Source: Ramicandelaber brevisporus (Eukaryota > Kickxellomycota > Ramicandelaberales > Ramicandelaberaceae). Taken from it: a stretch of 62,731 nt of DNA. The stretch is from positions 11,091-73,821 of the forward strand of contig MU602720.1 in NCBI GenBank assembly GCA_025201865.1, in the 5' to 3' direction. Shown in pieces: positions 1-62,731 of this stretch. How positions within the stretch are numbered: position 1 is the stretch's first letter; each line of letters opens with the position of its first letter. Below the pieces are notes generated by a model. The model was not told the origin of the DNA. It searched no databases and saw nothing but the letters and a program-made list of their open reading frames with translations. The position numbers were made by a program, and so were the translations under genes.

Positions 1-379
1 CAGCGCTGTTTCAGACCAATCAATCCCAGTGCCAGGAGTGGCTGCTACTCACGCTCGATACGGTACTGAGGTGAATGCGCTGCCTCCTGAGCCTGTGCCA
101 GCGGGACTCTGTGACCAGGCCGCGTCCGTGAGAGCCATGCGCGACAGCCAGTCGGACGCCGGAGTGCTGGACTTACTCGATTCAGCAGGTGTGGCGCTCG
201 GTGGCTGTTGTTTGTTGGCTGCTGATTGTTGTTGGCTGTGAACTGTGAACTGCGAACTGCGAGTTGCGAGTTGCAAACTGCGAACTGCGATTTGCACCGC
301 TGACTCACAGTGTTGTTCGCTGTTTCACTCTCATTTCCGTCTTTATTCAGCTGATATCGGCGCAGACTCCCGAAGTTGG

Positions 380-1735
380 ATGCAACAGCAGCAGCAGCAA
401 CAGCAGTATCAGCGGCAACAGCGGCAACATCAACAGTATCAGCAGCAGCAGCAGCGCCGCTCGGACTCAGCGCGGTGGGCATGCCGGCTCACCAGCTGCA
501 GCGACTCTCGCAGCCTACATGATGCTGCACTCCAGGTACGTTTGCCGACACCTCGGGCTGTCCGAGAGCACTGCACATGCGCGCATCCAAACTGGCATCC
601 AAACTGGCATCCGAGCCGGCGTCCGAACTGACATCCGAACTGGCATTCAAACTGGCATTCAAACTGGCATCCAACATTTCTGATTGCCTCATCTTGCTCC
701 ATATTGCTCCATGCTGATTCTGATTGCGCCGAGCAGATCTTTCACGAGGCTCGATTGCGGCTGTGGTTCGCAATGTGGAAAGCCAAGAATGGATACTCGC
801 ATCTCACTCTGTCGCAGCTGGAGCAGCTGGCCGACGATGGCAAGCTTGCCGGAGCCCGCCCTCGTGTGCGTCCGCCGCTGCAGCTTCCCCAGCCGGTGCA
901 CCGCCAGCTGTCGCAGCAGTCGCCGCTGCTGACTCGCGCTCACACAATCGGATCGGCCGGTGGCTCGTCCTCAAGCTTCCTGTTTGAGCGCAAGCGCAGC
1001 GGTGAGCCACTCGCCCTCGAGCTGCAGCGCAATGCAATGAAGCGAAGCAACACAGGCACCGGCACTGGCGCCGGGCTGACTTCATCACTTGCCACCATCC
1101 AGGCTCCGTTTGGTCCAATGCGTCCACATCCATTGTCTCGTCCAATTATCGGAGGTGTAACTGGTCCATTGCTGGGGACATTCAGCGAAGACGACGATGA
1201 ATTCAACATTCCAGAAGTTCCATCTCGCCCATCACCGGCAATCTTGCCACCCGCAGCGCAGAATTTGGCAACAATGTCCACCTTGGCATCTGTTGCAGCT
1301 ATTGCAAGTGCTTCGGAGACTGAAGACGAGGACTTCCGTGAGGCTGCATTTTCGATTCTGATGCTGTCCAAGGCTCCAACGAGAACCAACACAAAATCCG
1401 AGCTTGACTCTGTAACCACCATGGCCACGACGACAGTGAGTCCACCAAAGCAAGCCAAGCAATTCAAGTTGCCAGCGCCATCAAAATCATCGCTGCCAGC
1501 CCGTCCAGGGACTCCGTCCCTCGGTGCGGTCGATAGACCTTCTCCAATGCCGCCATCGCCATTCATTGCAGGCGTCGGGTCTATCTCAAGTCGCCAATCC
1601 AATGGACCTGGATCAAGTCCAATTGTACATTCGCCAAAACCACAAATGATTAGCTTGCCAGCTCTTCGCGAAATGCTGACCACGACAACGCCACGCACTG
1701 TAACTCCTGTATCACCACCCAAGCCAAACAAATAA
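380..1735 (+). CDS. Whi5/Nrm1-like candidate, spliced (exons 380-535 and 737-1735)
   Basis: A 999-nt open frame ending at 1735 lacks a good start. It joins in frame to a Gln-rich exon starting at ATG 380 through a strong donor (CAG|GTACGT, intron from 536) and an acceptor ...GAGCAG at 736, giving about 384 codons. The N-terminus is poly-Gln. Just after the junction come the residues EARLRLWFAMWKAKNGY and then LSQLEQL, which resemble the GTB motif by which fungal Whi5/Nrm1 repressors bind SBF/MBF. Further on an acidic stretch leads into FREAAFSILMLSKAP, like the second short motif of that family. The rest is Ser/Pro/Thr-rich and probably disordered. If the assignment is right, it would repress G1/S transcription in the nucleus. 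The splice model is strong; the family assignment is an inference from two short motifs. The acceptor could instead be the AG at 733, adding one residue. Confidence 0.45.
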
Positions 1736-1834
1736 ACACAACAAACAACAAACAAAGAGACTTTAAGATACTGTAAGATACTGTAAGATAGAATAGAATA
1801 AGGTGAACTTTTTTTGGGAACTTTTAAAGTGAGT

Positions 1835-2506
1835 TTAGTTCTTGAGAGCTACGCTGTCAACGGCGGCACGCAGCTTGGCGATGGCATCTTGAGGGTCCTT
1901 TGCGCCAAAGATTGCAGTTCCAGCAACAATCACGTTGGCACCAGCTTCAGCAGCCTGCTCAATGGTATCCAAAGCTAAGCCGCCATCAACCTCAATGTCA
2001 AGGTTTGGATATCTCTCCCGAAGGAATCTAACCTTGCTCAGGCAGTCGGCCATAAACTTTTGACCTCCAAAGCCAGGCTCAACTGTCATCACAAGGACCT
2101 GGTCAACCTTGTCAACAACTGGCAGAATCGACTCAACTGGAGTGCCTGGCTTGACGCAGATGCCCGCCTTCATGCCCGCCGCATGGATGGCATCAATCAG
2201 CCCAGATGCATCCTCTGTAGCCTCAATGTGGAATGTGTAGAGGGAAGCACCGGCGGCAGCAAAGTCCTTCACCCATTGCTCGGGGCGAGAGACCATGAGA
2301 TGGCAGTCCAGGAATGCATTTGGAAGATGCTTGCGAAGAGACTTGACAATCGGGGCACCCAATGTGAGGTTTGGAACAAAGTGGCCATCCATTACGTCAA
2401 CGTGCAGATAGTCTGCTCCCCGTGCAATCATAAGCTGGCACTCTTCGGCGAGGCGAGCAAAGTCGCTCGACAGGATGGACGGTGCAATCTTAGCCGAGGG
2501 AGCCAT
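1835..2506 (-). CDS. RPE1: Ribulose-phosphate 3-epimerase
   Basis: Interconverts D-ribulose 5-phosphate and D-xylulose 5-phosphate in the cytosolic non-oxidative pentose phosphate pathway. The 223-residue protein from ATG at 2506 has the usual family length. It shows the N-terminal [10 protein letters not shown] strand, the metal and substrate motif [12 protein letters not shown], the HIEAT segment, the [10 protein letters not shown] signature and the phosphate-binding EVDGG followed by [13 protein letters not shown] near the C-terminus, all expected of the TIM-barrel enzyme. An open frame runs further upstream to 2632, but it encodes a poly-Thr and aromatic run typical of a 5' leader, so the methionine of [10 protein letters not shown] is chosen. 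It is divergent from the lipoyl synthase gene, with a shared region of about 390 bp between the two starts. Confidence 0.96.
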
Positions 2507-2891
2507 CTTTTCTGTGTTTGTAGTGCTGAGCTTTCGAGACAAGGTGTAGGCTGCGAGGGTTTGAGAATAAAAAAAAAAACAAAAGCAGGCTGTGGTGGTG
2601 GTGGTGGTGTTGTAACGAAAACAAAAGGGCACAGCCGACGAACGGAAGATTTGAGCATCTCGGTGGACTGACCTTGATCACACCGTTCGACCGTTCGACC
2701 ACAACTCGGCCTTGACTCGGTTTTTTTTTGACTCGAACCTGACGACTTTGGCTCGGCTTGACTCGCGCTGCTGCTCTGCCTCCGTTCCCTTTCTCATTCT
2801 CACTCACTCATTCCCGTTCCTCTTCCACTTCTTCTTTCCTCACACTATTCGACGCCTTTATTCAACCAAGCGACAAAGCGACAAAGCGATA

Positions 2892-4196
2892 ATGATCAGA
2901 GCTACAACAAGCGCACAACCGATACGGTGTATGACTGCCAGAAGCAGTCTCGCGGCCACATCTCGCGGATTTGCAACAACTTCGCTCCGCTTCTTGTCAC
3001 AGCCGACCGATGCACCAATTCCTCAGAGTGAAACTGCCAAAAGCAAGCTGGAGTCGAAGCTTGCGTCCGGCCCGTCATTGATGGATTTCATTGCGGCTGG
3101 CGATGGCCCTGTCGTTGCTGGTGCATCTGGGAGTGACGAGCCAGCACCGGTATCGCCTCGCAAGCCATTGACGGAAGCACAGATTCAAGCAGCGGAGCGC
3201 CGACGCAAGAACCACGTCAAGCTTCCAGAGTGGGCCAAGGTGAAGATTCCATCTGGCGCAGCATTCAATCGCATCAAGAATGACTTGCGTGGCCTTGGGT
3301 TGCACACGGTCTGTGAAGAAGCAAAGTGTCCCAACATTGGAGAGTGCTGGGGAGGAGGCGAGCACAAGACAGCCACAGCCACGATTATGTTGATGGGAGA
3401 TGAATGCACTCGCGGGTGCAGATTCTGTGCAGTGAAAACCAATCGCAGTCCAAAGCCACTTGATCCGCTGGAGCCGGAGCGCACAGCCGAGGCTCTCTCA
3501 AGATGGGGCTTGGACTATGTTGTGCTGACTTCAGTGGATAGAGATGACTTGATTGATGGTGGAGCTGCCCATTTTGCAGAGACAGTGCGTGGAATTAAAT
3601 CTAGAAATGCAAACATTCTCGTCGAGTGCTTGACTGGTGACTATCAGGGCAAGCTGGAGTATGTGGAGTTGGTTGCAAACTCCGGATTGGATGTTTATGC
3701 GCATAATGTGGAAACAGTTGAGGCTCTCCAAAAGTATGTGCGTGACAGACGCGCTGGCTATCGCCAATCACTCTCTGTGCTGGAGCATGCAAAGAAGTCC
3801 AAGCCATCTCTCATCACAAAGACCTCAATCATGCTGGGCTGTGGCGAGACTGATGAGGAAGTGCTGCAGACTCTCAAGGACTTGCGCTCGATTGATGTTG
3901 ATTGCGTTACACTGGGTCAGTATATGCGGCCGACAAAGAAACACATGAAGGTGCATGAGTTTGTGTCGGTTGAAAAGTACAAGCACTGGGAAATGGTTGG
4001 AAACGACCTTGGCTTCAAGTACACTGCATCTGGCCCACTGGTCAGATCATCCTACAAGGCTGGCGAGTTCTTTATCAGCAACATTCTACGGAGTCGCAAA
4101 ACATCTTCCAACTCTTCCCAGTCGATCCCAAATGCTGATCATGCAAGTGAATCCACCGCCTCAGCATCGACCGTGACTCCCTCTTCGACATTGTAA
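2892..4196 (+). CDS. LIP5: Lipoyl synthase, mitochondrial
   Basis: Radical-SAM enzyme that inserts two sulfur atoms into protein-bound octanoyl groups to make lipoyl cofactors for mitochondrial dehydrogenases and the glycine cleavage system. The 434-residue product begins with an Arg/Ser-rich presequence ([12 protein letters not shown]... [10 protein letters not shown]). The auxiliary cluster motif C-x4-C-x5-C ([12 protein letters not shown]) is followed by the radical-SAM C-x3-C-x2-C (CTRGCRFC) and later by the C-terminal RSSYKAGEF segment containing the conserved R-S-S-Y. ATG 2892 is preferred over the longer open frame because upstream codons encode a Phe/Leu-rich leader. The C-terminus has a short Ser/Thr-rich tail beyond the family core. 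No introns are seen. Confidence 0.96.
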
Positions 4197-4462
4197 GCCA
4201 TGCTTTAATATCATATTCATAGTAATAACTTTAGTAATAATAGATAACACCTTGTTTATTAAAAAAGAAAAATAAGAGTAGATCATTTGTGGAATCACTG
4301 ATTGGCAGAGTGTCCGAGTTACTCTCGCTATGCACTCATTGCAGCTCACAGCCTCTGTTGACAGGACAGTTGATGTGCACGGATTGCAGTCCAGTGTGAA
4401 ATTTTGGGTGTACTCATATCTTCAACTGAATGCATTCATGTTGCGAATCGAATCGAATCGAC

Positions 4463-4515
4463 TCATTTTTGTTGTTGCTGTTGTTGTTGTTGTTGTTGTT
4501 GCTGTTGTTAGTTCG
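4463..4515 (+). repeat. GTT/GCT trinucleotide microsatellite
   Basis: Interrupted GTT run (GTT GTT GCT GTT...) lying between the lipoyl synthase stop and the Sey1 start, inside the pyrimidine-rich leader upstream of Sey1. Similar CAA/CAG/GTT tracts recur throughout the window, both in leaders and as poly-Gln or poly-Asn in proteins. Confidence 0.8.
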
Positions 4516-4857
4516 GCGCAGTGCGGTTTCGTCCCTCTTCCTCTCTTTCGCTCTCTTTCGCTTTCGCTTTCGTTCGTTCTCTCTTCATAGGTGTCTTCGA
4601 CCACGTTCACGTTCGCAACTCTCGAAATCTCTTCGGCGCACGAACACACGTCGCAAGCTTTTTTTTTTACACTCTTCCCTTTGAAGAACAGTGCATCTGC
4701 GTGTCCCAGAACAGTTCTCCAACTCTTACACATATATACACGCACTCTCTCCCTCCCTCTCTCTCTTTTCAGCAAGCAACAGCAACAACAGCAGCAACAG
4801 CAGTAGCAGCAAAAGTGTGTTCTTCTCTTCTTGTCAGTGCTTGAGTTGTTGCCAGGA

Positions 4858-7470
4858 ATGTCGTCCTTTTCCTCATCGGGCTTGCCAAGTGGCAACCTTT
4901 CTTCTTCTCGGCTGACGACCTCCTCGTCTGCTTCTACTTCTACTTCTTCTGCTGCTGCTACTTCTACTTCAGAACAAGCAATCTCTCGTTCTTCCGTTTC
5001 AGCCTCTCCACTGTCGCCAACGTTTTCCACAGCAAGTGGCTACTCCCGCAATCGCAGTATTAGCAGCATTGGCAATGCAATGAATGCTACGCAGCAACTG
5101 CAGGTTATTGATGAAGACCAATCGTTCAACTCCGGTTTAGAGGAGCACATGAATTCAACGTGGCATTTGTTAGATTCTGGATTTGATTACAATGTGGTTG
5201 CTGTGTTTGGATCTCAGAGCACAGGTAAAAGCACATTGTTGAACAGATTGTTTGGAACGCATTTCCCAGTTATGCATGAAAGCCAGCGCCAACAAACTAC
5301 TAAAGGCATCTGGATGAGTAAAGCCATAGATAGTAACACACTGATTATGGATGTGGAGGGCACAGATGGAAGAGAAAGAGGAGAAAACCAGGACTTTGAG
5401 CGTAAAAGTGCTCTCTTTTCACTGGCCACATCGGAGGTGTTGATTGTTAACATGTGGGAGCACATGGTTGGTTTGTATAATGGAGCCAATATGGGTTTAT
5501 TGAAGACTGTCTTTGAAGTTAATTTGCAGCTATTCCAGCGCAAAGGCTCTGCCAAGATGCTGCTGCTGTTTGTGATTAGAGATCACGTGGGAACTCCTTT
5601 GGACAATTTGATTTCAACTCTGAAGACAGATTTGGAGCGCATTTGGGATGGATTAGCCAAGCCAGCCGGAATGGAGGATTGCAGAATCAACGACTACTTT
5701 GATTTTGTATTTACATCTCTCCCTCATAAAATATTGACTCCGGAGAAGTTTGACATTGAATGCAGTAAATTAAAGAATAGATTTACTGACAAGAGTAGCT
5801 CGGATTATGTGTTCAAACCACAGTATCATCGCAGAATTCCAGCAGATGGATTCCCAAAGTATGCAGAGGCTATTTGGGAGAAGATTGTTTCAAACAGAGA
5901 CTTGGATTTGCCCACTCAGCAGGAGCTGTTGGCCCAGTATAGATGCGATGAAATTAGCTCGACTGTGTTTACTGCATTCCAGGAAGCCTCAAAGCACCTG
6001 AAGCCAATTGTAGTTGAAGCTGGCAAAATTGTTCCAGATTTGGGCAATCAAATGAAGGCATTGCAGAGTGAAGCGCTGGATCAGTTTGACCAAAGTGCGA
6101 GTAGATATGTTGCAGTGGTGTACAACCGTAAGCGCACTGAACACCTCTCCAAAGTTAATGCCCATTTGCATGTACTCTTTACGGGCCAGCTGCGCACTCT
6201 CTACAAGCAAGCCACATCTAAGTTTGCATCAACTCTCCAGTCCAAAGTCTCATCTGGAACTGAATACAACTTTGCTGCATTCGCCGCATCAACCGTTGAG
6301 GACACAATGCGTGAGTTTGAACAGACTGCAAATGACTTGATTTTGCCTGAGACCGACTGGACATTCACAGCCGAGCGCGATCAATTGCGTGCAGAGTTGG
6401 CTAGTTTGACCACAAAGTTCCGCGATGAAGAGATTCGCAAACTGCATGTATCGCTGGGCAAGAAGATGCAAAAGGAGATTGACGAGATGGTTGCAGTTGC
6501 GTTGAGTGAGCCAAATGAGGACATGTGGAACAGAGTATTGAATGGATTCATTCAAGTTACATCTCAGCGTGCCGACAAATTGCTTATTCAGAGATTGACT
6601 GAATACAGCGTCCCAAAGCCTGAAATCAATTCAGCTGTTCAGCGTTTACATTTGGAGGCGTGGCTCATTTTGCACAAGAAGATTGATGACGAGCTGGTTG
6701 ATAACATGGTCATTATGCGGCTGCGCAATAAGCTCGAAGAATTGTTCCGCTACGATGCCAACGGCTTGCCCAAGGTGTGGACGCCAGAGGATGACATTGA
6801 CGCTCATTTCGGTGTTGCCAAGTCAGAAGCCGCCAAGCTATTGCCGCTGTTTGAGCGAATTGACATTTCTACCCACGAAGATGTCATTGGCGAGGGCAGC
6901 AACTTCTTCCCGGCTCATGCAGCTGGTACAGGCGAAGATGGCAGTCTGGATGACTTTGATCTCGCAGAGTCTCTAATTGTACTTCCAGCATTCCGTAAGC
7001 GCGAATTGACTCGTCGATTCCAGCGTGAATCCGATGCGCTGTTCTTGGAAGCGAAGCGCTCTATTGTGTCGACCGAGGCTCGTGTTCCGTACTGGACAAT
7101 GATTCTGCTTGCCATTCTCGGCTGGAACGAGTTTGTGGCTCTATTGCAGTCTCCAATCCTCCTGGTTCTCCTCTTGATTCTTGGCTCAATGGCATACGTT
7201 GTCCACTCTTTGGGTCTTTCTGGCCAAGTGCAATCTGGTGCACGGTTTGTGGCGGCAGCTGCAGTAAGCAAAGTTCATGGCGCAATGGTCGAGGCTATGA
7301 ACGTAACAGACAATCTAAATCGATCACTCGCTGACCAGCAACAACAACAGCAACAACAGTATGGTTTGAATGGCCAGGCTGGTCTCAAGCGACGCCCTTC
7401 TCCCTCAACAACTCCTCGTCAAAACACTGAATATGACGATGGGGAGGACATCTCCATGCGGGATCTTTAA
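4858..7470 (+). CDS. SEY1: Sey1/RHD3-family ER-fusion GTPase
   Basis: Dynamin-like GTPase that fuses ER tubules homotypically, the fungal and plant counterpart of atlastin. The 870-residue protein starts at ATG 4858 after a CT-rich leader and has a Ser-rich N-terminal extension of about 75 residues. The GTPase domain has the P-loop FGSQSTGKSTLLN, a switch region with KGIWMSKA, the G3 motif MDVEGTDGRERGE and the G4-like segment VIRDHVG. A long helical bundle follows. Near the C-terminus two adjacent hydrophobic segments (WTMILLAILGWNEFVALL and ILLVLLLILGSMAYVVHSLG) form the membrane hairpin, followed by a poly-Gln-containing cytosolic tail. It is somewhat longer than yeast Sey1 because of the low-complexity ends. 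Confidence is very high. Confidence 0.96.
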   Translation: MSSFSSSGLPSGNLSSSRLTTSSSASTSTSSAAATSTSEQAISRSSVSASPLSPTFSTASGYSRNRSISSIGNAMNATQQLQVIDEDQSFNSGLEEHMNSTWHLLDSGFDYNVVAVFGSQSTGKSTLLNRLFGTHFPVMHESQRQQTTKGIWMSKAIDSNTLIMDVEGTDGRERGENQDFERKSALFSLATSEVLIVNMWEHMVGLYNGANMGLLKTVFEVNLQLFQRKGSAKMLLLFVIRDHVGTPLDNLISTLKTDLERIWDGLAKPAGMEDCRINDYFDFVFTSLPHKILTPEKFDIECSKLKNRFTDKSSSDYVFKPQYHRRIPADGFPKYAEAIWEKIVSNRDLDLPTQQELLAQYRCDEISSTVFTAFQEASKHLKPIVVEAGKIVPDLGNQMKALQSEALDQFDQSASRYVAVVYNRKRTEHLSKVNAHLHVLFTGQLRTLYKQATSKFASTLQSKVSSGTEYNFAAFAASTVEDTMREFEQTANDLILPETDWTFTAERDQLRAELASLTTKFRDEEIRKLHVSLGKKMQKEIDEMVAVALSEPNEDMWNRVLNGFIQVTSQRADKLLIQRLTEYSVPKPEINSAVQRLHLEAWLILHKKIDDELVDNMVIMRLRNKLEELFRYDANGLPKVWTPEDDIDAHFGVAKSEAAKLLPLFERIDISTHEDVIGEGSNFFPAHAAGTGEDGSLDDFDLAESLIVLPAFRKRELTRRFQRESDALFLEAKRSIVSTEARVPYWTMILLAILGWNEFVALLQSPILLVLLLILGSMAYVVHSLGLSGQVQSGARFVAAAAVSKVHGAMVEAMNVTDNLNRSLADQQQQQQQQYGLNGQAGLKRRPSPSTTPRQNTEYDDGEDISMRDL

Positions 7471-8126
7471 TTTTATGACAATTGAATCGAATTAAATTAC
7501 AAAAGAGGAATCTCATTCATCATCACAAAAAAAACACACACACTTCACATTGCATCTACATTGACCTATTTTTTACTTCACTTCACTTTACTTTACTTTA
7601 TGTCCTTTCTTATTCTTATTTTATTCGAAGAAAATAACTAAACTAGCAAATGAATGAGTATTATTACCATATGCATTTTACACTTTACGTCATGATGATG
7701 CCTTGTTGGAGGTCTTCAACCAACCTTCTATCAGGGGGAGGTTTTCTACGGTTGGCCTGATGGAAGGATCATTACGAACTTTATTAAATGGAGTCGACCC
7801 CTGTAGTTGTCATAATCCATTGAACACTTTGACACCTTTTACAGTCTCCTTGCAAAATGGCAATATGGACCTATATTGCGGGAATGAGGTCAGTGAGAGA
7901 GAGGTAGATGTAGAGAGAGGTAGAGGTAAAGAGAGAGATCGAGAGAGATCAAGAGAGAGTCAGTTGCCTGCTGAGCCTTAATGAGAAACTGAACTCGATC
8001 ACTTTGTGCTTTAGAGACTTCTGTATTGCTCACACATACGCGCGAGAAAAAAAAATAACGAACTCCTCAAACTTGCTTTCCACGCTCAAGCCACCTCAAT
8101 TCACACCCACTCTATTGATACAATCG
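7471..8126. other. Intergenic region between Sey1 and the OPT gene
   Basis: AT-rich 3' flank of Sey1 followed by the leader of the transporter. It holds a potential hairpin with 12-nt arms at 7724-7735 and 7756-7767 (one G-T pair), a GAGA-rich stretch at 7895-7960, and no convincing coding sequence. The 92-codon open frame at 7703-7981 has no recognisable features. Confidence 0.6.
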
Positions 8127-10547
8127 ATGCTACTCAACCAGGACGCCAACAACAACTGCAGCAGCAGGAACGGATACGAACACGACCACAGACGGACAGC
8201 CAGCGTTACGCCTGTCCTTCCTGCAATCTCACCAGCCAGCACCGCACTTTCCACATCATCAGCCGCCACAGCAGTCGCATCTTCCTCGAACGATTGCACA
8301 TCCGTCGCCATTCCCTGCCACAAGCTCACATCCAACTGCATTGACTACGACTATTGCAACGACAATGACGACGATGTGTGTGTCGACGAGAACTCACCAT
8401 ATTTCGAAGTGCGCGCAGCTGTATCCAATCGAGACGATCCTTCAATGCCATCGCTCACGTTTAGAGTCTGGCTACTGGGCATTCTCTGGACATGCGTTCT
8501 GGCCTTTGTCAATCAGTTCTTTTGGTTTCGCGCCAATCCCATCAGTCTCGGCACACTTGTTGTCCAAATCGCAGTGTTTCCACTCGGCCGTCTGTTGGAA
8601 TTCATTCTGCCTCGTCGACAATTTCAGACATTTGGATGGAGATGGAGCCTGAATCCAGCTCCATTCAGTATCAAAGAACACGCGTTGATCTGTATATTTG
8701 CATCAGCCGGTGCAGGTACTGTCTATGCAATCGATATCGTGGTGATCAAAGATGTGTTTTATCATTCGTCGCTCGGTGAAGGTCCGTCACTTCTGCTGAT
8801 GCTCACAACACAAATGATTGGGTATGGTTTAGCGGGCATCTGCCGCGCGTTTCTCGTTTACCCAGCCGCCATGATCTGGCCATCTAATCTCGCCAACATT
8901 GTCCTGTTTCGCACATTCCACGAAGCTTCCAGTTTTGGCTGGGTGGGCATGTCGCGAACTCGTTTCTTCTGGTGCATCTTTGCCGTCTCATTCATTTGGT
9001 ACTGGGTCCCTGGCTACTTGTTCACCATGCTGTCGTTATTCTCGATACTCTGCATGTTTGATCGGGATTCTGTGCTGTTTGCTCAATTGAGTTCTGGCCA
9101 GTTTGGGCTGGGATTGCTCAACATTCCAATGGACTGGACGAACATTGCTGGAAACCTGGGGTCGCCGATCACAACGCCGTTTTGGGCAGTGGCGAATGTG
9201 TTTGCTGGATTTGTGATTATCATGTGGATTGTGACACCAGCTCTGTACTATGCAAATGTGTGGGATGCCCAAAAGTATCCAATTTATGACTGGCATGTGT
9301 ATGATGCATATGGAAATCGATACAATACTACTCGTGTGTTAATGACCGATGCCGCAAATAACATTCAACATCTTAATGAAACCGCCTACCGAGAGTATTC
9401 AACATTATTTATGCCTGCCCAGTTCGCCGTGTCCTATGGTGTTGGTTTTGCTGGACTGAGCTGCGTCCTAACGTACATCTTTTTATATCATCGCCACGAC
9501 TTATGGATGCGATATCGAGATGCTCGCAATCAGCCCAACGATGACATCCACATGCGTCTGATGCGCGCTTACCCCGAAGTGCCCGTTTGGTGGTACGCAG
9601 CCATGTTTACCGTCTTTGCTGGATTGGCAATAATAGCCTGCGAAAAGTACAGTTTGCAGGTGCACTGGTACATGTTTCTATTTTGTCTACTGCTTCCACT
9701 AATTTTTACAATCCCCATTGGCATGATCCAAGCAGTGACTAATCAGCAGCCTGGCCTGAACATTATTTCAGAGCTCATATTTGGATACTTGTATCCTGGA
9801 AACCCAATTGGCAATGTAACCTACAAAACGTATACTTATATATGCCAAACTCAGGCGCTGTTTCTGATAAGCGACTTGAAACTTGGCCACTATTTGAAGA
9901 TACCGCCAAGGCACCTGTTTGTTTGTCAATCCGTGGGCACATTGCTGGCAGCAGCTATACAGCTATTTGTGGCGTACTGGCTACTGGACACTGTCAAGGA
10001 CATGTGCGATCCGCGGCCGACCAACCCGTGGTCATGTAGCTCGGCCGCGACGTTTTACTCGGCGTCCATTGTCTGGGGACTAGTCGGATCAAAGAAGACG
10101 TTCAACGACCAGGACTACGGCGTGACGCTGCACGGCTTCTGGATTGGTGCTCTCCTGCCCATCCCAATCTACTTGCTGCAGCGCCAGTTCCCCAAATCCA
10201 GCTTGTTGAAGCATGTGCACATTCCAGTGATACTATCGGCGTCCGGCTCACTGCCCAGCGCTCCACCGGCTGATTTCGTGGCATGGACAGTCGTTGGCTA
10301 CATCTTCAATCACTATTTGAAGAGGAGGCGGCGAGATTGGTACGAGAAGTATGCGTTTGCGTTTAGTGCGGGAATGGACTCTGGACTGGCCATTGCGACA
10401 GTGGTGATATTCTTCTTGCTGACTAACCGAGGCGTCGAGTTGAGGTGGGAGGGTAACAGAATGAGTTGTTTGGCAGAGCTGCAACCAGCAATTCCTCCCG
10501 CTGTAACACAAAATTCTGGCTCATCTCATATTGAATTAAATCAATAA
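8127..10547 (+). CDS. OPT-family oligopeptide transporter
   Basis: Proton-coupled plasma-membrane (or vacuolar) importer of small peptides of the OPT family (fungal Opt1/Opt2-like, plant OPT). The 806-residue polytopic protein begins after ATG 8127 with about 110 Ser/Thr/Asp-rich cytosolic residues, then many hydrophobic helices. Diagnostic features are a first helix block with WLLGILWTCVLAFVNQFF, the region QQPGLNIISELIFGYLYPGN followed by PIGNVTYKTYTY (the family's N-P-G and K-T-x-x-Y signature), and a late helix ending in a GLVGSKK segment. The length fits the family. An upstream in-frame extension to 8004 is rejected because it reads through leader-like sequence. Exact substrate range cannot be read from sequence. 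Confidence 0.94.
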   Translation: MLLNQDANNNCSSRNGYEHDHRRTASVTPVLPAISPASTALSTSSAATAVASSSNDCTSVAIPCHKLTSNCIDYDYCNDNDDDVCVDENSPYFEVRAAVSNRDDPSMPSLTFRVWLLGILWTCVLAFVNQFFWFRANPISLGTLVVQIAVFPLGRLLEFILPRRQFQTFGWRWSLNPAPFSIKEHALICIFASAGAGTVYAIDIVVIKDVFYHSSLGEGPSLLLMLTTQMIGYGLAGICRAFLVYPAAMIWPSNLANIVLFRTFHEASSFGWVGMSRTRFFWCIFAVSFIWYWVPGYLFTMLSLFSILCMFDRDSVLFAQLSSGQFGLGLLNIPMDWTNIAGNLGSPITTPFWAVANVFAGFVIIMWIVTPALYYANVWDAQKYPIYDWHVYDAYGNRYNTTRVLMTDAANNIQHLNETAYREYSTLFMPAQFAVSYGVGFAGLSCVLTYIFLYHRHDLWMRYRDARNQPNDDIHMRLMRAYPEVPVWWYAAMFTVFAGLAIIACEKYSLQVHWYMFLFCLLLPLIFTIPIGMIQAVTNQQPGLNIISELIFGYLYPGNPIGNVTYKTYTYICQTQALFLISDLKLGHYLKIPPRHLFVCQSVGTLLAAAIQLFVAYWLLDTVKDMCDPRPTNPWSCSSAATFYSASIVWGLVGSKKTFNDQDYGVTLHGFWIGALLPIPIYLLQRQFPKSSLLKHVHIPVILSASGSLPSAPPADFVAWTVVGYIFNHYLKRRRRDWYEKYAFAFSAGMDSGLAIATVVIFFLLTNRGVELRWEGNRMSCLAELQPAIPPAVTQNSGSSHIELNQ

Positions 10548-10671
10548 ACAAAACTAGTAATGATAACCTATTTATAGTTTACATCACGAGGTAATCTAAT
10601 TGAAAGTTGAGCATCGTGATTATTTAAAAAAAAAAGCATAACTAATTATCATAATAATGTTTGCTCTTATA

Positions 10672-11196
10672 CTAATCTTCCTTACGGCCCAGAAGCTGGA
10701 ATATATTTATATCTGCCGCCTCATAATCTGGTAGATCCTCCGTTGAGATGATTCTGTAGCATTGGTGAACAAAGTCATTGAGGAACAGCCACGTTCCTGT
10801 ACGCCAGCCATCGATATTATCAGTGTATCCCATACCGAGGTATAAATTCTCATCTCTTAGCTTCAATCTTGCACAGCCCCTATCATCCTTGAGTGTCCAA
10901 ATGCAATCTTTTGTTCCCTCTGCGTTAGGCAAAAATTTAATCCATCTATCTGATCTGCACATAGTTCGTCCAGTCTTTCTCTCCACATAGCTGAAACCGC
11001 CAGTCGATTGACGTTTAGCTGTCATGTCAGTGTAGTCTTCATCCAGTTTTCCAATTCCCCAGTACAATTTGCTCACATTTGGATCCTCATAAGCTCCAAC
11101 ATATCGGCCAATAATTGTATTAACTAATTTGAAAGCTGAGGTAGTGCTCAGCGCCGCCAAGAACAAAGCAATCGTCAGAAAAGTGAACCGGGACAT
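10672..11196 (-). CDS. Small secreted protein, four cysteines
   Basis: No family recognised. The 174-residue product has a clear signal peptide (MSRFTFLTIALFLAALSTTSA, cleavage expected near residue 21), then an extracellular domain rich in aromatic and charged residues with four cysteines (in MCRSD, KDCIW, GCARL and HQCYR), enough for two disulfides. There is no membrane segment after the signal. Alternating aromatic/Gly segments such as LYWGIGKLD and LYLGMGY suggest a beta-rich fold, but that is inference. Its promoter and 5' leader are homologous to those of the unrelated-looking secreted protein gene starting at 19,098, suggesting joint regulation. It may be an effector or cell-surface protein. 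Confidence 0.7.
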   Translation of the reverse strand: MSRFTFLTIALFLAALSTTSAFKLVNTIIGRYVGAYEDPNVSKLYWGIGKLDEDYTDMTAKRQSTGGFSYVERKTGRTMCRSDRWIKFLPNAEGTKDCIWTLKDDRGCARLKLRDENLYLGMGYTDNIDGWRTGTWLFLNDFVHQCYRIISTEDLPDYEAADINIFQLLGRKED

Positions 11197-11264
11197 GTGC
11201 AGTACTAAATCTTACCCTCTAGCAGATGTATTGTCTTGTATTTCAACTGTGAATGGAGTTGAAC

Positions 11265-11734
11265 AGTGCTTGAAGAAATGATGAAGCGTATGTGCTGTGC
11301 TGCAAAGTGAAGTGGAATGTAGTTTGAGGTCTGTGTGCTGAAATGTGTTCAAAACGGAGGGCACGGGCAGCAGGCACGGGCAGCAGGCACGGGCTCTATA
11401 TGCTGGGGGAAGGAATAAGGAGTTATATTAACAGCTCAATCATGTTGAGTAGGCAATATACCAACAATTTAAGGAGACAAGAAGACAAGGAACGAAAGGT
11501 AAATGATCAATGGGTCTATCCATGCTGGGCACTAGGAGTCTAATTAGTCCATTAAACTACTGGGATTATTCTTCATTGTATATTGACTCAACAATGGATC
11601 AACCAATTAATGAGATACGCAATAGGGGAGATAGATGTTCACTCAACAATTCAAGGAGATAAGCGAAGGGGAGATGGGTGTTCAATAAGTCTGTTCCTAT
11701 CCAACGCCAGGAATCTAATTAATCATTAAAATTG
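11265..11734 (-). promoter_or_regulatory. Promoter/leader module A, homologous to 18,628-19,042
   Basis: Read on the minus strand toward the gene at 11,196, this region aligns collinearly with the region upstream of the gene at 19,098. Shared blocks include GATTCCTGGYGTTGGATA, CAGACTTATTGA, GTATCTCATTAAWTGGTTGA, CAATATACAATGAAGAA, GTGCCCAGCATGGA, TTGATCATTTACCT, a TATA-position block (CATATAGAG here, TATAAAAG in the other) and leader words CCGNTTTGAACACATTTC and CTTCAAG. Within the module two related sub-units occur in tandem. The leader also carries a 13-bp tandem repeat (GCACGGGCAGCAG, about 2.7 copies at 11,361-11,395). Confidence 0.75.
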
Positions 11735-11807
11735 CTAGGATTGAGTTAAAGTCGTTAAATAAAAGAATTGTTTGATAAAAAACAGCTACCGAATAATGGC
11801 GTCCGCC

Positions 11808-13472
11808 TTAAGCACGGTCAAACACGAGCTCGTCCAGACCTTGTGTAAAGCCAGCGGCATTGATCTTGTTCAGCGTCTTAGACCCATCCGTCGTGTAGAA
11901 TACGATATCGAAGCTGATCTCTGGTCCAAATGGCAATGTGAACACATCGTACTGCGCGTGAACGAGTGGAATTGTGAACGGACCCAAGCTCAACACGAGT
12001 CCGTCCTTGGCATCAGAGGCACTGTCGCTCTTCTTGGTAATCTTGACTGTGCCGTAACTCTTGTGCACAAAGCTGCCCACATAGGCGTCAATTGGACGAG
12101 ATGGCTGTGTACCTGGAATGCGCTCGGGCTTGTGGGAGGCAGCATTGGCACGCGACTGGTCAACGAATTTGGAATAAACCTCACTCCAGTCAACGTCATT
12201 GTAGCCAAGGAAGCGGTCGGCCAGATCAAGCACAGCGGCATAGGATGAAAACTCCGAGAACTGGTTGATCGATGCGGCGATGGCCAGGTCGTCATCTGGG
12301 AAGAGCGCGAAAAGCGTAATGAATCCATCAATTGCGCCACCATGCTGGATGACGCGGTGCTTTCCACGATAATTGATGTTGACCCAACCCTGAGCATACG
12401 CCTGTTCCTTGCCAAACATTGGCTGTGGCATGTCACCTCCATCATTCGGATAAATCATGCGGCTGCGGAAGATCTCGCTCATCGTTGTATTGGACAGCAC
12501 GCGCGTCTTGCCATCTGGTGCCAAGCCGTTAGCAAGCAAAGTGCGCAAATACAATGCGACATCGTTGGCAGATGCAAGCACATTGCCAGCCGGTCCGCCA
12601 ACAGCAACGTTTGTGTAGTCTTCGTTCTGAATCAAGGTGAGATTCTTGTCATTGCCAGGGGCACGAACCACATCGTGACCCTTGGCTGCCTTGCGACCAC
12701 TTCCTTGCAGCAACTTGGGGCCAGGAAGTGCGTTCTTCATACCGATCTTGTCAAAGACGCGCTTCTGCAGTGCCTCCTCGTACGAAAGACCGACGGCCGC
12801 CGCCGCCGCCTGGCCAGCCACTCCAAACATAATGTTGTTGTATTCCCAGGTCGATCGAAACTCGTTGTGTGGTTCCAGATACTGGATGCGGTCAAGGAAG
12901 TCATTGACTGTGTCATTCGTGGTCAGCTTGAGAAGTGCATCGTGACGTGGCAATCCAGTGCGGTGGCTCATTGCGTCTTCAAAGGTGCACTCGCGGGAAG
13001 CCACTGGATCCTTGAGACGGAAGCGCGGAAGTACGCTGCTGATCTTGTCGGTGAACTTGACCTTGCCTTCGTCGACAACCGTGCCAAACAATGCTGCTGT
13101 CATGGCTTTCGTGCACGATCCAATCATGAACAGGGTGTCGCCATCAACCTTGGAGTCAGGCTTGTTCATGTCTGCAATACCAATGCCAGACGCAGCGATG
13201 GTCTTGTTCTGGCGAACAACAGTGTACATCATGCCCGGAATTTGGCGACGCTTGAGCACAGCAGAGAAATCGCGTTCAAAGTCAGCAATAGCCTGCTTCT
13301 GCTTGGCTTCATCGTTGCCAACGGGAGCGGCACGAGCGTTTATCTTGTGTGACGGCTTCTTCACAAGCTCGATAGGCTGCTGTACTTTGCTACGAAACTC
13401 GTGCTGAGCGTCAACGAGTTGTGAGCAAGCCAGAATGGCCGTAACAAGCCCAAAAGCGATGTTTACGCGCAT
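11808..13472 (-). CDS. Secreted serine beta-lactamase-fold hydrolase (class C / PBP-like)
   Basis: Member of the serine beta-lactamase-like / beta-lactamase-related family, which in eukaryotes includes esterases, peptidases and LACTB-type proteins. The 554-residue product has a signal peptide (MRVNIAFGLVTAILACSQLVDA). The nucleophile motif S-x-x-K is SCTK (Ser119, Lys122), the second motif is Y-N-N at 211-213, and an HGG triad-like motif (VIQHGGAIDGF) follows in the C-terminal part, matching the class C layout. About 100 further residues resemble the beta-barrel lipocalin-like tail often fused to these enzymes. It is predicted to be extracellular; the substrate is unknown. A minus-strand TATAAAAG lies about 125 bp upstream of the start. 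Confidence 0.9.
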   Translation of the reverse strand: MRVNIAFGLVTAILACSQLVDAQHEFRSKVQQPIELVKKPSHKINARAAPVGNDEAKQKQAIADFERDFSAVLKRRQIPGMMYTVVRQNKTIAASGIGIADMNKPDSKVDGDTLFMIGSCTKAMTAALFGTVVDEGKVKFTDKISSVLPRFRLKDPVASRECTFEDAMSHRTGLPRHDALLKLTTNDTVNDFLDRIQYLEPHNEFRSTWEYNNIMFGVAGQAAAAAVGLSYEEALQKRVFDKIGMKNALPGPKLLQGSGRKAAKGHDVVRAPGNDKNLTLIQNEDYTNVAVGGPAGNVLASANDVALYLRTLLANGLAPDGKTRVLSNTTMSEIFRSRMIYPNDGGDMPQPMFGKEQAYAQGWVNINYRGKHRVIQHGGAIDGFITLFALFPDDDLAIAASINQFSEFSSYAAVLDLADRFLGYNDVDWSEVYSKFVDQSRANAASHKPERIPGTQPSRPIDAYVGSFVHKSYGTVKITKKSDSASDAKDGLVLSLGPFTIPLVHAQYDVFTLPFGPEISFDIVFYTTDGSKTLNKINAAGFTQGLDELVFDRA

Positions 13473-13594
13473 TTATACGTTGATTCAAAATGACTTGAGA
13501 GAGGGGGAGAGAGGAGAAATAGGCGGGTGTATCTGGTTGTGAGGATGCAGTATGAGATGGGATGATTGATGACATTGCATCGGTGAGATCCCTT

Positions 13595-13602
13595 CTTTTA
13601 TA
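13595..13602 (-). promoter_or_regulatory. TATA box for the beta-lactamase-fold hydrolase
   Basis: TATAAAAG on the minus strand, 123-130 bp upstream of the ATG at 13,472. The same octamer occurs upstream of the secreted protein at 19,098 and the GST at 19,961, so it appears to be the local core-promoter consensus. Confidence 0.6.
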
Positions 13603-14110
13603 GGCCGGCGGCTCGGTGACAATCTCGGGGAATGGCAATTATTGGTCCGTGGAGAAGGAGAGAGGAGAAGAGGAAGGAAGCCAAGAGCCAAGGAAAGCGA
13701 CTAATTTAATAATAACTCCGATAGCGCTATTAGTAACGACAGAGTAAGCTAGATGCCGGCAAGTCCACAGTGTGGTACCTAGTCGGCGCCAAGGACCGAG
13801 TCGTATTTTTAATGAATGCCAATACATCTGCCAAGCAAGTCGGCTATTGTTAACCCCCAATAATCGCTAATTTCTTTTAAAGAAGTTAGAACAATTGGCA
13901 TCATTTTGATAGTAACAAGGCATATAGTGACAACCTGTGCTGGGATTATTGGTTAGGCAGGGTTTGACGGTGAGTTATGGAGTAACACAGTCAACAAAAA
14001 GAATTGTCGTTGCTATTGTTGTTGTTATCTACTCACATCGCGAACACCTCAAAACGACAACAGCAGCGATTATCAAAAAAAAATAACACAGCACAGCAAA
14101 AGCAGAAGCG
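13603..14110. other. Intergenic region, divergent promoters
   Basis: Region between the divergent hydrolase (minus) and THOC7-like (plus) genes. Apart from the TATA box and a short GTT/TTG tract just before the THOC7-like gene, no coding sequence, RNA gene or mobile element is visible. Confidence 0.5.
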
Positions 14111-15112
14111 ATGAGCCAGCAAAAAGTAGACGAAGAGGCTGTGATCAAGCACAGACTACTGTTGGACGATAGACGGTTGCGATCCTGCCTGGCCAAGTAT
14201 GCTTCCTGGTCCAGCAAGACGTCGACTTCATCTCCCTCGGAAGTTGCAGCTGGAGCCGAAGTCTTGCTTGCTGAAATATCACTTCTCGAGCTCCAGTTGC
14301 TTCGCTTAGAAGCAGCCACTAGCTCAGCACTCTCCGAGACTACCTTCTACGATAATGAATCTGATCAAATACGAAATGAAGTTGCACAAACGACAACGGG
14401 CATTGATGATTTGAGACAAAGACTCAAAGAATCACTCCAGACTCGCGAGAATAGAATAATGTACGATTCCATTGCCAGAGAAATCGAAAAGCACAGTAAA
14501 AGAGACGAATGTCAGCAAGAGATTGCACTGTTGCAACAAGAGATTTCACACCTAGAACGAAAATTAACGGCTGGATATCCCTATTGCATCAATGAGCTGT
14601 TAAACAAGCAACAGTTGATGATGGATGGAATTACTCAAATGAAGGAAATGATGGCAAAGGCTATGAATGGAGAGCTGATTGAAGAAGGTGCAACAACCAT
14701 CACAGCAACAACAACCACAGCAACAACAGTGGATACCGATAATCACGATGTGGAAACGACCGATGCACTTAATGAGGAACTGGAACATGACATCATTTCA
14801 AGCACAAATCGCAGTGCAATTGATGATACGGACGATGACCATGATAATGCCAACGATATTGTTGTTTCGGATGATGGTGAGGTTATTGACGACGACGATA
14901 ATGACGATGGTGAAGATGATGAAGATGATGAGCCAGGTGCTGTTCGTGAAGATTATGCCAGTCCATCTCCGGTACCTGGCACTGCTGGTTCAAATGATGA
15001 TATCCAATCCCACTTTACTCGGAAACGCGGCAGAATGAATGGATCCGATCCTGATAATAATAATAATAATATGTCAGAAGCATCTCCCTCAAAGAGACAC
15101 CAAACAATGTAA
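14111..15112 (+). CDS. THO complex subunit 7-like (THOC7)
   Basis: Component of the nuclear THO complex, which couples transcription elongation to mRNA export. The 333-residue protein is almost entirely coiled coil in its N-terminal half. The segment from about residue 110 to 160 (ENRIMYDSIAREIEKH, then SKRDECQQEIALLQQEISHL) matches the central THOC7 pattern of N-x3-YD-x2-A-x2-I followed by an R-x-E and heptads. The C-terminal 140 residues are strongly acidic (Asp/Glu runs) with a final basic patch KRHQTM, which is not part of the family core. Expected length for THOC7 is about 200-250, so the excess is the acidic tail. Family assignment rests on one coiled-coil region and should be tested by profile search. 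Confidence 0.65.
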   Translation: MSQQKVDEEAVIKHRLLLDDRRLRSCLAKYASWSSKTSTSSPSEVAAGAEVLLAEISLLELQLLRLEAATSSALSETTFYDNESDQIRNEVAQTTTGIDDLRQRLKESLQTRENRIMYDSIAREIEKHSKRDECQQEIALLQQEISHLERKLTAGYPYCINELLNKQQLMMDGITQMKEMMAKAMNGELIEEGATTITATTTTATTVDTDNHDVETTDALNEELEHDIISSTNRSAIDDTDDDHDNANDIVVSDDGEVIDDDDNDDGEDDEDDEPGAVREDYASPSPVPGTAGSNDDIQSHFTRKRGRMNGSDPDNNNNNMSEASPSKRHQTM

Positions 15113-15276
15113 TACAATTTACTCCTCTCACTCATCCCCCCCTTTGAATATATAATTTACTGCCATTCCCCTTCTTTTGTTGATTCGGCTCATATATATC
15201 TTTTTGTTTTATTGCTGCAGTTCTCTTTTCTTGCTTGTCAACTTGACCTTCCGTTATCCACAAAGAAACAATCGAA

Positions 15277-15699
15277 ATGAAACTATCGTTCAGTATCTTC
15301 CTGGCTGTTGCTGCTGCCACGGCTGTGTCTGTCCAGGCTGTGGCACAGAATGGCGCTCCACCATCTCCTCAAGGCTCAGAGCAGCTCGTCAAATGCAATT
15401 CGGACGCTGAATGCAAGCCGTATCAAATGTGCACCAAAGTGTGCGTTTCATCAATGTGCACGGGTGAGAGTAAGATTTGCGTAGTCAAATATCTCGGATG
15501 CAATCAGCAGCCCAAATGCAATCCCAACTCATGTCTGCAATGCTGCATGGGAATCCGTAATGATGCGGTCAACAGCATCTGTACATTTGACAATGCAGTT
15601 GGCGAGATTTGCGGATGTAGAGTCAAGTGTAAATCAAACGCAGATTGTGGCAGTAATCAAACATGCCAAACGAACACTGGCAAATGTGTCAATAAATAG
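15277..15699 (+). CDS. Small Cys-rich secreted protein
   Basis: The 140-residue product begins with a signal peptide (MKLSFSIFLAVAAATAVSVQA). The mature part carries numerous cysteines, many in closely spaced pairs (CNSDAEC, CTKVC, CCMG, CGC, CKSNADCGSNQTC). The N-terminal CNSDAECKPYQMC and C-terminal CKSNADCGSNQTC blocks look like two copies of one C-x5-C-x5-C unit, as in Dickkopf- or WAP-like disulfide modules. No specific family is recognised. It is predicted to be extracellular and disulfide-rich. There is no membrane segment or GPI-type C-terminal tail. Confidence 0.75.
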   Translation: MKLSFSIFLAVAAATAVSVQAVAQNGAPPSPQGSEQLVKCNSDAECKPYQMCTKVCVSSMCTGESKICVVKYLGCNQQPKCNPNSCLQCCMGIRNDAVNSICTFDNAVGEICGCRVKCKSNADCGSNQTCQTNTGKCVNK

Positions 15700-15883
15700 T
15701 AATAGCATTGAAAATAAGTAATTATACTAGTTTTAATTGTGAGGATTTATGAAGATTCAGTCTAAGAGGACGAGAGAGGGAGAAAGAGAGAGAAAGAGAA
15801 GGAAAGGAAGCGAATATGTGTAATGTGTAGTGTTTAATGTGTAATGTGTATTGTGTACTGCTTTTAAAGATGAAGTAATATGT

Positions 15884-18352
15884 TTATTTAGACTTTTCTT
15901 TTAATTCTTTCTGATACTCATCTACGAGATCATTTTGAACATAGATGGGAGCAGGCTCGTGGCTCTTATACTCCATGCTGAACTCACCCTTACCCTGCGT
16001 TAATGATCTCAGTTCAGATGCATAGCCAAACATGCTGTTGAGAGGCACCTCGGCAGAAACTGTGAATCCCATCTCCTGGGCTTCGGTATCCACAATGGTT
16101 CCCTTACGCTTGTTCACTGAGCCAAGAACAGCACCCTGGAACTCGATTGGAGCAGTGATCTCCACATTCATGATTGGTTCAAGCACAGTTGGAGTTGACT
16201 TGCTATAGGCTTCACGCAGTGCACCAATGGCAGCCAAACGGAAAGCCAATTCAGAAGAATCAACAGAGTGAGCCAAACCATCCTCCAGCACCATTCTGAT
16301 GTTAGTCACTGGGTGTCCAATCAACGGTCCCTTTTCGCATCCCTCAATGAATCCCTTCTGGATGGCTGGAATGTAGTTTGGTGGAATGTTGTTACCAGAC
16401 AAGTTATTCACGAATTCAATTGTGGTCTTGGCATGAGTGCCCTTGCTTCCTCCGGAAATATCGCCAGAGCTGGACTTGCCACCACTGTTACCAGCCTGAG
16501 ACTCTTTGAGAGCGATAGCCGTAGCCTCCTCCTTAGTGATTGGCTCAATGTAACCAATGACTCTGCCATACTGGCCAGCACCACCAGACTGCTTCTTGTG
16601 GGTATAGTTAAACTTGGTTTTGCCAGCAATAGTTTCTCTGAAGGCCACTCTGGGTTTGCCAGTTATGCAATCCACGCCATATTCTCTCCGCATTCTCTCA
16701 ATATAAATATCCAAGTGCAATTCACCCATGCCGGACACAATGGTTTCTTTGCTCTCTGGATCCAAATGGACTCTGAATGTAGGGTCTTCCTTCTGGAATC
16801 TGTTCAACGCCTTGCTGAAATTAGTTGTGTCCTTGCTCTTTGGAGTTAATGACAGAGAAATAACTGGATCAGGCACATACATTGAAGTCAATGCAATGTT
16901 TTGGGTGCCATCTGTAAACGAATCACCTGATGAACAGTCGACACCAAACAGCGCACAAATTTCACCAGCTCCAACTTCCTGAACATCCTCCATCTCATCT
17001 GAATGCATTCTAATCAATCTCGGAACCTTGATCTTACGTCCACTTCTTACGTGGTAAATTGTGTCTCCTCTTGCAATTTTACCTTGATAGATTCTCATAT
17101 ACGTCAACTGTCCATATCTACCTTCTTCCAACTTAAACGCCAATCCAACCAATGGTGCATTCGTTGCTGAAACCAGTTCAGTCGACTGTTCGTTGTTGTT
17201 CAAATCCAATCCTGAATTGGGCACCTCATTAGGCGATGGCAAGTAGTCACACACTGCATCCAAGAGCGGCTGAATTCCCTTGTCTTTAATGGCGCTTCCC
17301 ATGCAAACTGGTGTAAACTTGAGTGAAATTGTTGCTCTACGAACTGCATCCTTCAGCTGCTGCTCAGTTGGTGTTTCTTCCATAATATATAACTCTCCAA
17401 TTTCATCATCAACCTCGGCCAATGTTTGAATCAGCTCGGCTCTCTTTTCCTTGGCCAATTCTAATAAATCTGCTGGAATGTCCTTAATAGCCACAACTGA
17501 GCCACGAACTCCCTCGTTCACCTTAGCCTTCATTGCAATCAAATCAACCACTCCAACAAACTTATCCTCTGTTCCAATGGGGAGCTGGATGGCTGCTGCA
17601 TTCAACTTCAACTTGGTTCTCAACTGATCAATGACCTTCCATGGATTTGCTCCGGTTCGATCCACCTTGTTAATAAACGAGATTCTCGGCACATTGTATC
17701 TGCGCATCTGTCTATCAACCGTGATAGACTGACTTTGCACGCCTCCAACTGAGCACAGCACAAGCACTGCGCCATCCAACACTCTCAGTGCACGCTCAAC
17801 CTCAATAGTGAAATCCAAATGGCCAGGCGTATCAATCAATGAGATGTTGTAGTCACCCCATGAGCAATACGTGGATGCGGACTTGATGGTAATACCGCGC
17901 TCTCTTTCCAAATCCATCGAGTCCATCTTGGCGCCAACTCCGTCACTGCCTCGAACATCATGGATCTCCTTGATGCGTCCCGTATAAAACAGAATGCGCT
18001 CACTCACTGTAGTCTTGCCAGAATCAACGTGGGCAGAAATACCAATGTTGCGCAAGCGACGCATTCTCTCCAGATCAGCCTCTCCAATCACAATGCCATT
18101 GCTTGTAGACTCTTCGGCAGCTTCTTGAGCAGCAGCAGTAGCAGCCGAAGTTGACGCAAAACGAAGACGCTGTTGAAGGGAAGGAACAGCAACACCAGCA
18201 GCAGCAGAAGACGAAAGAGAGGTAGTGCGAGAGATTCTTCCGAGATTGGCAGCCAGAACACCTCCGTAACGAGAAGACAACACTGCGGTACGAGCAGCAA
18301 TGGTGCCACGAAGAGCACTGTTACGGCACAGAGCACGGACAACTGTGGTCAT
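15884..18352 (-). CDS. MEF1: Mitochondrial elongation factor G (mEF-G1)
   Basis: Translocase GTPase of mitochondrial translation. The 822-residue protein starts at ATG 18,352 with a long Ala/Arg/Ser presequence of about 90 residues. The G domain follows with G1 AHVDSGKTT, the switch I motif RERGITI, G3 DTPGHLDF and G4 NKVD. Domain II has the barrel segment [20 protein letters not shown]. Domain IV carries the [14 protein letters not shown] loop, and the C-terminal domain V contains [19 protein letters not shown] Ser/Gly-rich insertion of about 25 residues interrupts domain IV (around [14 protein letters not shown]), which is unusual for the family. The GTG codon two codons upstream is not used as the start. 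Confidence 0.96.
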
Positions 18353-18627
18353 TTTCACTCCCAGGACTCTAATCTCGAATCTCGGCAGACTTGGATATTT
18401 TTTTGTATTTTTTGTTGAAAAGGAAATTTTTTGAAGGGAAATCTTGCCCGAAACCCGCCCCTGAATAACATGTATCGAGTTACTGCTCTCACTTCATTTA
18501 GTGTAGTCACAAGTGTCGGTAAAGAAGAAAACCAGCTCGGTGTTCTTGGCCTCGTGGGCAGCTGTATGAAATTGAATCCGAGGCACTGTTGACTGCAGAT
18601 GTGTTTGGGCACGGACATCGCTCATGA

Positions 18628-19042
18628 CAATTTTACAGATTGATTAGATTCCTGGTGTTGGATATGAACAGACTTATTGATCATCTACCTACCCTCTTGT
18701 GTATCTCATTAAATGGTTGATTGATCAATCAAATGTTGGAGCAATATACAATGAAGAACAAGTCGAGCAGTTTGTCAACTAATTAGATCCACAGAGTGCC
18801 CAGCATGGACAGACATATTGATCATTTACCTCTGCTCATTTATCGAATTAAATGGTTGACCAATCGCCAACCCGACATGACTGACCTGTCAATATAACTT
18901 ATTGCTCTCCTTTCAGTATAAAAGGCGGCCGTGCTCGCTGACCTTGCCTTCCGATTTGAACACATTTCGTTCCACTCCATCTACAGCACTCCACTCCACT
19001 TCACAGCACGCACTTCGTCGTCGTCGCCTCCTTCAAGAGCTA
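18628..19042 (+). promoter_or_regulatory. Promoter/leader module B, homologous to 11,265-11,734
   Basis: Plus-strand region leading to the secreted-protein gene at 19,098. It contains two tandem related sub-units (each with an ATTGATCATYTACC block followed about 25 nt later by AATTAAATGGTTGA or CATTAAATGGTTGA), a TATA box, and a leader that shares TTGAACACATTTC and CTTCAAG words with the leader of the gene at 11,196. The whole block is collinear with module A relative to the direction of transcription. Confidence 0.75.
18917..18924 (+). promoter_or_regulatory. TATA box for secreted protein gene at 19,098
   Basis: TATAAAAG, 174-181 bp upstream of the ATG, at the position where homologous module A has a degenerate CATATAGAG. 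Confidence 0.65.
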
Positions 19043-19097
19043 TCTAACTTCTCCTGTCGTGTCGTATCGTACAGTAACAAGAACTACTCTTCCACCC

Positions 19098-19382
19098 ATG
19101 GTGCGTGTCTTCAATACTCTCCCAAGTATGCAGGTTGGACTGCTGTTCTTTGCTCTCCTCTGTGCATTGTTTATGGTTGTTGATGCCGAGACCATCAAGA
19201 CTTGCAAGTGCGAAGGCACTTTTGCTGAACATAGAACTGCCTATGCCTGCTCAGAAGCACAAGGAGCATTCCTCAGTTATGGACAGGGAAAGTTTGCTTG
19301 CATCGTCGGTGCTAGCAAAGAAGGTGCGCTTGGTGCAAAATGCCGGGATGCTGGAAACGGTATGGGATGCGCCAATGTTTAA
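19098..19382 (+). CDS. Small secreted Cys-containing protein
   Basis: No family recognised. The 94-residue product from ATG 19,098 has an N-terminal signal sequence (hydrophobic core VGLLFFALLCALFMVV, probable cleavage after VDA). The mature chain of about 60 residues carries six cysteines (KTCKCEG, YACSEA, FACIV, AKCRDA, GMGCANV), compatible with three disulfides and with the small secreted proteins of fungi. A start at the internal ATG 19,128 would also leave a functional signal. The coding region does not visibly resemble the gene at 10,672-11,196, although the promoters are homologous. Confidence 0.65.
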   Translation: MVRVFNTLPSMQVGLLFFALLCALFMVVDAETIKTCKCEGTFAEHRTAYACSEAQGAFLSYGQGKFACIVGASKEGALGAKCRDAGNGMGCANV

Positions 19383-19836
19383 TTTCTCAGTCATGTCAGA
19401 CTGTCTTGCTGTATTAGATTGAAATCAATGTTTTAAACATGACTGTTGTTCCTCTAAAGAAAGATTCGTATCACACAATATTTCCTTTCAAGGCGGTTGT
19501 CCAAAATGTCCGCCAACAATCACATCTTCTTTTTTAAGCAGGTAGATTATGTTATCCCATCTCTCATGTCTGTTGACTGACTCTTTTTTCAGAGTGGTTG
19601 AAAGCTGTGATTACGATTACAGCTGCTGGCCTTCTCATCTTCATCTAATGCTTTTTTTTTAGTGACTTCCGTGTTTACTTGTAGGGTTTATTAAGAGCGA
19701 GTCGGTCACGTTACATAAGCGCGCTATGATTTGATCATTCAAATCCTAATCGTCTTTGTCAGGCGTACACAAATTCTCACACTCATCTGCAACACTGAAC
19801 GAGACAAAGCATTTTTCTCACTCCGCGCCAAGAAGA
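19383..19836. other. Intergenic region upstream of the GST gene
   Basis: AT-rich 3' flank of the secreted-protein gene and distal promoter of the GST gene. Nothing coding or structured is recognised. Confidence 0.5.
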
Positions 19837-19844
19837 TATAAAAG
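19837..19844 (+). promoter_or_regulatory. TATA box for the GST gene
   Basis: TATAAAAG 117-124 bp before the ATG at 19,961. It is followed by a leader containing tandem AAAGCAACAC units (about 19,876-19,920) and ACTACACAGACA repeats. Confidence 0.65.
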
Positions 19845-19960
19845 GAACGAGTGTGAGCACTCGCTGTGTCTCTCAAAGCAACGTCAAAGCAACACAAAGC
19901 AACACAAAGCAACAAAGCAAAACACACAAACTACACAGACAAACTACACAGACAACCGCT

Positions 19961-20814
19961 ATGAGCAGCCAGAGCGTAACATACGAACTCGAATACTTCA
20001 AGTACCTTGTTGGTCGCGCCGAGGTTGCTCGTGCGCTGTTTGCGCTTGGTGGTATTCCGTACAAGCTTGTTGAGCACATACGCAACGAGTGGCACAAGCA
20101 GCGTAATGACTTCCCGCACGGCCAGGTACCAATCCTCAATGTCAAGGATGCCGCTACAGGCAATGTGATCGCAACTCTATCCGAATCATCTGCCATTGAG
20201 CGTTACATCGCCAACTTGATCGGATACCACGGCAACAATGCGATTGAGCAGGCTCAGATTGATGCCTTCCGCCTGCAGTTTTGTGAGCCACCACACTCAC
20301 AGAGTGTTGGTTGATAAGTTGAGTCTTAGTTTTGTTTACACTTTTATTTTGAAGAACACCGTTTCGCGTTACCCCGCAATCAGAGTGAGCCATCAGCCTT
20401 TTGCGCTCATAGTTTGAACCGGCAGTTGGTGCCCTGTACGCCTACTACTGGACTCCAGCAGAGGGCAAGGAGCAGCGTGCTGTCGGTGTCAAGAGTGCAT
20501 TGGAGAACCTGTTCTTCTTCCACGAGCGCGCACTGGCCAAGAATGGCGGCAATGGTCATTATGTCGGCGATCGCATCACCATTGCAGACCTGCTGGCCAC
20601 TCAGCTCAAGCAGTTTGCTATCCGTGAAGGCTTCGCTGAGCTTGTGAGCGAAGAGGCTGCTCCGCTGTTCAACAAGGTTGTCGAGAACACATTGGCTGAG
20701 CCAAAACTGAAGGCATTCTACGAGGATGTCAAGGAGCGCAACGAAGCTCAAATCACGGAGAACTTGCCAAGCTACTTCTGCCCACCACCATTCCGCTTAC
20801 CTGCAAAGAACTAA
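19961..20814 (+). CDS. Glutathione S-transferase, spliced (exons 19961-20282 and 20426-20814)
   Basis: Conjugates glutathione to electrophiles, or acts as a glutathione-dependent isomerase in the sigma/prostaglandin D synthase branch. The first exon encodes the thioredoxin-like domain: YELEYFKYLVGRAEVARALF with the N-terminal Tyr, GQVPIL (cis-Pro loop) and ESSAIERYIA (glutathione gamma-Glu binding). The frame then reaches an in-frame stop 30 nt past a GTGAGC donor at 20,283. An acceptor CAG at 20,425 restores the frame (QF-FGALYAYYW) into the all-helical C-terminal domain, including GDRITIADLLATQL, the N-capping box region of GSTs. The 143-nt intron is inferred from reading frame and splice sites. 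The total is 236 residues, normal for the family. Confidence 0.92.
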
Positions 20815-21567
20815 ACAACAGTTTTAATATCGACTTTGATGGAATGACAATGCCACCTTTTAGCACCGACCTACTTGATTGTTTGTGAGTCAAGTCACAG
20901 GCTAGCGTCGTCATCCAGCTGCTACCAGTCAGCCTTGATACTCACGTGTGGGCTGTGTCACTGGGGGAATCGTCACTGTCACCACCGATGTAATTGACTC
21001 TCCCTCTCTTTTTCATTCCTACAGTGCAACTCGGTGGCGCTCATTCCAGTCAGTGCTGCTGCTGCGGTACAGGGAAGAGGATCGTTATCCTCGATGTGAC
21101 AGCACTGCACCACCACCGTCTGGTTGACTTCATCGATACATCTGCGAAACCTTTTTTGTTCCCCCCTCCTTCCTCTTTGTTCGCACGATTTGCGTCACTT
21201 CGATGTGATCAGGAGATTCCCAGCCAATCGGGGTGATGATCTCGTCATATTGATTCCCACTCGATTGGACTGCTGTACGCGGTGGGTCAACATCGGCAAC
21301 AGCAGGCTTCAAAAAAGGCGTGCTCCTTGCCAAGACTTTGTAACAACTTACTACCCCAGCAGTCAGCCAGCTACCTCCACAAACCTTCCCCCTCCTTCTC
21401 CACTCCCCCCACTCTATATCATTGACCGTCCGTGCTTCGCTTGTCCAGGTTCAGCCGCAACAACACCTCGTCGGTCAAACAACTACATCTCGCTTTCTAT
21501 CTGAACAGCAACAACAGCAACAACAACTTTCCTTCTTTATTGTTTTTTTTTCCTTGCGAGATTAGTG
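20815..21567. other. Intergenic region and leader of the permease gene
   Basis: About 750 bp without a supported gene. The last 200 nt are pyrimidine-rich and end in TTTTTTTTTCCTTGCGAGATTAG two nucleotides before the ATG, which could be the 3' end of a 5'-UTR intron. The same CGAGATTAG word precedes the Fanzor ATG. Confidence 0.45.
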
Positions 21568-23007
21568 ATGTCGGCACCAGCAGCAGCTTCAGCTGCCCCA
21601 GTTGCCAGCGACGCCACTGTTCAGCGTCCAGATAACGAGCAGCAGCGCCAGGAAGACGACTCTGCTACCGGCTGCTCTGTTTCCGAGACAGCATTCAACC
21701 TGCTCAATACCATTTGCGGTTCTGGTCTTCTTGGACTGCCGTTTGCCCTGCGCGAAGGTGGATTCTGGTTCACGGCATTCGCTATTCTTGTGAGCCCATA
21801 CGTCGCCAACTTTGGTCTGTACGTTCTCATCAAGGCTGGTGCGAGAAAGGGCATTTTTGACTTCCCGCAGCTTGCGCTGACCACTACTGGTCGTGCTGGC
21901 CAGCAGTTCCTCAACTTTGCAGTGTTGGTCAGCTGCATTGGATGCACGTTGAGCTATCTGATCATTGCAGGCGATGTGCTGCCGCCACTGGTCACTCAGT
22001 ACCTGCCAGGCTACTTCTATGACTACGTTTACACCCGTGAGTTTGCCATTCTGGCCTCTGCAATTGGCTTCGTCTTGCCGCTGCTGTTCTTCCGCACTTT
22101 GGCTCCACTGGCCAGCGCGTCCATCGTATCTGTCCTGTGCCTCCCTGTCATCTTGCTGCTGGTTGCTGTGCGTGGTCCTCTCCATGCCGCTGATCATCCA
22201 CACACGTACCGCACATTTGGAGACCGCATCTTCTCAGCTCTCGCCATGGTCAGCTTCTCCTTTGTGTCGTCTCAGTCTGCCTTCCCCATCTTTGTCACCA
22301 TGGCTGACCGCACTCCAAGCTCGTGGTTCAAGGCCACCACTTTGGCTACCACCGGCGCTGTTCTCGTCTCGCTGACCTTTGCCGTGATTGGCTACATCTC
22401 CTTTGGTGATGATATCATGGCCAACTTGTTCAAGAACTTCCCACTTGATGATGTCTATATCAACGTTGCCCGCTTCTTGCTTGCTCTCGAACTGCTGCTG
22501 ACTTATCCAATGCTGTTCTACCCAGCCCGCACTCTCATTTTGTCCTCAATCGGCTTCGAGTCTAGCGAGCGCCAGTCATCTCAGAATGTGCACATTGTGT
22601 CGACTGTCATCCTGTTCATTCTGACTGTGTTCGGTGCCATCAACATTACCGATTTGGGTCTTGTGTTCAAGGTTATTGGCGCTGTGGCTGCCAGTGCTCT
22701 GGCGTTCATTTGCCCAGCCGTTGTCTACTTGGCTGTTTACGGTGTGTCTGTTGGTGGTCGCAAGCCACTGCAGCCAGCCTCCAGCGAGGATGAAGCCAAC
22801 ACTGCCACCGACTACTCTGAGACTGAGGATGCTCCACTGTTGAACCAGCAGGGCGAGGCTACTCCAGAGTCCGGTCTCGATGTTGAGGCTGCCCGCGCTC
22901 GCCGTCTCAAGCTGCGCAACGGCTCACTGTTCTTGCTCAGCTTTGGTGTCCTCATCTTCACTACCGGCACCTGGGCTTCTCTCCAAGAGATCCTTGCCAA
23001 GAACTAA
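21568..23007 (+). CDS. Amino acid permease (AAAP / SLC38-Avt type)
   Basis: Membrane transporter of the amino acid/auxin permease family, like fungal Avt vacuolar exporters and animal SLC38. The 479-residue protein has a short acidic N-terminus and then about 11 hydrophobic helices. Helix 1 carries the family hallmark ETAFNLLNTICGSGLLGLPF, with the unwound GSGLLGLP sodium/substrate site. Later segments include IGYISFGDDIMANLF, also typical. A cytosolic loop rich in Ser/Asp/Glu (about residues 400-455) lies before the last helix SLFLLSFGVLIFTTGTW. Substrate and membrane location (vacuole or plasma membrane) are not determinable. No introns are in the coding region. Confidence 0.92.
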   Translation: MSAPAAASAAPVASDATVQRPDNEQQRQEDDSATGCSVSETAFNLLNTICGSGLLGLPFALREGGFWFTAFAILVSPYVANFGLYVLIKAGARKGIFDFPQLALTTTGRAGQQFLNFAVLVSCIGCTLSYLIIAGDVLPPLVTQYLPGYFYDYVYTREFAILASAIGFVLPLLFFRTLAPLASASIVSVLCLPVILLLVAVRGPLHAADHPHTYRTFGDRIFSALAMVSFSFVSSQSAFPIFVTMADRTPSSWFKATTLATTGAVLVSLTFAVIGYISFGDDIMANLFKNFPLDDVYINVARFLLALELLLTYPMLFYPARTLILSSIGFESSERQSSQNVHIVSTVILFILTVFGAINITDLGLVFKVIGAVAASALAFICPAVVYLAVYGVSVGGRKPLQPASSEDEANTATDYSETEDAPLLNQQGEATPESGLDVEAARARRLKLRNGSLFLLSFGVLIFTTGTWASLQEILAKN

Positions 23008-23183
23008 ATCACTGCGATAATGTTTAGCATAACATGACATAACTTAACATAAATTTTATAGCACTAATAATCGTTTCCTTTTTAGTTTTAATTGTTTTTT
23101 CTTAGTTTGTTTCTCAGTTTGCTTATAGTTTGTTTTTATTCAAAGTGTCTTCTTTTTCTATTAGACCGAATACTTGTAGCTAT

Positions 23184-24497
23184 TCAAAGCCTCCAAGTGA
23201 GCTCAACAATCTCTCGCTTGACATAGGCATCAATCATTCTAACAACTCTGATATTCATTTGACCATCGGCTTCCACCATTTGTCTAAAATTAAACATACT
23301 TCCGCTCAATCCAAAGTAGATGGACTTGGCTGCAACCAGGGCAACGCTGGTGGGTTTGCGGGACAGTGTGGCTTTGATGAGACTGTAGAGCGACTGCTGA
23401 GATGATAGTTCATAAATAGTTTCTGATGTAAGAATCACATCGTATCCATCCTCACTGCCTGAAGACGAAGAAGCTGAATTTAAAAGAGTATTCAATCGTG
23501 CCCAGTCTCCAGAAAAGAATTTGCAGCGCGAGTTGACAATGTTTGATGTGGATGATTTCCAGCTGGCCAATTCTTCTGCACTCAATGTCGATGAACCACT
23601 CTCCAGGTGTTCCTTTTGCTCTCCTTGTTCTCTTTGTTCCCTCTGCTTCTTCTTTTCAATTTCATCCTGATCAAGTTCATACTCCTCAATTTTACCATCT
23701 TCAAGATCCAGTTCAATTGATGCACCCTGCGTGGCATACTCCTCTACATTGCACTTCCGCGCCAATTCATGAGATACACTGGTGTTGGCCAATGCATTTG
23801 GCATTGTGACCATCTCAATAACTTCCTTATTGAAATCCTGCATCACTATCAGCTTTGGCCCCTTGCCATCGCCATCGCCATTGCCATTGCATGTAATCTT
23901 GGACAGTAGATACAATGATGGAAGTGCAGATCCACATCCCAATTCGAGCACAGTTTTACCATTAAAGTAGCCCAGTGGCTGACTGTGTAAATATTGAACG
24001 AGATCATTGCTGCATTCCCACGTCTTGAGCCCACCCTCATAAATGCCCTTAATCAAGTCTGACGGACCTCCTCCCAGCGGTAGTTTGCACATTACCACCT
24101 CATTTGCCATATTGTTTGCATTCGTCTGTTTTGCTGATTCCATATTATTGGTAGTGGCGGTGTTGTTGTTGTTGCTGTTGTTGTTGTTGTTGTTGTTTGT
24201 CAATGGATCTGTCAACGCGAGCTGGTATTGAATATCCGACAGCTGGCGACGCAATAACACAATCGGCTCTTTGGATTCTGTCAATGCTGCTGAAGATGGA
24301 TAGACGTGAGCCACATCAAACACCAATGATGGAACTGGTGGCCATTGTGGCGAGATCTCAGCTTCTTGGTCAGTTGGCTGGCTTTGCTGAATTTCGCACG
24401 CGTCCAGCTGGGCAGTCGTGCTCTCAACCACCACGTCCATAGCATCGGACTGCTGTTCCACTCCGTCGTTGTCGATCGCAAAGTCAAACTTGAACAT
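23184..24497 (-). CDS. HPM1: Protein-histidine N-methyltransferase (METTL18/Hpm1)
   Basis: SAM-dependent methyltransferase that modifies a histidine of ribosomal protein uL3 in yeast and human. The 437-residue protein has an N-terminal low-complexity part with a poly-Asn run. The core begins with DLIKGIYEGGLKTWECSNDL, then motif I KTVLELGCGSALPSLYLL, motif II MQDFNKEVIEM, the FFSGDW segment, the diagnostic DVILTSETIY and the C-terminal VAAKSIYFGLSG. A charged Glu/Lys/Gln insertion of about 50 residues lies between the strand with VSHELARKC and the FFSGDW segment, longer than in characterised homologues. It is expected in cytosol and nucleus. Confidence 0.9.
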   Translation of the reverse strand: MFKFDFAIDNDGVEQQSDAMDVVVESTTAQLDACEIQQSQPTDQEAEISPQWPPVPSLVFDVAHVYPSSAALTESKEPIVLLRRQLSDIQYQLALTDPLTNNNNNNNSNNNNTATTNNMESAKQTNANNMANEVVMCKLPLGGGPSDLIKGIYEGGLKTWECSNDLVQYLHSQPLGYFNGKTVLELGCGSALPSLYLLSKITCNGNGDGDGKGPKLIVMQDFNKEVIEMVTMPNALANTSVSHELARKCNVEEYATQGASIELDLEDGKIEEYELDQDEIEKKKQREQREQGEQKEHLESGSSTLSAEELASWKSSTSNIVNSRCKFFSGDWARLNTLLNSASSSSGSEDGYDVILTSETIYELSSQQSLYSLIKATLSRKPTSVALVAAKSIYFGLSGSMFNFRQMVEADGQMNIRVVRMIDAYVKREIVELTWRL

Positions 24498-24581
24498 CTT
24501 CTAGCCGATGAATTTTAATTTTAATTGTGTTTTCTTGATTGAATTGATTGAATTGAGTTGAATAAGACGAGGAGGGTGATT

Positions 24582-24896
24582 TTAAGTTGCAGTTGAAAAG
24601 GAGGCGTCAGTGCTACTTGCCACACTATTGGAGTTTATCATTGCCGTATTGGTACTGGTAGTGGCCGTGCTGGTCGCTAAAGTGGGTAGCGGGGTGGATT
24701 CCTCGATGAGTGCAGCCTTCTTGCTGCTGCTGATATGCTCTCTCCAATCCATGGACATGCTCTGCGACTTTTTTGCCGTTTGCTGGAACTCATCTCGCAT
24801 GCGAACGCCGTCGTCCTTCATTGCGAGATAGTAGGCCAGGCCGCATGCCGCAGTCAGGACACCCCAGCCATAGAACACAGACGCACGAGTATTCAT
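24582..24896 (-). CDS. Small single-pass membrane protein, unknown
   Basis: The 104-residue product has an N-terminal transmembrane segment (FYGWGVLTAACGLAYYLAM, residues about 8-26) followed by a charged helix (KDDGVRMRDEFQQTAKKSQ) and a Ser/Thr/Ala/Asn-rich tail. The short N-terminus, single helix and basic follow-on resemble small mitochondrial inner-membrane proteins, but no family is recognised. It lies 84 bp from the end of the METTL18 start, in the same orientation. Confidence 0.55.
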   Translation of the reverse strand: MNTRASVFYGWGVLTAACGLAYYLAMKDDGVRMRDEFQQTAKKSQSMSMDWREHISSSKKAALIEESTPLPTLATSTATTSTNTAMINSNSVASSTDASFSTAT

Positions 24897-25447
24897 TGCT
24901 ACTGTATCAGTACTGTATCAGGAAAAAGCAATAGAGTAAAAGTATTGAAAAAAAAAGTATTGAAAAGTTCTGTTTGGGTTTCTCTGTCCTTGCTACGAGA
25001 TGACCGTTTTTGCTTCTTCTTCTGCCTCTTTTTTTTTTCCGAGATATTTTGGTTTTAAATTATAATCAAACAATGAATTGAGTTAAGAGGTTCTCTTCTG
25101 CCTCTTTTCCTCTGCTTTCTCATGCTTGTCTTCTCCCTCTCTCCGGAATTGGCCGCTTGTTTGCAACTGTATTTTGCAACTGTAATTTTGCAAATCGCAA
25201 TCGCAGTTACAATTGTTGTTGTTTTTTGTTGCTGTTGTTGTGAATTAATTTTTTCTCAAATTATCCCGAACGTGAACGAATTTTCCAAAAGAGAGAGCGA
25301 ATGCTGTGAATTTTTAAAGCGGCAAAAAAAAATCAGCACCTCTCGGCGTTGAGAGTGCAGATCCAGCGCAGAATCAGGATCGCTGACTTCCTCTCGCAAA
25401 CTATCGCAACTACCAAAGTAAAAGAGTCGCTTAGCTAACGCCGTAAA

Positions 25448-26760
25448 ATGTACGATTCACCATCGACCCGAAACAGGCTGCTCTTCTTCTGAACGAAGAG
25501 GCAGAGGCAGAGGAAACAGAAGACTACGAGGAAACTGGGCAAGCTCCGTTGATCAAGCAGCTAGATTGGGAAACAGTGCACTCTGATTTCAGCTCGATCT
25601 TGAAGCTACCTTTGGTGGAATCTGTCTGTCCGTCTGTCTGTTTGTCTCTCTTCCTCTCTCCCCGTGAAGAAGCCACAGACCAAGCATAGAGCACACCATC
25701 CATTCGCAACGACCGACGACTCGCAGCTGCAACACAACCACAATTCAGCCTCTCTCTCTCTCTCTCTCCCTCAATGCTCAATGCATTCATTGTCAGTTCA
25801 GCAGTCTTATTCCATCCACCAAGTCACCAGTGTTTATTATTCATATTTTATATTGCGCAGCAAACCGTATTTGTCAGACGGTGCTGCAGCAATATAATCT
25901 TGTTTTGGCACTGGTGTTGATACTGGTACTGCGAGGTCTCTTTGTGTCGTTTTTGCGAATGGATGATGGTGTTATTATGCTCGATTTGATTGCTTTTTAT
26001 TGATTGTTGTTTATGCCCCAAAGTGCTTGACAAACTGATGAATACTGACACTTTATGATTGCACTCCTATTGTGATTATTGTACACACTCTCTGATTGCT
26101 CTTTATGATACCACCACCAACAGGACCAACCTTCGCACCCAGAAGCGTCTCGCTGCCTCCATCCTCAAGTGCGGTAAGCGCAAGGTCTGGATTGACCCAT
26201 CTGAGGTTTCTGAGGTCAACAATGCCCACTCCCGCGCCGAGATCCGCAAGGTTATCAACCGCGGTCTGATCCTCAAGCAGGCTGACAAGGCTGTCTCCCG
26301 CTTCCGCGTCCGTGAGAAGCTCGCCGCCAAGCGCAAGGGTCGCCACACTGGTCACGGTAAGCGCCGTGGTACTGCCGAGGCTCGTATGCCATCCACTGTC
26401 CTCTGGATGCGCCGCCAGCGTGTTCTCCGTCGTCTGCTCAAGAAGTACCGTGAGAGCGGCAAGATTGACAAGCACCTGTACCACAAGCTGTACCTCCGCT
26501 CCAAGGGTAACGTCTTCAAGAACAAGCGTGTCCTGATGGAGTTCATCCACAAGGCCAAGGCTGAGAAGATCCGTGCCCAGCTCCTTGCCGAGCAGGCTGA
26601 GGCTCAGCGCAACAAGAACAAGGCTGCCCGTGAGCGCCGTGCCCTCCGTGTTGAGGCCAAGCGCAACGAGCTCCTCGGTCTGTCTGCCCCAGCTACCGTT
26701 GAGGTCGATGCCCCAGCTGCCGCTGAGAAGCCAGAGAAGAAGAAGCCAGCCAAGAAATAA
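25448..26760 (+). CDS. RPL19: 60S ribosomal protein L19 (eL19), start codon split by an intron
   Basis: Large-subunit ribosomal protein that forms an intersubunit bridge. The exon from 26,124 encodes [20 protein letters not shown] and continues through the typical [28 protein letters not shown] and [12 protein letters not shown] segments to a Lys-rich tail, but no ATG precedes it in the exon. The acceptor ...CCAACAG|G at 26,123 leaves a G that must complete the start codon. The only upstream ATGT is at 25,448 (aaaAT|GTACGA), which would supply AT plus a GT donor. Splicing gives ATG ACC AAC, i.e. MTNLRTQ, matching the family N-terminus MxNLRTQ. The inferred intron is 25,450-26,123 (674 nt). 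Total is 212 residues. Codon use is strongly C-ending, as in highly expressed genes. Confidence 0.9.
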
Positions 26761-27508
26761 ATGCGCTTATTTCAATCAACAATCTATTGAAAACCTTAAA
26801 CCCCTTGCATAGTAGTATATAATCCGATGAGAATTAATATTGATTGTCACAGTGATGAGTTACAAGTGTGTACAGAGCTGTTTCTAAGCGATGAACATGT
26901 ATTTGGTTGCCAGAAGCTGGAGTTGAACATCAGTTGGCCTGTTAGTTCCAAGTAACATACAGAGGATGCTTACATCAGTGGCGCGCAATCCATCCACCTG
27001 CCCGTCAACAATGAAAATTAATGGCGGACATCTGCTAGTCTTCCCCTTGCTATTTATTTATTTGCTTTGAAGTGGCTCAGGTGGCGACTAGTGTCTTTTA
27101 AACTAGCTGTCGGAGAGGAACGGATGTGGAGCTGGAGAAAGGAGAGAGACAAGGAGAAAGAAAGAAAGAGGCACCAAGGTCACATGATGTAGTTTTTTTT
27201 GTCACTGGCGCCATCTTGCGTGCTTGTGCACAGTACACCACACACTCTCCCTCTCTCTATCTATCTCCCCTCACTCCGTGGTGTTGTTGTGTCTTTTTTC
27301 AGTCACTCGCTTTCTACTGTGTATTCGGACACTTTTGAAGCCGTTTCAACCCTCCAACCCGTCCGACCTTCGACGCTACTACCTCTTTCATTTCTCTTGT
27401 TCAGACACACCTGTATCACACAACAACTAACCTACACACTCACATACACACACACACAGACACACGGACACACGGACACACAAAACAGCAAAGAAGTATA
27501 GAGCAAAG
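26761..27508. other. Intergenic region
   Basis: AT-rich flank of RPL19, then the pyrimidine-rich leader of the gene at 27,509, ending in CA/CACA dinucleotide runs (27,435-27,482). No gene or RNA is recognised. Confidence 0.5.
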
Positions 27509-27754
27509 ATGGCACCAGCTCGTCAAGCCGCAGCCTCAGCCACTCCGACTCCTGGTCAGTTCGCAGCCAAGGCTGCTGTACTATGGTCGAAACCCGCAGT
27601 CAAAGCTGCGGCTCTCGTTGGAGTAGGCGCATTCGGCTTGTATCAACTGTTCGGATCGCACGAAGAACAACAACGCCAGGCATCCGCGGAAGCACATCGC
27701 CGCGTTCATGGTGGCTTTGGAGTCCACATTACACGTTCTGGCGGCGGCATCTAA
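27509..27754 (+). CDS. Small membrane protein, unknown (81 aa)
   Basis: Short but convincing reading frame: good leader, ATG in the context AAAGATGGC, and a defined hydrophobic segment. Residues about 1-30 are Ala/Lys-rich with no acidic residue, suggesting mitochondrial targeting. Residues 32-49 (AALVGVGAFGLYQLFG) are a likely transmembrane helix, then an acidic/Gln helix (SHEEQQRQASAEAHRR) and a Gly-rich tail HGGFGVHITRSGGGI. It may be a small respiratory-chain or translocase subunit; no family is recognised. Confidence 0.5.
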   Translation: MAPARQAAASATPTPGQFAAKAAVLWSKPAVKAAALVGVGAFGLYQLFGSHEEQQRQASAEAHRRVHGGFGVHITRSGGGI

Positions 27755-27984
27755 ACCCAGCAAATCAATAAACAAAAGATATGCATCAATATAACGTCAA
27801 GAAACAAACAAACAACATATTGTACAATACACAAAGTTTAGTTCAAAAACTTGTTTCAAAAAGGGAATAGAATAGGATAGGATATGATAGAACAGAATGG
27901 GGTTTGCGTTCATTCATTGATTTATTAACTTATTGGTTCATTGATTCATTAATCTATTTACTTCTTTAGCCCTGTACTAGACGC

Positions 27985-28962
27985 TCAGGAAGAAAGGGCA
28001 GCAGGAAGTTGCTTGGATTTGAAGTAATCAGCCATTGACATCGAGCTCTTCTTGAGCTCAACCATTGTCGAGCAAGGCTCTTCGGCTGGCGAAGGCTCGG
28101 GAGATTGGGCACGGCTGTTGATTGTGGACGCCGATGGTGTTGCAGAAGCCGACCTGACACCGAGAATCTCAGCCACGGATTTGGCATCCTGAGTACTCAT
28201 TCGCTTGTTTGCAAGATATCTAGATCTGAAATTGTGGCGACCGCGAGCAGGCATCTGAACTGGTGTGACTGGCTGAGGTGTTGCTGAGACTGCTTCTTCA
28301 TTGGTATCATCAGATTTCTTGGATCTCTTCTTTGACTTTTCGCTGCTATCTTCATTGTCGCTCGAGTCGCTGCTGCTGCTGTTACCATCATCCGACCGAG
28401 ATCGCTTCTTAGACTTTTTGCTATCCTTCTTCTTTTCATCTTTACTCTTCTTCTTTTCCTTCTTTTCCTTCTTTTCTCTCCTAGCCTCTTTATCTTCCTT
28501 ATCCTTTTTGTCCTTTTTACTCTTTTTATCGCTTTTGTTACTCTTTTCTGATTTCGATTTCGACTTTGACTTTGACTTTGACTTCTTCTCTTTACCACTA
28601 TCATTGTCATTGTCATTGTCATTGTTATCTGCTTCTGTTGTTTCTACATTATCCTTAGTGTCGCTATTGTTATCGTCATTAACTCTTTGATTCAAGCTTG
28701 ACAACAAATCATCAAATGCACTGCGAGATTCCAACCAGTTATCAGTATTATCCGTCTTCATTCCCAATCCAAACTTGTCATCTTTTAGCGACACTTTGAC
28801 ATGCGTATCTGTGCCATCTTCATGTTTGCCTAATCCTTTACCTGGAGCCCAACCCATTTTGGCAAGTAGCTTGAACCCAAACTTGCTCTCATCTTTGCTC
28901 CAGTTGACGTTCTGAGGATCAGCTACAAGGCGCTGCTTCTTCTTTGGTGCCGCAAGTCCCAT
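27985..28962 (-). CDS. PXR1: PinX1/Pxr1 G-patch protein
   Basis: Nucleolar G-patch protein that activates the Prp43 helicase in rRNA and snoRNA maturation; the mammalian homologue PINX1 also inhibits telomerase. The 325-residue protein begins with the diagnostic MGLAAPKKKQRLVADPQN and NWSKDESKFGFKLLAKMGW, followed by the G-patch glycine series (GWAPGKGLGKHEDG, HVKVSLKDDKFGLG). The centre is a very long Lys/Ser/Glu run on the nuclear/nucleolar localisation side. The C-terminus includes RHNFRSRYLANKRM, conserved in the family. Length is typical. Confidence 0.94.
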   Translation of the reverse strand: MGLAAPKKKQRLVADPQNVNWSKDESKFGFKLLAKMGWAPGKGLGKHEDGTDTHVKVSLKDDKFGLGMKTDNTDNWLESRSAFDDLLSSLNQRVNDDNNSDTKDNVETTEADNNDNDNDNDSGKEKKSKSKSKSKSKSEKSNKSDKKSKKDKKDKEDKEARREKKEKKEKKKSKDEKKKDSKKSKKRSRSDDGNSSSSDSSDNEDSSEKSKKRSKKSDDTNEEAVSATPQPVTPVQMPARGRHNFRSRYLANKRMSTQDAKSVAEILGVRSASATPSASTINSRAQSPEPSPAEEPCSTMVELKKSSMSMADYFKSKQLPAALSS

Positions 28963-29178
28963 CTACCGTTGTTATCGCTGCTGCTTTTGCTGTTACTGCT
29001 ACTGTTGCTGTTGCTGTTGCTGCTGGTTGATCTCACGAATGAGTAGATTTTGGCTAGATTACGCTTTGTGCTTTTTTGCTTTTGTTTTTGTTTTTGTTTT
29101 TATTGTTTTTATTCTGTGAATGGTTAAAGTTGCTAAACAAAGTGGCATTAAAAACGACAATAAAAAAGAAAATGATGC

Positions 29179-30165
29179 TTAATTGGCAATACGCTTGACA
29201 AGCTCGGTGACGAGCAGCTCCATATCCTTGGCACGGACAGCACTGGCGGCCAGTACTTCAGCGTGAGTAGCCGCTGGTGGTTCCTCGACAATAGCCTGCT
29301 CAGCAACCTCGAGACCATTCTCCTTTCTCCACTCCTCATCCTCCAAATCCTTGGCGGAGCGCTCGCGGTTTGTAACAACCACGTTCGTCACAAGCGACAG
29401 GGTCAGCACTCTCAGTCCGCTGTGGCGAGAAATGATAACCTCCGGGATTGTGCTCATGCCAACAATGTCGGCGCCAAGGCTGCGCAGAGCACGACCCTCA
29501 GCACGAGTCTCGTAGGATGGACCAGCGACGAACGCATAGATGCCCTCGTGAACACGCAGTGGCTCCTTGCCAGCAGATGGCTGGGAAAGAGCTGGGGTCT
29601 GGCGAACGGTGCGGAAGACGAGCTTGCGCAGCTCCAGGTCGTAGGCATCGCTGGTGGCTGGGAAACGAGTACCGAACAGCTCGAGGTTTGGACCAATGAG
29701 CGGGTTGTTGCCGGCAAGACCAGGCAGAGCAATGTGGTCAGCAACAGCGACGACATCGCCAACGTTGAACTCTGGGTTCAGAGCACCGACGGCATTGGTC
29801 AGAATGATGGTGTGGATGCCGAGCAGCTTCATGACACGAAGTGGCAGGGTGGTCTGCTGGAGAGTGTGGCCCTCGTAGAAGTGGTAGCGGCCCTGCATGC
29901 AGATGGTTGGGACGCCAGCGAGAAGACCAAAGACGAGCTTGCCAGCATGGCCAGCAACGGTGCTGTTGACGAAGCCTGGAATGGTGTTGTATGGGATTTC
30001 GACAACGTCGCCGGTGAGCAGCGCGCCGAGACCACCCAGACCAGAGCCGCAGACAATGCCGACCTGTGGGTGCGCGAGCGAGGCTGGGAGCTGCGACTTG
30101 AGGTAGACGGCGGCCTCGGTGTAGGAGGTCTCTGGGAGGAAGCGTGGGTCGTTGGCAAGCGTCAT
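29179..30165 (-). CDS. PNP1: Purine nucleoside phosphorylase
   Basis: Phosphorolysis of inosine and guanosine to base plus ribose 1-phosphate in purine salvage. The 328-residue protein (trimeric PNP type) contains the phosphate-binding GSGLGGLG and VAGHAGKLVFG, the GRYHFYEGH motif, TNAVGALNPEF, the base-binding AGPSYETRAEGRALRSLG with VGMSTIPEVI, and the N-x region SLVTNVV with the conserved Asn. A short Pro/Ser insertion (TPALSQPSAGKEPLRV) is seen before HEGIYAF. ATG 30,165 is preferred over the in-frame GTG one codon upstream. Codon bias toward C-ending codons suggests high expression. Confidence 0.95.
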   Translation of the reverse strand: MTLANDPRFLPETSYTEAAVYLKSQLPASLAHPQVGIVCGSGLGGLGALLTGDVVEIPYNTIPGFVNSTVAGHAGKLVFGLLAGVPTICMQGRYHFYEGHTLQQTTLPLRVMKLLGIHTIILTNAVGALNPEFNVGDVVAVADHIALPGLAGNNPLIGPNLELFGTRFPATSDAYDLELRKLVFRTVRQTPALSQPSAGKEPLRVHEGIYAFVAGPSYETRAEGRALRSLGADIVGMSTIPEVIISRHSGLRVLTLSLVTNVVVTNRERSAKDLEDEEWRKENGLEVAEQAIVEEPPAATHAEVLAASAVRAKDMELLVTELVKRIAN

Positions 30166-30971
30166 CACGGTTTATAAAGTTGCTCTGAAGATGAACAGGA
30201 AGAAAAAAGAAAAGTTACGAAGGGAAAAGAAACAAGGAAATGGAAAAGGGAAAAGGGAAAGGCAAGGTGGGAAAGTTCTGACAAACTCGAACAAACTCGC
30301 ACAGGTGCGGCAACACAAGTCCGAAGAAGCAGCAGCTAGATCTTCTTCTACTTCTGGCTCGACTGACTCGACTGACTCGAGCAGGTTTGCGCACTTGCGT
30401 TTGACAGGCTGGATCCGGATCTATTCAATTCCGGGCAAATAGAACTAGCATGCGATAGGATCATCAGGCCTGGCGGCCACATGATCATCGACCATCGACA
30501 ATCAAATTATCACAGCACTAAAATCAGTTTAAATCCAAAACCAATAAAAACCAAAAACCAAACCAAACCAAAAGTGAGAAAATGAGAAAAAGAACAAATT
30601 AACACAATGGTTTGTTCTTAATAAACAGCTTCATTGATCCTTTCTTTGGTGGTGATGGTAATTAGGGGAATGAAGAAGAAAAAAAAACAAGTTGTAATCA
30701 ACGTGTCAATATTCGAGATGGTTCAAAAAAAATATTGGAAAGGAGGTTTGGTAGCCATGTTGGTTGATACAACTCCTTTTGTGACATGCTGCCACATCCT
30801 TATTCTGTCGTACTAATTATTCGTCCTCTTCCCTCACTCTGTTCATATCGCATGCCCAACTTCGTCCACCAATATCGACACCAGCATTAACACCAACGCT
30901 AACACCAATATCGACACCTCTTTGTTCATCGCACACTGACTATACATTACCACCAGGTACTTTAACCACAA
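30166..30971. other. Intergenic region with divergent promoters
   Basis: About 800 bp between PNP (minus) and the bHLH-like gene (plus). There is a purine-rich AAAGGGAAA segment next to PNP (30,190-30,270), CGACTGACT repeats near 30,360, A-rich runs and a leader with AACACCAACGCTAACACCAATATCGACACC imperfect repeats. No gene is recognised. Confidence 0.5.
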
Positions 30972-32957
30972 ATGCTCCCTGAACTCAATGATGCCACTCT
31001 GCCATTTGACCTCGATCGCGCTCTCAGCACTTCAGCCGCTATAACGGACTCAACCTGGGACATGGATATCGACTCAGGCATCGTCACATCCATCAAACCT
31101 GATCCAGATCCACTCACCAGCTCATCCAACGTCGCCGATTTGATTTCTCCATTCCCTATTGATCAAGACTCGAGTGCCGCTGATATGGCCACCTTTGACC
31201 TGCCACCGCTTCTTCAACCACTCCAGTCATGCTTCACCTCGTCTGCCACTGATCCATCAAACTCCATGTTGCCGTTCCCGTCGGCCAGCAGTGACTTCGC
31301 TGCACTGTTCAATGATATCGGTGTCGATCTCTTTGCCACAACTGCCACAGCAGCAACCACCAGCACATCGACTGCATTCCCATCCGGCAAAACCACGCGT
31401 AGCCACACTGGCGATCTCAGCTACGGCAACACGGTCAGCAGCAACACTGGTGTCAGTAGCATCACTGGCAGTTTTGGTAATTTGCTCGGGGCAGCTGACA
31501 AGGAGCCATCATCGTCAGTAGCATCGTATTTGGCGTCAAACTTTGCACTCGATAGTTTTGATGTTGGTATTAGCGGATTTGATGGAATCATGCCGATCGC
31601 CACTGGTTTTGGTAGTACCAGTGGACGGGATGGAATGTCAAAGATGGAAAGCGCAAATGCGACAATTATAGATGTACTCAATGAGAAATTTAGTACAAAC
31701 GGTGGTGCTGATAGTGGTAGCGGTGGTGTTAATGGTGGTGGTTGTAGTGGTGGTGCTGGTGGTGCTAATGGTGGTGAAGTGCTTGGAGATGATGAAAACA
31801 GTATGGATATTGATGAGCAGTATGCCTACTATTTTGGCAGCGGTGGTGGCAACTCTGGTGGCGCGGCGGACTACAGCGAGCCAATGATGCTGGATTCTAA
31901 TGAGAGTGGCTCGCGTAAACGTGCCTGTCGCCAGCAGTCTTCAGCATCAGCAGCAGTGTCCAAGTCAAAGAGTACCTATAACCTGCTGCAGTCAACGGAT
32001 GATCCAATGTTCCTCAGTGCAGGCAATGATTTGAATGACTTTTTGTTTAATTTCCCAGCAAATAGTGCAACTGCGCCATCTGGGTTTGTATTCTCGTCAA
32101 CTAGCACTGGACTTGATTTTGATATTGGTGGCAATGGCAATGGCAATAGCTCAGCCGGTCGTACTCGAACAAGCAGCACTGACAGCTCAGCCAGTGGCAA
32201 TAGTGGCACTGTAGCCGGCGGCGATCGCGATAGTAATAAAAGCACTAATTCGAGTGTTCCAGGTAGTCGCCGCGGTGGAAGCAATATAAACAACAACAAC
32301 AACGGCAACAGCAACAGCAGCAGCAGCAGTAGCAGAAATGACGATGAGAAACCGCAGTATTCGTTCGAGTATAGTACCTATAGAGACCAGATGTCGCAGG
32401 AGGATATCGCCAGGTACACGGAGGCTGTGAAGGACACTAAATTTGTCGAGTTTCTGGAGGACATGCTCGGCAGACTTCCATTGGCGCTCCAGGAGATTCC
32501 ATCATTCGAGAATTTACAAGCGCAGAGCAAGGACCAGGTGTACCAAGAAGCCGCCAGTAACGGTATTGATATCCAGTCTCTGTTTAGCAACAATGGTGGT
32601 GCAGGTGGAGGTGGAGGTGGATTGGATAGCGACGATGACGATGATGACGACGACTATGGCGGTGCCAGCAAGAAGCGCCGTGGTGACAAGGAGCAGCAGC
32701 AGGACAGCAAAGAGAAGCAGAGCAAGCGGTCAGCCAGCCGTGCAATCAAGGCCAAGAACCGTCGCAAGCTGGTTGAGATGCTGTGCGATGTATTGAAGAA
32801 GTTCTTGCCGCCACACGAGCTGACCACAACTTTGGGTCGAGCTGTGACACGCACGGAATTGCTGCATCGCACGGGCGACATGATTATGCGGCTGCGCATC
32901 GTCAAGCAACAGCACCAGGAGCGTATCCGCTATTTACAGCAACAACAACAACAGTAA
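30972..32957 (+). CDS. Acidic low-complexity protein with bHLH-like C-terminus
   Basis: The 661-residue product is mostly Ser/Gly/Asp/Asn-rich, typical of transcriptional activation regions. Two conserved-looking blocks stand out: residues about 470-530 (YSFEYSTYRDQMSQEDIARY and following) and the C-terminal 75 residues. The latter has a basic run (RSASRAIKAKNRRK), an amphipathic helix (LVEMLCDVLKKFLP), a loop, and a second helix (TRTELLHRTGDMIMRLRIV) ending in poly-Gln, the layout of a basic helix-loop-helix DNA-binding domain. The usual H-x3-E-x2-R contact residues are not seen, so it may be an atypical bHLH or a different helical dimer. Probably a nuclear transcription regulator, by inference. 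Confidence 0.6.
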   Translation: MLPELNDATLPFDLDRALSTSAAITDSTWDMDIDSGIVTSIKPDPDPLTSSSNVADLISPFPIDQDSSAADMATFDLPPLLQPLQSCFTSSATDPSNSMLPFPSASSDFAALFNDIGVDLFATTATAATTSTSTAFPSGKTTRSHTGDLSYGNTVSSNTGVSSITGSFGNLLGAADKEPSSSVASYLASNFALDSFDVGISGFDGIMPIATGFGSTSGRDGMSKMESANATIIDVLNEKFSTNGGADSGSGGVNGGGCSGGAGGANGGEVLGDDENSMDIDEQYAYYFGSGGGNSGGAADYSEPMMLDSNESGSRKRACRQQSSASAAVSKSKSTYNLLQSTDDPMFLSAGNDLNDFLFNFPANSATAPSGFVFSSTSTGLDFDIGGNGNGNSSAGRTRTSSTDSSASGNSGTVAGGDRDSNKSTNSSVPGSRRGGSNINNNNNGNSNSSSSSSRNDDEKPQYSFEYSTYRDQMSQEDIARYTEAVKDTKFVEFLEDMLGRLPLALQEIPSFENLQAQSKDQVYQEAASNGIDIQSLFSNNGGAGGGGGGLDSDDDDDDDDYGGASKKRRGDKEQQQDSKEKQSKRSASRAIKAKNRRKLVEMLCDVLKKFLPPHELTTTLGRAVTRTELLHRTGDMIMRLRIVKQQHQERIRYLQQQQQQ

Positions 32958-33307
32958 CAAAAACAACAACAGTAGTAGCAGTAACAATAGTAGCAATCGT
33001 TAAACTAAGACAACAATCAGATTTAATAATATGTGAGAAATAATGGATCATGCTCGTTTTAATTTCAAATTGCGCTGAATAAAATTTGCAACACACAGAA
33101 ATGCACACACACACACAAAAAAATATGCACACAAAAAATACACACACAACAGCGACAACAGAAGAAGAAGAAGAAGCGCACGGCACGCATCTCTCTGATC
33201 GAGGCAGTGGTTGTTTCCTTCCTTTCAGCACAACGCTTTTTCTTTTGGATACCAACCAGTTAGATCAAATCGCACTACGAAAGTAGCACTTGTAAGTTAA
33301 TTGAAAA

Positions 33308-33763
33308 ATGGGTCGCATGCACGCTCCAGGTAAGGGCATTTCGTCCTCCTCCCTCCCATACAGCCGCAACGCTCCATCCTGGGTCAAGACCTCTTCCGAG
33401 GAGGTTGTTGACCAGATCTGCAAGCTCTCCAAGAAGGGTCTGACCCCATCCCAGATCGGTGTCATCCTTCGTGATCAGCACGGCATCCCACTCGTCAAGA
33501 CCGTCACTGGTAACAAGATTGTCCGTATCCTGCGCTCCAAGGGTCTCGCCCCAGAAATCCCAGAGGATCTCTACCACCTGATCAAGAAGGCCGTGTCTGT
33601 CCGCAAGCACCTCGAGAAGTTCCGCAAGGACAAGGACTCCAAGTTCCGCCTCATTCTCATCGAGTCCCGCATTCGCCGTCTCGCCCGCTACTACATCACC
33701 GCCGGCCAGCTCCCACCAACCTGGAAGTACGAGGCTGCCACCGCTTCGGCTCTGGTCGCTTAA
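33308..33763 (+). CDS. RPS13: 40S ribosomal protein S13 (uS15)
   Basis: Small-subunit ribosomal protein. The 151 residues equal the normal eukaryotic length and match along the whole chain: [65 protein letters not shown]-type block (here [13 protein letters not shown]), [21 protein letters not shown] and the invariant end [13 protein letters not shown]. It is unspliced within the coding region. Strong C-ending codon bias like RPL19. The leader is rich in CA repeats, and the ATG follows TAAGTTAATTGAAAA, so a 5'-UTR intron is possible but not proven. Confidence 0.98.
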
Positions 33764-34180
33764 GCGTGCCTTCCTCCCCTTGGTTTCCGCCGCCTGTTTG
33801 CGTATACATTTTTTGTACTGGTGTTATTCTACTCACTACTGTTTGACCACCATAGTGAAGAGATTTCATCATTTAAGAGTACACTGCGCAAATATCATAA
33901 AAAGGTCCTTGTTCATTCTTTTTAAACACCTTCCTTTTTGGTCGCATCATCCTAGTGTATTTTGTCTCTAATGTACAGTGTGCAGTATGTAGTATGTGGT
34001 ATGCAGCAATACAGCATGGCATTTGTCAGCCTTGCAGGTTGCAATGATCGCCTTGATTGAGCTGACTTGAACTTGAACTTGAAATGGGTTGAAGCGAGCA
34101 GTGGTCGGTGGCGCGTGCATCATCCACCACCCCCCCCCCAAGCAGGTCATGCAGTCTCTCTTTTGAAAGATTCTCTCCTT

Positions 34181-34220
<40 letters not shown>

Positions 34221-34824
34221 TCTCCCTGTCAGTCTTCTTTCCTCTGCCTTCTGCTCTATCTCTCGTGCACACAGAGATAACAAGTGTGCGCGTGCAAGCT
34301 TTAGTGTTTCTCTCCCACCCCAAGCCGTTTTCTTCCTTTGAGTGTGAGCGTTTCCAATGTCCCAGTTCCCGCGACAAACTGGTCACATCTCATCTTTGAG
34401 TATATAGAGACTTGGCAGGCATCCGTTCTTCTTTCTGGAGCTCCAGCCAGCCAGCTGAAGTTGGTGGCCTGACGTTATTTTTTTTTTTTTTACAAGTGTC
34501 TTTCTGCCACATCATTCGCTCATTCCTCTCGGCTTGAAGGATATCCCTTACTTGCTCACTCGCTTGCTCGTTCACCCACCCCCTTCAGCAGCAGCTATCC
34601 GTCAAAGCTTCAAAGCCACTGCCTTTCGGGAAGCTATTTTTAAAGTCTCGACTACGAGTGCCCGCCTGCTGCTACCAATACTCCTCCGCTCCTCTACTCC
34701 GCACGCTTGCTACTGCTAACCGCCTCTGCTGCAACCTCTGCTGCAAGCAACCTCCATCGTAATTTCTTTTGCTGTGTATCCCTCTTCTTCTCTCCATCTA
34801 TTTCAGCGTCAACAAACACACACG
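33764..34824. other. Intergenic region and leader of the gene at 34,825
   Basis: Over 1 kb without a supported gene. It includes TCTTCTG tandem repeats (about 34,181-34,222; 7-nt unit TTCTGTC), a run of 9 C near 34,131 and a run of T at 34,478-34,489. Short open frames here are compositional artefacts. Confidence 0.55.
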
Positions 34825-36848
34825 ATGCAACTACCTCTCCAACAACAACATCAGCAGCCTCCGCCGTCCTCGGCAACTCAATCGCACGCTCGCCTGAGCT
34901 TCAGCAACGGCTCGAGCAATTTGCCTCGTCTGGCAGCTCCATCGACCATCCACACCCACACGACAAGCAACAGCAACAGTGGTAGTGGTAGTGGTAGTGG
35001 TAGTAGTAGTGGTGGTGGTAGTCGCTTGCCACCGCCGTCAGTATCGCGTCAGCATATTAACACCTTATCCATGCTGCCCACATTGTTGCCACCCACGCAG
35101 CTCCCGTTGCCGCCATCGTCGCTGGCGCGCCCCATATCTCCCTCTCCTGCAATGGGCGGTGGCGGTGGTTCTGCAATTCCCCTGGTTCGTGCCCGTCGGA
35201 TACCATCGTCCCGACCCCATTCACGCCCCCAATCGCCCATTCTCCCGTCGAAGGTGAATACACAGCAGACGCAGGTGGTGTATGCCCAACAACAGCATCA
35301 ACACCACCAGCACCAGCACCAGCACCAACACCAGCAGCGTCCACACAGTCCATCTCCCCAGTCTTCTCCTATCCGCACTGTTCGTGGTCACCCATATGCA
35401 GCATATGTGGCAGCATCCCGTACGTCGTCTGCTACCACTTTGAAGCGCTCCACATCAAACACTGGCTGCGAGGAACAACAGTTGTCACCAGCAGTGCCGG
35501 AGCGTGCATCGACCGTTCCGCCGCCGCCCGTTGTGTCGTCTGTGACACCACCAGTCTCGGTCGCTACAGTGACTACAACCACAGCAACAACAGCAACAAC
35601 AACAGCAACAACAACAGCAACAACAACGGCAACTGGCCAGTACATGGTCTCACCTTTATCGATGCGCAAACCTTACAGTGATAACTGTGACGCTGTTGAT
35701 GCCCTGCAGGAACGCGGTTCAGCCCTGACACAGACACAAGTTCAGAGCAAAACCACCACTGCCAATACTGAAGCAACTGATTCAGTTTGTACAATTGTCG
35801 CTCCGACACCGCGTCCAGTTTCTACCATTATGCCTGCAATTGTCTCCACGCCTTCCAACAGCGGCAGCAATAGCGCTCATCGCAAGCGTCTCGCCCGTCG
35901 CAAGTCTCTTGATTCGGCGATGATGAAGATGCGCACCCCTTCGCTGCCTCTGCTGCGGTCTGCCCGCTTACCTCCTGTGGTTACTATTGATCACGATGTG
36001 CCTGTTCCTGTGCCGCCTGTTCAGCCACGCCGCACGCAAGAGGTTGTTTCAGCCGATGAGTCTCAGCGCACAGGCAGGCAGTGGGTGTCAAGACGGCACT
36101 GCTACCCCCTGTGGTTACTATTGACCACGATGTGCCTGTTCCTGTGCCGCCTGTTCAGCCACGCCGCACGCAAGAGGTTGTTTCAGCCGATGAGTCTCAG
36201 CGCACAGGCAGTGGGTGTCAAGGCCGCACTATTGAAATGCTGCGTCCTCTTGTGCAGTGTGGTCTCTCTCCATCTTCTCAGCTGCCCATTCAACAGCACT
36301 CCAAATATGGCTCAGTGGGACTCGGCCTGCCTTCCACCAAGCATCAGCAAAATGCACAGCAGTCGTCCACCTATGGATCGCTGCTAGGCATCTTGCGTGG
36401 TTACGCCACTCCGCGCTCTGTATCAACAGCCGCATCCATTACCTCCTCTCCGCGTAGTGGCAGTGCTGATCCATACCCATCTTCATCAGTCTCTTCTGAG
36501 AGCAGCAGCAACAGCAGCTCTAGCAACAGTGGTCCACGTCGTCCAAGCCGAATTGAGCAAATGACACTCTTTGATCAAATTGCTCAGACCGGCGCTCATC
36601 AGAGTGATGTGTACATCTCCTTCCCTGATCACTATTCGGACGACTCTGACCTGTCTGATTCTGGCACAAGCAGCAAGAGTAATCACAAGTACTCTCTACA
36701 TGATGATCCTGAGTTACTATCAGAAGTGCTGATGACTGCGGCTGCCACATTGCCACCATCTTACATTGTCTCCAATTCTCCATCATCGCGTGCAACTTCG
36801 CCAACTCCACTACCTGCTCAGATTATTGCAACTTCTCGATCCTCCTAA
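34825..36848 (+). pseudogene. Low-complexity Ser/Pro/Gln-rich gene, frame broken by tandem duplication
   Basis: One gene is split over two frames. The frame from ATG 34,825 encodes a Gln/His/Pro/Ser-rich, probably disordered protein up to about 36,075, where it shifts and ends at 36,387 in nonsense-like sequence. A second frame overlapping it runs through the repeated VVTIDHDVPVPVP block and on to 36,848, with good composition (LLGILRGYATPRSVS, Ser-rich runs, IEQMTLFDQIAQTG, DPELLSEVLMTAA). The shift coincides with a 134-nt-spaced direct repeat, and 134 is not a multiple of three. It may be a true frameshift allele, an assembly error or a spliced form. No protein family is recognised; it looks like a fungal regulatory protein with short conserved islands. 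Confidence 0.55.
35977..36211 (+). repeat. Direct duplication, 101-nt copies spaced by 134 nt
   Basis: Copy 1 is 35,977-36,077 and copy 2 is 36,111-36,211, differing at one position (GATCAC versus GACCAC). Homology resumes after a 4-nt difference (GTGGGTGTCAAG at 36,081 and 36,211). Both encode PVVTIDHDVPVPVPPVQPRR in different frames of the gene. Confidence 0.9.
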
Positions 36849-38755
36849 CTTTTGATGAGGCTATAACTTTCTCACTCTCCTTCGTATCTCCTTCTCTTGC
36901 TTACTTACTTGCTTATCTGCTTCTATTTGTTGTTTGATTTATCGATTGATTCATTGATTGATTTTGCGTTACTCACAAACCAACTCCTATACTCACATAA
37001 CACATAACACATAACACATATTTGATATGTTGTCTTCCATCCCATCTCTTGATTATATATATAATACGGAAAAACCCCCTTTATACATTGATTGCGTCTC
37101 GTTTTATTACTCTTCTCTCCTATTTACTTTGATAAACATCCTGCGATTACTCCTTCCTCCGTCGTCTCTTCTCCGTCCTAAACCCTACTCCAACTCTACT
37201 CCAACTCTACTCCAACTCTACTCCAACTCTGTCTCCTCTCTAATTCTTCAATTCTCTTTCCGTGCTTCTCGTTGATTAATTCTCATAATTATTTTTTACT
37301 CTTCCATCGAATCGATGCCATTCATCTTGGCTGTAATAACACATCTAAATAACCCGACTATCTAATCACCAATTACCAATCAAGTGATATCAACTGCATG
37401 CCCTCTCTCTTTCTCCTCTCTCTCTTCCTCTCTTTCTTTCTCTTAAACGAAATCAACACTCTAAATTAGTCGTCTAACGCAGAACATGGCTTGTGCAACA
37501 TGCAAGTCTCACATACCCACACCCGAAAGTGACTGCAACCGGCTCAACGAAATTTGGCTAGTTTGCACGTGATTGGGTGCAACAGCACTCGGGTTGCCCT
37601 GCTTCTAATATGTATGTATTCTCCAAGCGTCCCTCCATGCCATTTGAAAGTGTACGACATTACCATTGACAGCAGCTTCGCACAAGGTGAATAGCGATGC
37701 TAAATTTCGTCGTATAAGCCTGGAAAGGAGAAGTGGAAGAAGGGAGGAGGAGTGATTTGAAGACACTCCCACGGCAAATGGTTGGTTATCGAGCAGGTTA
37801 ACATTTCGAACCACTTACCGCCATCACCGCAAAATCCGGATTGATGATTGACGAATCCCTGTTGACTTCGCATATTATTTTTTCAGCCGCGTGCTAATTG
37901 ACGAATCATGGCAATGCTGTGTCGGACTTCTGGGCGTTGATTTTTTTTTTACCATTGTCATGAGGGGGAGTAGCCGTCAGCTGGACATGTCGCGTGTGTG
38001 TCTATGTGTGTGTCTGTGTGTGTGTGTGTCTGCAGTATGGAAGTTCACTTCTTCTTTCTCTCTTACCTTCTCTCTCTCTTTCTGTGTATACTTCTTCCGT
38101 CCTATTCCTGCTTTTATCGAAAAAAAAACCTTGCCGGTCCTTGATATCGATTGTTTTCTTCTCTTCATTACTATCATTATTGTCAGAGCAAACATTTGTT
38201 CTTTCAGCCTGTTTCTGTGTTCATCTCCAGCTTCTTCAGCTCCAACTCCAGCTCCAACTCCAACTCCACTCCACTCCACTCCACTCGCTAGTTTTCTTCA
38301 CTCACTCCCCACTCTCCGCAAGCGCAACAACACACCAACTCCTTCTTTTTCTAGTTCTTTTCTTCTTTTTCTTGCTCTTCCCGAGAGGCTCATCCATACT
38401 CGTCGTAGTCGTCAACCTGTTTGCTTGCTTGCTTGCATAATCTCTGCCTCTACGGACAAGCTCGGACGCACGTCTCTTTCTCTGTTTCTGGCCACTACAT
38501 ACACACATACACACATACATACACACACACTCTCTCACACGAAACGAAACGAAACGAAACGAGACAAACTAGGCTGCAGCCGCTTCGCTCGACATTTCCT
38601 CAGTTCAGCATCAGCACAGAATAAAAAGGAGAACGAAACTATCTGTAGCTTACAAAAAATACACTCAGCTATAACCAGAGCGAAGAAACCAATCTGCTAC
38701 AAAGACAGCAAAGAGTAGGCGACAGCAAAGAGAGCAGAGCAGACAGCAAACGAAG
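36849..38755. other. Long intergenic region / leader of the bHLH gene
   Basis: About 1.9 kb with no supported gene. Contents: an 11-bp tandem repeat (CTACTCCAACT, about 4 copies, 37,186-37,230), ATAACACAT repeats near 37,000, a GT-rich run at 37,996-38,033, a CA-rich run at 38,500-38,540, GAAAC repeats at 38,541-38,561, and AGACAGCAAAGAG repeats just before the ATG at 38,756. The last 800 nt are CT-rich and probably an extended promoter/5' leader. Confidence 0.55.
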
Positions 38756-40999
38756 ATGTCGGGCTCAAACCGCAACACGGGCACTAGTCAGCTTCGACAA
38801 CCACCTCCTTTTGAGCTATACAGTCCAGACGATTTGCTTGGTGGCATCGGAGGAGGAGGAGGGGGAGACGCAACAACTACTACTACAGCAGCAGCAGCAG
38901 TGAATGTAACGGGGGGAGGAGGAGGATTATCAGGACTACTCGGCAGCAATGATGCAGAGTTATTGGCATCGCTTGATTCTGCACTGTTGAATAATGATAT
39001 ATTGAATGATCCGAATCTATTGACAATGTTTGGACTTACTGCAGCCAATGTCTCCAGCATGCAGGATTTGGGAGACACTGCGGCTGCATCAAATGTAATG
39101 TCATCAAATGCTGGCCAGAAAAGTGGATTAATACCTCCAACTAATCTGGATGAAGGGTTCACATTCTCCAGTCCACTTCCATCATCCAATCAACAGCAGT
39201 CAAGAGCAAATAATAATAATAATAACGGCAATAATATATTGTCAGGAGATGATAAGCAGATGTTTGACAACTTTTTGAGTGTGTTTGATGACAGAGAAGA
39301 TAAAGCATCTGGAGTGAATACTAATAACCTCAGCAGATTGATGAATATGGCTCGAAACAAGCAATACTCAAATAACATTAATACTAATGACTATCCCGAT
39401 GCATCTGCTCTCTCATTGGATAACTCGCAGGCAACAAACGATGCACTGGCTGCGCTGGCCGCTTCATTAACTTCTCCTCATAATAGCCGCAGAGATAATA
39501 GTGTGTTGAGTCCATCATTCACAGATAGATTTGCCGGAATGGGTAGATTGACATTGGCCAACGATACTCCCTCAGGTGACTTGCTGGGACTGGGTGTATT
39601 TGGCGGATTAGACATGACTAATCGAACCAGTAATAACATTAATAGCATGAGCAATATTGGTGGCAGTGGTGGAGGAAATGATGCAATGATGATTGGATTT
39701 GATTCACCTGATCCAGATGATGATATTAATATGAATGACAATAGCAACGATGAACTTAGTACCACCAGTAATAATGCTAGCAATATACCTGGAATGGGAA
39801 TGTTTGATAATTGGTTTGGCGGTCCGAATATATTCAATTTGGCAGCGGCTGCAGCTGGATTCAGCGGTGATCACGGCATTCAATCAAAATCACCTCTCAG
39901 AGACTCCTTCTTATTCAATAATGTAAACAGTCCTCAAATGCAACAGCAGCAACAGCAGCAGTACCAGTCACACCAGTCACCATCTGCATCCGCGGTGGCT
40001 GGAAATGCGCTCAATACAGGCGCTGGCGGCCCTCCAACCAGCGGTGGAATTAGTGCGTGGCTTGGTTCGGGAGTGAGAGGTGGCATTGGAAGCATTCTCT
40101 CTGGTAACAACTCTGCCAGCACGGCAACAACATCAGCAGCAGGCGGAGTGGGACTATCTGGAGTGATTCCCCGCAACATTCCATCCAATAAGAGAAAGTC
40201 AGCATACACAGTTGGAGCAGATGTGGAAATTGATATGGAAAAGCACATTTACACTACTGAAGATGAACCTGCATCGAAAAGGAAGAATTCATCTCAGCAT
40301 CACATCAATTACTCATCACAATCAGCTGCTGCAGCTGCTCTTTTGCATGGTAAGCCAACCATCATTTCTCCCTCAATGATTTATCAGTCTCAACAACAGC
40401 CACAATCGCAGCTACAGCTACAGAATGGACTTGGAATTGACTCTACATCGGCATCGTTAAATATGAGCGGTCGCAAAAAGTCAGTTGGATCGACATCATC
40501 AGTGACATCATCCAAGAGAAGCGATAAGCCATTGCTAACTGAGGCAGAAAAGAGAGCCAATCACATTCAGTCTGAGCAAAGAAGACGCAACATTATTAGA
40601 CAAGGCTTCTCTGACCTGATGCATCTGGTTCCATCTCTTAGACCAATCACAAAGCTTCCTCCGCCGCCTCTAACTGCGTCTGGCCATCTGCCGCCAAACA
40701 GCAGTTTAATTCCAAGCAAAGCCACCATATTAAGCCACGCAGTCAGCTTTATTCACCAGCAAAGGCACGAGAATGAAGAATTGAGGCAAAGACTGGTTAA
40801 GCTTAGAGAAAAGGCCTTTGAAAAGAGACTAATGCAAGGAAGAGTACAAGTTGCTGCGGACACTGGCGGACTGGTTCCACTGACTGGAAGTAATCAACAG
40901 CAACAACAACAACAACAGCAACAACAGCAACATCAGCAATTATTGTCAATCAACATTCCAGTAGCTTCAAACCCTACTTCTCCTTTAGATCCTAGGTAA
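38756..40999 (+). CDS. bHLH transcription factor
   Basis: The 747-residue product is Asn/Ser/Gly-rich with several glycine and glutamine runs, and ends with a basic helix-loop-helix domain at about residues 595-690. The basic region and helix 1 read AEKRANHIQSEQRRRNIIRQ then GFSDLMHLVPSL, with His, Glu and Arg at the positions that contact an E-box (H-x3-E-x2-R). A Pro-rich loop follows, then helix 2 IPSKATILSHAVSFIHQQRH running into a leucine-zipper-like extension (ENEELRQRLVKLREKAFEKRL). This layout resembles the Max/Mlx/Ino4-type group. It is nuclear; target genes unknown. Among the surroundings only the HMG-CoA reductase far downstream would fit a lipid regulon, and no E-box link was examined. 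Confidence 0.88.
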   Translation: MSGSNRNTGTSQLRQPPPFELYSPDDLLGGIGGGGGGDATTTTTAAAAVNVTGGGGGLSGLLGSNDAELLASLDSALLNNDILNDPNLLTMFGLTAANVSSMQDLGDTAAASNVMSSNAGQKSGLIPPTNLDEGFTFSSPLPSSNQQQSRANNNNNNGNNILSGDDKQMFDNFLSVFDDREDKASGVNTNNLSRLMNMARNKQYSNNINTNDYPDASALSLDNSQATNDALAALAASLTSPHNSRRDNSVLSPSFTDRFAGMGRLTLANDTPSGDLLGLGVFGGLDMTNRTSNNINSMSNIGGSGGGNDAMMIGFDSPDPDDDINMNDNSNDELSTTSNNASNIPGMGMFDNWFGGPNIFNLAAAAAGFSGDHGIQSKSPLRDSFLFNNVNSPQMQQQQQQQYQSHQSPSASAVAGNALNTGAGGPPTSGGISAWLGSGVRGGIGSILSGNNSASTATTSAAGGVGLSGVIPRNIPSNKRKSAYTVGADVEIDMEKHIYTTEDEPASKRKNSSQHHINYSSQSAAAAALLHGKPTIISPSMIYQSQQQPQSQLQLQNGLGIDSTSASLNMSGRKKSVGSTSSVTSSKRSDKPLLTEAEKRANHIQSEQRRRNIIRQGFSDLMHLVPSLRPITKLPPPPLTASGHLPPNSSLIPSKATILSHAVSFIHQQRHENEELRQRLVKLREKAFEKRLMQGRVQVAADTGGLVPLTGSNQQQQQQQQQQQQHQQLLSINIPVASNPTSPLDPR

Positions 41000-41148
41000 A
41001 CTTTGTTTCATTTCATTTCATTTTTTTTACACTTTACATAGTTTAAAGCTTTTCATTTATTAAAAAACAACGACAACTTAATCTATACAGAGTGTACATA
41101 CATACACATACATATACATGAGTTAATAAAACATAACTTACTCTATAT

Positions 41149-42744
41149 TTAAAGTCTAGCAGGAGTAACAATTGAGGCATCAGGTGCTGCAATTCGGATC
41201 CATGATCTGGTTAGAGCTTTGGGCATGTCTTCATCCGAATCGGCATTCTGTTCAATGGTGGTCTCAACCACCAACTGCGGTGTTGTAGAGTCTCTCAGGA
41301 TGGCCACAGCTTCCTCAGTATCGTCAATGTCAAGCATTTTCATCAGCTGCTTCTCACTCACCGATCTCAAATCAACAATACGGCTCCGGGTAACGAGCAC
41401 TACATCGAAGTCAGTTGCCAAATGGAACAGCACCTTTGAATGTGTAATGATGCCCTCTTCACCCAATCCACTGCCGAGAATACTGTCTTCAAAGTGATTT
41501 CTGAATAAACAGTGGGCAGCTTGCTGATGGAGTGTCATCGAGACTGCACCATGTACACGCATTGGCGGACCTTGCATCGCCTTCCCAACATAGATGGCAG
41601 ATACCAGCGATTTATCCACATTGGAGTAAAAAGTCAAATCGCGAGACACTGTCGATTCTTCTGTGTTCAAATTCGCAAATATATCCTGCACAAAGTTTGG
41701 ATGCTGTTGCTGTTGCTGATGCTGTTGCTGTTGCTGACGCTTGCTCGTTTCTGGGAAGAATGACACTTGCTTGACAGCCGAGCCATGAGTTGATTTGAAC
41801 TGACGCGCGGCCGACACTTCGTCTTCTGTAATTTGATAAGATGGAGCATGATTCAAACCCGGTGCTGTTCCCAATGCATGAATAATCTCTTTTGTCGCTC
41901 CACGAGGCACAAACGCCTTGTAGAAATCAACCTTTGCTGTAAGATACACAGTTCCATAGTCATTTCTGTCTGTAACCAGCACCCGACTGTTGTAAACCTT
42001 ATCAGTTTCCAAATCAAGAATCGACCAAAACACCAATGGTTTGTCGATCGGCACAGCTGCGTCCGGAGTGATGGAGTTGGTCGAGAAGAGAGTCGTGTAT
42101 GAGATACCGCGCTCTTCATCTTGTGCTCGCAACCGCAATGCCATGTCGCCGCATAGCTCGTCAATGATGAATGTGATTACGCCAATGTCGGCAACGCCTG
42201 GTCGAGTGGGAAGAGAAGCGCTGGCGTTCAGCGTCAGGTGAGTGCGCTGAGTGCGAGTTGAGGCGGAGTATTCGTATGGCGGCTCGTATTCGTGAGGGTA
42301 GAGACCCGGCTGAGCCATGAGCATGTTGTAGAAGGCCGAGGGGCGCCTCTGGAAGAAGGGGCGAGACGCAATCGAGACAAAGTCAGCGGCAGTGGCAACG
42401 TGCTGTGGGAGAGCCGCTGAAGCACTGCTCCTGTTGGTCTCCTGAGCTGTCATAACGGCGGTAGCAGTGGTGGCAGTGGTATCAGTGACAGCAGCAGCAG
42501 TAGCGGAGGAGGAGGACATGCGGTACAAGAGACAAGGGGGAGAAAGAAGGAGTCGAAGGTTTGTAATCGAAGGTGGTGCAACGTGGTGCTGTTGTTGTTG
42601 ACCGAGGGAAGCAGTCAGCAAGAGGCGGTGCTGATATCGAACGGGTTTAAAACGTTTGGACTGGCGGTGGCACAGAATTTTTCCGACAGCGAGTGGTGGA
42701 AACCTAGTCGTCGCTTTCAAGAGACCGCGTGTTGTCAGCAGCAT
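41149..42744 (-). CDS. Acyl-CoA thioesterase, double hotdog (ACOT9-like), probably mitochondrial
   Basis: Hydrolyses acyl-CoA to fatty acid and CoA, by family. The part from about residue 110 (MSSSSATAAA...) contains two hotdog units. The first has ADIGVITFIIDELCGDMAL and RNDYGTVYLTAKVDFYKAFV; the second has VSAIYVGKAMQGPPMRVHGA with VSMTLHQQAAHCLF, the family's long central helix. A poly-Gln loop separates them. From ATG 42,744 the protein is 531 residues and begins MLLTTRGLLKATTRFPP with many Arg and no acidic residue, a plausible mitochondrial presequence. ATG 42,520 would give a shorter cytosolic form. The open frame extends to 42,840 but the extra residues are not presequence-like. The start is uncertain; the hotdog assignment is fair. 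Confidence 0.68.
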   Translation of the reverse strand: MLLTTRGLLKATTRFPPLAVGKILCHRQSKRFKPVRYQHRLLLTASLGQQQQHHVAPPSITNLRLLLSPPCLLYRMSSSSATAAAVTDTTATTATAVMTAQETNRSSASAALPQHVATAADFVSIASRPFFQRRPSAFYNMLMAQPGLYPHEYEPPYEYSASTRTQRTHLTLNASASLPTRPGVADIGVITFIIDELCGDMALRLRAQDEERGISYTTLFSTNSITPDAAVPIDKPLVFWSILDLETDKVYNSRVLVTDRNDYGTVYLTAKVDFYKAFVPRGATKEIIHALGTAPGLNHAPSYQITEDEVSAARQFKSTHGSAVKQVSFFPETSKRQQQQQHQQQQQHPNFVQDIFANLNTEESTVSRDLTFYSNVDKSLVSAIYVGKAMQGPPMRVHGAVSMTLHQQAAHCLFRNHFEDSILGSGLGEEGIITHSKVLFHLATDFDVVLVTRSRIVDLRSVSEKQLMKMLDIDDTEEAVAILRDSTTPQLVVETTIEQNADSDEDMPKALTRSWIRIAAPDASIVTPARL

Positions 42745-42969
42745 TTGAACACTTGTGATGCACGGTTCTGGTTCTGACCAATGATTGTGAGAGGTGAATC
42801 TGGGAGGCGTGTGAAGGATGTAAAAGCTCGGGCAGTGCACAACACATGCACAAGAAAAGGCACAACGGACATGTATGAGTGAATGCAGCCGGCCATTAAA
42901 AGCAGTGGCAGTATCAACAAGTGAGGAAAAAAAAAAAGGAATCAGCTGAAAGAGTGTACAAAAAGCCGA

Positions 42970-43389
42970 ATGATGCGATTAAGCAGGTGAAGCTGGTCTG
43001 GAAAAAAAAACGTCCACCTGGTCCAACATGAAGACGGCGGTGGCACACCGATGACGTGCCGATGTGTACAGAGCTTGGTATTGGAGGAATGGACATTTCG
43101 TTCACACTAGAGGATTTGGTTCTGATCTGGCAGTCACCAATGAACAAACACGCTTGTTTGAGCAAGAGAAATTGGCAGCTCATTTCAGACCAGCAAAGCT
43201 GCCAATGGATCCAGAAGAGTACACAGAGTGCCTAACATCCCGGTAGATGGCGACAAGCGTTTGTGTAATTGACTGGATATTATGGAGAGTGATATGACTG
43301 AGCAGCGTCGCAGTGGGAACGACAGCAACGGTGGTAGAATTGCCTCTTCATTCTTACTTGATGACGACGATAAATCCCAAGCTCTTTAA
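42970..43389 (+). CDS. 95-codon gene with two short introns, unknown
   Basis: Exons 42,970-42,986, 43,072-43,242 and 43,290-43,389 join into one frame. Intron 1 (85 nt) starts AG|GTGAAG and ends GTGTACAG; intron 2 (47 nt) starts CG|GTAGAT, contains a branch-like TTGAC and ends GGAGAG. The spliced product starts MMRLSRAWYWRNGHFVHTRG, continues through FEQEKLAAHFRPAKLPMDP and EEYTECLTSR, and ends in an acidic LLDDDDKSQAL. The basic, Arg/Trp-rich start suggests a mitochondrial presequence. No family is recognised. The model is inferred from frame restoration only. The Fanzor-bearing element begins 53 nt after its stop codon, i.e. in its probable 3'-UTR. Confidence 0.5.
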
Positions 43390-43439
43390 CTTTTAATTAT
43401 TATCGTCATTATCATCATTATCATTACCATTATCATTAC

Positions 43440-43441
43440 TA
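43440..43441. repeat. TA target-site duplication, left
   Basis: The dinucleotide TA directly precedes the left terminal repeat and recurs directly after the right one (47,130-47,131), as expected of Tc1/mariner-like (IS630-type) integration. Confidence 0.7.
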
Positions 43442-43509
43442 CACGGGTGGGCCGCCCCCACGAAAAATTTAGGAAGACTTGTATGACAGGGGATTTTTAC
43501 GTAAAAGCA

Positions 43510-44698
43510 TTCCACACCGAGTTGATATAAGCACTTGGAGAGCAATGGCCACCGCTCTAATCACGACCAGATGACCAGGTTAGACCGGATCGTCACATTA
43601 GGCCTTGTCCGGATTAGACCAGTTGTCTGCACGAAGCAGACATTAAGCCGAGAGCCCTTGTACGTTGCATTGTATATCGGGGGGGGGAGTAGCGAGCATC
43701 GACGACGGAAGGTGCGACCAGGCGAGTAGACCGCAGAACCGAGCGGATGCAGGCAGAGTTGTGCTAAATCAGCAATTGGGGTGACCAAACCGCCTTGAAA
43801 GAGGCGGCACGAGCGACAAGAAGCAACCAAGCGTGGACCGGCGAAGAGGAGGGAACGGCCGGCGAGAAGGGTGTCTACGCGAAGTGAGGACCGAGGTGGC
43901 GTAGACGACGGAAGCAGCAGCTGCAGGAAACGGACGAGCAGACCGACAGGGAAGGTGGTTGTCTTGAAGGGTCGAGGTGCAAACGACGGTGGCGCGACCA
44001 GAAGGCACGAGCACACACGTGCGGTGCAGAGGGAAGGGGGAAGAGGTGCGAGTGGGAAAGAGACGGTGCGGTTCAGGGACAAAGCAGAAGGACGAAGAGG
44101 GAGGGAGGGGATGAGACACAGAAACAAACAGACACGGGAAAGGATGGTAGTTGTGCTGGGTGAGATGGCTGCCTTATTATACACTCAAGGTACAGCAGTA
44201 GTAGCACTCAGGAACGAAACACGGCTGATACTCGATTCGCTGGTTGGCGAGTTTGTTGATAGAGAGGAGAGAAAGACTCCTTTGAGAAAGAGCAATTAAG
44301 ATGCGAAAGCCAAAGGAGTGTTTGCTCTGTTTGGCTGATAGGCTTCGACAACGGTCGATAGAAGATGGTTGGAAGGTTGAGTCTTCGACTCACAATGGAG
44401 TTGGGGGTAGAGTGAAAATCATTGCGTGGATAATTTGTTACGTGTCGTTCGCTCGTGGACCCAGCCCGGCTACAGAGTGTTTGCGTGTGCGCGTTCTCTT
44501 TTCTACGCAGAGTGGCGAACCTCCTTTGGTCGAACATCGCCTCTAGCAGTATCGTTCGTCGCTGTTTCGGCGCGCGCGTCCGTGTCGTTCGTCGCGCCTG
44601 CAGCTCTCTCTCTTTTGTTGTTTACTCTTTTCCTCTCTCTATATCGACTCTGCCTACTACTTTCTTTCTCTTTGTTTTTTTTTTTTTCGAGATTAGAG
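43510..44698 (+). other. Upstream region of the Fanzor element, purine-rich, no confirmed gene
   Basis: About 1.2 kb between the left terminus and the Fanzor start. From about 43,680 to 44,300 the plus strand is strongly G/A-rich and T-poor, unlike host intergenic DNA. It contains a 142-codon open frame (43,871-44,299, Arg/Gly-rich) and a 207-codon frame on the other strand, neither with recognisable domains. The final 200 nt are pyrimidine-rich, ending TTTTTTTTTTTTTCGAGATTAG just before the ATG; this probably holds the promoter and leader. Confidence 0.5.
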
Positions 44699-46858
44699 AT
44701 GGCAACAGACAGCAGTGCAGCCAACAAAGTGACTATTGCCAACCAGACTCTCTATGTCGGCAAGGAAAAGGTCACGTCTGTCGTTGTCATTCCCGGCAGC
44801 GCTTACTATCGAGCACAGGTTGAAGTGCCTGGTGTTGACATCACAATGAAGGCGCCAATTAAATATCATCAGCCACTACCAACAATGACACGTTTGGAAG
44901 CAGCTCGCGCACCTCTCGCACAGGCACTTGGCGCAAGTGGTCCATCTTTGCCAACAGATATTATGGATGATCCAGTCATGGCTGTGTTGAATTCTGAGCA
45001 ACGTCAGAAACTCAGTGAAGGACGTGAGGAGATGGCTCGGCTGGTATATAGCCAAATAGTTTCGAACTGGCGCCATTTGCCAAGGTGCACGCGCTGCTGG
45101 CCACAGCTTGCCGCGTCAATTCGTTACTGGGTGATTCACTTCGGCAATCATGTACTTGGCACCAATATGAAGCGTGGTGTGCGCATTCAACAGCACAACC
45201 TTCATCATCGTGGCCGTATCGAGCATGATTCAACTCATGATGTCACCATCAAAGGTCCATTCATTCTTGCCTGCGATGCTGGTGTCAAGCGTCCTGGCGA
45301 GTTTGTTGCAGCACACATCAACCAGCCGGAGTTACTCGATATCTACATGGCTGCAGTCGAACTGGTGCTGAAGAAGATGAAGTTTGTTCCTATTGATGGT
45401 GAAAAACCACGACAGATTGGTAACTTGCTGGGTGAATTGGCTAATGCACTTCAGTTCCGCTCTCGATTCTGCATAAATCGGTTAATGATTGACTCATTAT
45501 ACGCCAAAAGCGGAAGAACTGCAGTTGGCAACTACTCAGAAACCCAGATGCAGAATATGTGGGCTGCGCTGCATCACTTGTTTGTTGATTTTCCAGATGA
45601 CATTATTCAGCCTCTGCTCAATTCTGGTCCAGGCACTGAGCAACGCAGCAGTTTGGTTAGCAATCTGATTGATGGATATATAATGAACAGCGAGTTCCGC
45701 CAGACATTGGTTGAACTTCTACCAACTCAATCATCATTGTCATCCTCATCAGAACAGCAGAGTGACGAACGCGCCATCTTACATCGAATTGTGGACTCTT
45801 TTGTTGACTTTCTGAAGCTTGTACCAGATTGGAAAGACACTGCCAATCTCGCGTTATTGACACAGCAACCAGTCTTATCAAACAACTCTCAACGTCTGAG
45901 TACAGCAATTAGAAACTGTCGTGCTCTCCGTCTGAATTCGGCACTGGTTGCTCGTTTCAATGATGTTTTGAACGTCAACAGACACACAGTTGGCAGCGAA
46001 CTGGCTCGCTATATCTACGACCAGTTCCCACCCAACAGCAAGATTGTAGTTGCTATTGGCGATGCATTTGATGGTTCACACAGTACTCCAGCATTGACAC
46101 GCTTACTCGCTGACAATATCCCAATCTTTTACTCGCCAGAGTTTAGATCATCACTGCTCTGCTTCATGTGCTCTTCCGTGACAGTGCCGGCCGCGACTGG
46201 TACTTACACACAACACGTCACAGCTGACGTCGAGCACACTGGCACTGCAACCTCATTGACATCGCAGCGTGCTTCTAAGAGTCAAAAGAAGCTTAGTTCT
46301 CGTTACCGATACTGCCTGGAATGCAAATTACACTTCAATCGAGACACCTCAGCAGCCTTCAATATACTCAGAAACACGCTAACGATCATCTGTAACATTC
46401 AACACAAGAAGGCAGCTGGTGAGTCATTCGATAGTTACATGCAGCTGGGTCGCTCCGAGTTCATACGCAGTCCAAAGGTCAGACCAAACTCTGAGCAGCT
46501 GGCTAAACTCAATGCCAATCGCACGGCTCGCAGAAACGCAGCCAGAGAGAAGATACAGCAAAGTGGTAACACTCAGGAGCTCGCTAATGACATCATTGCC
46601 TCCAACAGAGAGCGACAGGAGGTTGTGACTCGGTTGCAGCTATCCAATGATTTTGCCACCAGTCAGCTTGCTAGTTTAGTTGCGAGTTTGCCACATGGAA
46701 AGCTTAATGCTGAAAACCGAAGGAATTTCAACCATAGAACTTTCAAACTAGCCGCAAACAATGCTCGAATCAAAAGCATCAAGGCCAGTATTGAATGTGA
46801 GGATGCACGTCGTAATGTTCTTTTAAATATCGCCAACAGTGCTGGCTCTAATACTTAA
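44699..46858 (+). CDS. Fanzor (eukaryotic TnpB-like RNA-guided nuclease), Fanzor1-type
   Basis: A 719-residue protein of the Fanzor family, relatives of TnpB and Cas12, known to cut DNA guided by an RNA encoded at the element end. Visible parts: an N-terminal region with a C-x2-C pair (Cys130, Cys133); a probable RuvC-I strand FILACDAGVKRPGEF with Asp193; a central helical region of about 250 residues; the RuvC-II strand KIVVAIGDAFDGS (Asp455 near the canonical Glu position); then SPEFRSSLLCFMC, where Glu481 is the displaced catalytic glutamate typical of Fanzor. The zinc finger is Cys488/Cys491 with Cys539/Cys542, and RuvC-III is FNRDTSAAFNI with Asp549. The C-terminal 160 residues are basic and helical. 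The frame extends upstream to 44,426, but those residues look like a translated leader; ATG 44,699 is chosen. It appears intact. Confidence 0.88.
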   Translation: MATDSSAANKVTIANQTLYVGKEKVTSVVVIPGSAYYRAQVEVPGVDITMKAPIKYHQPLPTMTRLEAARAPLAQALGASGPSLPTDIMDDPVMAVLNSEQRQKLSEGREEMARLVYSQIVSNWRHLPRCTRCWPQLAASIRYWVIHFGNHVLGTNMKRGVRIQQHNLHHRGRIEHDSTHDVTIKGPFILACDAGVKRPGEFVAAHINQPELLDIYMAAVELVLKKMKFVPIDGEKPRQIGNLLGELANALQFRSRFCINRLMIDSLYAKSGRTAVGNYSETQMQNMWAALHHLFVDFPDDIIQPLLNSGPGTEQRSSLVSNLIDGYIMNSEFRQTLVELLPTQSSLSSSSEQQSDERAILHRIVDSFVDFLKLVPDWKDTANLALLTQQPVLSNNSQRLSTAIRNCRALRLNSALVARFNDVLNVNRHTVGSELARYIYDQFPPNSKIVVAIGDAFDGSHSTPALTRLLADNIPIFYSPEFRSSLLCFMCSSVTVPAATGTYTQHVTADVEHTGTATSLTSQRASKSQKKLSSRYRYCLECKLHFNRDTSAAFNILRNTLTIICNIQHKKAAGESFDSYMQLGRSEFIRSPKVRPNSEQLAKLNANRTARRNAAREKIQQSGNTQELANDIIASNRERQEVVTRLQLSNDFATSQLASLVASLPHGKLNAENRRNFNHRTFKLAANNARIKSIKASIECEDARRNVLLNIANSAGSNT

Positions 46859-47129
46859 CTTTTTGATGTCTTTTTAACTTTCTATTCGATTAAAAGACGT
46901 TTGTAGTGCGGCTTGCCGCTTGTGTGTAGGATCGTCGCTGCGAGTGTCGTTCGCAATTCTAATAATACGCATAATTGTTCACGGCCAGCATGACACATGC
47001 TTTTTTACGTTAAAGACAACACCCAACCACGCCAGTGCTTTTTTTTTTACGTAAAGTGCATGTGATTGCGTAAACAATTCTGGAAATCCTGTAGGATAGA
47101 AGATTTTACGTAAAAACGGCCCACCCGTG
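46859..47129 (+). ncRNA. Candidate guide (omega/fRNA) region at the element's right end
   Basis: In TnpB and Fanzor elements the guide scaffold is transcribed from the 3' end of the nuclease gene to the element terminus, with the guide just beyond it. Here the 271 nt after the stop are rich in perfect hairpins: GCGGC-TT-GCCGC (46,908-46,919), TGCGA-7 nt-TCGCA (46,939-46,955) and GCATG-ACA-CATGC (46,988-47,000). A long-range pairing AATTGTT (46,973-46,979) with AACAATT (47,073-47,079) could close the domain, followed by the TTTTACGTAAA palindrome and the terminal repeat. Location and structure support the call; expression is not shown. The same segment is present as a near-identical copy at 48,818-49,088 because of the probable assembly duplication. 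Confidence 0.55.
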
Positions 47130-47338
47130 TATGTTTGACTTTAGTACTTTCTTTGCTTTTCTGGCCAAATAAAGATTGAAAAATGAAGATAGAGTAAGCG
47201 AAGAAAGAAATGATGGTAAAGGGTGAAATATGCAGATGTGTGAGAAAGAAAGATGCAGGTGTGAAGTAAAGTGAAACAAAAAAGTTGAGTAATGCGAATC
47301 AAGTGAGTAAATGATGAGATAAATGCAAAAGGGAAGGT

Positions 47339-48772
47339 TTAGAAATCAACGGGTGGTTGATCCATTGGGAACGATTCTGGACCCGGCGCTGACATATCTG
47401 GAGCAAATGATTCGGGTGTCGTGTCTGGGAACGGTGCAGGTTCAGGTACAGCTTCGTTAACCATTGGCGGCTCAACAGCAGCAGTCATGGCATCTGGTTC
47501 TGGACCTGGAGTCTGCCAGGCTGGTTCTGGGAGCTGAGCAGCAGGTTCAGGGAACGACATTGGGTCAGCTTCGGCCACTGGTGGGATATCGACCGGCTCG
47601 ACAGCTGGGCTAAAGTCAGGCATCGGTTCTGGGCTGACAGGAGCAGATTCCGGCATTGGAGGCTCAGATGGCTCTGGAGCAGGACCGACATCCGGCATTG
47701 GCGCATCCATTGGCGCATCCATTGGCGCATCCATTGGAGGAGGAGCTTCCATGGCAGGCTCAGGCATTGGCTCAGCCTCTGCAATCGGAGGTAAATCACC
47801 ATCCGGAGCTGGTGCCACATCCATCGATGCCGGTTCGGGACCAGGGCCTGCATCGGGTGGTGGCATGTCCATTGGAGTAGATTCTGGAGCAGGCGCAGCA
47901 GCTTCATCCATCGGCGGTGGACCAGCATCTACCGGACCTGGTGCACTCACATCCTCAGGCATCGGTGCGTCCATCGGTGCGGATTCAGGCTCGGGGCCAA
48001 CATCGGGCATTGCTGGCATATCAATTGGCCCAGCATCTTCTGGGGCAGGGCCAGCATCAACTTCAGGAGCCATGTCCATTGGAGCAGATTCGGGCATTGG
48101 TGGCATGCCAGCATCTTCTGGAGCTGGGCCAACATCAGCTGGAGGAGCCATGTCCATTGGAGCAGATTCAGGTTCAGAGCCACCAGCAAAGTCTGATGGA
48201 GCAGGGCCAGCTTCAACTGGAGGAGCCATGTCCACCGGAGCAGACTCGGGCATACCAAAATCTTCTGGAACAGACTCGGGCATTGGTGGCATGCCAGCAT
48301 CCTCTGGGGCAGGCCCAACATCAGGAGGAGGAGCATCCATGGAGTCGGCAGGTTCAGAGCCACCGGCAAAGTCTGGGGCTGGACCAGCGTCAGAAGGAGG
48401 AGCATCCATTGGAGCAGATTCAGGCTCAGAGCCACCAGCAAAGTCTGATGGAGCTGACATATCGGCGCCAGCATCAGGAACATCACCGCCGCCGCCACCG
48501 CCGCCGCCAGCATCCGCATCCGGAGAACCAGCAAGTGAGCGGCCGTTCTTTCCTTTGCCATTCTTTCCTTTGCCGTTCTTGCCCTTGCCGTTCTTGCCCT
48601 TGCCACGACCTCCTTTGCCGCCTTTGCCGCCCTTGCCACCACGGCTGCTTCGACCTCCTTTGCCACCACGAGCACCCTTGCCACCGCGGCCACCTCTACT
48701 TCCTTTGCCGCCACGAACGCCCTTACCACCGCGGCTACCTTTGCCGCCACGTCGCCCACCAGGTCTGTTACG
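47339..48772 (-). pseudogene. Truncated duplicate of the C-terminal part of the secreted polyampholyte gene
   Basis: Identical in coding content to the 3' part of the gene at 49,298-54,091. It runs from the stop codon at 47,339 to the gap, covering the acidic Asp/Ala/Gly/Pro/Met repeats and the beginning of the Gly/Lys-rich segment. It has no 5' end because the sequence stops at the N run. It is most likely not a real second gene but the other side of the contig overlap. Confidence 0.8.
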
Positions 48773-48782
48773 NNNNNNNNNN
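48773..48782. other. Assembly gap (10 N)
   Basis: Run of ten undetermined bases joining two sequence blocks that overlap by 1,949 bp; the arbitrary-looking length suggests the gap size is a placeholder. Confidence 0.98.
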
Positions 48783-49297
48783 TAAATATCGCCAACAGTG
48801 CTGGCTCTAATACTTAACTTTTTGATGTCTTTTTAACTTTCTATTCGATTAAAAGACGTTTGTAGTGCGGCTTGCCGCTTGTGTGTAGGATCGTCGCTGC
48901 GAGTGTCGTTCGCAATTCTAATAATACGCATAATTGTTCACGGCCAGCATGACACATGCTTTTTTTACGTTAAAGACAACACCCAACCACGCCAGTGCTT
49001 TTTTTTTACGTAAAGTGCATGTGATTGCGTAAACAATTCTGGAAATCCTGTAGGATAGAAGATTTTACATAAAAACGGCCCACCCGTGTATGTTTGACTT
49101 TAGTACTTTCTTTGCTTTTCTGGCCAAATAAAGATTGAAAAATGAAGATAGAGTAAGCGAAGAAAGAAATGATGGTAAAGGGTGAAATATGCAGATGTGT
49201 GAGAAAGAAAGATGCAGGTGTGAAGTAAAGTGAAACAAAAAAGTTGAGTAATGCGAATCAAGTGAGTAAATGATGAGATAAATGCAAAAGGGAAGGT
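48783..49297. other. Second copy of Fanzor 3' end, element right terminus and flank
   Basis: Repeats 46,824-47,338: the last codons of the Fanzor frame, the hairpin-rich 3' region, the right terminal repeat ending at 49,088 and the following TA. It is not an independent element, since no left end accompanies it. Confidence 0.85.
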
Positions 49298-52200
49298 TTA
49301 GAAATCAACGGGTGGTTGATCCATTGGGAACGATTCTGGACCCGGCGCTGACATATCTGGAGCAAATGATTCGGGTGTCGTGTCTGGGAACGGTGCAGGT
49401 TCAGGTACAGCTTCGTTAACCATTGGCGGCTCAACAGCAGCAGTCATGGCATCTGGTTCTGGACCTGGAGTCTGCCAGGCTGGTTCTGGGAGCTGAGCAG
49501 CAGGTTCAGGGAACGACATTGGGTCAGCTTCGGCCACTGGTGGGATATCGACCGGCTCGACAGCTGGGCTAAAGTCAGGCATCGGTTCTGGGCTGACAGG
49601 AGCAGATTCCGGCATTGGAGGCTCAGATGGCTCTGGAGCAGGACCGACATCCGGCATTGGCGCATCCATTGGCGCATCCATTGGCGCATCCATTGGAGGA
49701 GGAGCTTCCATGGCAGGCTCAGGCATTGGCTCAGCCTCTGCAATCGGAGGTAAATCACCATCCGGAGCTGGTGCCACATCCATCGATGCCGGTTCGGGAC
49801 CAGGGCCTGCATCGGGTGGTGGCATGTCCATTGGAGTAGATTCTGGAGCAGGCGCAGCAGCTTCATCCATCGGCGGTGGACCAGCATCTACCGGACCTGG
49901 TGCACTCACATCCTCAGGCATCGGTGCGTCCATCGGTGCGGATTCAGGCTCGGGGCCAACATCGGGCATTGCTGGCATATCAATTGGCCCAGCATCTTCT
50001 GGGGCAGGGCCAGCATCAACTTCAGGAGCCATGTCCATTGGAGCAGATTCGGGCATTGGTGGCATGCCAGCATCTTCTGGAGCTGGGCCAACATCAGCTG
50101 GAGGAGCCATGTCCATTGGAGCAGATTCAGGTTCAGAGCCACCAGCAAAGTCTGATGGAGCAGGGCCAGCTTCAACTGGAGGAGCCATGTCCACCGGAGC
50201 AGACTCGGGCATACCAAAATCTTCTGGAACAGACTCGGGCATTGGTGGCATGCCAGCATCCTCTGGGGCAGGCCCAACATCAGGAGGAGGAGCATCCATG
50301 GAGTCGGCAGGTTCAGAGCCACCGGCAAAGTCTGGGGCTGGACCAGCGTCAGAAGGAGGAGCATCCATTGGAGCAGATTCAGGCTCAGAGCCACCAGCAA
50401 AGTCTGATGGAGCTGACATATCGGCGCCAGCATCAGGAACATCACCGCCGCCGCCACCGCCGCCGCCAGCATCCGCATCCGGAGAACCAGCAAGTGAGCG
50501 GCCGTTCTTTCCTTTGCCATTCTTTCCTTTGCCGTTCTTGCCCTTGCCGTTCTTGCCCTTGCCACGACCTCCTTTGCCGCCTTTGCCGCCCTTGCCACCA
50601 CGGCTGCTTCGACCTCCTTTGCCACCACGAGCACCCTTGCCACCGCGGCCACCTCTACTTCCTTTGCCGCCACGAACGCCCTTACCACCGCGGCTACCTT
50701 TGCCGCCACGTCGCCCACCAGGTCTGTTACGTCCGTTGCGTCCACCAGGTCCATTACGTCCACTGCGACTACCTTTGCCATTGCGACCAATGCCACGGCC
50801 ACCACGACCACTACGACTAGTGCCACGAGCGCCACGAGCGCCACGACTACCACGACCACCACGACGAGTGCCACGGCCAGTATCACGATTAGTGCCACGG
50901 CCAGCGCTACGGCCAGTGCTACGAGCGCCACGACCAGTGCTACGACCAGTACTACGACGAGTGCCACGACTAGTGCTACGACTAGTGCCACGGCCAGTGC
51001 TACGAGCGCCATTCTTGTTACGGCCACCAGCACCACGAACGCCACGCTGACCCACTCCGCGTTTATTCTGACCGCCCAAGCCGCGCTGTGAGCGTGGTCC
51101 ACCACGCGTGCCGCGCGAACCAAGGTTGCGATTACGTTTACCACCAAGACCACGCGTTGCTGGGGAACGACCGCCCTTGCGCTGGCCACGATTGGCAGAA
51201 CTGCGCGGAAGCTGGATGCCACGACCACGGCCACGCTGGCGATTCGGGGTGCGGTTACCACCTTTGCCAAGCACGTTGCGGCCCTTTGTGGCTGGACGAC
51301 CAGACCTGCTTCGTGGAGCAGCACGGGAGCCTTTACCAAACATGCCACCAAACAGATTGCTTGACTTGCGTGGACCACTCTTGCCAATGTTGCGACCAGA
51401 TGGATTGCGTGACTTGCGCGGACCATTCTTGCCACTGCCACCAAACAGATTGCGTGATTTGGTTGGGCCAGTCTTTGGACGACCACCGCGAGACTTCGGC
51501 AGACCGCCTTTACCGATGGAGCCGCGACCATTGCCGCCAAACAGACCTCGCATTTTGGATGGGCCAGCTGTGCGTGGGCCAGCTGTGCGTGGACCAATCT
51601 TCGGACGACCACCGCGAGACTTGGGCAGACCGCCTTTACCGATGGAGCCGCGACCATTGCCGCCAAACAGATTGCGTGGCTTGGTTGGACCAGTCTTTGG
51701 ACGACCACCACGAGACTTGGGCAGGCCGGACATTTTGTTTGGACCATTTCGTTTAGTGCTGCCCAAGCCACCAAACAAGCCAGTGCCAGGACGCTTACCA
51801 GTGTTGCGCTTGAGGCTGTTCATGAGTGAGCTGCCCGTTCCAGCCTTCTTCAGCGGTCCAGCGCGCGGACGAGTACCACCTAGCTTGTTGCCACCCAAGA
51901 TGCTCTTTGGAGATCCAGTCATACGGCGAGGAATACCAGGAACATTCAAGCGCTTGTTGGCACCACGAGCAGCTGGGAGACTCGGCTTGCCAAGCAGACT
52001 GCTCTTGATGGATGGACGGCCTTTGATGTTGCGGGCAGACGGCGGCAGGATGCCCTTGCCGAATGGAAGCGATGGCTTACCCGGGACACGACCATTGCTA
52101 CCCTTGGGGCGAAGACCGAGAGGTGAACCTGGCAGACGCAATGGAGTCTTGTTGCCGAATCCATTGAGCAGCGGAGCACGCTTCGGCGACATTGGAGATG

Positions 52201-54091
52201 ACTTGATGCGGTTCAAGCCACCAAATGGCGGAGTCTTGCGACCACCAAGGCTGAGAGATGGAGCGCGAGACTTGCCTGGCTTCACGCCAACCGAACGAGG
52301 ACCACTCTTGGGAATGGTGCCAGTACGCTTGCCAGTCAGTGAAGGAATCAATGGACGAGGACCTCCAGGCTTGCCAACCGCTGGCTTCAACGAGCGATTC
52401 GCCTTTGCTGGGCCTTTAGTACTGAGACCAAGCTTGCCACCAATTGAGCGTGCCGGTGGAATTGGCCCTTTACCAACAGCTGGCTTCTTGGGCCGAGTAG
52501 CAGAGCCCATGCCTCCACGCTTCGGAGTGCCAATGCCAATGCCACGGCCGCTCTTTAGTCCAGGTGCAAATGGAGCGCGAGGTGACTTTGGACCAGATGC
52601 CAGTGGAGTCTTTGGCGTGAACTTGGGCTTGCCAGCAGGCTTGAACGGACGCGAGTTTGTGCTGCCACCAAGGATGCCGGGCTTTGGACGACCAACGAGA
52701 CGCGGATTAATAGCTGGCTTAGCCTTCGGTGGTGTCTTTGGCTTGGTGACGGCGTTTGAACCCGGTGTAGTCTTGCGTGTCTTGGGTGTTACTGGCGACT
52801 TCTTCTGCTGCTGCTGCTGTCTGGGCTTCTGTGGCTTGTTGAGCTTTGGCTGCATACTCGGCTTCTGCTGCTGCCTTGGCTTTGGAGTAGCTGCACGAGG
52901 CTTCTGCTGCTGCTGCGGTTTCGGCTGCTTGTTCTGTTGCTTCTGCTGTTGCTGCTTTGGCTTGTTGAGCTTTGGCTGCATGCCCAACTTTGTAGTCAAT
53001 GTACGAGACTTTGGCTTTGGAGTCGTTGCACGAGGCTTTGGTTGCTGCTGTCTGGGTTTCTGCTGCTGCTGCTTTGGCTTTGGAGTCGCTCCACGAGGCT
53101 TTGACTGTTGTGACTTTGGCTGCTGCTTGGGCCGCTGCTGTTGCTTCTGAGGAAAGTTAAGCCTTGGCTTCTGTGGCTTTGGTTGCTGCTTGGGTTTGGA
53201 AACGGCTCCATTGGGCTTTGGCTGTGACTTTGGCTGCTGCTTCGGCTGCTTCTGCTTCTGCTGTTGCTTAGGCTTGGATGTGGCTCCATTAAACTTTGGC
53301 TGCTGCTTTGGCTTGGAGGCGGTTCCATTGGACTTTGGCTTCTGCTGCTGCCTTGGCTTTGGAGTCGCTGCACGAGGCTTTGGCTGTGGAGTAGTTACAC
53401 GAGACTTTGGCTGCTGTTGCTGCTGCTTCTGCGGCTTGTTAAGCTTTGGCTGCTGACTGGGCTTCTGCTGCTTGGGCTTGGAGGCGGCTCCATTGGGCTT
53501 TGGCCGCTGCTGCTGCTGTGGCTTCGGCTGTTTCTGAGGCTTCTGAGCTGGTCGTTGCGCTGGTGCCTTCGGTGCCTTTGGCTTCGGCGGCGATCTAGCA
53601 GGCGGTTTCGACGGATTCGACTTTGGCTTCTGAGCCGCAGGCTTCTGTTTCTTTGGTGCAGGCTTCTTTACTGGAGCTGGCTTTGGCTTAGGAGCTGGCT
53701 TTGGAACCGGGGCTGCGCGCTTCGGCGGTGGAGCTGGCTTCGGGGCTGGCTTTGGCTTTGGAGCTGCGCGCTTCGGCGGTGGAGCTGGCTTCGGGGCTGC
53801 GCGTTTTGGTGGTGGAGCTGGCTTTGGTGCTGGTGGTGGAGCTGCACGCTTCGGTGGAGCTGGTGCTGGAGCTGCGCGTTTCGGTGGTGGAGCCGGCTTT
53901 GGAGCTGGAGCTGGCTTCGGGGCAGCGGCTTTAGGTGGTGGAGCCTTTGGAGCTGGTGGAGAGCCACCACCGCCGCCTTTGCCTTTGCCACGGGGTTCTG
54001 GCAGCGCTTCAACTACGAGAGCTGAAAGGAAGAGAATCGCCATCAAGATGGCCGATATCGCAGTCCAAACACTGCCTGGACCACGAGCCAT
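49298..54091 (-). CDS. Giant secreted low-complexity protein with basic body and acidic tail
   Basis: The 1,597-residue product starts with a signal peptide or anchor (hydrophobic AISAILMAILFLSALVVEA). After it come, in order: Pro/Ala/Lys repeats (PPKRAAPKPAP, about 35-190), Lys/Gln/Pro repeats (KPKQQPK, to about 440), a Lys/Arg/Gly/Pro region with recurring GRPKTGPTKPRNLFGGNGRG units (about 750-900), Arg/Gly/Thr repeats (RSTGRGTSRST, about 990-1,100), Gly/Lys repeats (RGGKGSRGGKG, to about 1,200), and a final 380 residues that are acidic and built of DAGPAPEDAG and MDAPP units. The mature protein has almost no hydrophobic residues outside the signal. No family is recognised. It is probably an extracellular matrix, cell-wall or adhesive protein. 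The charge split between body and tail is striking. Confidence 0.75.
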   Translation of the reverse strand: MARGPGSVWTAISAILMAILFLSALVVEALPEPRGKGKGGGGGSPPAPKAPPPKAAAPKPAPAPKPAPPPKRAAPAPAPPKRAAPPPAPKPAPPPKRAAPKPAPPPKRAAPKPKPAPKPAPPPKRAAPVPKPAPKPKPAPVKKPAPKKQKPAAQKPKSNPSKPPARSPPKPKAPKAPAQRPAQKPQKQPKPQQQQRPKPNGAASKPKQQKPSQQPKLNKPQKQQQQQPKSRVTTPQPKPRAATPKPRQQQKPKSNGTASKPKQQPKFNGATSKPKQQQKQKQPKQQPKSQPKPNGAVSKPKQQPKPQKPRLNFPQKQQQRPKQQPKSQQSKPRGATPKPKQQQQKPRQQQPKPRATTPKPKSRTLTTKLGMQPKLNKPKQQQQKQQNKQPKPQQQQKPRAATPKPRQQQKPSMQPKLNKPQKPRQQQQQKKSPVTPKTRKTTPGSNAVTKPKTPPKAKPAINPRLVGRPKPGILGGSTNSRPFKPAGKPKFTPKTPLASGPKSPRAPFAPGLKSGRGIGIGTPKRGGMGSATRPKKPAVGKGPIPPARSIGGKLGLSTKGPAKANRSLKPAVGKPGGPRPLIPSLTGKRTGTIPKSGPRSVGVKPGKSRAPSLSLGGRKTPPFGGLNRIKSSPMSPKRAPLLNGFGNKTPLRLPGSPLGLRPKGSNGRVPGKPSLPFGKGILPPSARNIKGRPSIKSSLLGKPSLPAARGANKRLNVPGIPRRMTGSPKSILGGNKLGGTRPRAGPLKKAGTGSSLMNSLKRNTGKRPGTGLFGGLGSTKRNGPNKMSGLPKSRGGRPKTGPTKPRNLFGGNGRGSIGKGGLPKSRGGRPKIGPRTAGPRTAGPSKMRGLFGGNGRGSIGKGGLPKSRGGRPKTGPTKSRNLFGGSGKNGPRKSRNPSGRNIGKSGPRKSSNLFGGMFGKGSRAAPRSRSGRPATKGRNVLGKGGNRTPNRQRGRGRGIQLPRSSANRGQRKGGRSPATRGLGGKRNRNLGSRGTRGGPRSQRGLGGQNKRGVGQRGVRGAGGRNKNGARSTGRGTSRSTSRGTRRSTGRSTGRGARSTGRSAGRGTNRDTGRGTRRGGRGSRGARGARGTSRSGRGGRGIGRNGKGSRSGRNGPGGRNGRNRPGGRRGGKGSRGGKGVRGGKGSRGGRGGKGARGGKGGRSSRGGKGGKGGKGGRGKGKNGKGKNGKGKNGKGKNGRSLAGSPDADAGGGGGGGGDVPDAGADMSAPSDFAGGSEPESAPMDAPPSDAGPAPDFAGGSEPADSMDAPPPDVGPAPEDAGMPPMPESVPEDFGMPESAPVDMAPPVEAGPAPSDFAGGSEPESAPMDMAPPADVGPAPEDAGMPPMPESAPMDMAPEVDAGPAPEDAGPIDMPAMPDVGPEPESAPMDAPMPEDVSAPGPVDAGPPPMDEAAAPAPESTPMDMPPPDAGPGPEPASMDVAPAPDGDLPPIAEAEPMPEPAMEAPPPMDAPMDAPMDAPMPDVGPAPEPSEPPMPESAPVSPEPMPDFSPAVEPVDIPPVAEADPMSFPEPAAQLPEPAWQTPGPEPDAMTAAVEPPMVNEAVPEPAPFPDTTPESFAPDMSAPGPESFPMDQPPVDF

Positions 54092-54515
54092 CGTTGCTGT
54101 GATGCGAGGGATTGGTTGGATGAAATGTGCAATATGCTAAGGTGCAAGGATATGCTGTAGGATGCTTTGATAGTGCAAAAAAAAGATGCTGAAGGTGCAG
54201 GTAGAGAAGAGAAGGTTGTCAGAGGTAGAGCTGCCAACAGGTTGAAGTGTGCGAGTGTAAGTGCGAATGAGTGTGAGACTGTCTGTCGAGGGTCTCTCTA
54301 TAAAAAGGGGGGCTTCCGCGATGCACGCATGCGACAGGTTAACATTCTTGTTTACTGGCAGCAACGACAGTGTATTGAAAAGCCACAGTAGAATATGACT
54401 GGCTGTTGATCTCGGTGGAACGGGTGTCCAGTACAAACGTCCATTGAAAAAAGACCAAACGAGAAGGTCAAAGATAGGGTGTGTATTTATAAGGCGTTAA
54501 CATATCAACGAGCAC

Positions 54516-55079
54516 TTAGAAGATGATACGCTTCTTCTTGGGAGCGTCTGCGTCGGACTTAGCGTCTGTTTGCTGCTCACTTGGTGTTGATTGGGCAGCC
54601 GGTTCCTTCGGTGTTGTTACTGCTGTTGTTGCTGCTGTTGCGGTATGTTCTTTGTGCTCATCCTGTTCATCATCAATGTTGACTTTCGTGATTGGCCTAA
54701 CAAGGAGCTCCTTTGCCTCTTTCTTCATGGTCTCTGTGATAGCATCGGTTTGCTCCAACTTGTTCAGCATCTTCTCCAACTCTGCTCTGCGTGTCTCCAA
54801 CAAATGAGTTGTAGCTGGTCCTCGTTCTTCCAGCTCAGTCAGGCGCGTTCTTTGCCAATACAGATTCAGCGACATTGTCAGCAATGCACTCCACAAGAAG
54901 TAGCGAAGACCAAGCTCTCGAAGACGCTTGCGATCAAAAGTGACTGGAGGAGCTTTGGACTGTGGTGTTGGCGCCGGAGGTACTGTTGAGTATGATCGTG
55001 GTACCTGCAGTATTGCTGTAGGCGCTCTGGGCACTGATCTGCGCCACAGTCTAAGCATGTTCGCTGCAGATCGCTGCAT
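54516..55079 (-). CDS. Mitochondrial inner-membrane protein, unknown
   Basis: The 187-residue product starts with an Arg-rich presequence (MQRSAANMLRLWRRSVPRAP, further Arg and Ser to about 35). A single transmembrane segment follows (YFLWSALLTMSLNLYW, about 64-80), then a coiled coil (LEERGPATTHLLETRRAELEK... TETMKKEAKELL) and a Thr/Ala/Glu-rich tail ending KKKRIIF. The topology (presequence, one helix, coiled coil) is like cytochrome-oxidase or MICOS assembly factors, but no family can be named. Confidence 0.6.
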   Translation of the reverse strand: MQRSAANMLRLWRRSVPRAPTAILQVPRSYSTVPPAPTPQSKAPPVTFDRKRLRELGLRYFLWSALLTMSLNLYWQRTRLTELEERGPATTHLLETRRAELEKMLNKLEQTDAITETMKKEAKELLVRPITKVNIDDEQDEHKEHTATAATTAVTTPKEPAAQSTPSEQQTDAKSDADAPKKKRIIF

Positions 55080-55318
55080 CTGTTGCTGGTGTTTATTATT
55101 ATTGTTTTTTTTTATTTTGCTTGCAAATTCTCGAGAACTCTAACTTGGGTGAGCGCGTGTGTTTGTGTGTTTGTATGCGTCTGTGTGTAATCGACGTATT
55201 CGACGATGAGTATCTTCATGACAATGCTACGTTTTCTTCAATTAAAAAAATAAAAATACGCGATGAATACTAGAGCTGAAAACGGGAGTTATTTTAGGGA
55301 GTTATTTTAGGGAATTGG
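55080..55318. other. Intergenic region
   Basis: Short AT-rich stretch with GTGTGT and TTGTTT runs and a tandem GGGAGTTATTTTA (55,287-55,315). No gene is seen. Confidence 0.5.
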
Positions 55319-58300
55319 TTAGTTAGTGGAGTTGTTAGTAGGAACAATGGAGACATTGGTTGGCGCTCTGTTGAACTTCATGTGGCTGTTGACAAGATGG
55401 CCAGCAGCCAGAGCAGAGCAAAGTGATAGCTCACCAGCCATGACAGTTGCACAGATGATGCGAGCGAGGCGCTGAGCGTTAGCACCTGGAGTCTCGGCAT
55501 TGGCACCACGAACACCGAGCATGTCCAGACAGGCAGATTGGGCAGGGAGGGTAGTTCCGCCGCCAATTGTGCCGACTTCAATGGAAGGCATGGTGCACGA
55601 GATGTGTAAATCTTGGCCATTGTTGACAGGCTCCATCAATGTCATGCAGTTTGAGGATTCCACGTTCTGAGCAGGATCTTGACCGCATGCAATGTAGATG
55701 GCAGTGACAATATTGGCAGCATGCGCATTGAATCCACCAACGCTTCCAGCCATGGCTGATCCAATCAGATTCTTGGCTACGTTCAACTCACACAAAGCAG
55801 ACACTGTAGTCTTCAAGACTGACTCGACAATTCTGCCAGGAATTACAGCCTCAGCAATCACCGATTTGCCGCGACCTTCGATCCAATTGATGGCTGCTGG
55901 CTTCTTGTCAGTGCAATAGTTGCCACTTACTGCTATAATTTGCATTTCAGGGAATCTGTCCTGTAACAATGCAAGTGACTTTTCAGTTCCCTTTGAAATC
56001 ATATTCATTCCCATTGCATCGCCTGTTCTGGTAGCAAATCGAATGAACACCAATCTGCCTGCAATGGCCACCTTGAGCTTCTGCAATCTAGCAAATCGTG
56101 ATGTTGAGTCAAACGCTTCTTTGATCAAGTAGTATCCACCAGTCAGAGGAGTCTCATCTTCCAACCACTCTCTGCATTCATTAGCCATGGACAGCGATGG
56201 GAACTGTACAACTGGGCCACGAGTCATTCCATCTCTGGTCAAAACAGTGACGGCTCCCATTGGGTTGGCCGATGCTGAGATTGCCTTACAACCACGTGAT
56301 GTTGATGCAACAAGAACACCTTCTGTTGTAGCCATTGGCACATGCAGTATCTCTCCATCAATTCTAACTGGACCAGCAACTCCAACAGGCAATGGCATGT
56401 ATCCAATTACATTCTCACAGCATTGTCCAAGCACTTTACTATAGTCATATCCTTCGTATGGAAGCAAGCTGTCTCTGACATTGGCAATTAAAGCTCTTCT
56501 GACCTTGACTGCGCGGGTCAAATCGCCCAATGTCTTTTCAAGTGCATATCCAGGGATCTTGCCATTCTTAGCCAAACTAATAATATCGTCATCGGAAACC
56601 TCTGCTGCGAACGATGGTCCCTTCTTCACAATAGCCAGCATATCATCGAGACCATTATCCATCTTTGAATCAGTCACAGTAACCTTCTCAAGCTTAGCAG
56701 TGGCGCCGGCAATGACGCTGTCGGGAGTTGCCTTGATAAGCTCGCTCTGCTTAGCTGCAGCTGCGGCATTGACGGACTTGACAGCAATGGACGCAGTAGA
56801 TGGAGACACGGCATTGGCTGCAGTAAGTGGCTTCGCACCAATCAATGAGTTGCCAACTAAATCGGCCTTCACGACTGCGGCGGCGGAGGCAACAACTGGA
56901 GCGGCAATTGTAGGTTGAGCACCTGATTGAGTGCCGGCAGTGGAGGCAGTGGATACAGTAGCTTGCTTAGCTGACCAGTTGGAAACCAAGTACAGATTAA
57001 GAGTGATGGAGATAACCATTCCAACAACAAGGAGAGCAGACGCAGAGCTGATGTGGTTGAGTGATAATGCTGATCCAGCAAACCAGCCGGTTGGAGATGG
57101 TGTAGTAAAGAGCTGCTTTGATGGAGCAATCTTCACAGCAAGAGCCTGGCTAGTTCCCCAGTTGCTGAAGATGAGTCCAAGCAGGCCAGCATCTAAATCA
57201 GAGGTAGTGGTAGTGATGGTGGTAGTGATGGTGGTAGTGTTGGAGTATGGACCAACTGGACCAATGTCTTGAGTTGTAGCACTTGATTGACTATTACGGA
57301 AGGAGGTACCGAGGCTGAACAGATTGAGTGCAAGGAATCCAAATATAATCAACAGCTTGAGGCGAGTAACAGTTGGTGAGTCAGATTGCTGACGCTGACG
57401 TGCAATATCAGTGTCACTCAGAGCCTGCAAAGTAATGCGGCGGTAGTTGGCAGGGCTGGTGGAGTCAGCAATCAGAGAGTTAGTCAGCAGCTTGGCAGAT
57501 GTACCAGAGCGGCTACGAGAAACGCGGCGGAGCTCGCGAACACGAACAGTCTCCAACTTGAGGGTAAGCGCAGCAGTGTAGAATGTAAACAGCATGATGC
57601 AGTCGTAAATCAGAATCAGCGCAGCAATTTTGCAAAACTGATCCAATCCTGGAATGAATGCTCCGCATGACAGAACCGCAATCTCAAACAGATAGTCGCG
57701 GAGAATAATGTCCTTGGCTTGCTCAACTCCAGATACAACTTGCTGCTGAACGCGTGGTGGCGGGACAGATCCACTAAAGGCCGACGACGCGGTAGCATCC
57801 AATCCATACTCGCCAACAGAGCCAGAGCGACGATTGCCAGAGTCTGGAGTAGCAGCAGCGGCACCGGCAGAACCAGTATTGACAGGAGCAGCAGAGAACA
57901 ACACAGCCTTGGTGAGATAATATGGCTTATCGACACCAATGGTAACACCAAGGAATGGCAGAGCCTCAGAGAGCAGAGCAAAGTTGACATCAATGCCAAG
58001 AAGCTGAGCCGTGCATAGCGCAAGGAAGAAGGCATAGGCACTGGATGCCAGGGCAGACATGGCCAATGTAATCTGTGAGCCCATACGGCGCATGTTGGAG
58101 AACAGCTGAGTGAATGTCAGCAGCATCATGACGTAGGCGAGCGCCACAACGAGAACCTCGAGCTTGTGGTTCTTGTCAATGAGCTCGGAAATCTTGAGAA
58201 CAAGGTTGACGGCAACAACCACAATCCATGGCAAGCCCTCGGGGTTGTCCAGCCATGGGTGGCGAGCTGAAGTGAAATTGTTCAGTCCAGAGTCAACGGC

Positions 58301-59164
58301 AGCTTGCCATTGAGCAACGCGAGCGCGCTCATCTTTAGATGATGCTTTGAGGACGTAACGCAGTGTCAGAGATTGGGCACCAGTCAAGCGGTCCTTCTTC
58401 CTGTTCGACACCTCACCTGTAACTAGACCAAGGGCACGAAGCTCAGATGGTGAGCGCAGAGAGTCGACGCCAACAGACTCAACATCATTGCGCACAAATG
58501 GAGTCAGAACAAGGCACTTCTCAGACTTGGATGAATCTGGAGTCAGCTGAGCATTGGCGGCAGTATCCTCAACGCAAACATCAGAAAGACCAAACTTGTT
58601 GCCATCAGAACCAGCAGTGAACTTGTTCATAATCTGGGAATGGGCAAACGCAATAGCGCTGAGCTCATCAACGTTGACCAAACCTTTGCCATCCTCAATG
58701 TAACCAGGACGCTTTCGATCCACCTTGAAAGTGACTGAGTGAACAATCACCTGTTGCATCTCACCTGCAGCAGCTGCTGCTGCAGCATCGGATGACGAAG
58801 AGTGGGAGAAATCGCTCTTGATATCAGCAGTAGGCAATGACCAGTATGTGAGGTTACCACTTGTCACGCCACCAACGGTTGAATTGGCATACACGTGGGT
58901 TGGAGGAGAGCCCAGGAACACCTTCTTGAAAACGGCAGAGTCTTTGAGACCATTCCAAGTCAAAAAGACAGAAAGGGCAACCATAACGAGGCACGCGGTA
59001 ATCGTCTCAATCGGGCTGCGGGCGGCAACTCGCACGATGCGGTGAACAATAGATCCGTTGAACATCGACCGTGGTCTTTGCTGCTGCTGTTGCTGTTTTT
59101 GCTGCCTCTGATGTGGAGCTCCAGCACCAGCACCAGCGCTGACAGTATTGCGCTGAGACGACAT
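55319..59164 (-). CDS. HMG1: HMG-CoA reductase
   Basis: Rate-limiting enzyme of the mevalonate/sterol pathway, making mevalonate from HMG-CoA with NADPH at the ER membrane. The 1,281-residue protein has an N-terminal membrane region: a first helix [16 protein letters not shown], a long lumenal loop, then a sterol-sensing-like domain ([20 protein letters not shown] through [19 protein letters not shown]). Its catalytic half contains [23 protein letters not shown] (catalytic Glu), [25 protein letters not shown] (catalytic Lys), [13 protein letters not shown] (catalytic Asp) and [15 protein letters not shown] (catalytic His). A Ser/Ala-rich linker joins the halves. ATG 59,164 is preferred; the longer frame to 59,233 reads leader sequence. 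It is complete and unspliced. Confidence 0.97.
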
Positions 59165-60111
59165 TATCGGAATTAGGTTCGATAGTGGAACAAGTAGCTG
59201 GATATGAAACGCACTGACGCACCCCCACTTCACTTCACTTCACTTCACTCCACTTCACAATCGCTCAAACAAAGTTGGCTCGGTGTATGCACTCGCTCAG
59301 CAGGAAGGTGGGCAGCGGTAGGCAGAATTAAAAAAAAATCAAAGTGGCTGGTAGGAAACGCTAGCTGCAGGCGGTGGGAGAAAGCGGAGGAGAGAGGACG
59401 AGATTAGAGGATTGAGGAGTTGCGAGCTGGGCAGAGAGGGAGCAAGAGTTCAACAACGAGGCTACTATCAGAAGATACAAAGGGCTCGGAAATTACCGCG
59501 AAGGTTTTTGTCGATGGTATTTGATTGGACGCAAAACCAGTAGGGGCACGAGTACGCAGGTAGACAGCAGCAGAAGAGTGGAATGATATGGAATATGCCA
59601 GCTCAGCGCTCTTATTATTTGCAGTGTGTATGAAGAACAGCAACAACGCGTGGTCTTTACTGTTAATGTTATTGCAAATACGTGGTGCCACGAGTGGATG
59701 GATGAAAAAAAGAGGAGGGAAAAAGGAGGCACACCGCCGAAAAGAGTGACGAAAATGAAGCCGCGATGAAAGACTGGCTACATCCGAATGTCCACAGTCA
59801 ACAGATAGATGGCGCCGTCGACAAAAAAATAAAATTGGTCATTAAGGCGTCGACAGAGGAGGCTACAAGAGTCATCCAATGGTGCTGGGGATATCGCAAA
59901 TGGATTTGCTGTGCACGGCGAGGACAAGACGTACATTGAGGAAGACTACCCGCACTACCTGATGGCAAAGAAGCTCAACTAGGCACGACGTAAACAGAAA
60001 GATAGAGCTATTTGAAATGAGATGAAGAGATAGAGATAGAGATAGAGATAGAGAATGCTATAGTATACAGGCACGGGAGAGCCAGCTCTCGCGGCGCGCT
60101 ACAGAGTGTGT
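59165..60111. other. Intergenic region; possible terminal exon of a small plus-strand gene near 59,860-59,982
   Basis: Upstream of HMG-CoA reductase the sequence is leader-like, with TTCACTTCACTTCACTTCAC repeats at 59,226-59,255. Around 59,870-59,982 one plus-strand frame reads GDIANGFAVHGEDKTYIEED followed by YPHYLMAKKLN and stop. Its composition looks like real protein but it has no start in frame, so it could be the last exon of a spliced gene whose other exons I could not define. GATAGA repeats (60,031-60,052) follow. Confidence 0.3.
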
Positions 60112-61191
60112 TTAGTAGAACTGGTAGAGATGTCTCTTCGATCCCGAGTAGCCGGCACTGGCCGTCGGCTCAGGCTTGGGTGGCTCAGGCTTTGGCTCAG
60201 GCTTTGGCGGTTCGGGCTTTGGCTCTGCTGGTGGGTATGGCTTTGGCTCTGCTGGTGGATATGGCTTTGGCTCGGGCTTTGGCGGCTCTGGCTTTGGCGG
60301 TTCAGGCTTGGGTTCCGGCTTGGGTTCCGGCTTGGGCTCGGGCTTGTAATATCCTGGTGCTGGCTCTGGCTTGGGCTCTGGCTTTGGTTCAGGCTTTGGT
60401 TCAGGCTTTGGCTCGGGCTTTGGCTCGGGCTTTGAGTAACCAGGGGCAGGCTCGGGCTTTGGCGGCTCGGGCTTGGGTTCCGGCTTGGGCTCTGGCTTTG
60501 GCGGTTCTGGCTTCGGTGGCTCAGGCTTGGCGTAATAGCCGGCCGGCGCGTCAGCCTGAGGTGCAGCAGTGCGTGGTTCCTTCTTGGCAGCGACGCTTGG
60601 AGTGGCCGCCTCGGGCGACGGTGCCGGCGTGGTGGCAGCGGGTGCATGGCTCGTTGTGATGGCGGCTGGCGAAACGGTGGCCGGAGCAATCACCGATGGC
60701 GTCGTGTCGGCCGGAGCCATTGAGGTGGTTGCAGCAGCTGGAGCCTGCGATGGGCTGGACGAGATACCTGCAGGTGCTGCAACGCTTGTGGTGGCAGCTG
60801 GCTCGACGGATGAGGTCAGTGCAGCCGGAGCCAGTGACGATGTAAGCGCAGCTGGCGCCATCGAGGATGTGGCAGCCGCAGGCATCTCAGATGCAGTGGC
60901 CGGAGCAAGTGCCGATGGCGTGGTGGCAGCCGCTGCAGCATCCTTGCTTGGAGTCGCAGCAGTTGCAGTCGCGGCGGTTGCAGCCGAAGTTGTGGCTGGG
61001 GCTGGCAGAAGCGGCGACACCTCGGCGGGTGCAATTGACGTGGTGACCAGCGGGGCAGCTGGGGTGGAGACCGTTGCAGGAGCCAAGCTTGTCGACGCTG
61101 CTGATGCCGAAGCCATGGCATCTTCAGCCGGTGCGGCCATCACGCCGCCCAGCAGAGCCAGCGCAGCGAAGAGAACGTTCAGGCGAGCCAT
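60112..61191 (-). CDS. Secreted Ala/Thr-rich protein with Pro-Glu-Pro-Lys repeats
   Basis: The 359-residue product from ATG 61,191 has a signal peptide ([21 protein letters not shown]). Residues to about 205 are Ala/Thr/Ser/Pro-rich with recurring [11 protein letters not shown]-type units, likely heavily O-glycosylated. From about 225 to 340 the chain is a repeat of KPEPKPEP and PPKPEP units interrupted by GYYKPEP or GYSKPEP. The end is [15 protein letters not shown]. There is no GPI signal or transmembrane segment after the leader. It is likely a structural wall or extracellular protein. The sequence just upstream of its start is present again in inverted orientation at the end of the window. 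Confidence 0.75.
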
Positions 61192-61245
61192 TGCGTGTGT
61201 GCGTGCGTGCGTGTATGTGCGTGTATGAGCGCGTGTGTATGTGGA

Positions 61246-61451
61246 GAGAGAATGTTGTGCTTGGAGATGGCGATTAACCAGGAACAGGCACGGATGCATA
61301 GCCCTGGTCAATCCAGGAACCAGCGCGCATCAAATACCGCTGGCAGTGTGGCGAGCCCCGTGCCAAAATTGAGCCCGCCACTTTTTTTTTTACCACCCGT
61401 CAGGGGTAGGTGTGGCTGGTGTGCACCGGTTTGCTCGCGTCTGAAAAGGGG
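61246..61451 (+). repeat. Inverted repeat, left arm
   Basis: 206 bp directly upstream of the secreted-protein gene (its promoter/leader side). It is the reverse complement of 62,529-62,731, apart from three extra T in a homopolymer (10 T here, 7 A there). Confidence 0.92.
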
Positions 61452-62528
61452 GTTTCGTTCTGTGCTCAAGTCAACCCTTTACATTGGTCGTATTATGAGT
61501 GTGTGTGTCAATGATTGAGTAGACCACTCTTGTCATTATTATCAAATCATGATCAGCAGGTTTGATTAAAGTCTGAATTATGATTATTCTGGAAGAAACT
61601 TGGTATTACTTAATACGAACCACGGTGTTCGCTTTTTAAAATGCAATTTCAATACGGTCAGACTCGGCAGGCGAGGAGCCGTGTGCTCAAGGAACAGACT
61701 CCCTTCGCACTTTTCAAGCATGAGCGTTGTTACAGTGAACCAGGAGTGTTCAGCAGAGTGCTTGATACAAACGAGTATTTAGGCGCATAGACACAGGTGA
61801 AAGTCCTTGAGAACTGACTATCGAGCTGGGATGAAACCTGCAAACACATAAGGCTGTTCAGTAGATCCATCGGGGTCGTCCATGAGAAGTAAAAGACTAA
61901 GACTCGGATACACAGCTACGTCATCGTCATTGATACAAAAACGTGAATACGCTGTTCTCACAATGTCAGATGCCAATATTGGAGCCAAACGTTCCGTCTC
62001 GTCTGAAACTGCATCCTTAACATGGTTGACATGAAGAGTCAGTGCATGGTGATCAGCGGTGATCAGTGTATCTGCAAAGATATATCAGCACACTGTGGAT
62101 TTCGCTTGTGTCGATCATCAAGTTCTCATTTACAGCCCATAAATCATTAATTGAACATGAGTCAATTTGCATCAAAGGAGACACCCTTGTCTGTCGATTG
62201 CACCAGTTAAGGAAGATACCAACATCTATACGGCAGGATAATGTTGTTTGATGTGTGCTCGAATACGCCTTGAACTGGTTTGCCTGCCAAGACCGAGTTC
62301 TGTGCAATACAATCATCTCTACACAGCGGGACATTTGCAAACACAAGTCAAAGTCTCGTTTCTGGTGATAATTGCGCACATTTTCCATATATTCACGCAA
62401 TCACAGTCACTTTTAACAATCACTTAACAGAAGGAGGAGGAGAGAGTAGTCGCGTGACTTCAACCAACTCGAGCGACTTGCATATGTCAGCAAACAATTT
62501 CAAGAGAGTGAGACACGACAGCGATACT
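61452..62528. other. Spacer between inverted repeat arms
   Basis: About 1.08 kb with no convincing gene on either strand. It would be the shared divergent promoter region if both arms lead into genes. No transposase or RNA gene is recognised. Confidence 0.5.
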
Positions 62529-62731
62529 CCCCTTTTCAGACGCGAGCAAACCGGTGCACACCAGCCACACCTACCCCTGACGGGTGGTAAAAAAAGTGGC
62601 GGGCTCAATTTTGGCACGGGGCTCGCCACACTGCCAGCGGTATTTGATGCGCGCTGGTTCCTGGATTGACCAGGGCTATGCATCCGTGCCTGTTCCTGGT
62701 TAATCGCCATCTCCAAGCACAACATTCTCTC
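62529..62731 (-). repeat. Inverted repeat, right arm (cut by window end)
   Basis: Reverse complement of 61,246-61,451, running to the last base of the window, so the true repeat is longer. By symmetry a start codon like that at 61,191 would lie about 55 bp beyond the end. Confidence 0.92.

Follow-up and report, generated by a model that had tools for sequence, protein, structure and literature searches.

Fanzor proteins are the eukaryotic relatives of TnpB and act as RNA-guided, DNA-cutting enzymes. The prototype of the Fanzor1 group is SpuFz1 of Spizellomyces punctatus, whose element, SPu-1, is described as carrying a Fanzor gene only, between inverted ends and a putative TA duplication, and as being accompanied by ORF-less "ghost" elements that share its ends (PMC3627910; PMC10432273). 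In SpuFz1, metal coordination is reported for D383, N385, E541, and D606 (PMC10432273). Fanzor-only elements that lack their own transposase, such as PUl-4, are also described within Tc/mariner (PMC3627910), and these likewise have terminal inverted repeats (TIRs) and a TA duplication. Another Fanzor1, PpFz1 of Parasitella parasitica, is reported to have an extra insertion of about 100 residues in its RuvC region and a short TAM, 5'-ATN, and most Fz1 proteins are given there as 600–700 aa long (PMC11423790). Fanzor1 has already been reported as common in early-diverging fungi (PMC10432273).

The locus considered here lies in a window of 62,731 nucleotides (contig C54:11091-73821), meaning the whole stretch of DNA that was analysed, from the 17.9-Mb, 510-contig assembly of Ramicandelaber brevisporus. 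This soil fungus is placed in the Kickxellomycotina in the NCBI taxonomy. The locus likely encodes a Fanzor1-like protein as the sole gene of a non-autonomous DNA transposon of the cut-and-paste type, for which an intact ORF, a zinc finger and RuvC-III of TnpB type, an alternative Glu, paralogs with DPG, purifying selection, TIRs, and ORF-less relatives all speak. The type of system appears to be a known one, with a layout like that of SPu-1, and what departs from it is the motif DAG, the spacing, a missing TDG, and a long tail. An earlier sequence-only reading had proposed the nuclease; the transposon setting with its inverted ends and ORF-less relatives was not part of it. In the open-licence library searched, no paper was found that names Ramicandelaber together with Fanzor, or Ramicandelaber brevisporus together with the word transposable. 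Ramicandelaber proteins may already be among the 649 eukaryotic proteins of PMC10432273.

The ORF (44699..46858, plus strand) encodes 719 aa. Its reading frame is open from a GTG at 44426 as well as from the ATG at 44699, which is the first residue in the numbering of the protein (P0001), and the stop ends at 46858. The frame is thus uninterrupted, as had been claimed, and the three presumed catalytic residues are present where they had been placed: Asp193 (PFILAC-D-AGVKRPGE), Glu481 (PIFYSP-E-FRSSLLCF), and Asp549 (KLHFNR-D-TSAAFNIL), the last within the pair R548-D549. CxxC motifs occur at positions 130, 488, and 539, and the latter two, C488/C491 and C539/C542, have 47 residues between them (C491 to C539), as the sequence-only reading had it. 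E481 precedes the zinc finger (C488) by six residues, which is the position of the alternative catalytic Glu in the Fanzor fingerprint of PMC10711439, and both this Glu and the catalytic residues are invariant in the paralog set A1. The published motif [TS][TS]xx-C4 zinc finger-x(5,50)-RD (PMC3627910) is found as SSLLC..C, C..C, KLHFN, and RD. An invariant G454 precedes E481. A conserved Gly ahead of the Glu is reported for Fanzor1 (G500 and E536; PMC3627910), and G454 is a candidate counterpart of G500. The N-terminal LP-x-C-x2-C motif (residues 130–133) is also invariant in the Ramicandelaber proteins compared and is possibly a second metal site.

The claim of a "full" TnpB/Fanzor architecture holds in part. 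The motifs are in order, with the C4 zinc finger, RD, and Glu, but DAG replaces DPG, and D193 is 290 residues from the Ser pair (likewise in the relatives at C7 and C69), which is beyond the 125–275 residues of the published motif (PMC3627910). An unanchored search with that spacing is satisfied in the window protein only from a different Asp. The TDG motif, reported in the WED domain of Fanzor1 (PMC10711439), is absent from all seven proteins P0001–P0007, of which P0006 and P0007 are incomplete models. Because the DPG and the spacing fail and TDG is absent, the protein is not filed as a canonical Fanzor, while by its descent and layout it can be described as Fanzor1-like.

The departures are clearest when residues are counted against known proteins. 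The alternative Glu and the last Asp are 65 residues apart in SpuFz1 (E541, D606) and 68 in the window protein (E481, D549). In contrast, the RuvC-I Asp is residue 383 in SpuFz1 and 193 in the window protein, and the distance from it to the Glu is 158 in the former and 288 in the latter, or 130 longer. After the last Asp there are about 27 residues in SPu-1-1p (633 aa, D606) compared to 170 in the window protein. This tail is basic (26 K+R, 14 D+E, and 8 G+P of 163) and may be helical or coiled. A direct sequence match to SpuFz1 is not detectable. As for PpFz1, the insertion there (the FRI domain) binds cyclophilin; the extra length of the window protein sits between RuvC-I and RuvC-II, and its long C-terminal part is a difference. 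The N-terminal part is near TnpB size, the RuvC-I Asp being residue 180 in TnpB P0009 (whose invariant D, E, and D are 180, 267, and 348). However, the invariant Glu of TnpB lies 87 residues past the RuvC-I Asp in 14 of 14 proteins (P0009 numbering), whereas that of the window protein lies directly before the zinc finger.

The altered RuvC-I motif could be read as the sign of a Fanzor derivative that no longer cuts and has become an RNA-guided DNA binder. DAG is found in all four proteins of the window clade, which is a difference from SpuFz1. The other Ramicandelaber relatives have DPG in seven cases out of seven, and Fanzors are reported to be near exclusively DPG in RuvC-I while TnpBs vary there (PMC10711439). 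Such a loss of cutting is nonetheless quite improbable, as none of the four proteins has lost any of the three acidic catalytic residues, the residue past the Asp is described as non-catalytic and varied in TnpBs (PMC10711439), and GtFz1, in which the third residue of the RuvC-I motif is Asn, is reported to keep its activity (PMC11423790). The window protein would presumably be guided by RNA and cut DNA.

The membership of the protein in the TnpB/Fanzor family was judged by profiles. A profile search had been suggested as a check. The library models gave weak matches under their cut-offs, with the Pfam TNB domain PF07282 at E 7e-4 and 20.2 bits against a cut-off of 26.3 bits, and the NCBIfam model guided_TnpB at E 3e-4, far under its own. 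PF07282 matches all seven members of set A1 at E ≤ 0.1, and no NCBIfam TnpB match was found in the four paralog proteins scanned. By hhalign, six Ramicandelaber proteins align to 14 TnpBs at 94.3% (E 9.6e-8, 53 columns). This alignment pairs up the Ser pair, all four Cys, and the RD, covering the zinc finger and RuvC-III that the protein shares with TnpB of IS200/IS605 and IS607 and leaving RuvC-I outside. The controls score far lower, with 40 column-shuffled profiles at ≤ 0.9%, the reversed profile at 0.1%, and mariner transposases of the same genome at 0.03%. The four sequences of the window clade alone reach 60.1% (E 8.6e-5, 37 columns) against TnpB, and 99.8% (E 7.6e-29, 432 columns) against the DPG paralogs (P0005, C7, C69, and C32). 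Since the latter alignment begins in the N-terminal CxxC region and extends as far as RuvC-III, D193 is supported as the RuvC-I Asp, even though the TnpB alignment stops short of it.

It follows that an unrelated transposon protein with a zinc ribbon acquired by chance is hardly credible. Besides the sub-cut-off Pfam and NCBIfam matches, one could cite in its favor that none of the solved Fanzor chains (the library including three of Fanzor1) is matched at E ≤ 10 by the window protein or its profiles, and that homologues were found in one species only among the 8000 candidates scored per search. Yet the shuffled, reversed, and unrelated controls are far under the real profile match, the motifs (RuvC-I, G-D, alternative Glu, C4, and RD) follow one another in the right order, and there are paralogs with DPG. 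Matches to solved structures were all non-significant, and among the best for the protein's own profiles are TnpB-type nucleases, at E 0.1–1. By profile homology, then, the window protein is supported as a member of the TnpB/Fanzor superfamily, as the sequence-only reading had it.

That reading had also suggested a divergent lineage, and this is supported. The named relatives in the protein database, P0002–P0007, are all six hypothetical proteins of Ramicandelaber brevisporus, and no homologue was found outside this species among 5.8 billion proteins. Because 8000 candidates were scored in each of the three protein searches, this is an absence at that sensitivity. Ordinary sequence searches linked the lineage to no other organism. 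Neither a typed Fanzor-like probe nor A11 retrieved any relatives in searches for related loci, and DNA motif scans of viral contigs for reference Fanzors gave nothing. A scan of genome contigs for the same motifs gave one match, a chance one that lay outside any TnpB ORF.

The ORF sits in an element of 3688 bp (3.69 kb). Its left TIR, the 13-bp CACGGGTGGGCCG, is at 43442..43454 (plus strand), and the complement forms the right TIR at 47117..47129 (minus strand). TA flanks the element on both sides (43440..43441 and 47130..47131) as the two probable copies of a 2-bp target duplication. Allowing one mismatch, a genome scan with the 15-bp end including TA gave 33 sites compared to one for a reversed control, and the 33 include an assembly duplicate at window position 49076. 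Inside the TIRs there is a subterminal direct repeat, GGAAGACTTGTATGACAGGGGATTTTTACGTAAAA at 43472..43506 on the left and its copy at 47082..47115 on the right (both plus strand); the two ends of the window copy are 75% identical in direct orientation over 44 bp (E 1.4e-4). The duplicate at 49076 comes from 1.95 kb that is present twice (46824-48772 and 48783-50731, 99.85% identity) around a 10-N gap (48773-48782). The arrangement looks as if the ends of two contigs overlapped and had been joined across a token gap, and the right end there is thus probably not real. ORFs on the minus strand at 47339-48460 and 49298-54091, partly doubled by this artefact, encode a highly repetitive protein rich in Pro, Ala, Met, Asp, and Glu.

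In the family as a whole, every one of the 12 left ends has a T at -2 (those of C160 and C6 having been reassigned by hand from a right-end label), and 17 of the 19 right ends have one at +1, with the assembly duplicate and the solitary C57 and C32 ends, whose interiors are unrelated, left out. Of 10 complete elements, six are flanked by the same dinucleotide on both sides, the other four being TT/TA, TT/TA, TG/TA, and TG/CA. Since they agree in 6/10 pairs, a TN duplication is likely, though short of proof, and the target-adjacent motif would be T plus A, G, or T. The element differs here from those of the PUl-4 type, whose TIRs match known mariner families, in that the flanks in its family are not strictly TA. 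Its TIRs place it in the setting of a eukaryotic DNA transposon, as expected of Fanzor1, rather than in that of IS607. The Resolvase family PF00239 had no match in the genome at E ≤ 0.001 (the control being positive in 10 of 14 genomes), so the serine recombinase that marks Fanzor2/IS607 did not turn up and the layout is not the IS607-Fanzor2 one.

Elements with the same ends and no ORF are also present. All six inspected end pairs that are 1.17–1.37 kb apart (C122, C130, C141, C374, C453, and C46) lack the ORF; two further pairs of kb size, C146 and C159, lie outside this sample. All six keep the 5' non-coding region (43442..44283 in the window, plus strand, 84–93% identical) together with the final ~86 bp, and all but C46 also keep the block directly upstream of the ORF (44475..44573, plus strand). 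Smaller elements with these ends measure 198 bp (C282) and 78 bp (two, at C160 and C376). By eye, the 78-bp elements (L026/L040 for C160 and L052 for C376) consist of a left tip, one subterminal repeat, and a right tip, and they could be products of recombination between the direct repeats.

No transposase was found between ends that match those of the Fanzor element, and a search of the genome with PF13359 gave none. DDE_3 has three matches in the genome, none above the cut-off; mariner-like DDE_3 transposase ORFs of 326–382 aa were seen in L052 (721-1866), L050, and L051. The mariner-type ORF at C376 was considered as the matching transposase, being near a 78-bp element with the ends of the Fanzor element, and was rejected because its own ends, TAGGTAGTGACAAAAG by eye, are unrelated to those of the window element. 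PF03184 had no match in the genome and, its control also being zero everywhere, is uninformative.

The assembly holds three full-length copies of the gene, in the window, at C185 (89%), and at C38 (87%), all of them unbroken, and a partial copy at C485. The last is 99.8% identical to C185 over 4730 bp and is thus probably the same locus or haplotype. A further copy known from the database, P0002 (90–91%), was not located in the assembly; its contig there measures 52 kb. By the Nei-Gojobori method, dN/dS is 0.242 for window/C185, 0.198 for window/C38, and 0.214 for C185/C38, and the corresponding values for the last 144 residues are 0.181, 0.160, and 0.211. When decay without selection was simulated 500 times at 0.12 substitutions per site, every run gave at least 3 stops, with a mean of 9.0. 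The copies of the window family are under purifying selection. More distant relatives, 22–27% identical, are found at C32, C453, C7, and C69.

In a rival account, the Fanzor family was kept by the host (exapted) and the protein serves the cell, for example against mobile DNA, a single copy or its promoter having been acquired secondarily by a TIR element. In its favor, no CACGGGTGGGCCG end (≤2 substitutions) occurs in the 9.5 kb around the C185 copy, which is yet intact and selected, the long basic C-terminal part is under selection, and the DNA similarity of C7 and C69 is limited to the coding region and a few bases, with dN/dS of 0.369 for residues 60–560 and 0.398 for the whole. However, the window copy has both ends and the TA duplication, the blocks upstream of the Fanzor ORF are present in the ORF-less elements, as would be expected if these arose from such an element by deletion, and selection between copies may reflect a lineage of active elements, all of which makes exaptation unlikely. 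The C185 copy itself shares its upstream blocks with the window copy, the 3' sequence diverging past 46903, and the left side of the C38 copy is beyond the contig end. A wider reading is likewise doubtful. In it, selection maintains in Ramicandelaber a small family of Fanzor-type nucleases that diverged long ago, several of which no longer have a visible link to a transposon. With their remodelled layout (a TnpB-sized N-terminal part, an enlarged RuvC-I/II insertion, a long basic C-terminal part, and DAG in one clade), they would be candidates for RNA-guided nucleases adopted by a eukaryotic host.

In the transposon reading, which is preferred, the protein would bind an RNA transcribed from the right end of the element, with a 3' tail from the flanking DNA; the guide would be drawn from the sequence that starts with the right TA. 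The protein would recognise the short left-flank motif, with its T at -2, and then the guide sequence, and the re-joined empty site would be cut by the RuvC site D193/E481/D549. Cutting would favor the copying back of the element by repair, and the element would be moved by a transposase supplied in trans.

By its position, the right-end region (46993..47129, plus strand), which is shared with ORF-less elements and ~81–82% identical to the C38g and C141 elements, is a candidate scaffold for the guide RNA. Right ends are well conserved, with a mean column identity of 84% over 16 ends, and RNAalifold gave 14 of them -7.57 kcal/mol, with z scores against shuffled columns of -1.84 (95 nt) and -4.32 (140 nt). 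Covariation of the window's predicted hairpins over the 16 ends was not above that of shuffles, the score being reached in 86 of 500 and the double-change pairs in 30 of 500. Pairing cells made up 82.7% compared to 82.1% when shuffled and 31–60% when slid. Because covariation is no greater than in shuffles, and conserved ends could equally serve a transposase, the guide RNA is a positional guess. The window and six loci had no Rfam match. A conserved 3' module of C185 and C38 was also considered as the guide RNA and rejected. It is inverted in the window copy (46902..46962, minus strand, 82% over 61 bp, E 5.7e-10), lies forward downstream of the ORF in C185 and C38, and has 20 genome matches, so it is more likely a dispersed repeat of ~190 nt with a hairpin-forming 3' core (L073–L077 and L071).

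If the window protein cuts, the sequence range of Fanzor1 would be widened by a lineage that is almost beyond the reach of profile searches, DPG would be shown to be dispensable, and there would be a natural case in which an N-terminal part of TnpB size is combined with a large RuvC insertion and with a C-terminal part that is new. Otherwise, this is another Fanzor element among the early-diverging fungi, where the group is already common. Because copies that are intact and under selection coexist with ORF-less elements that share their ends, a direct test of whether Fanzor aids the persistence of non-autonomous elements is also possible.

Two other Fanzor-like clades, both with DPG, were seen in this fungus. 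The second clade (L018 4109-6583, L019 4141-6810, and P0005–P0007) has long acidic low-complexity insertions within the zinc finger. The third (C32 and C453; L016 3272-5728 and L017 7484-9757) has E-H-N-[ST]-S ahead of the zinc finger as well as an additional CxxC in the N-terminal part, and its C453 copy carries one internal, in-frame TGA.
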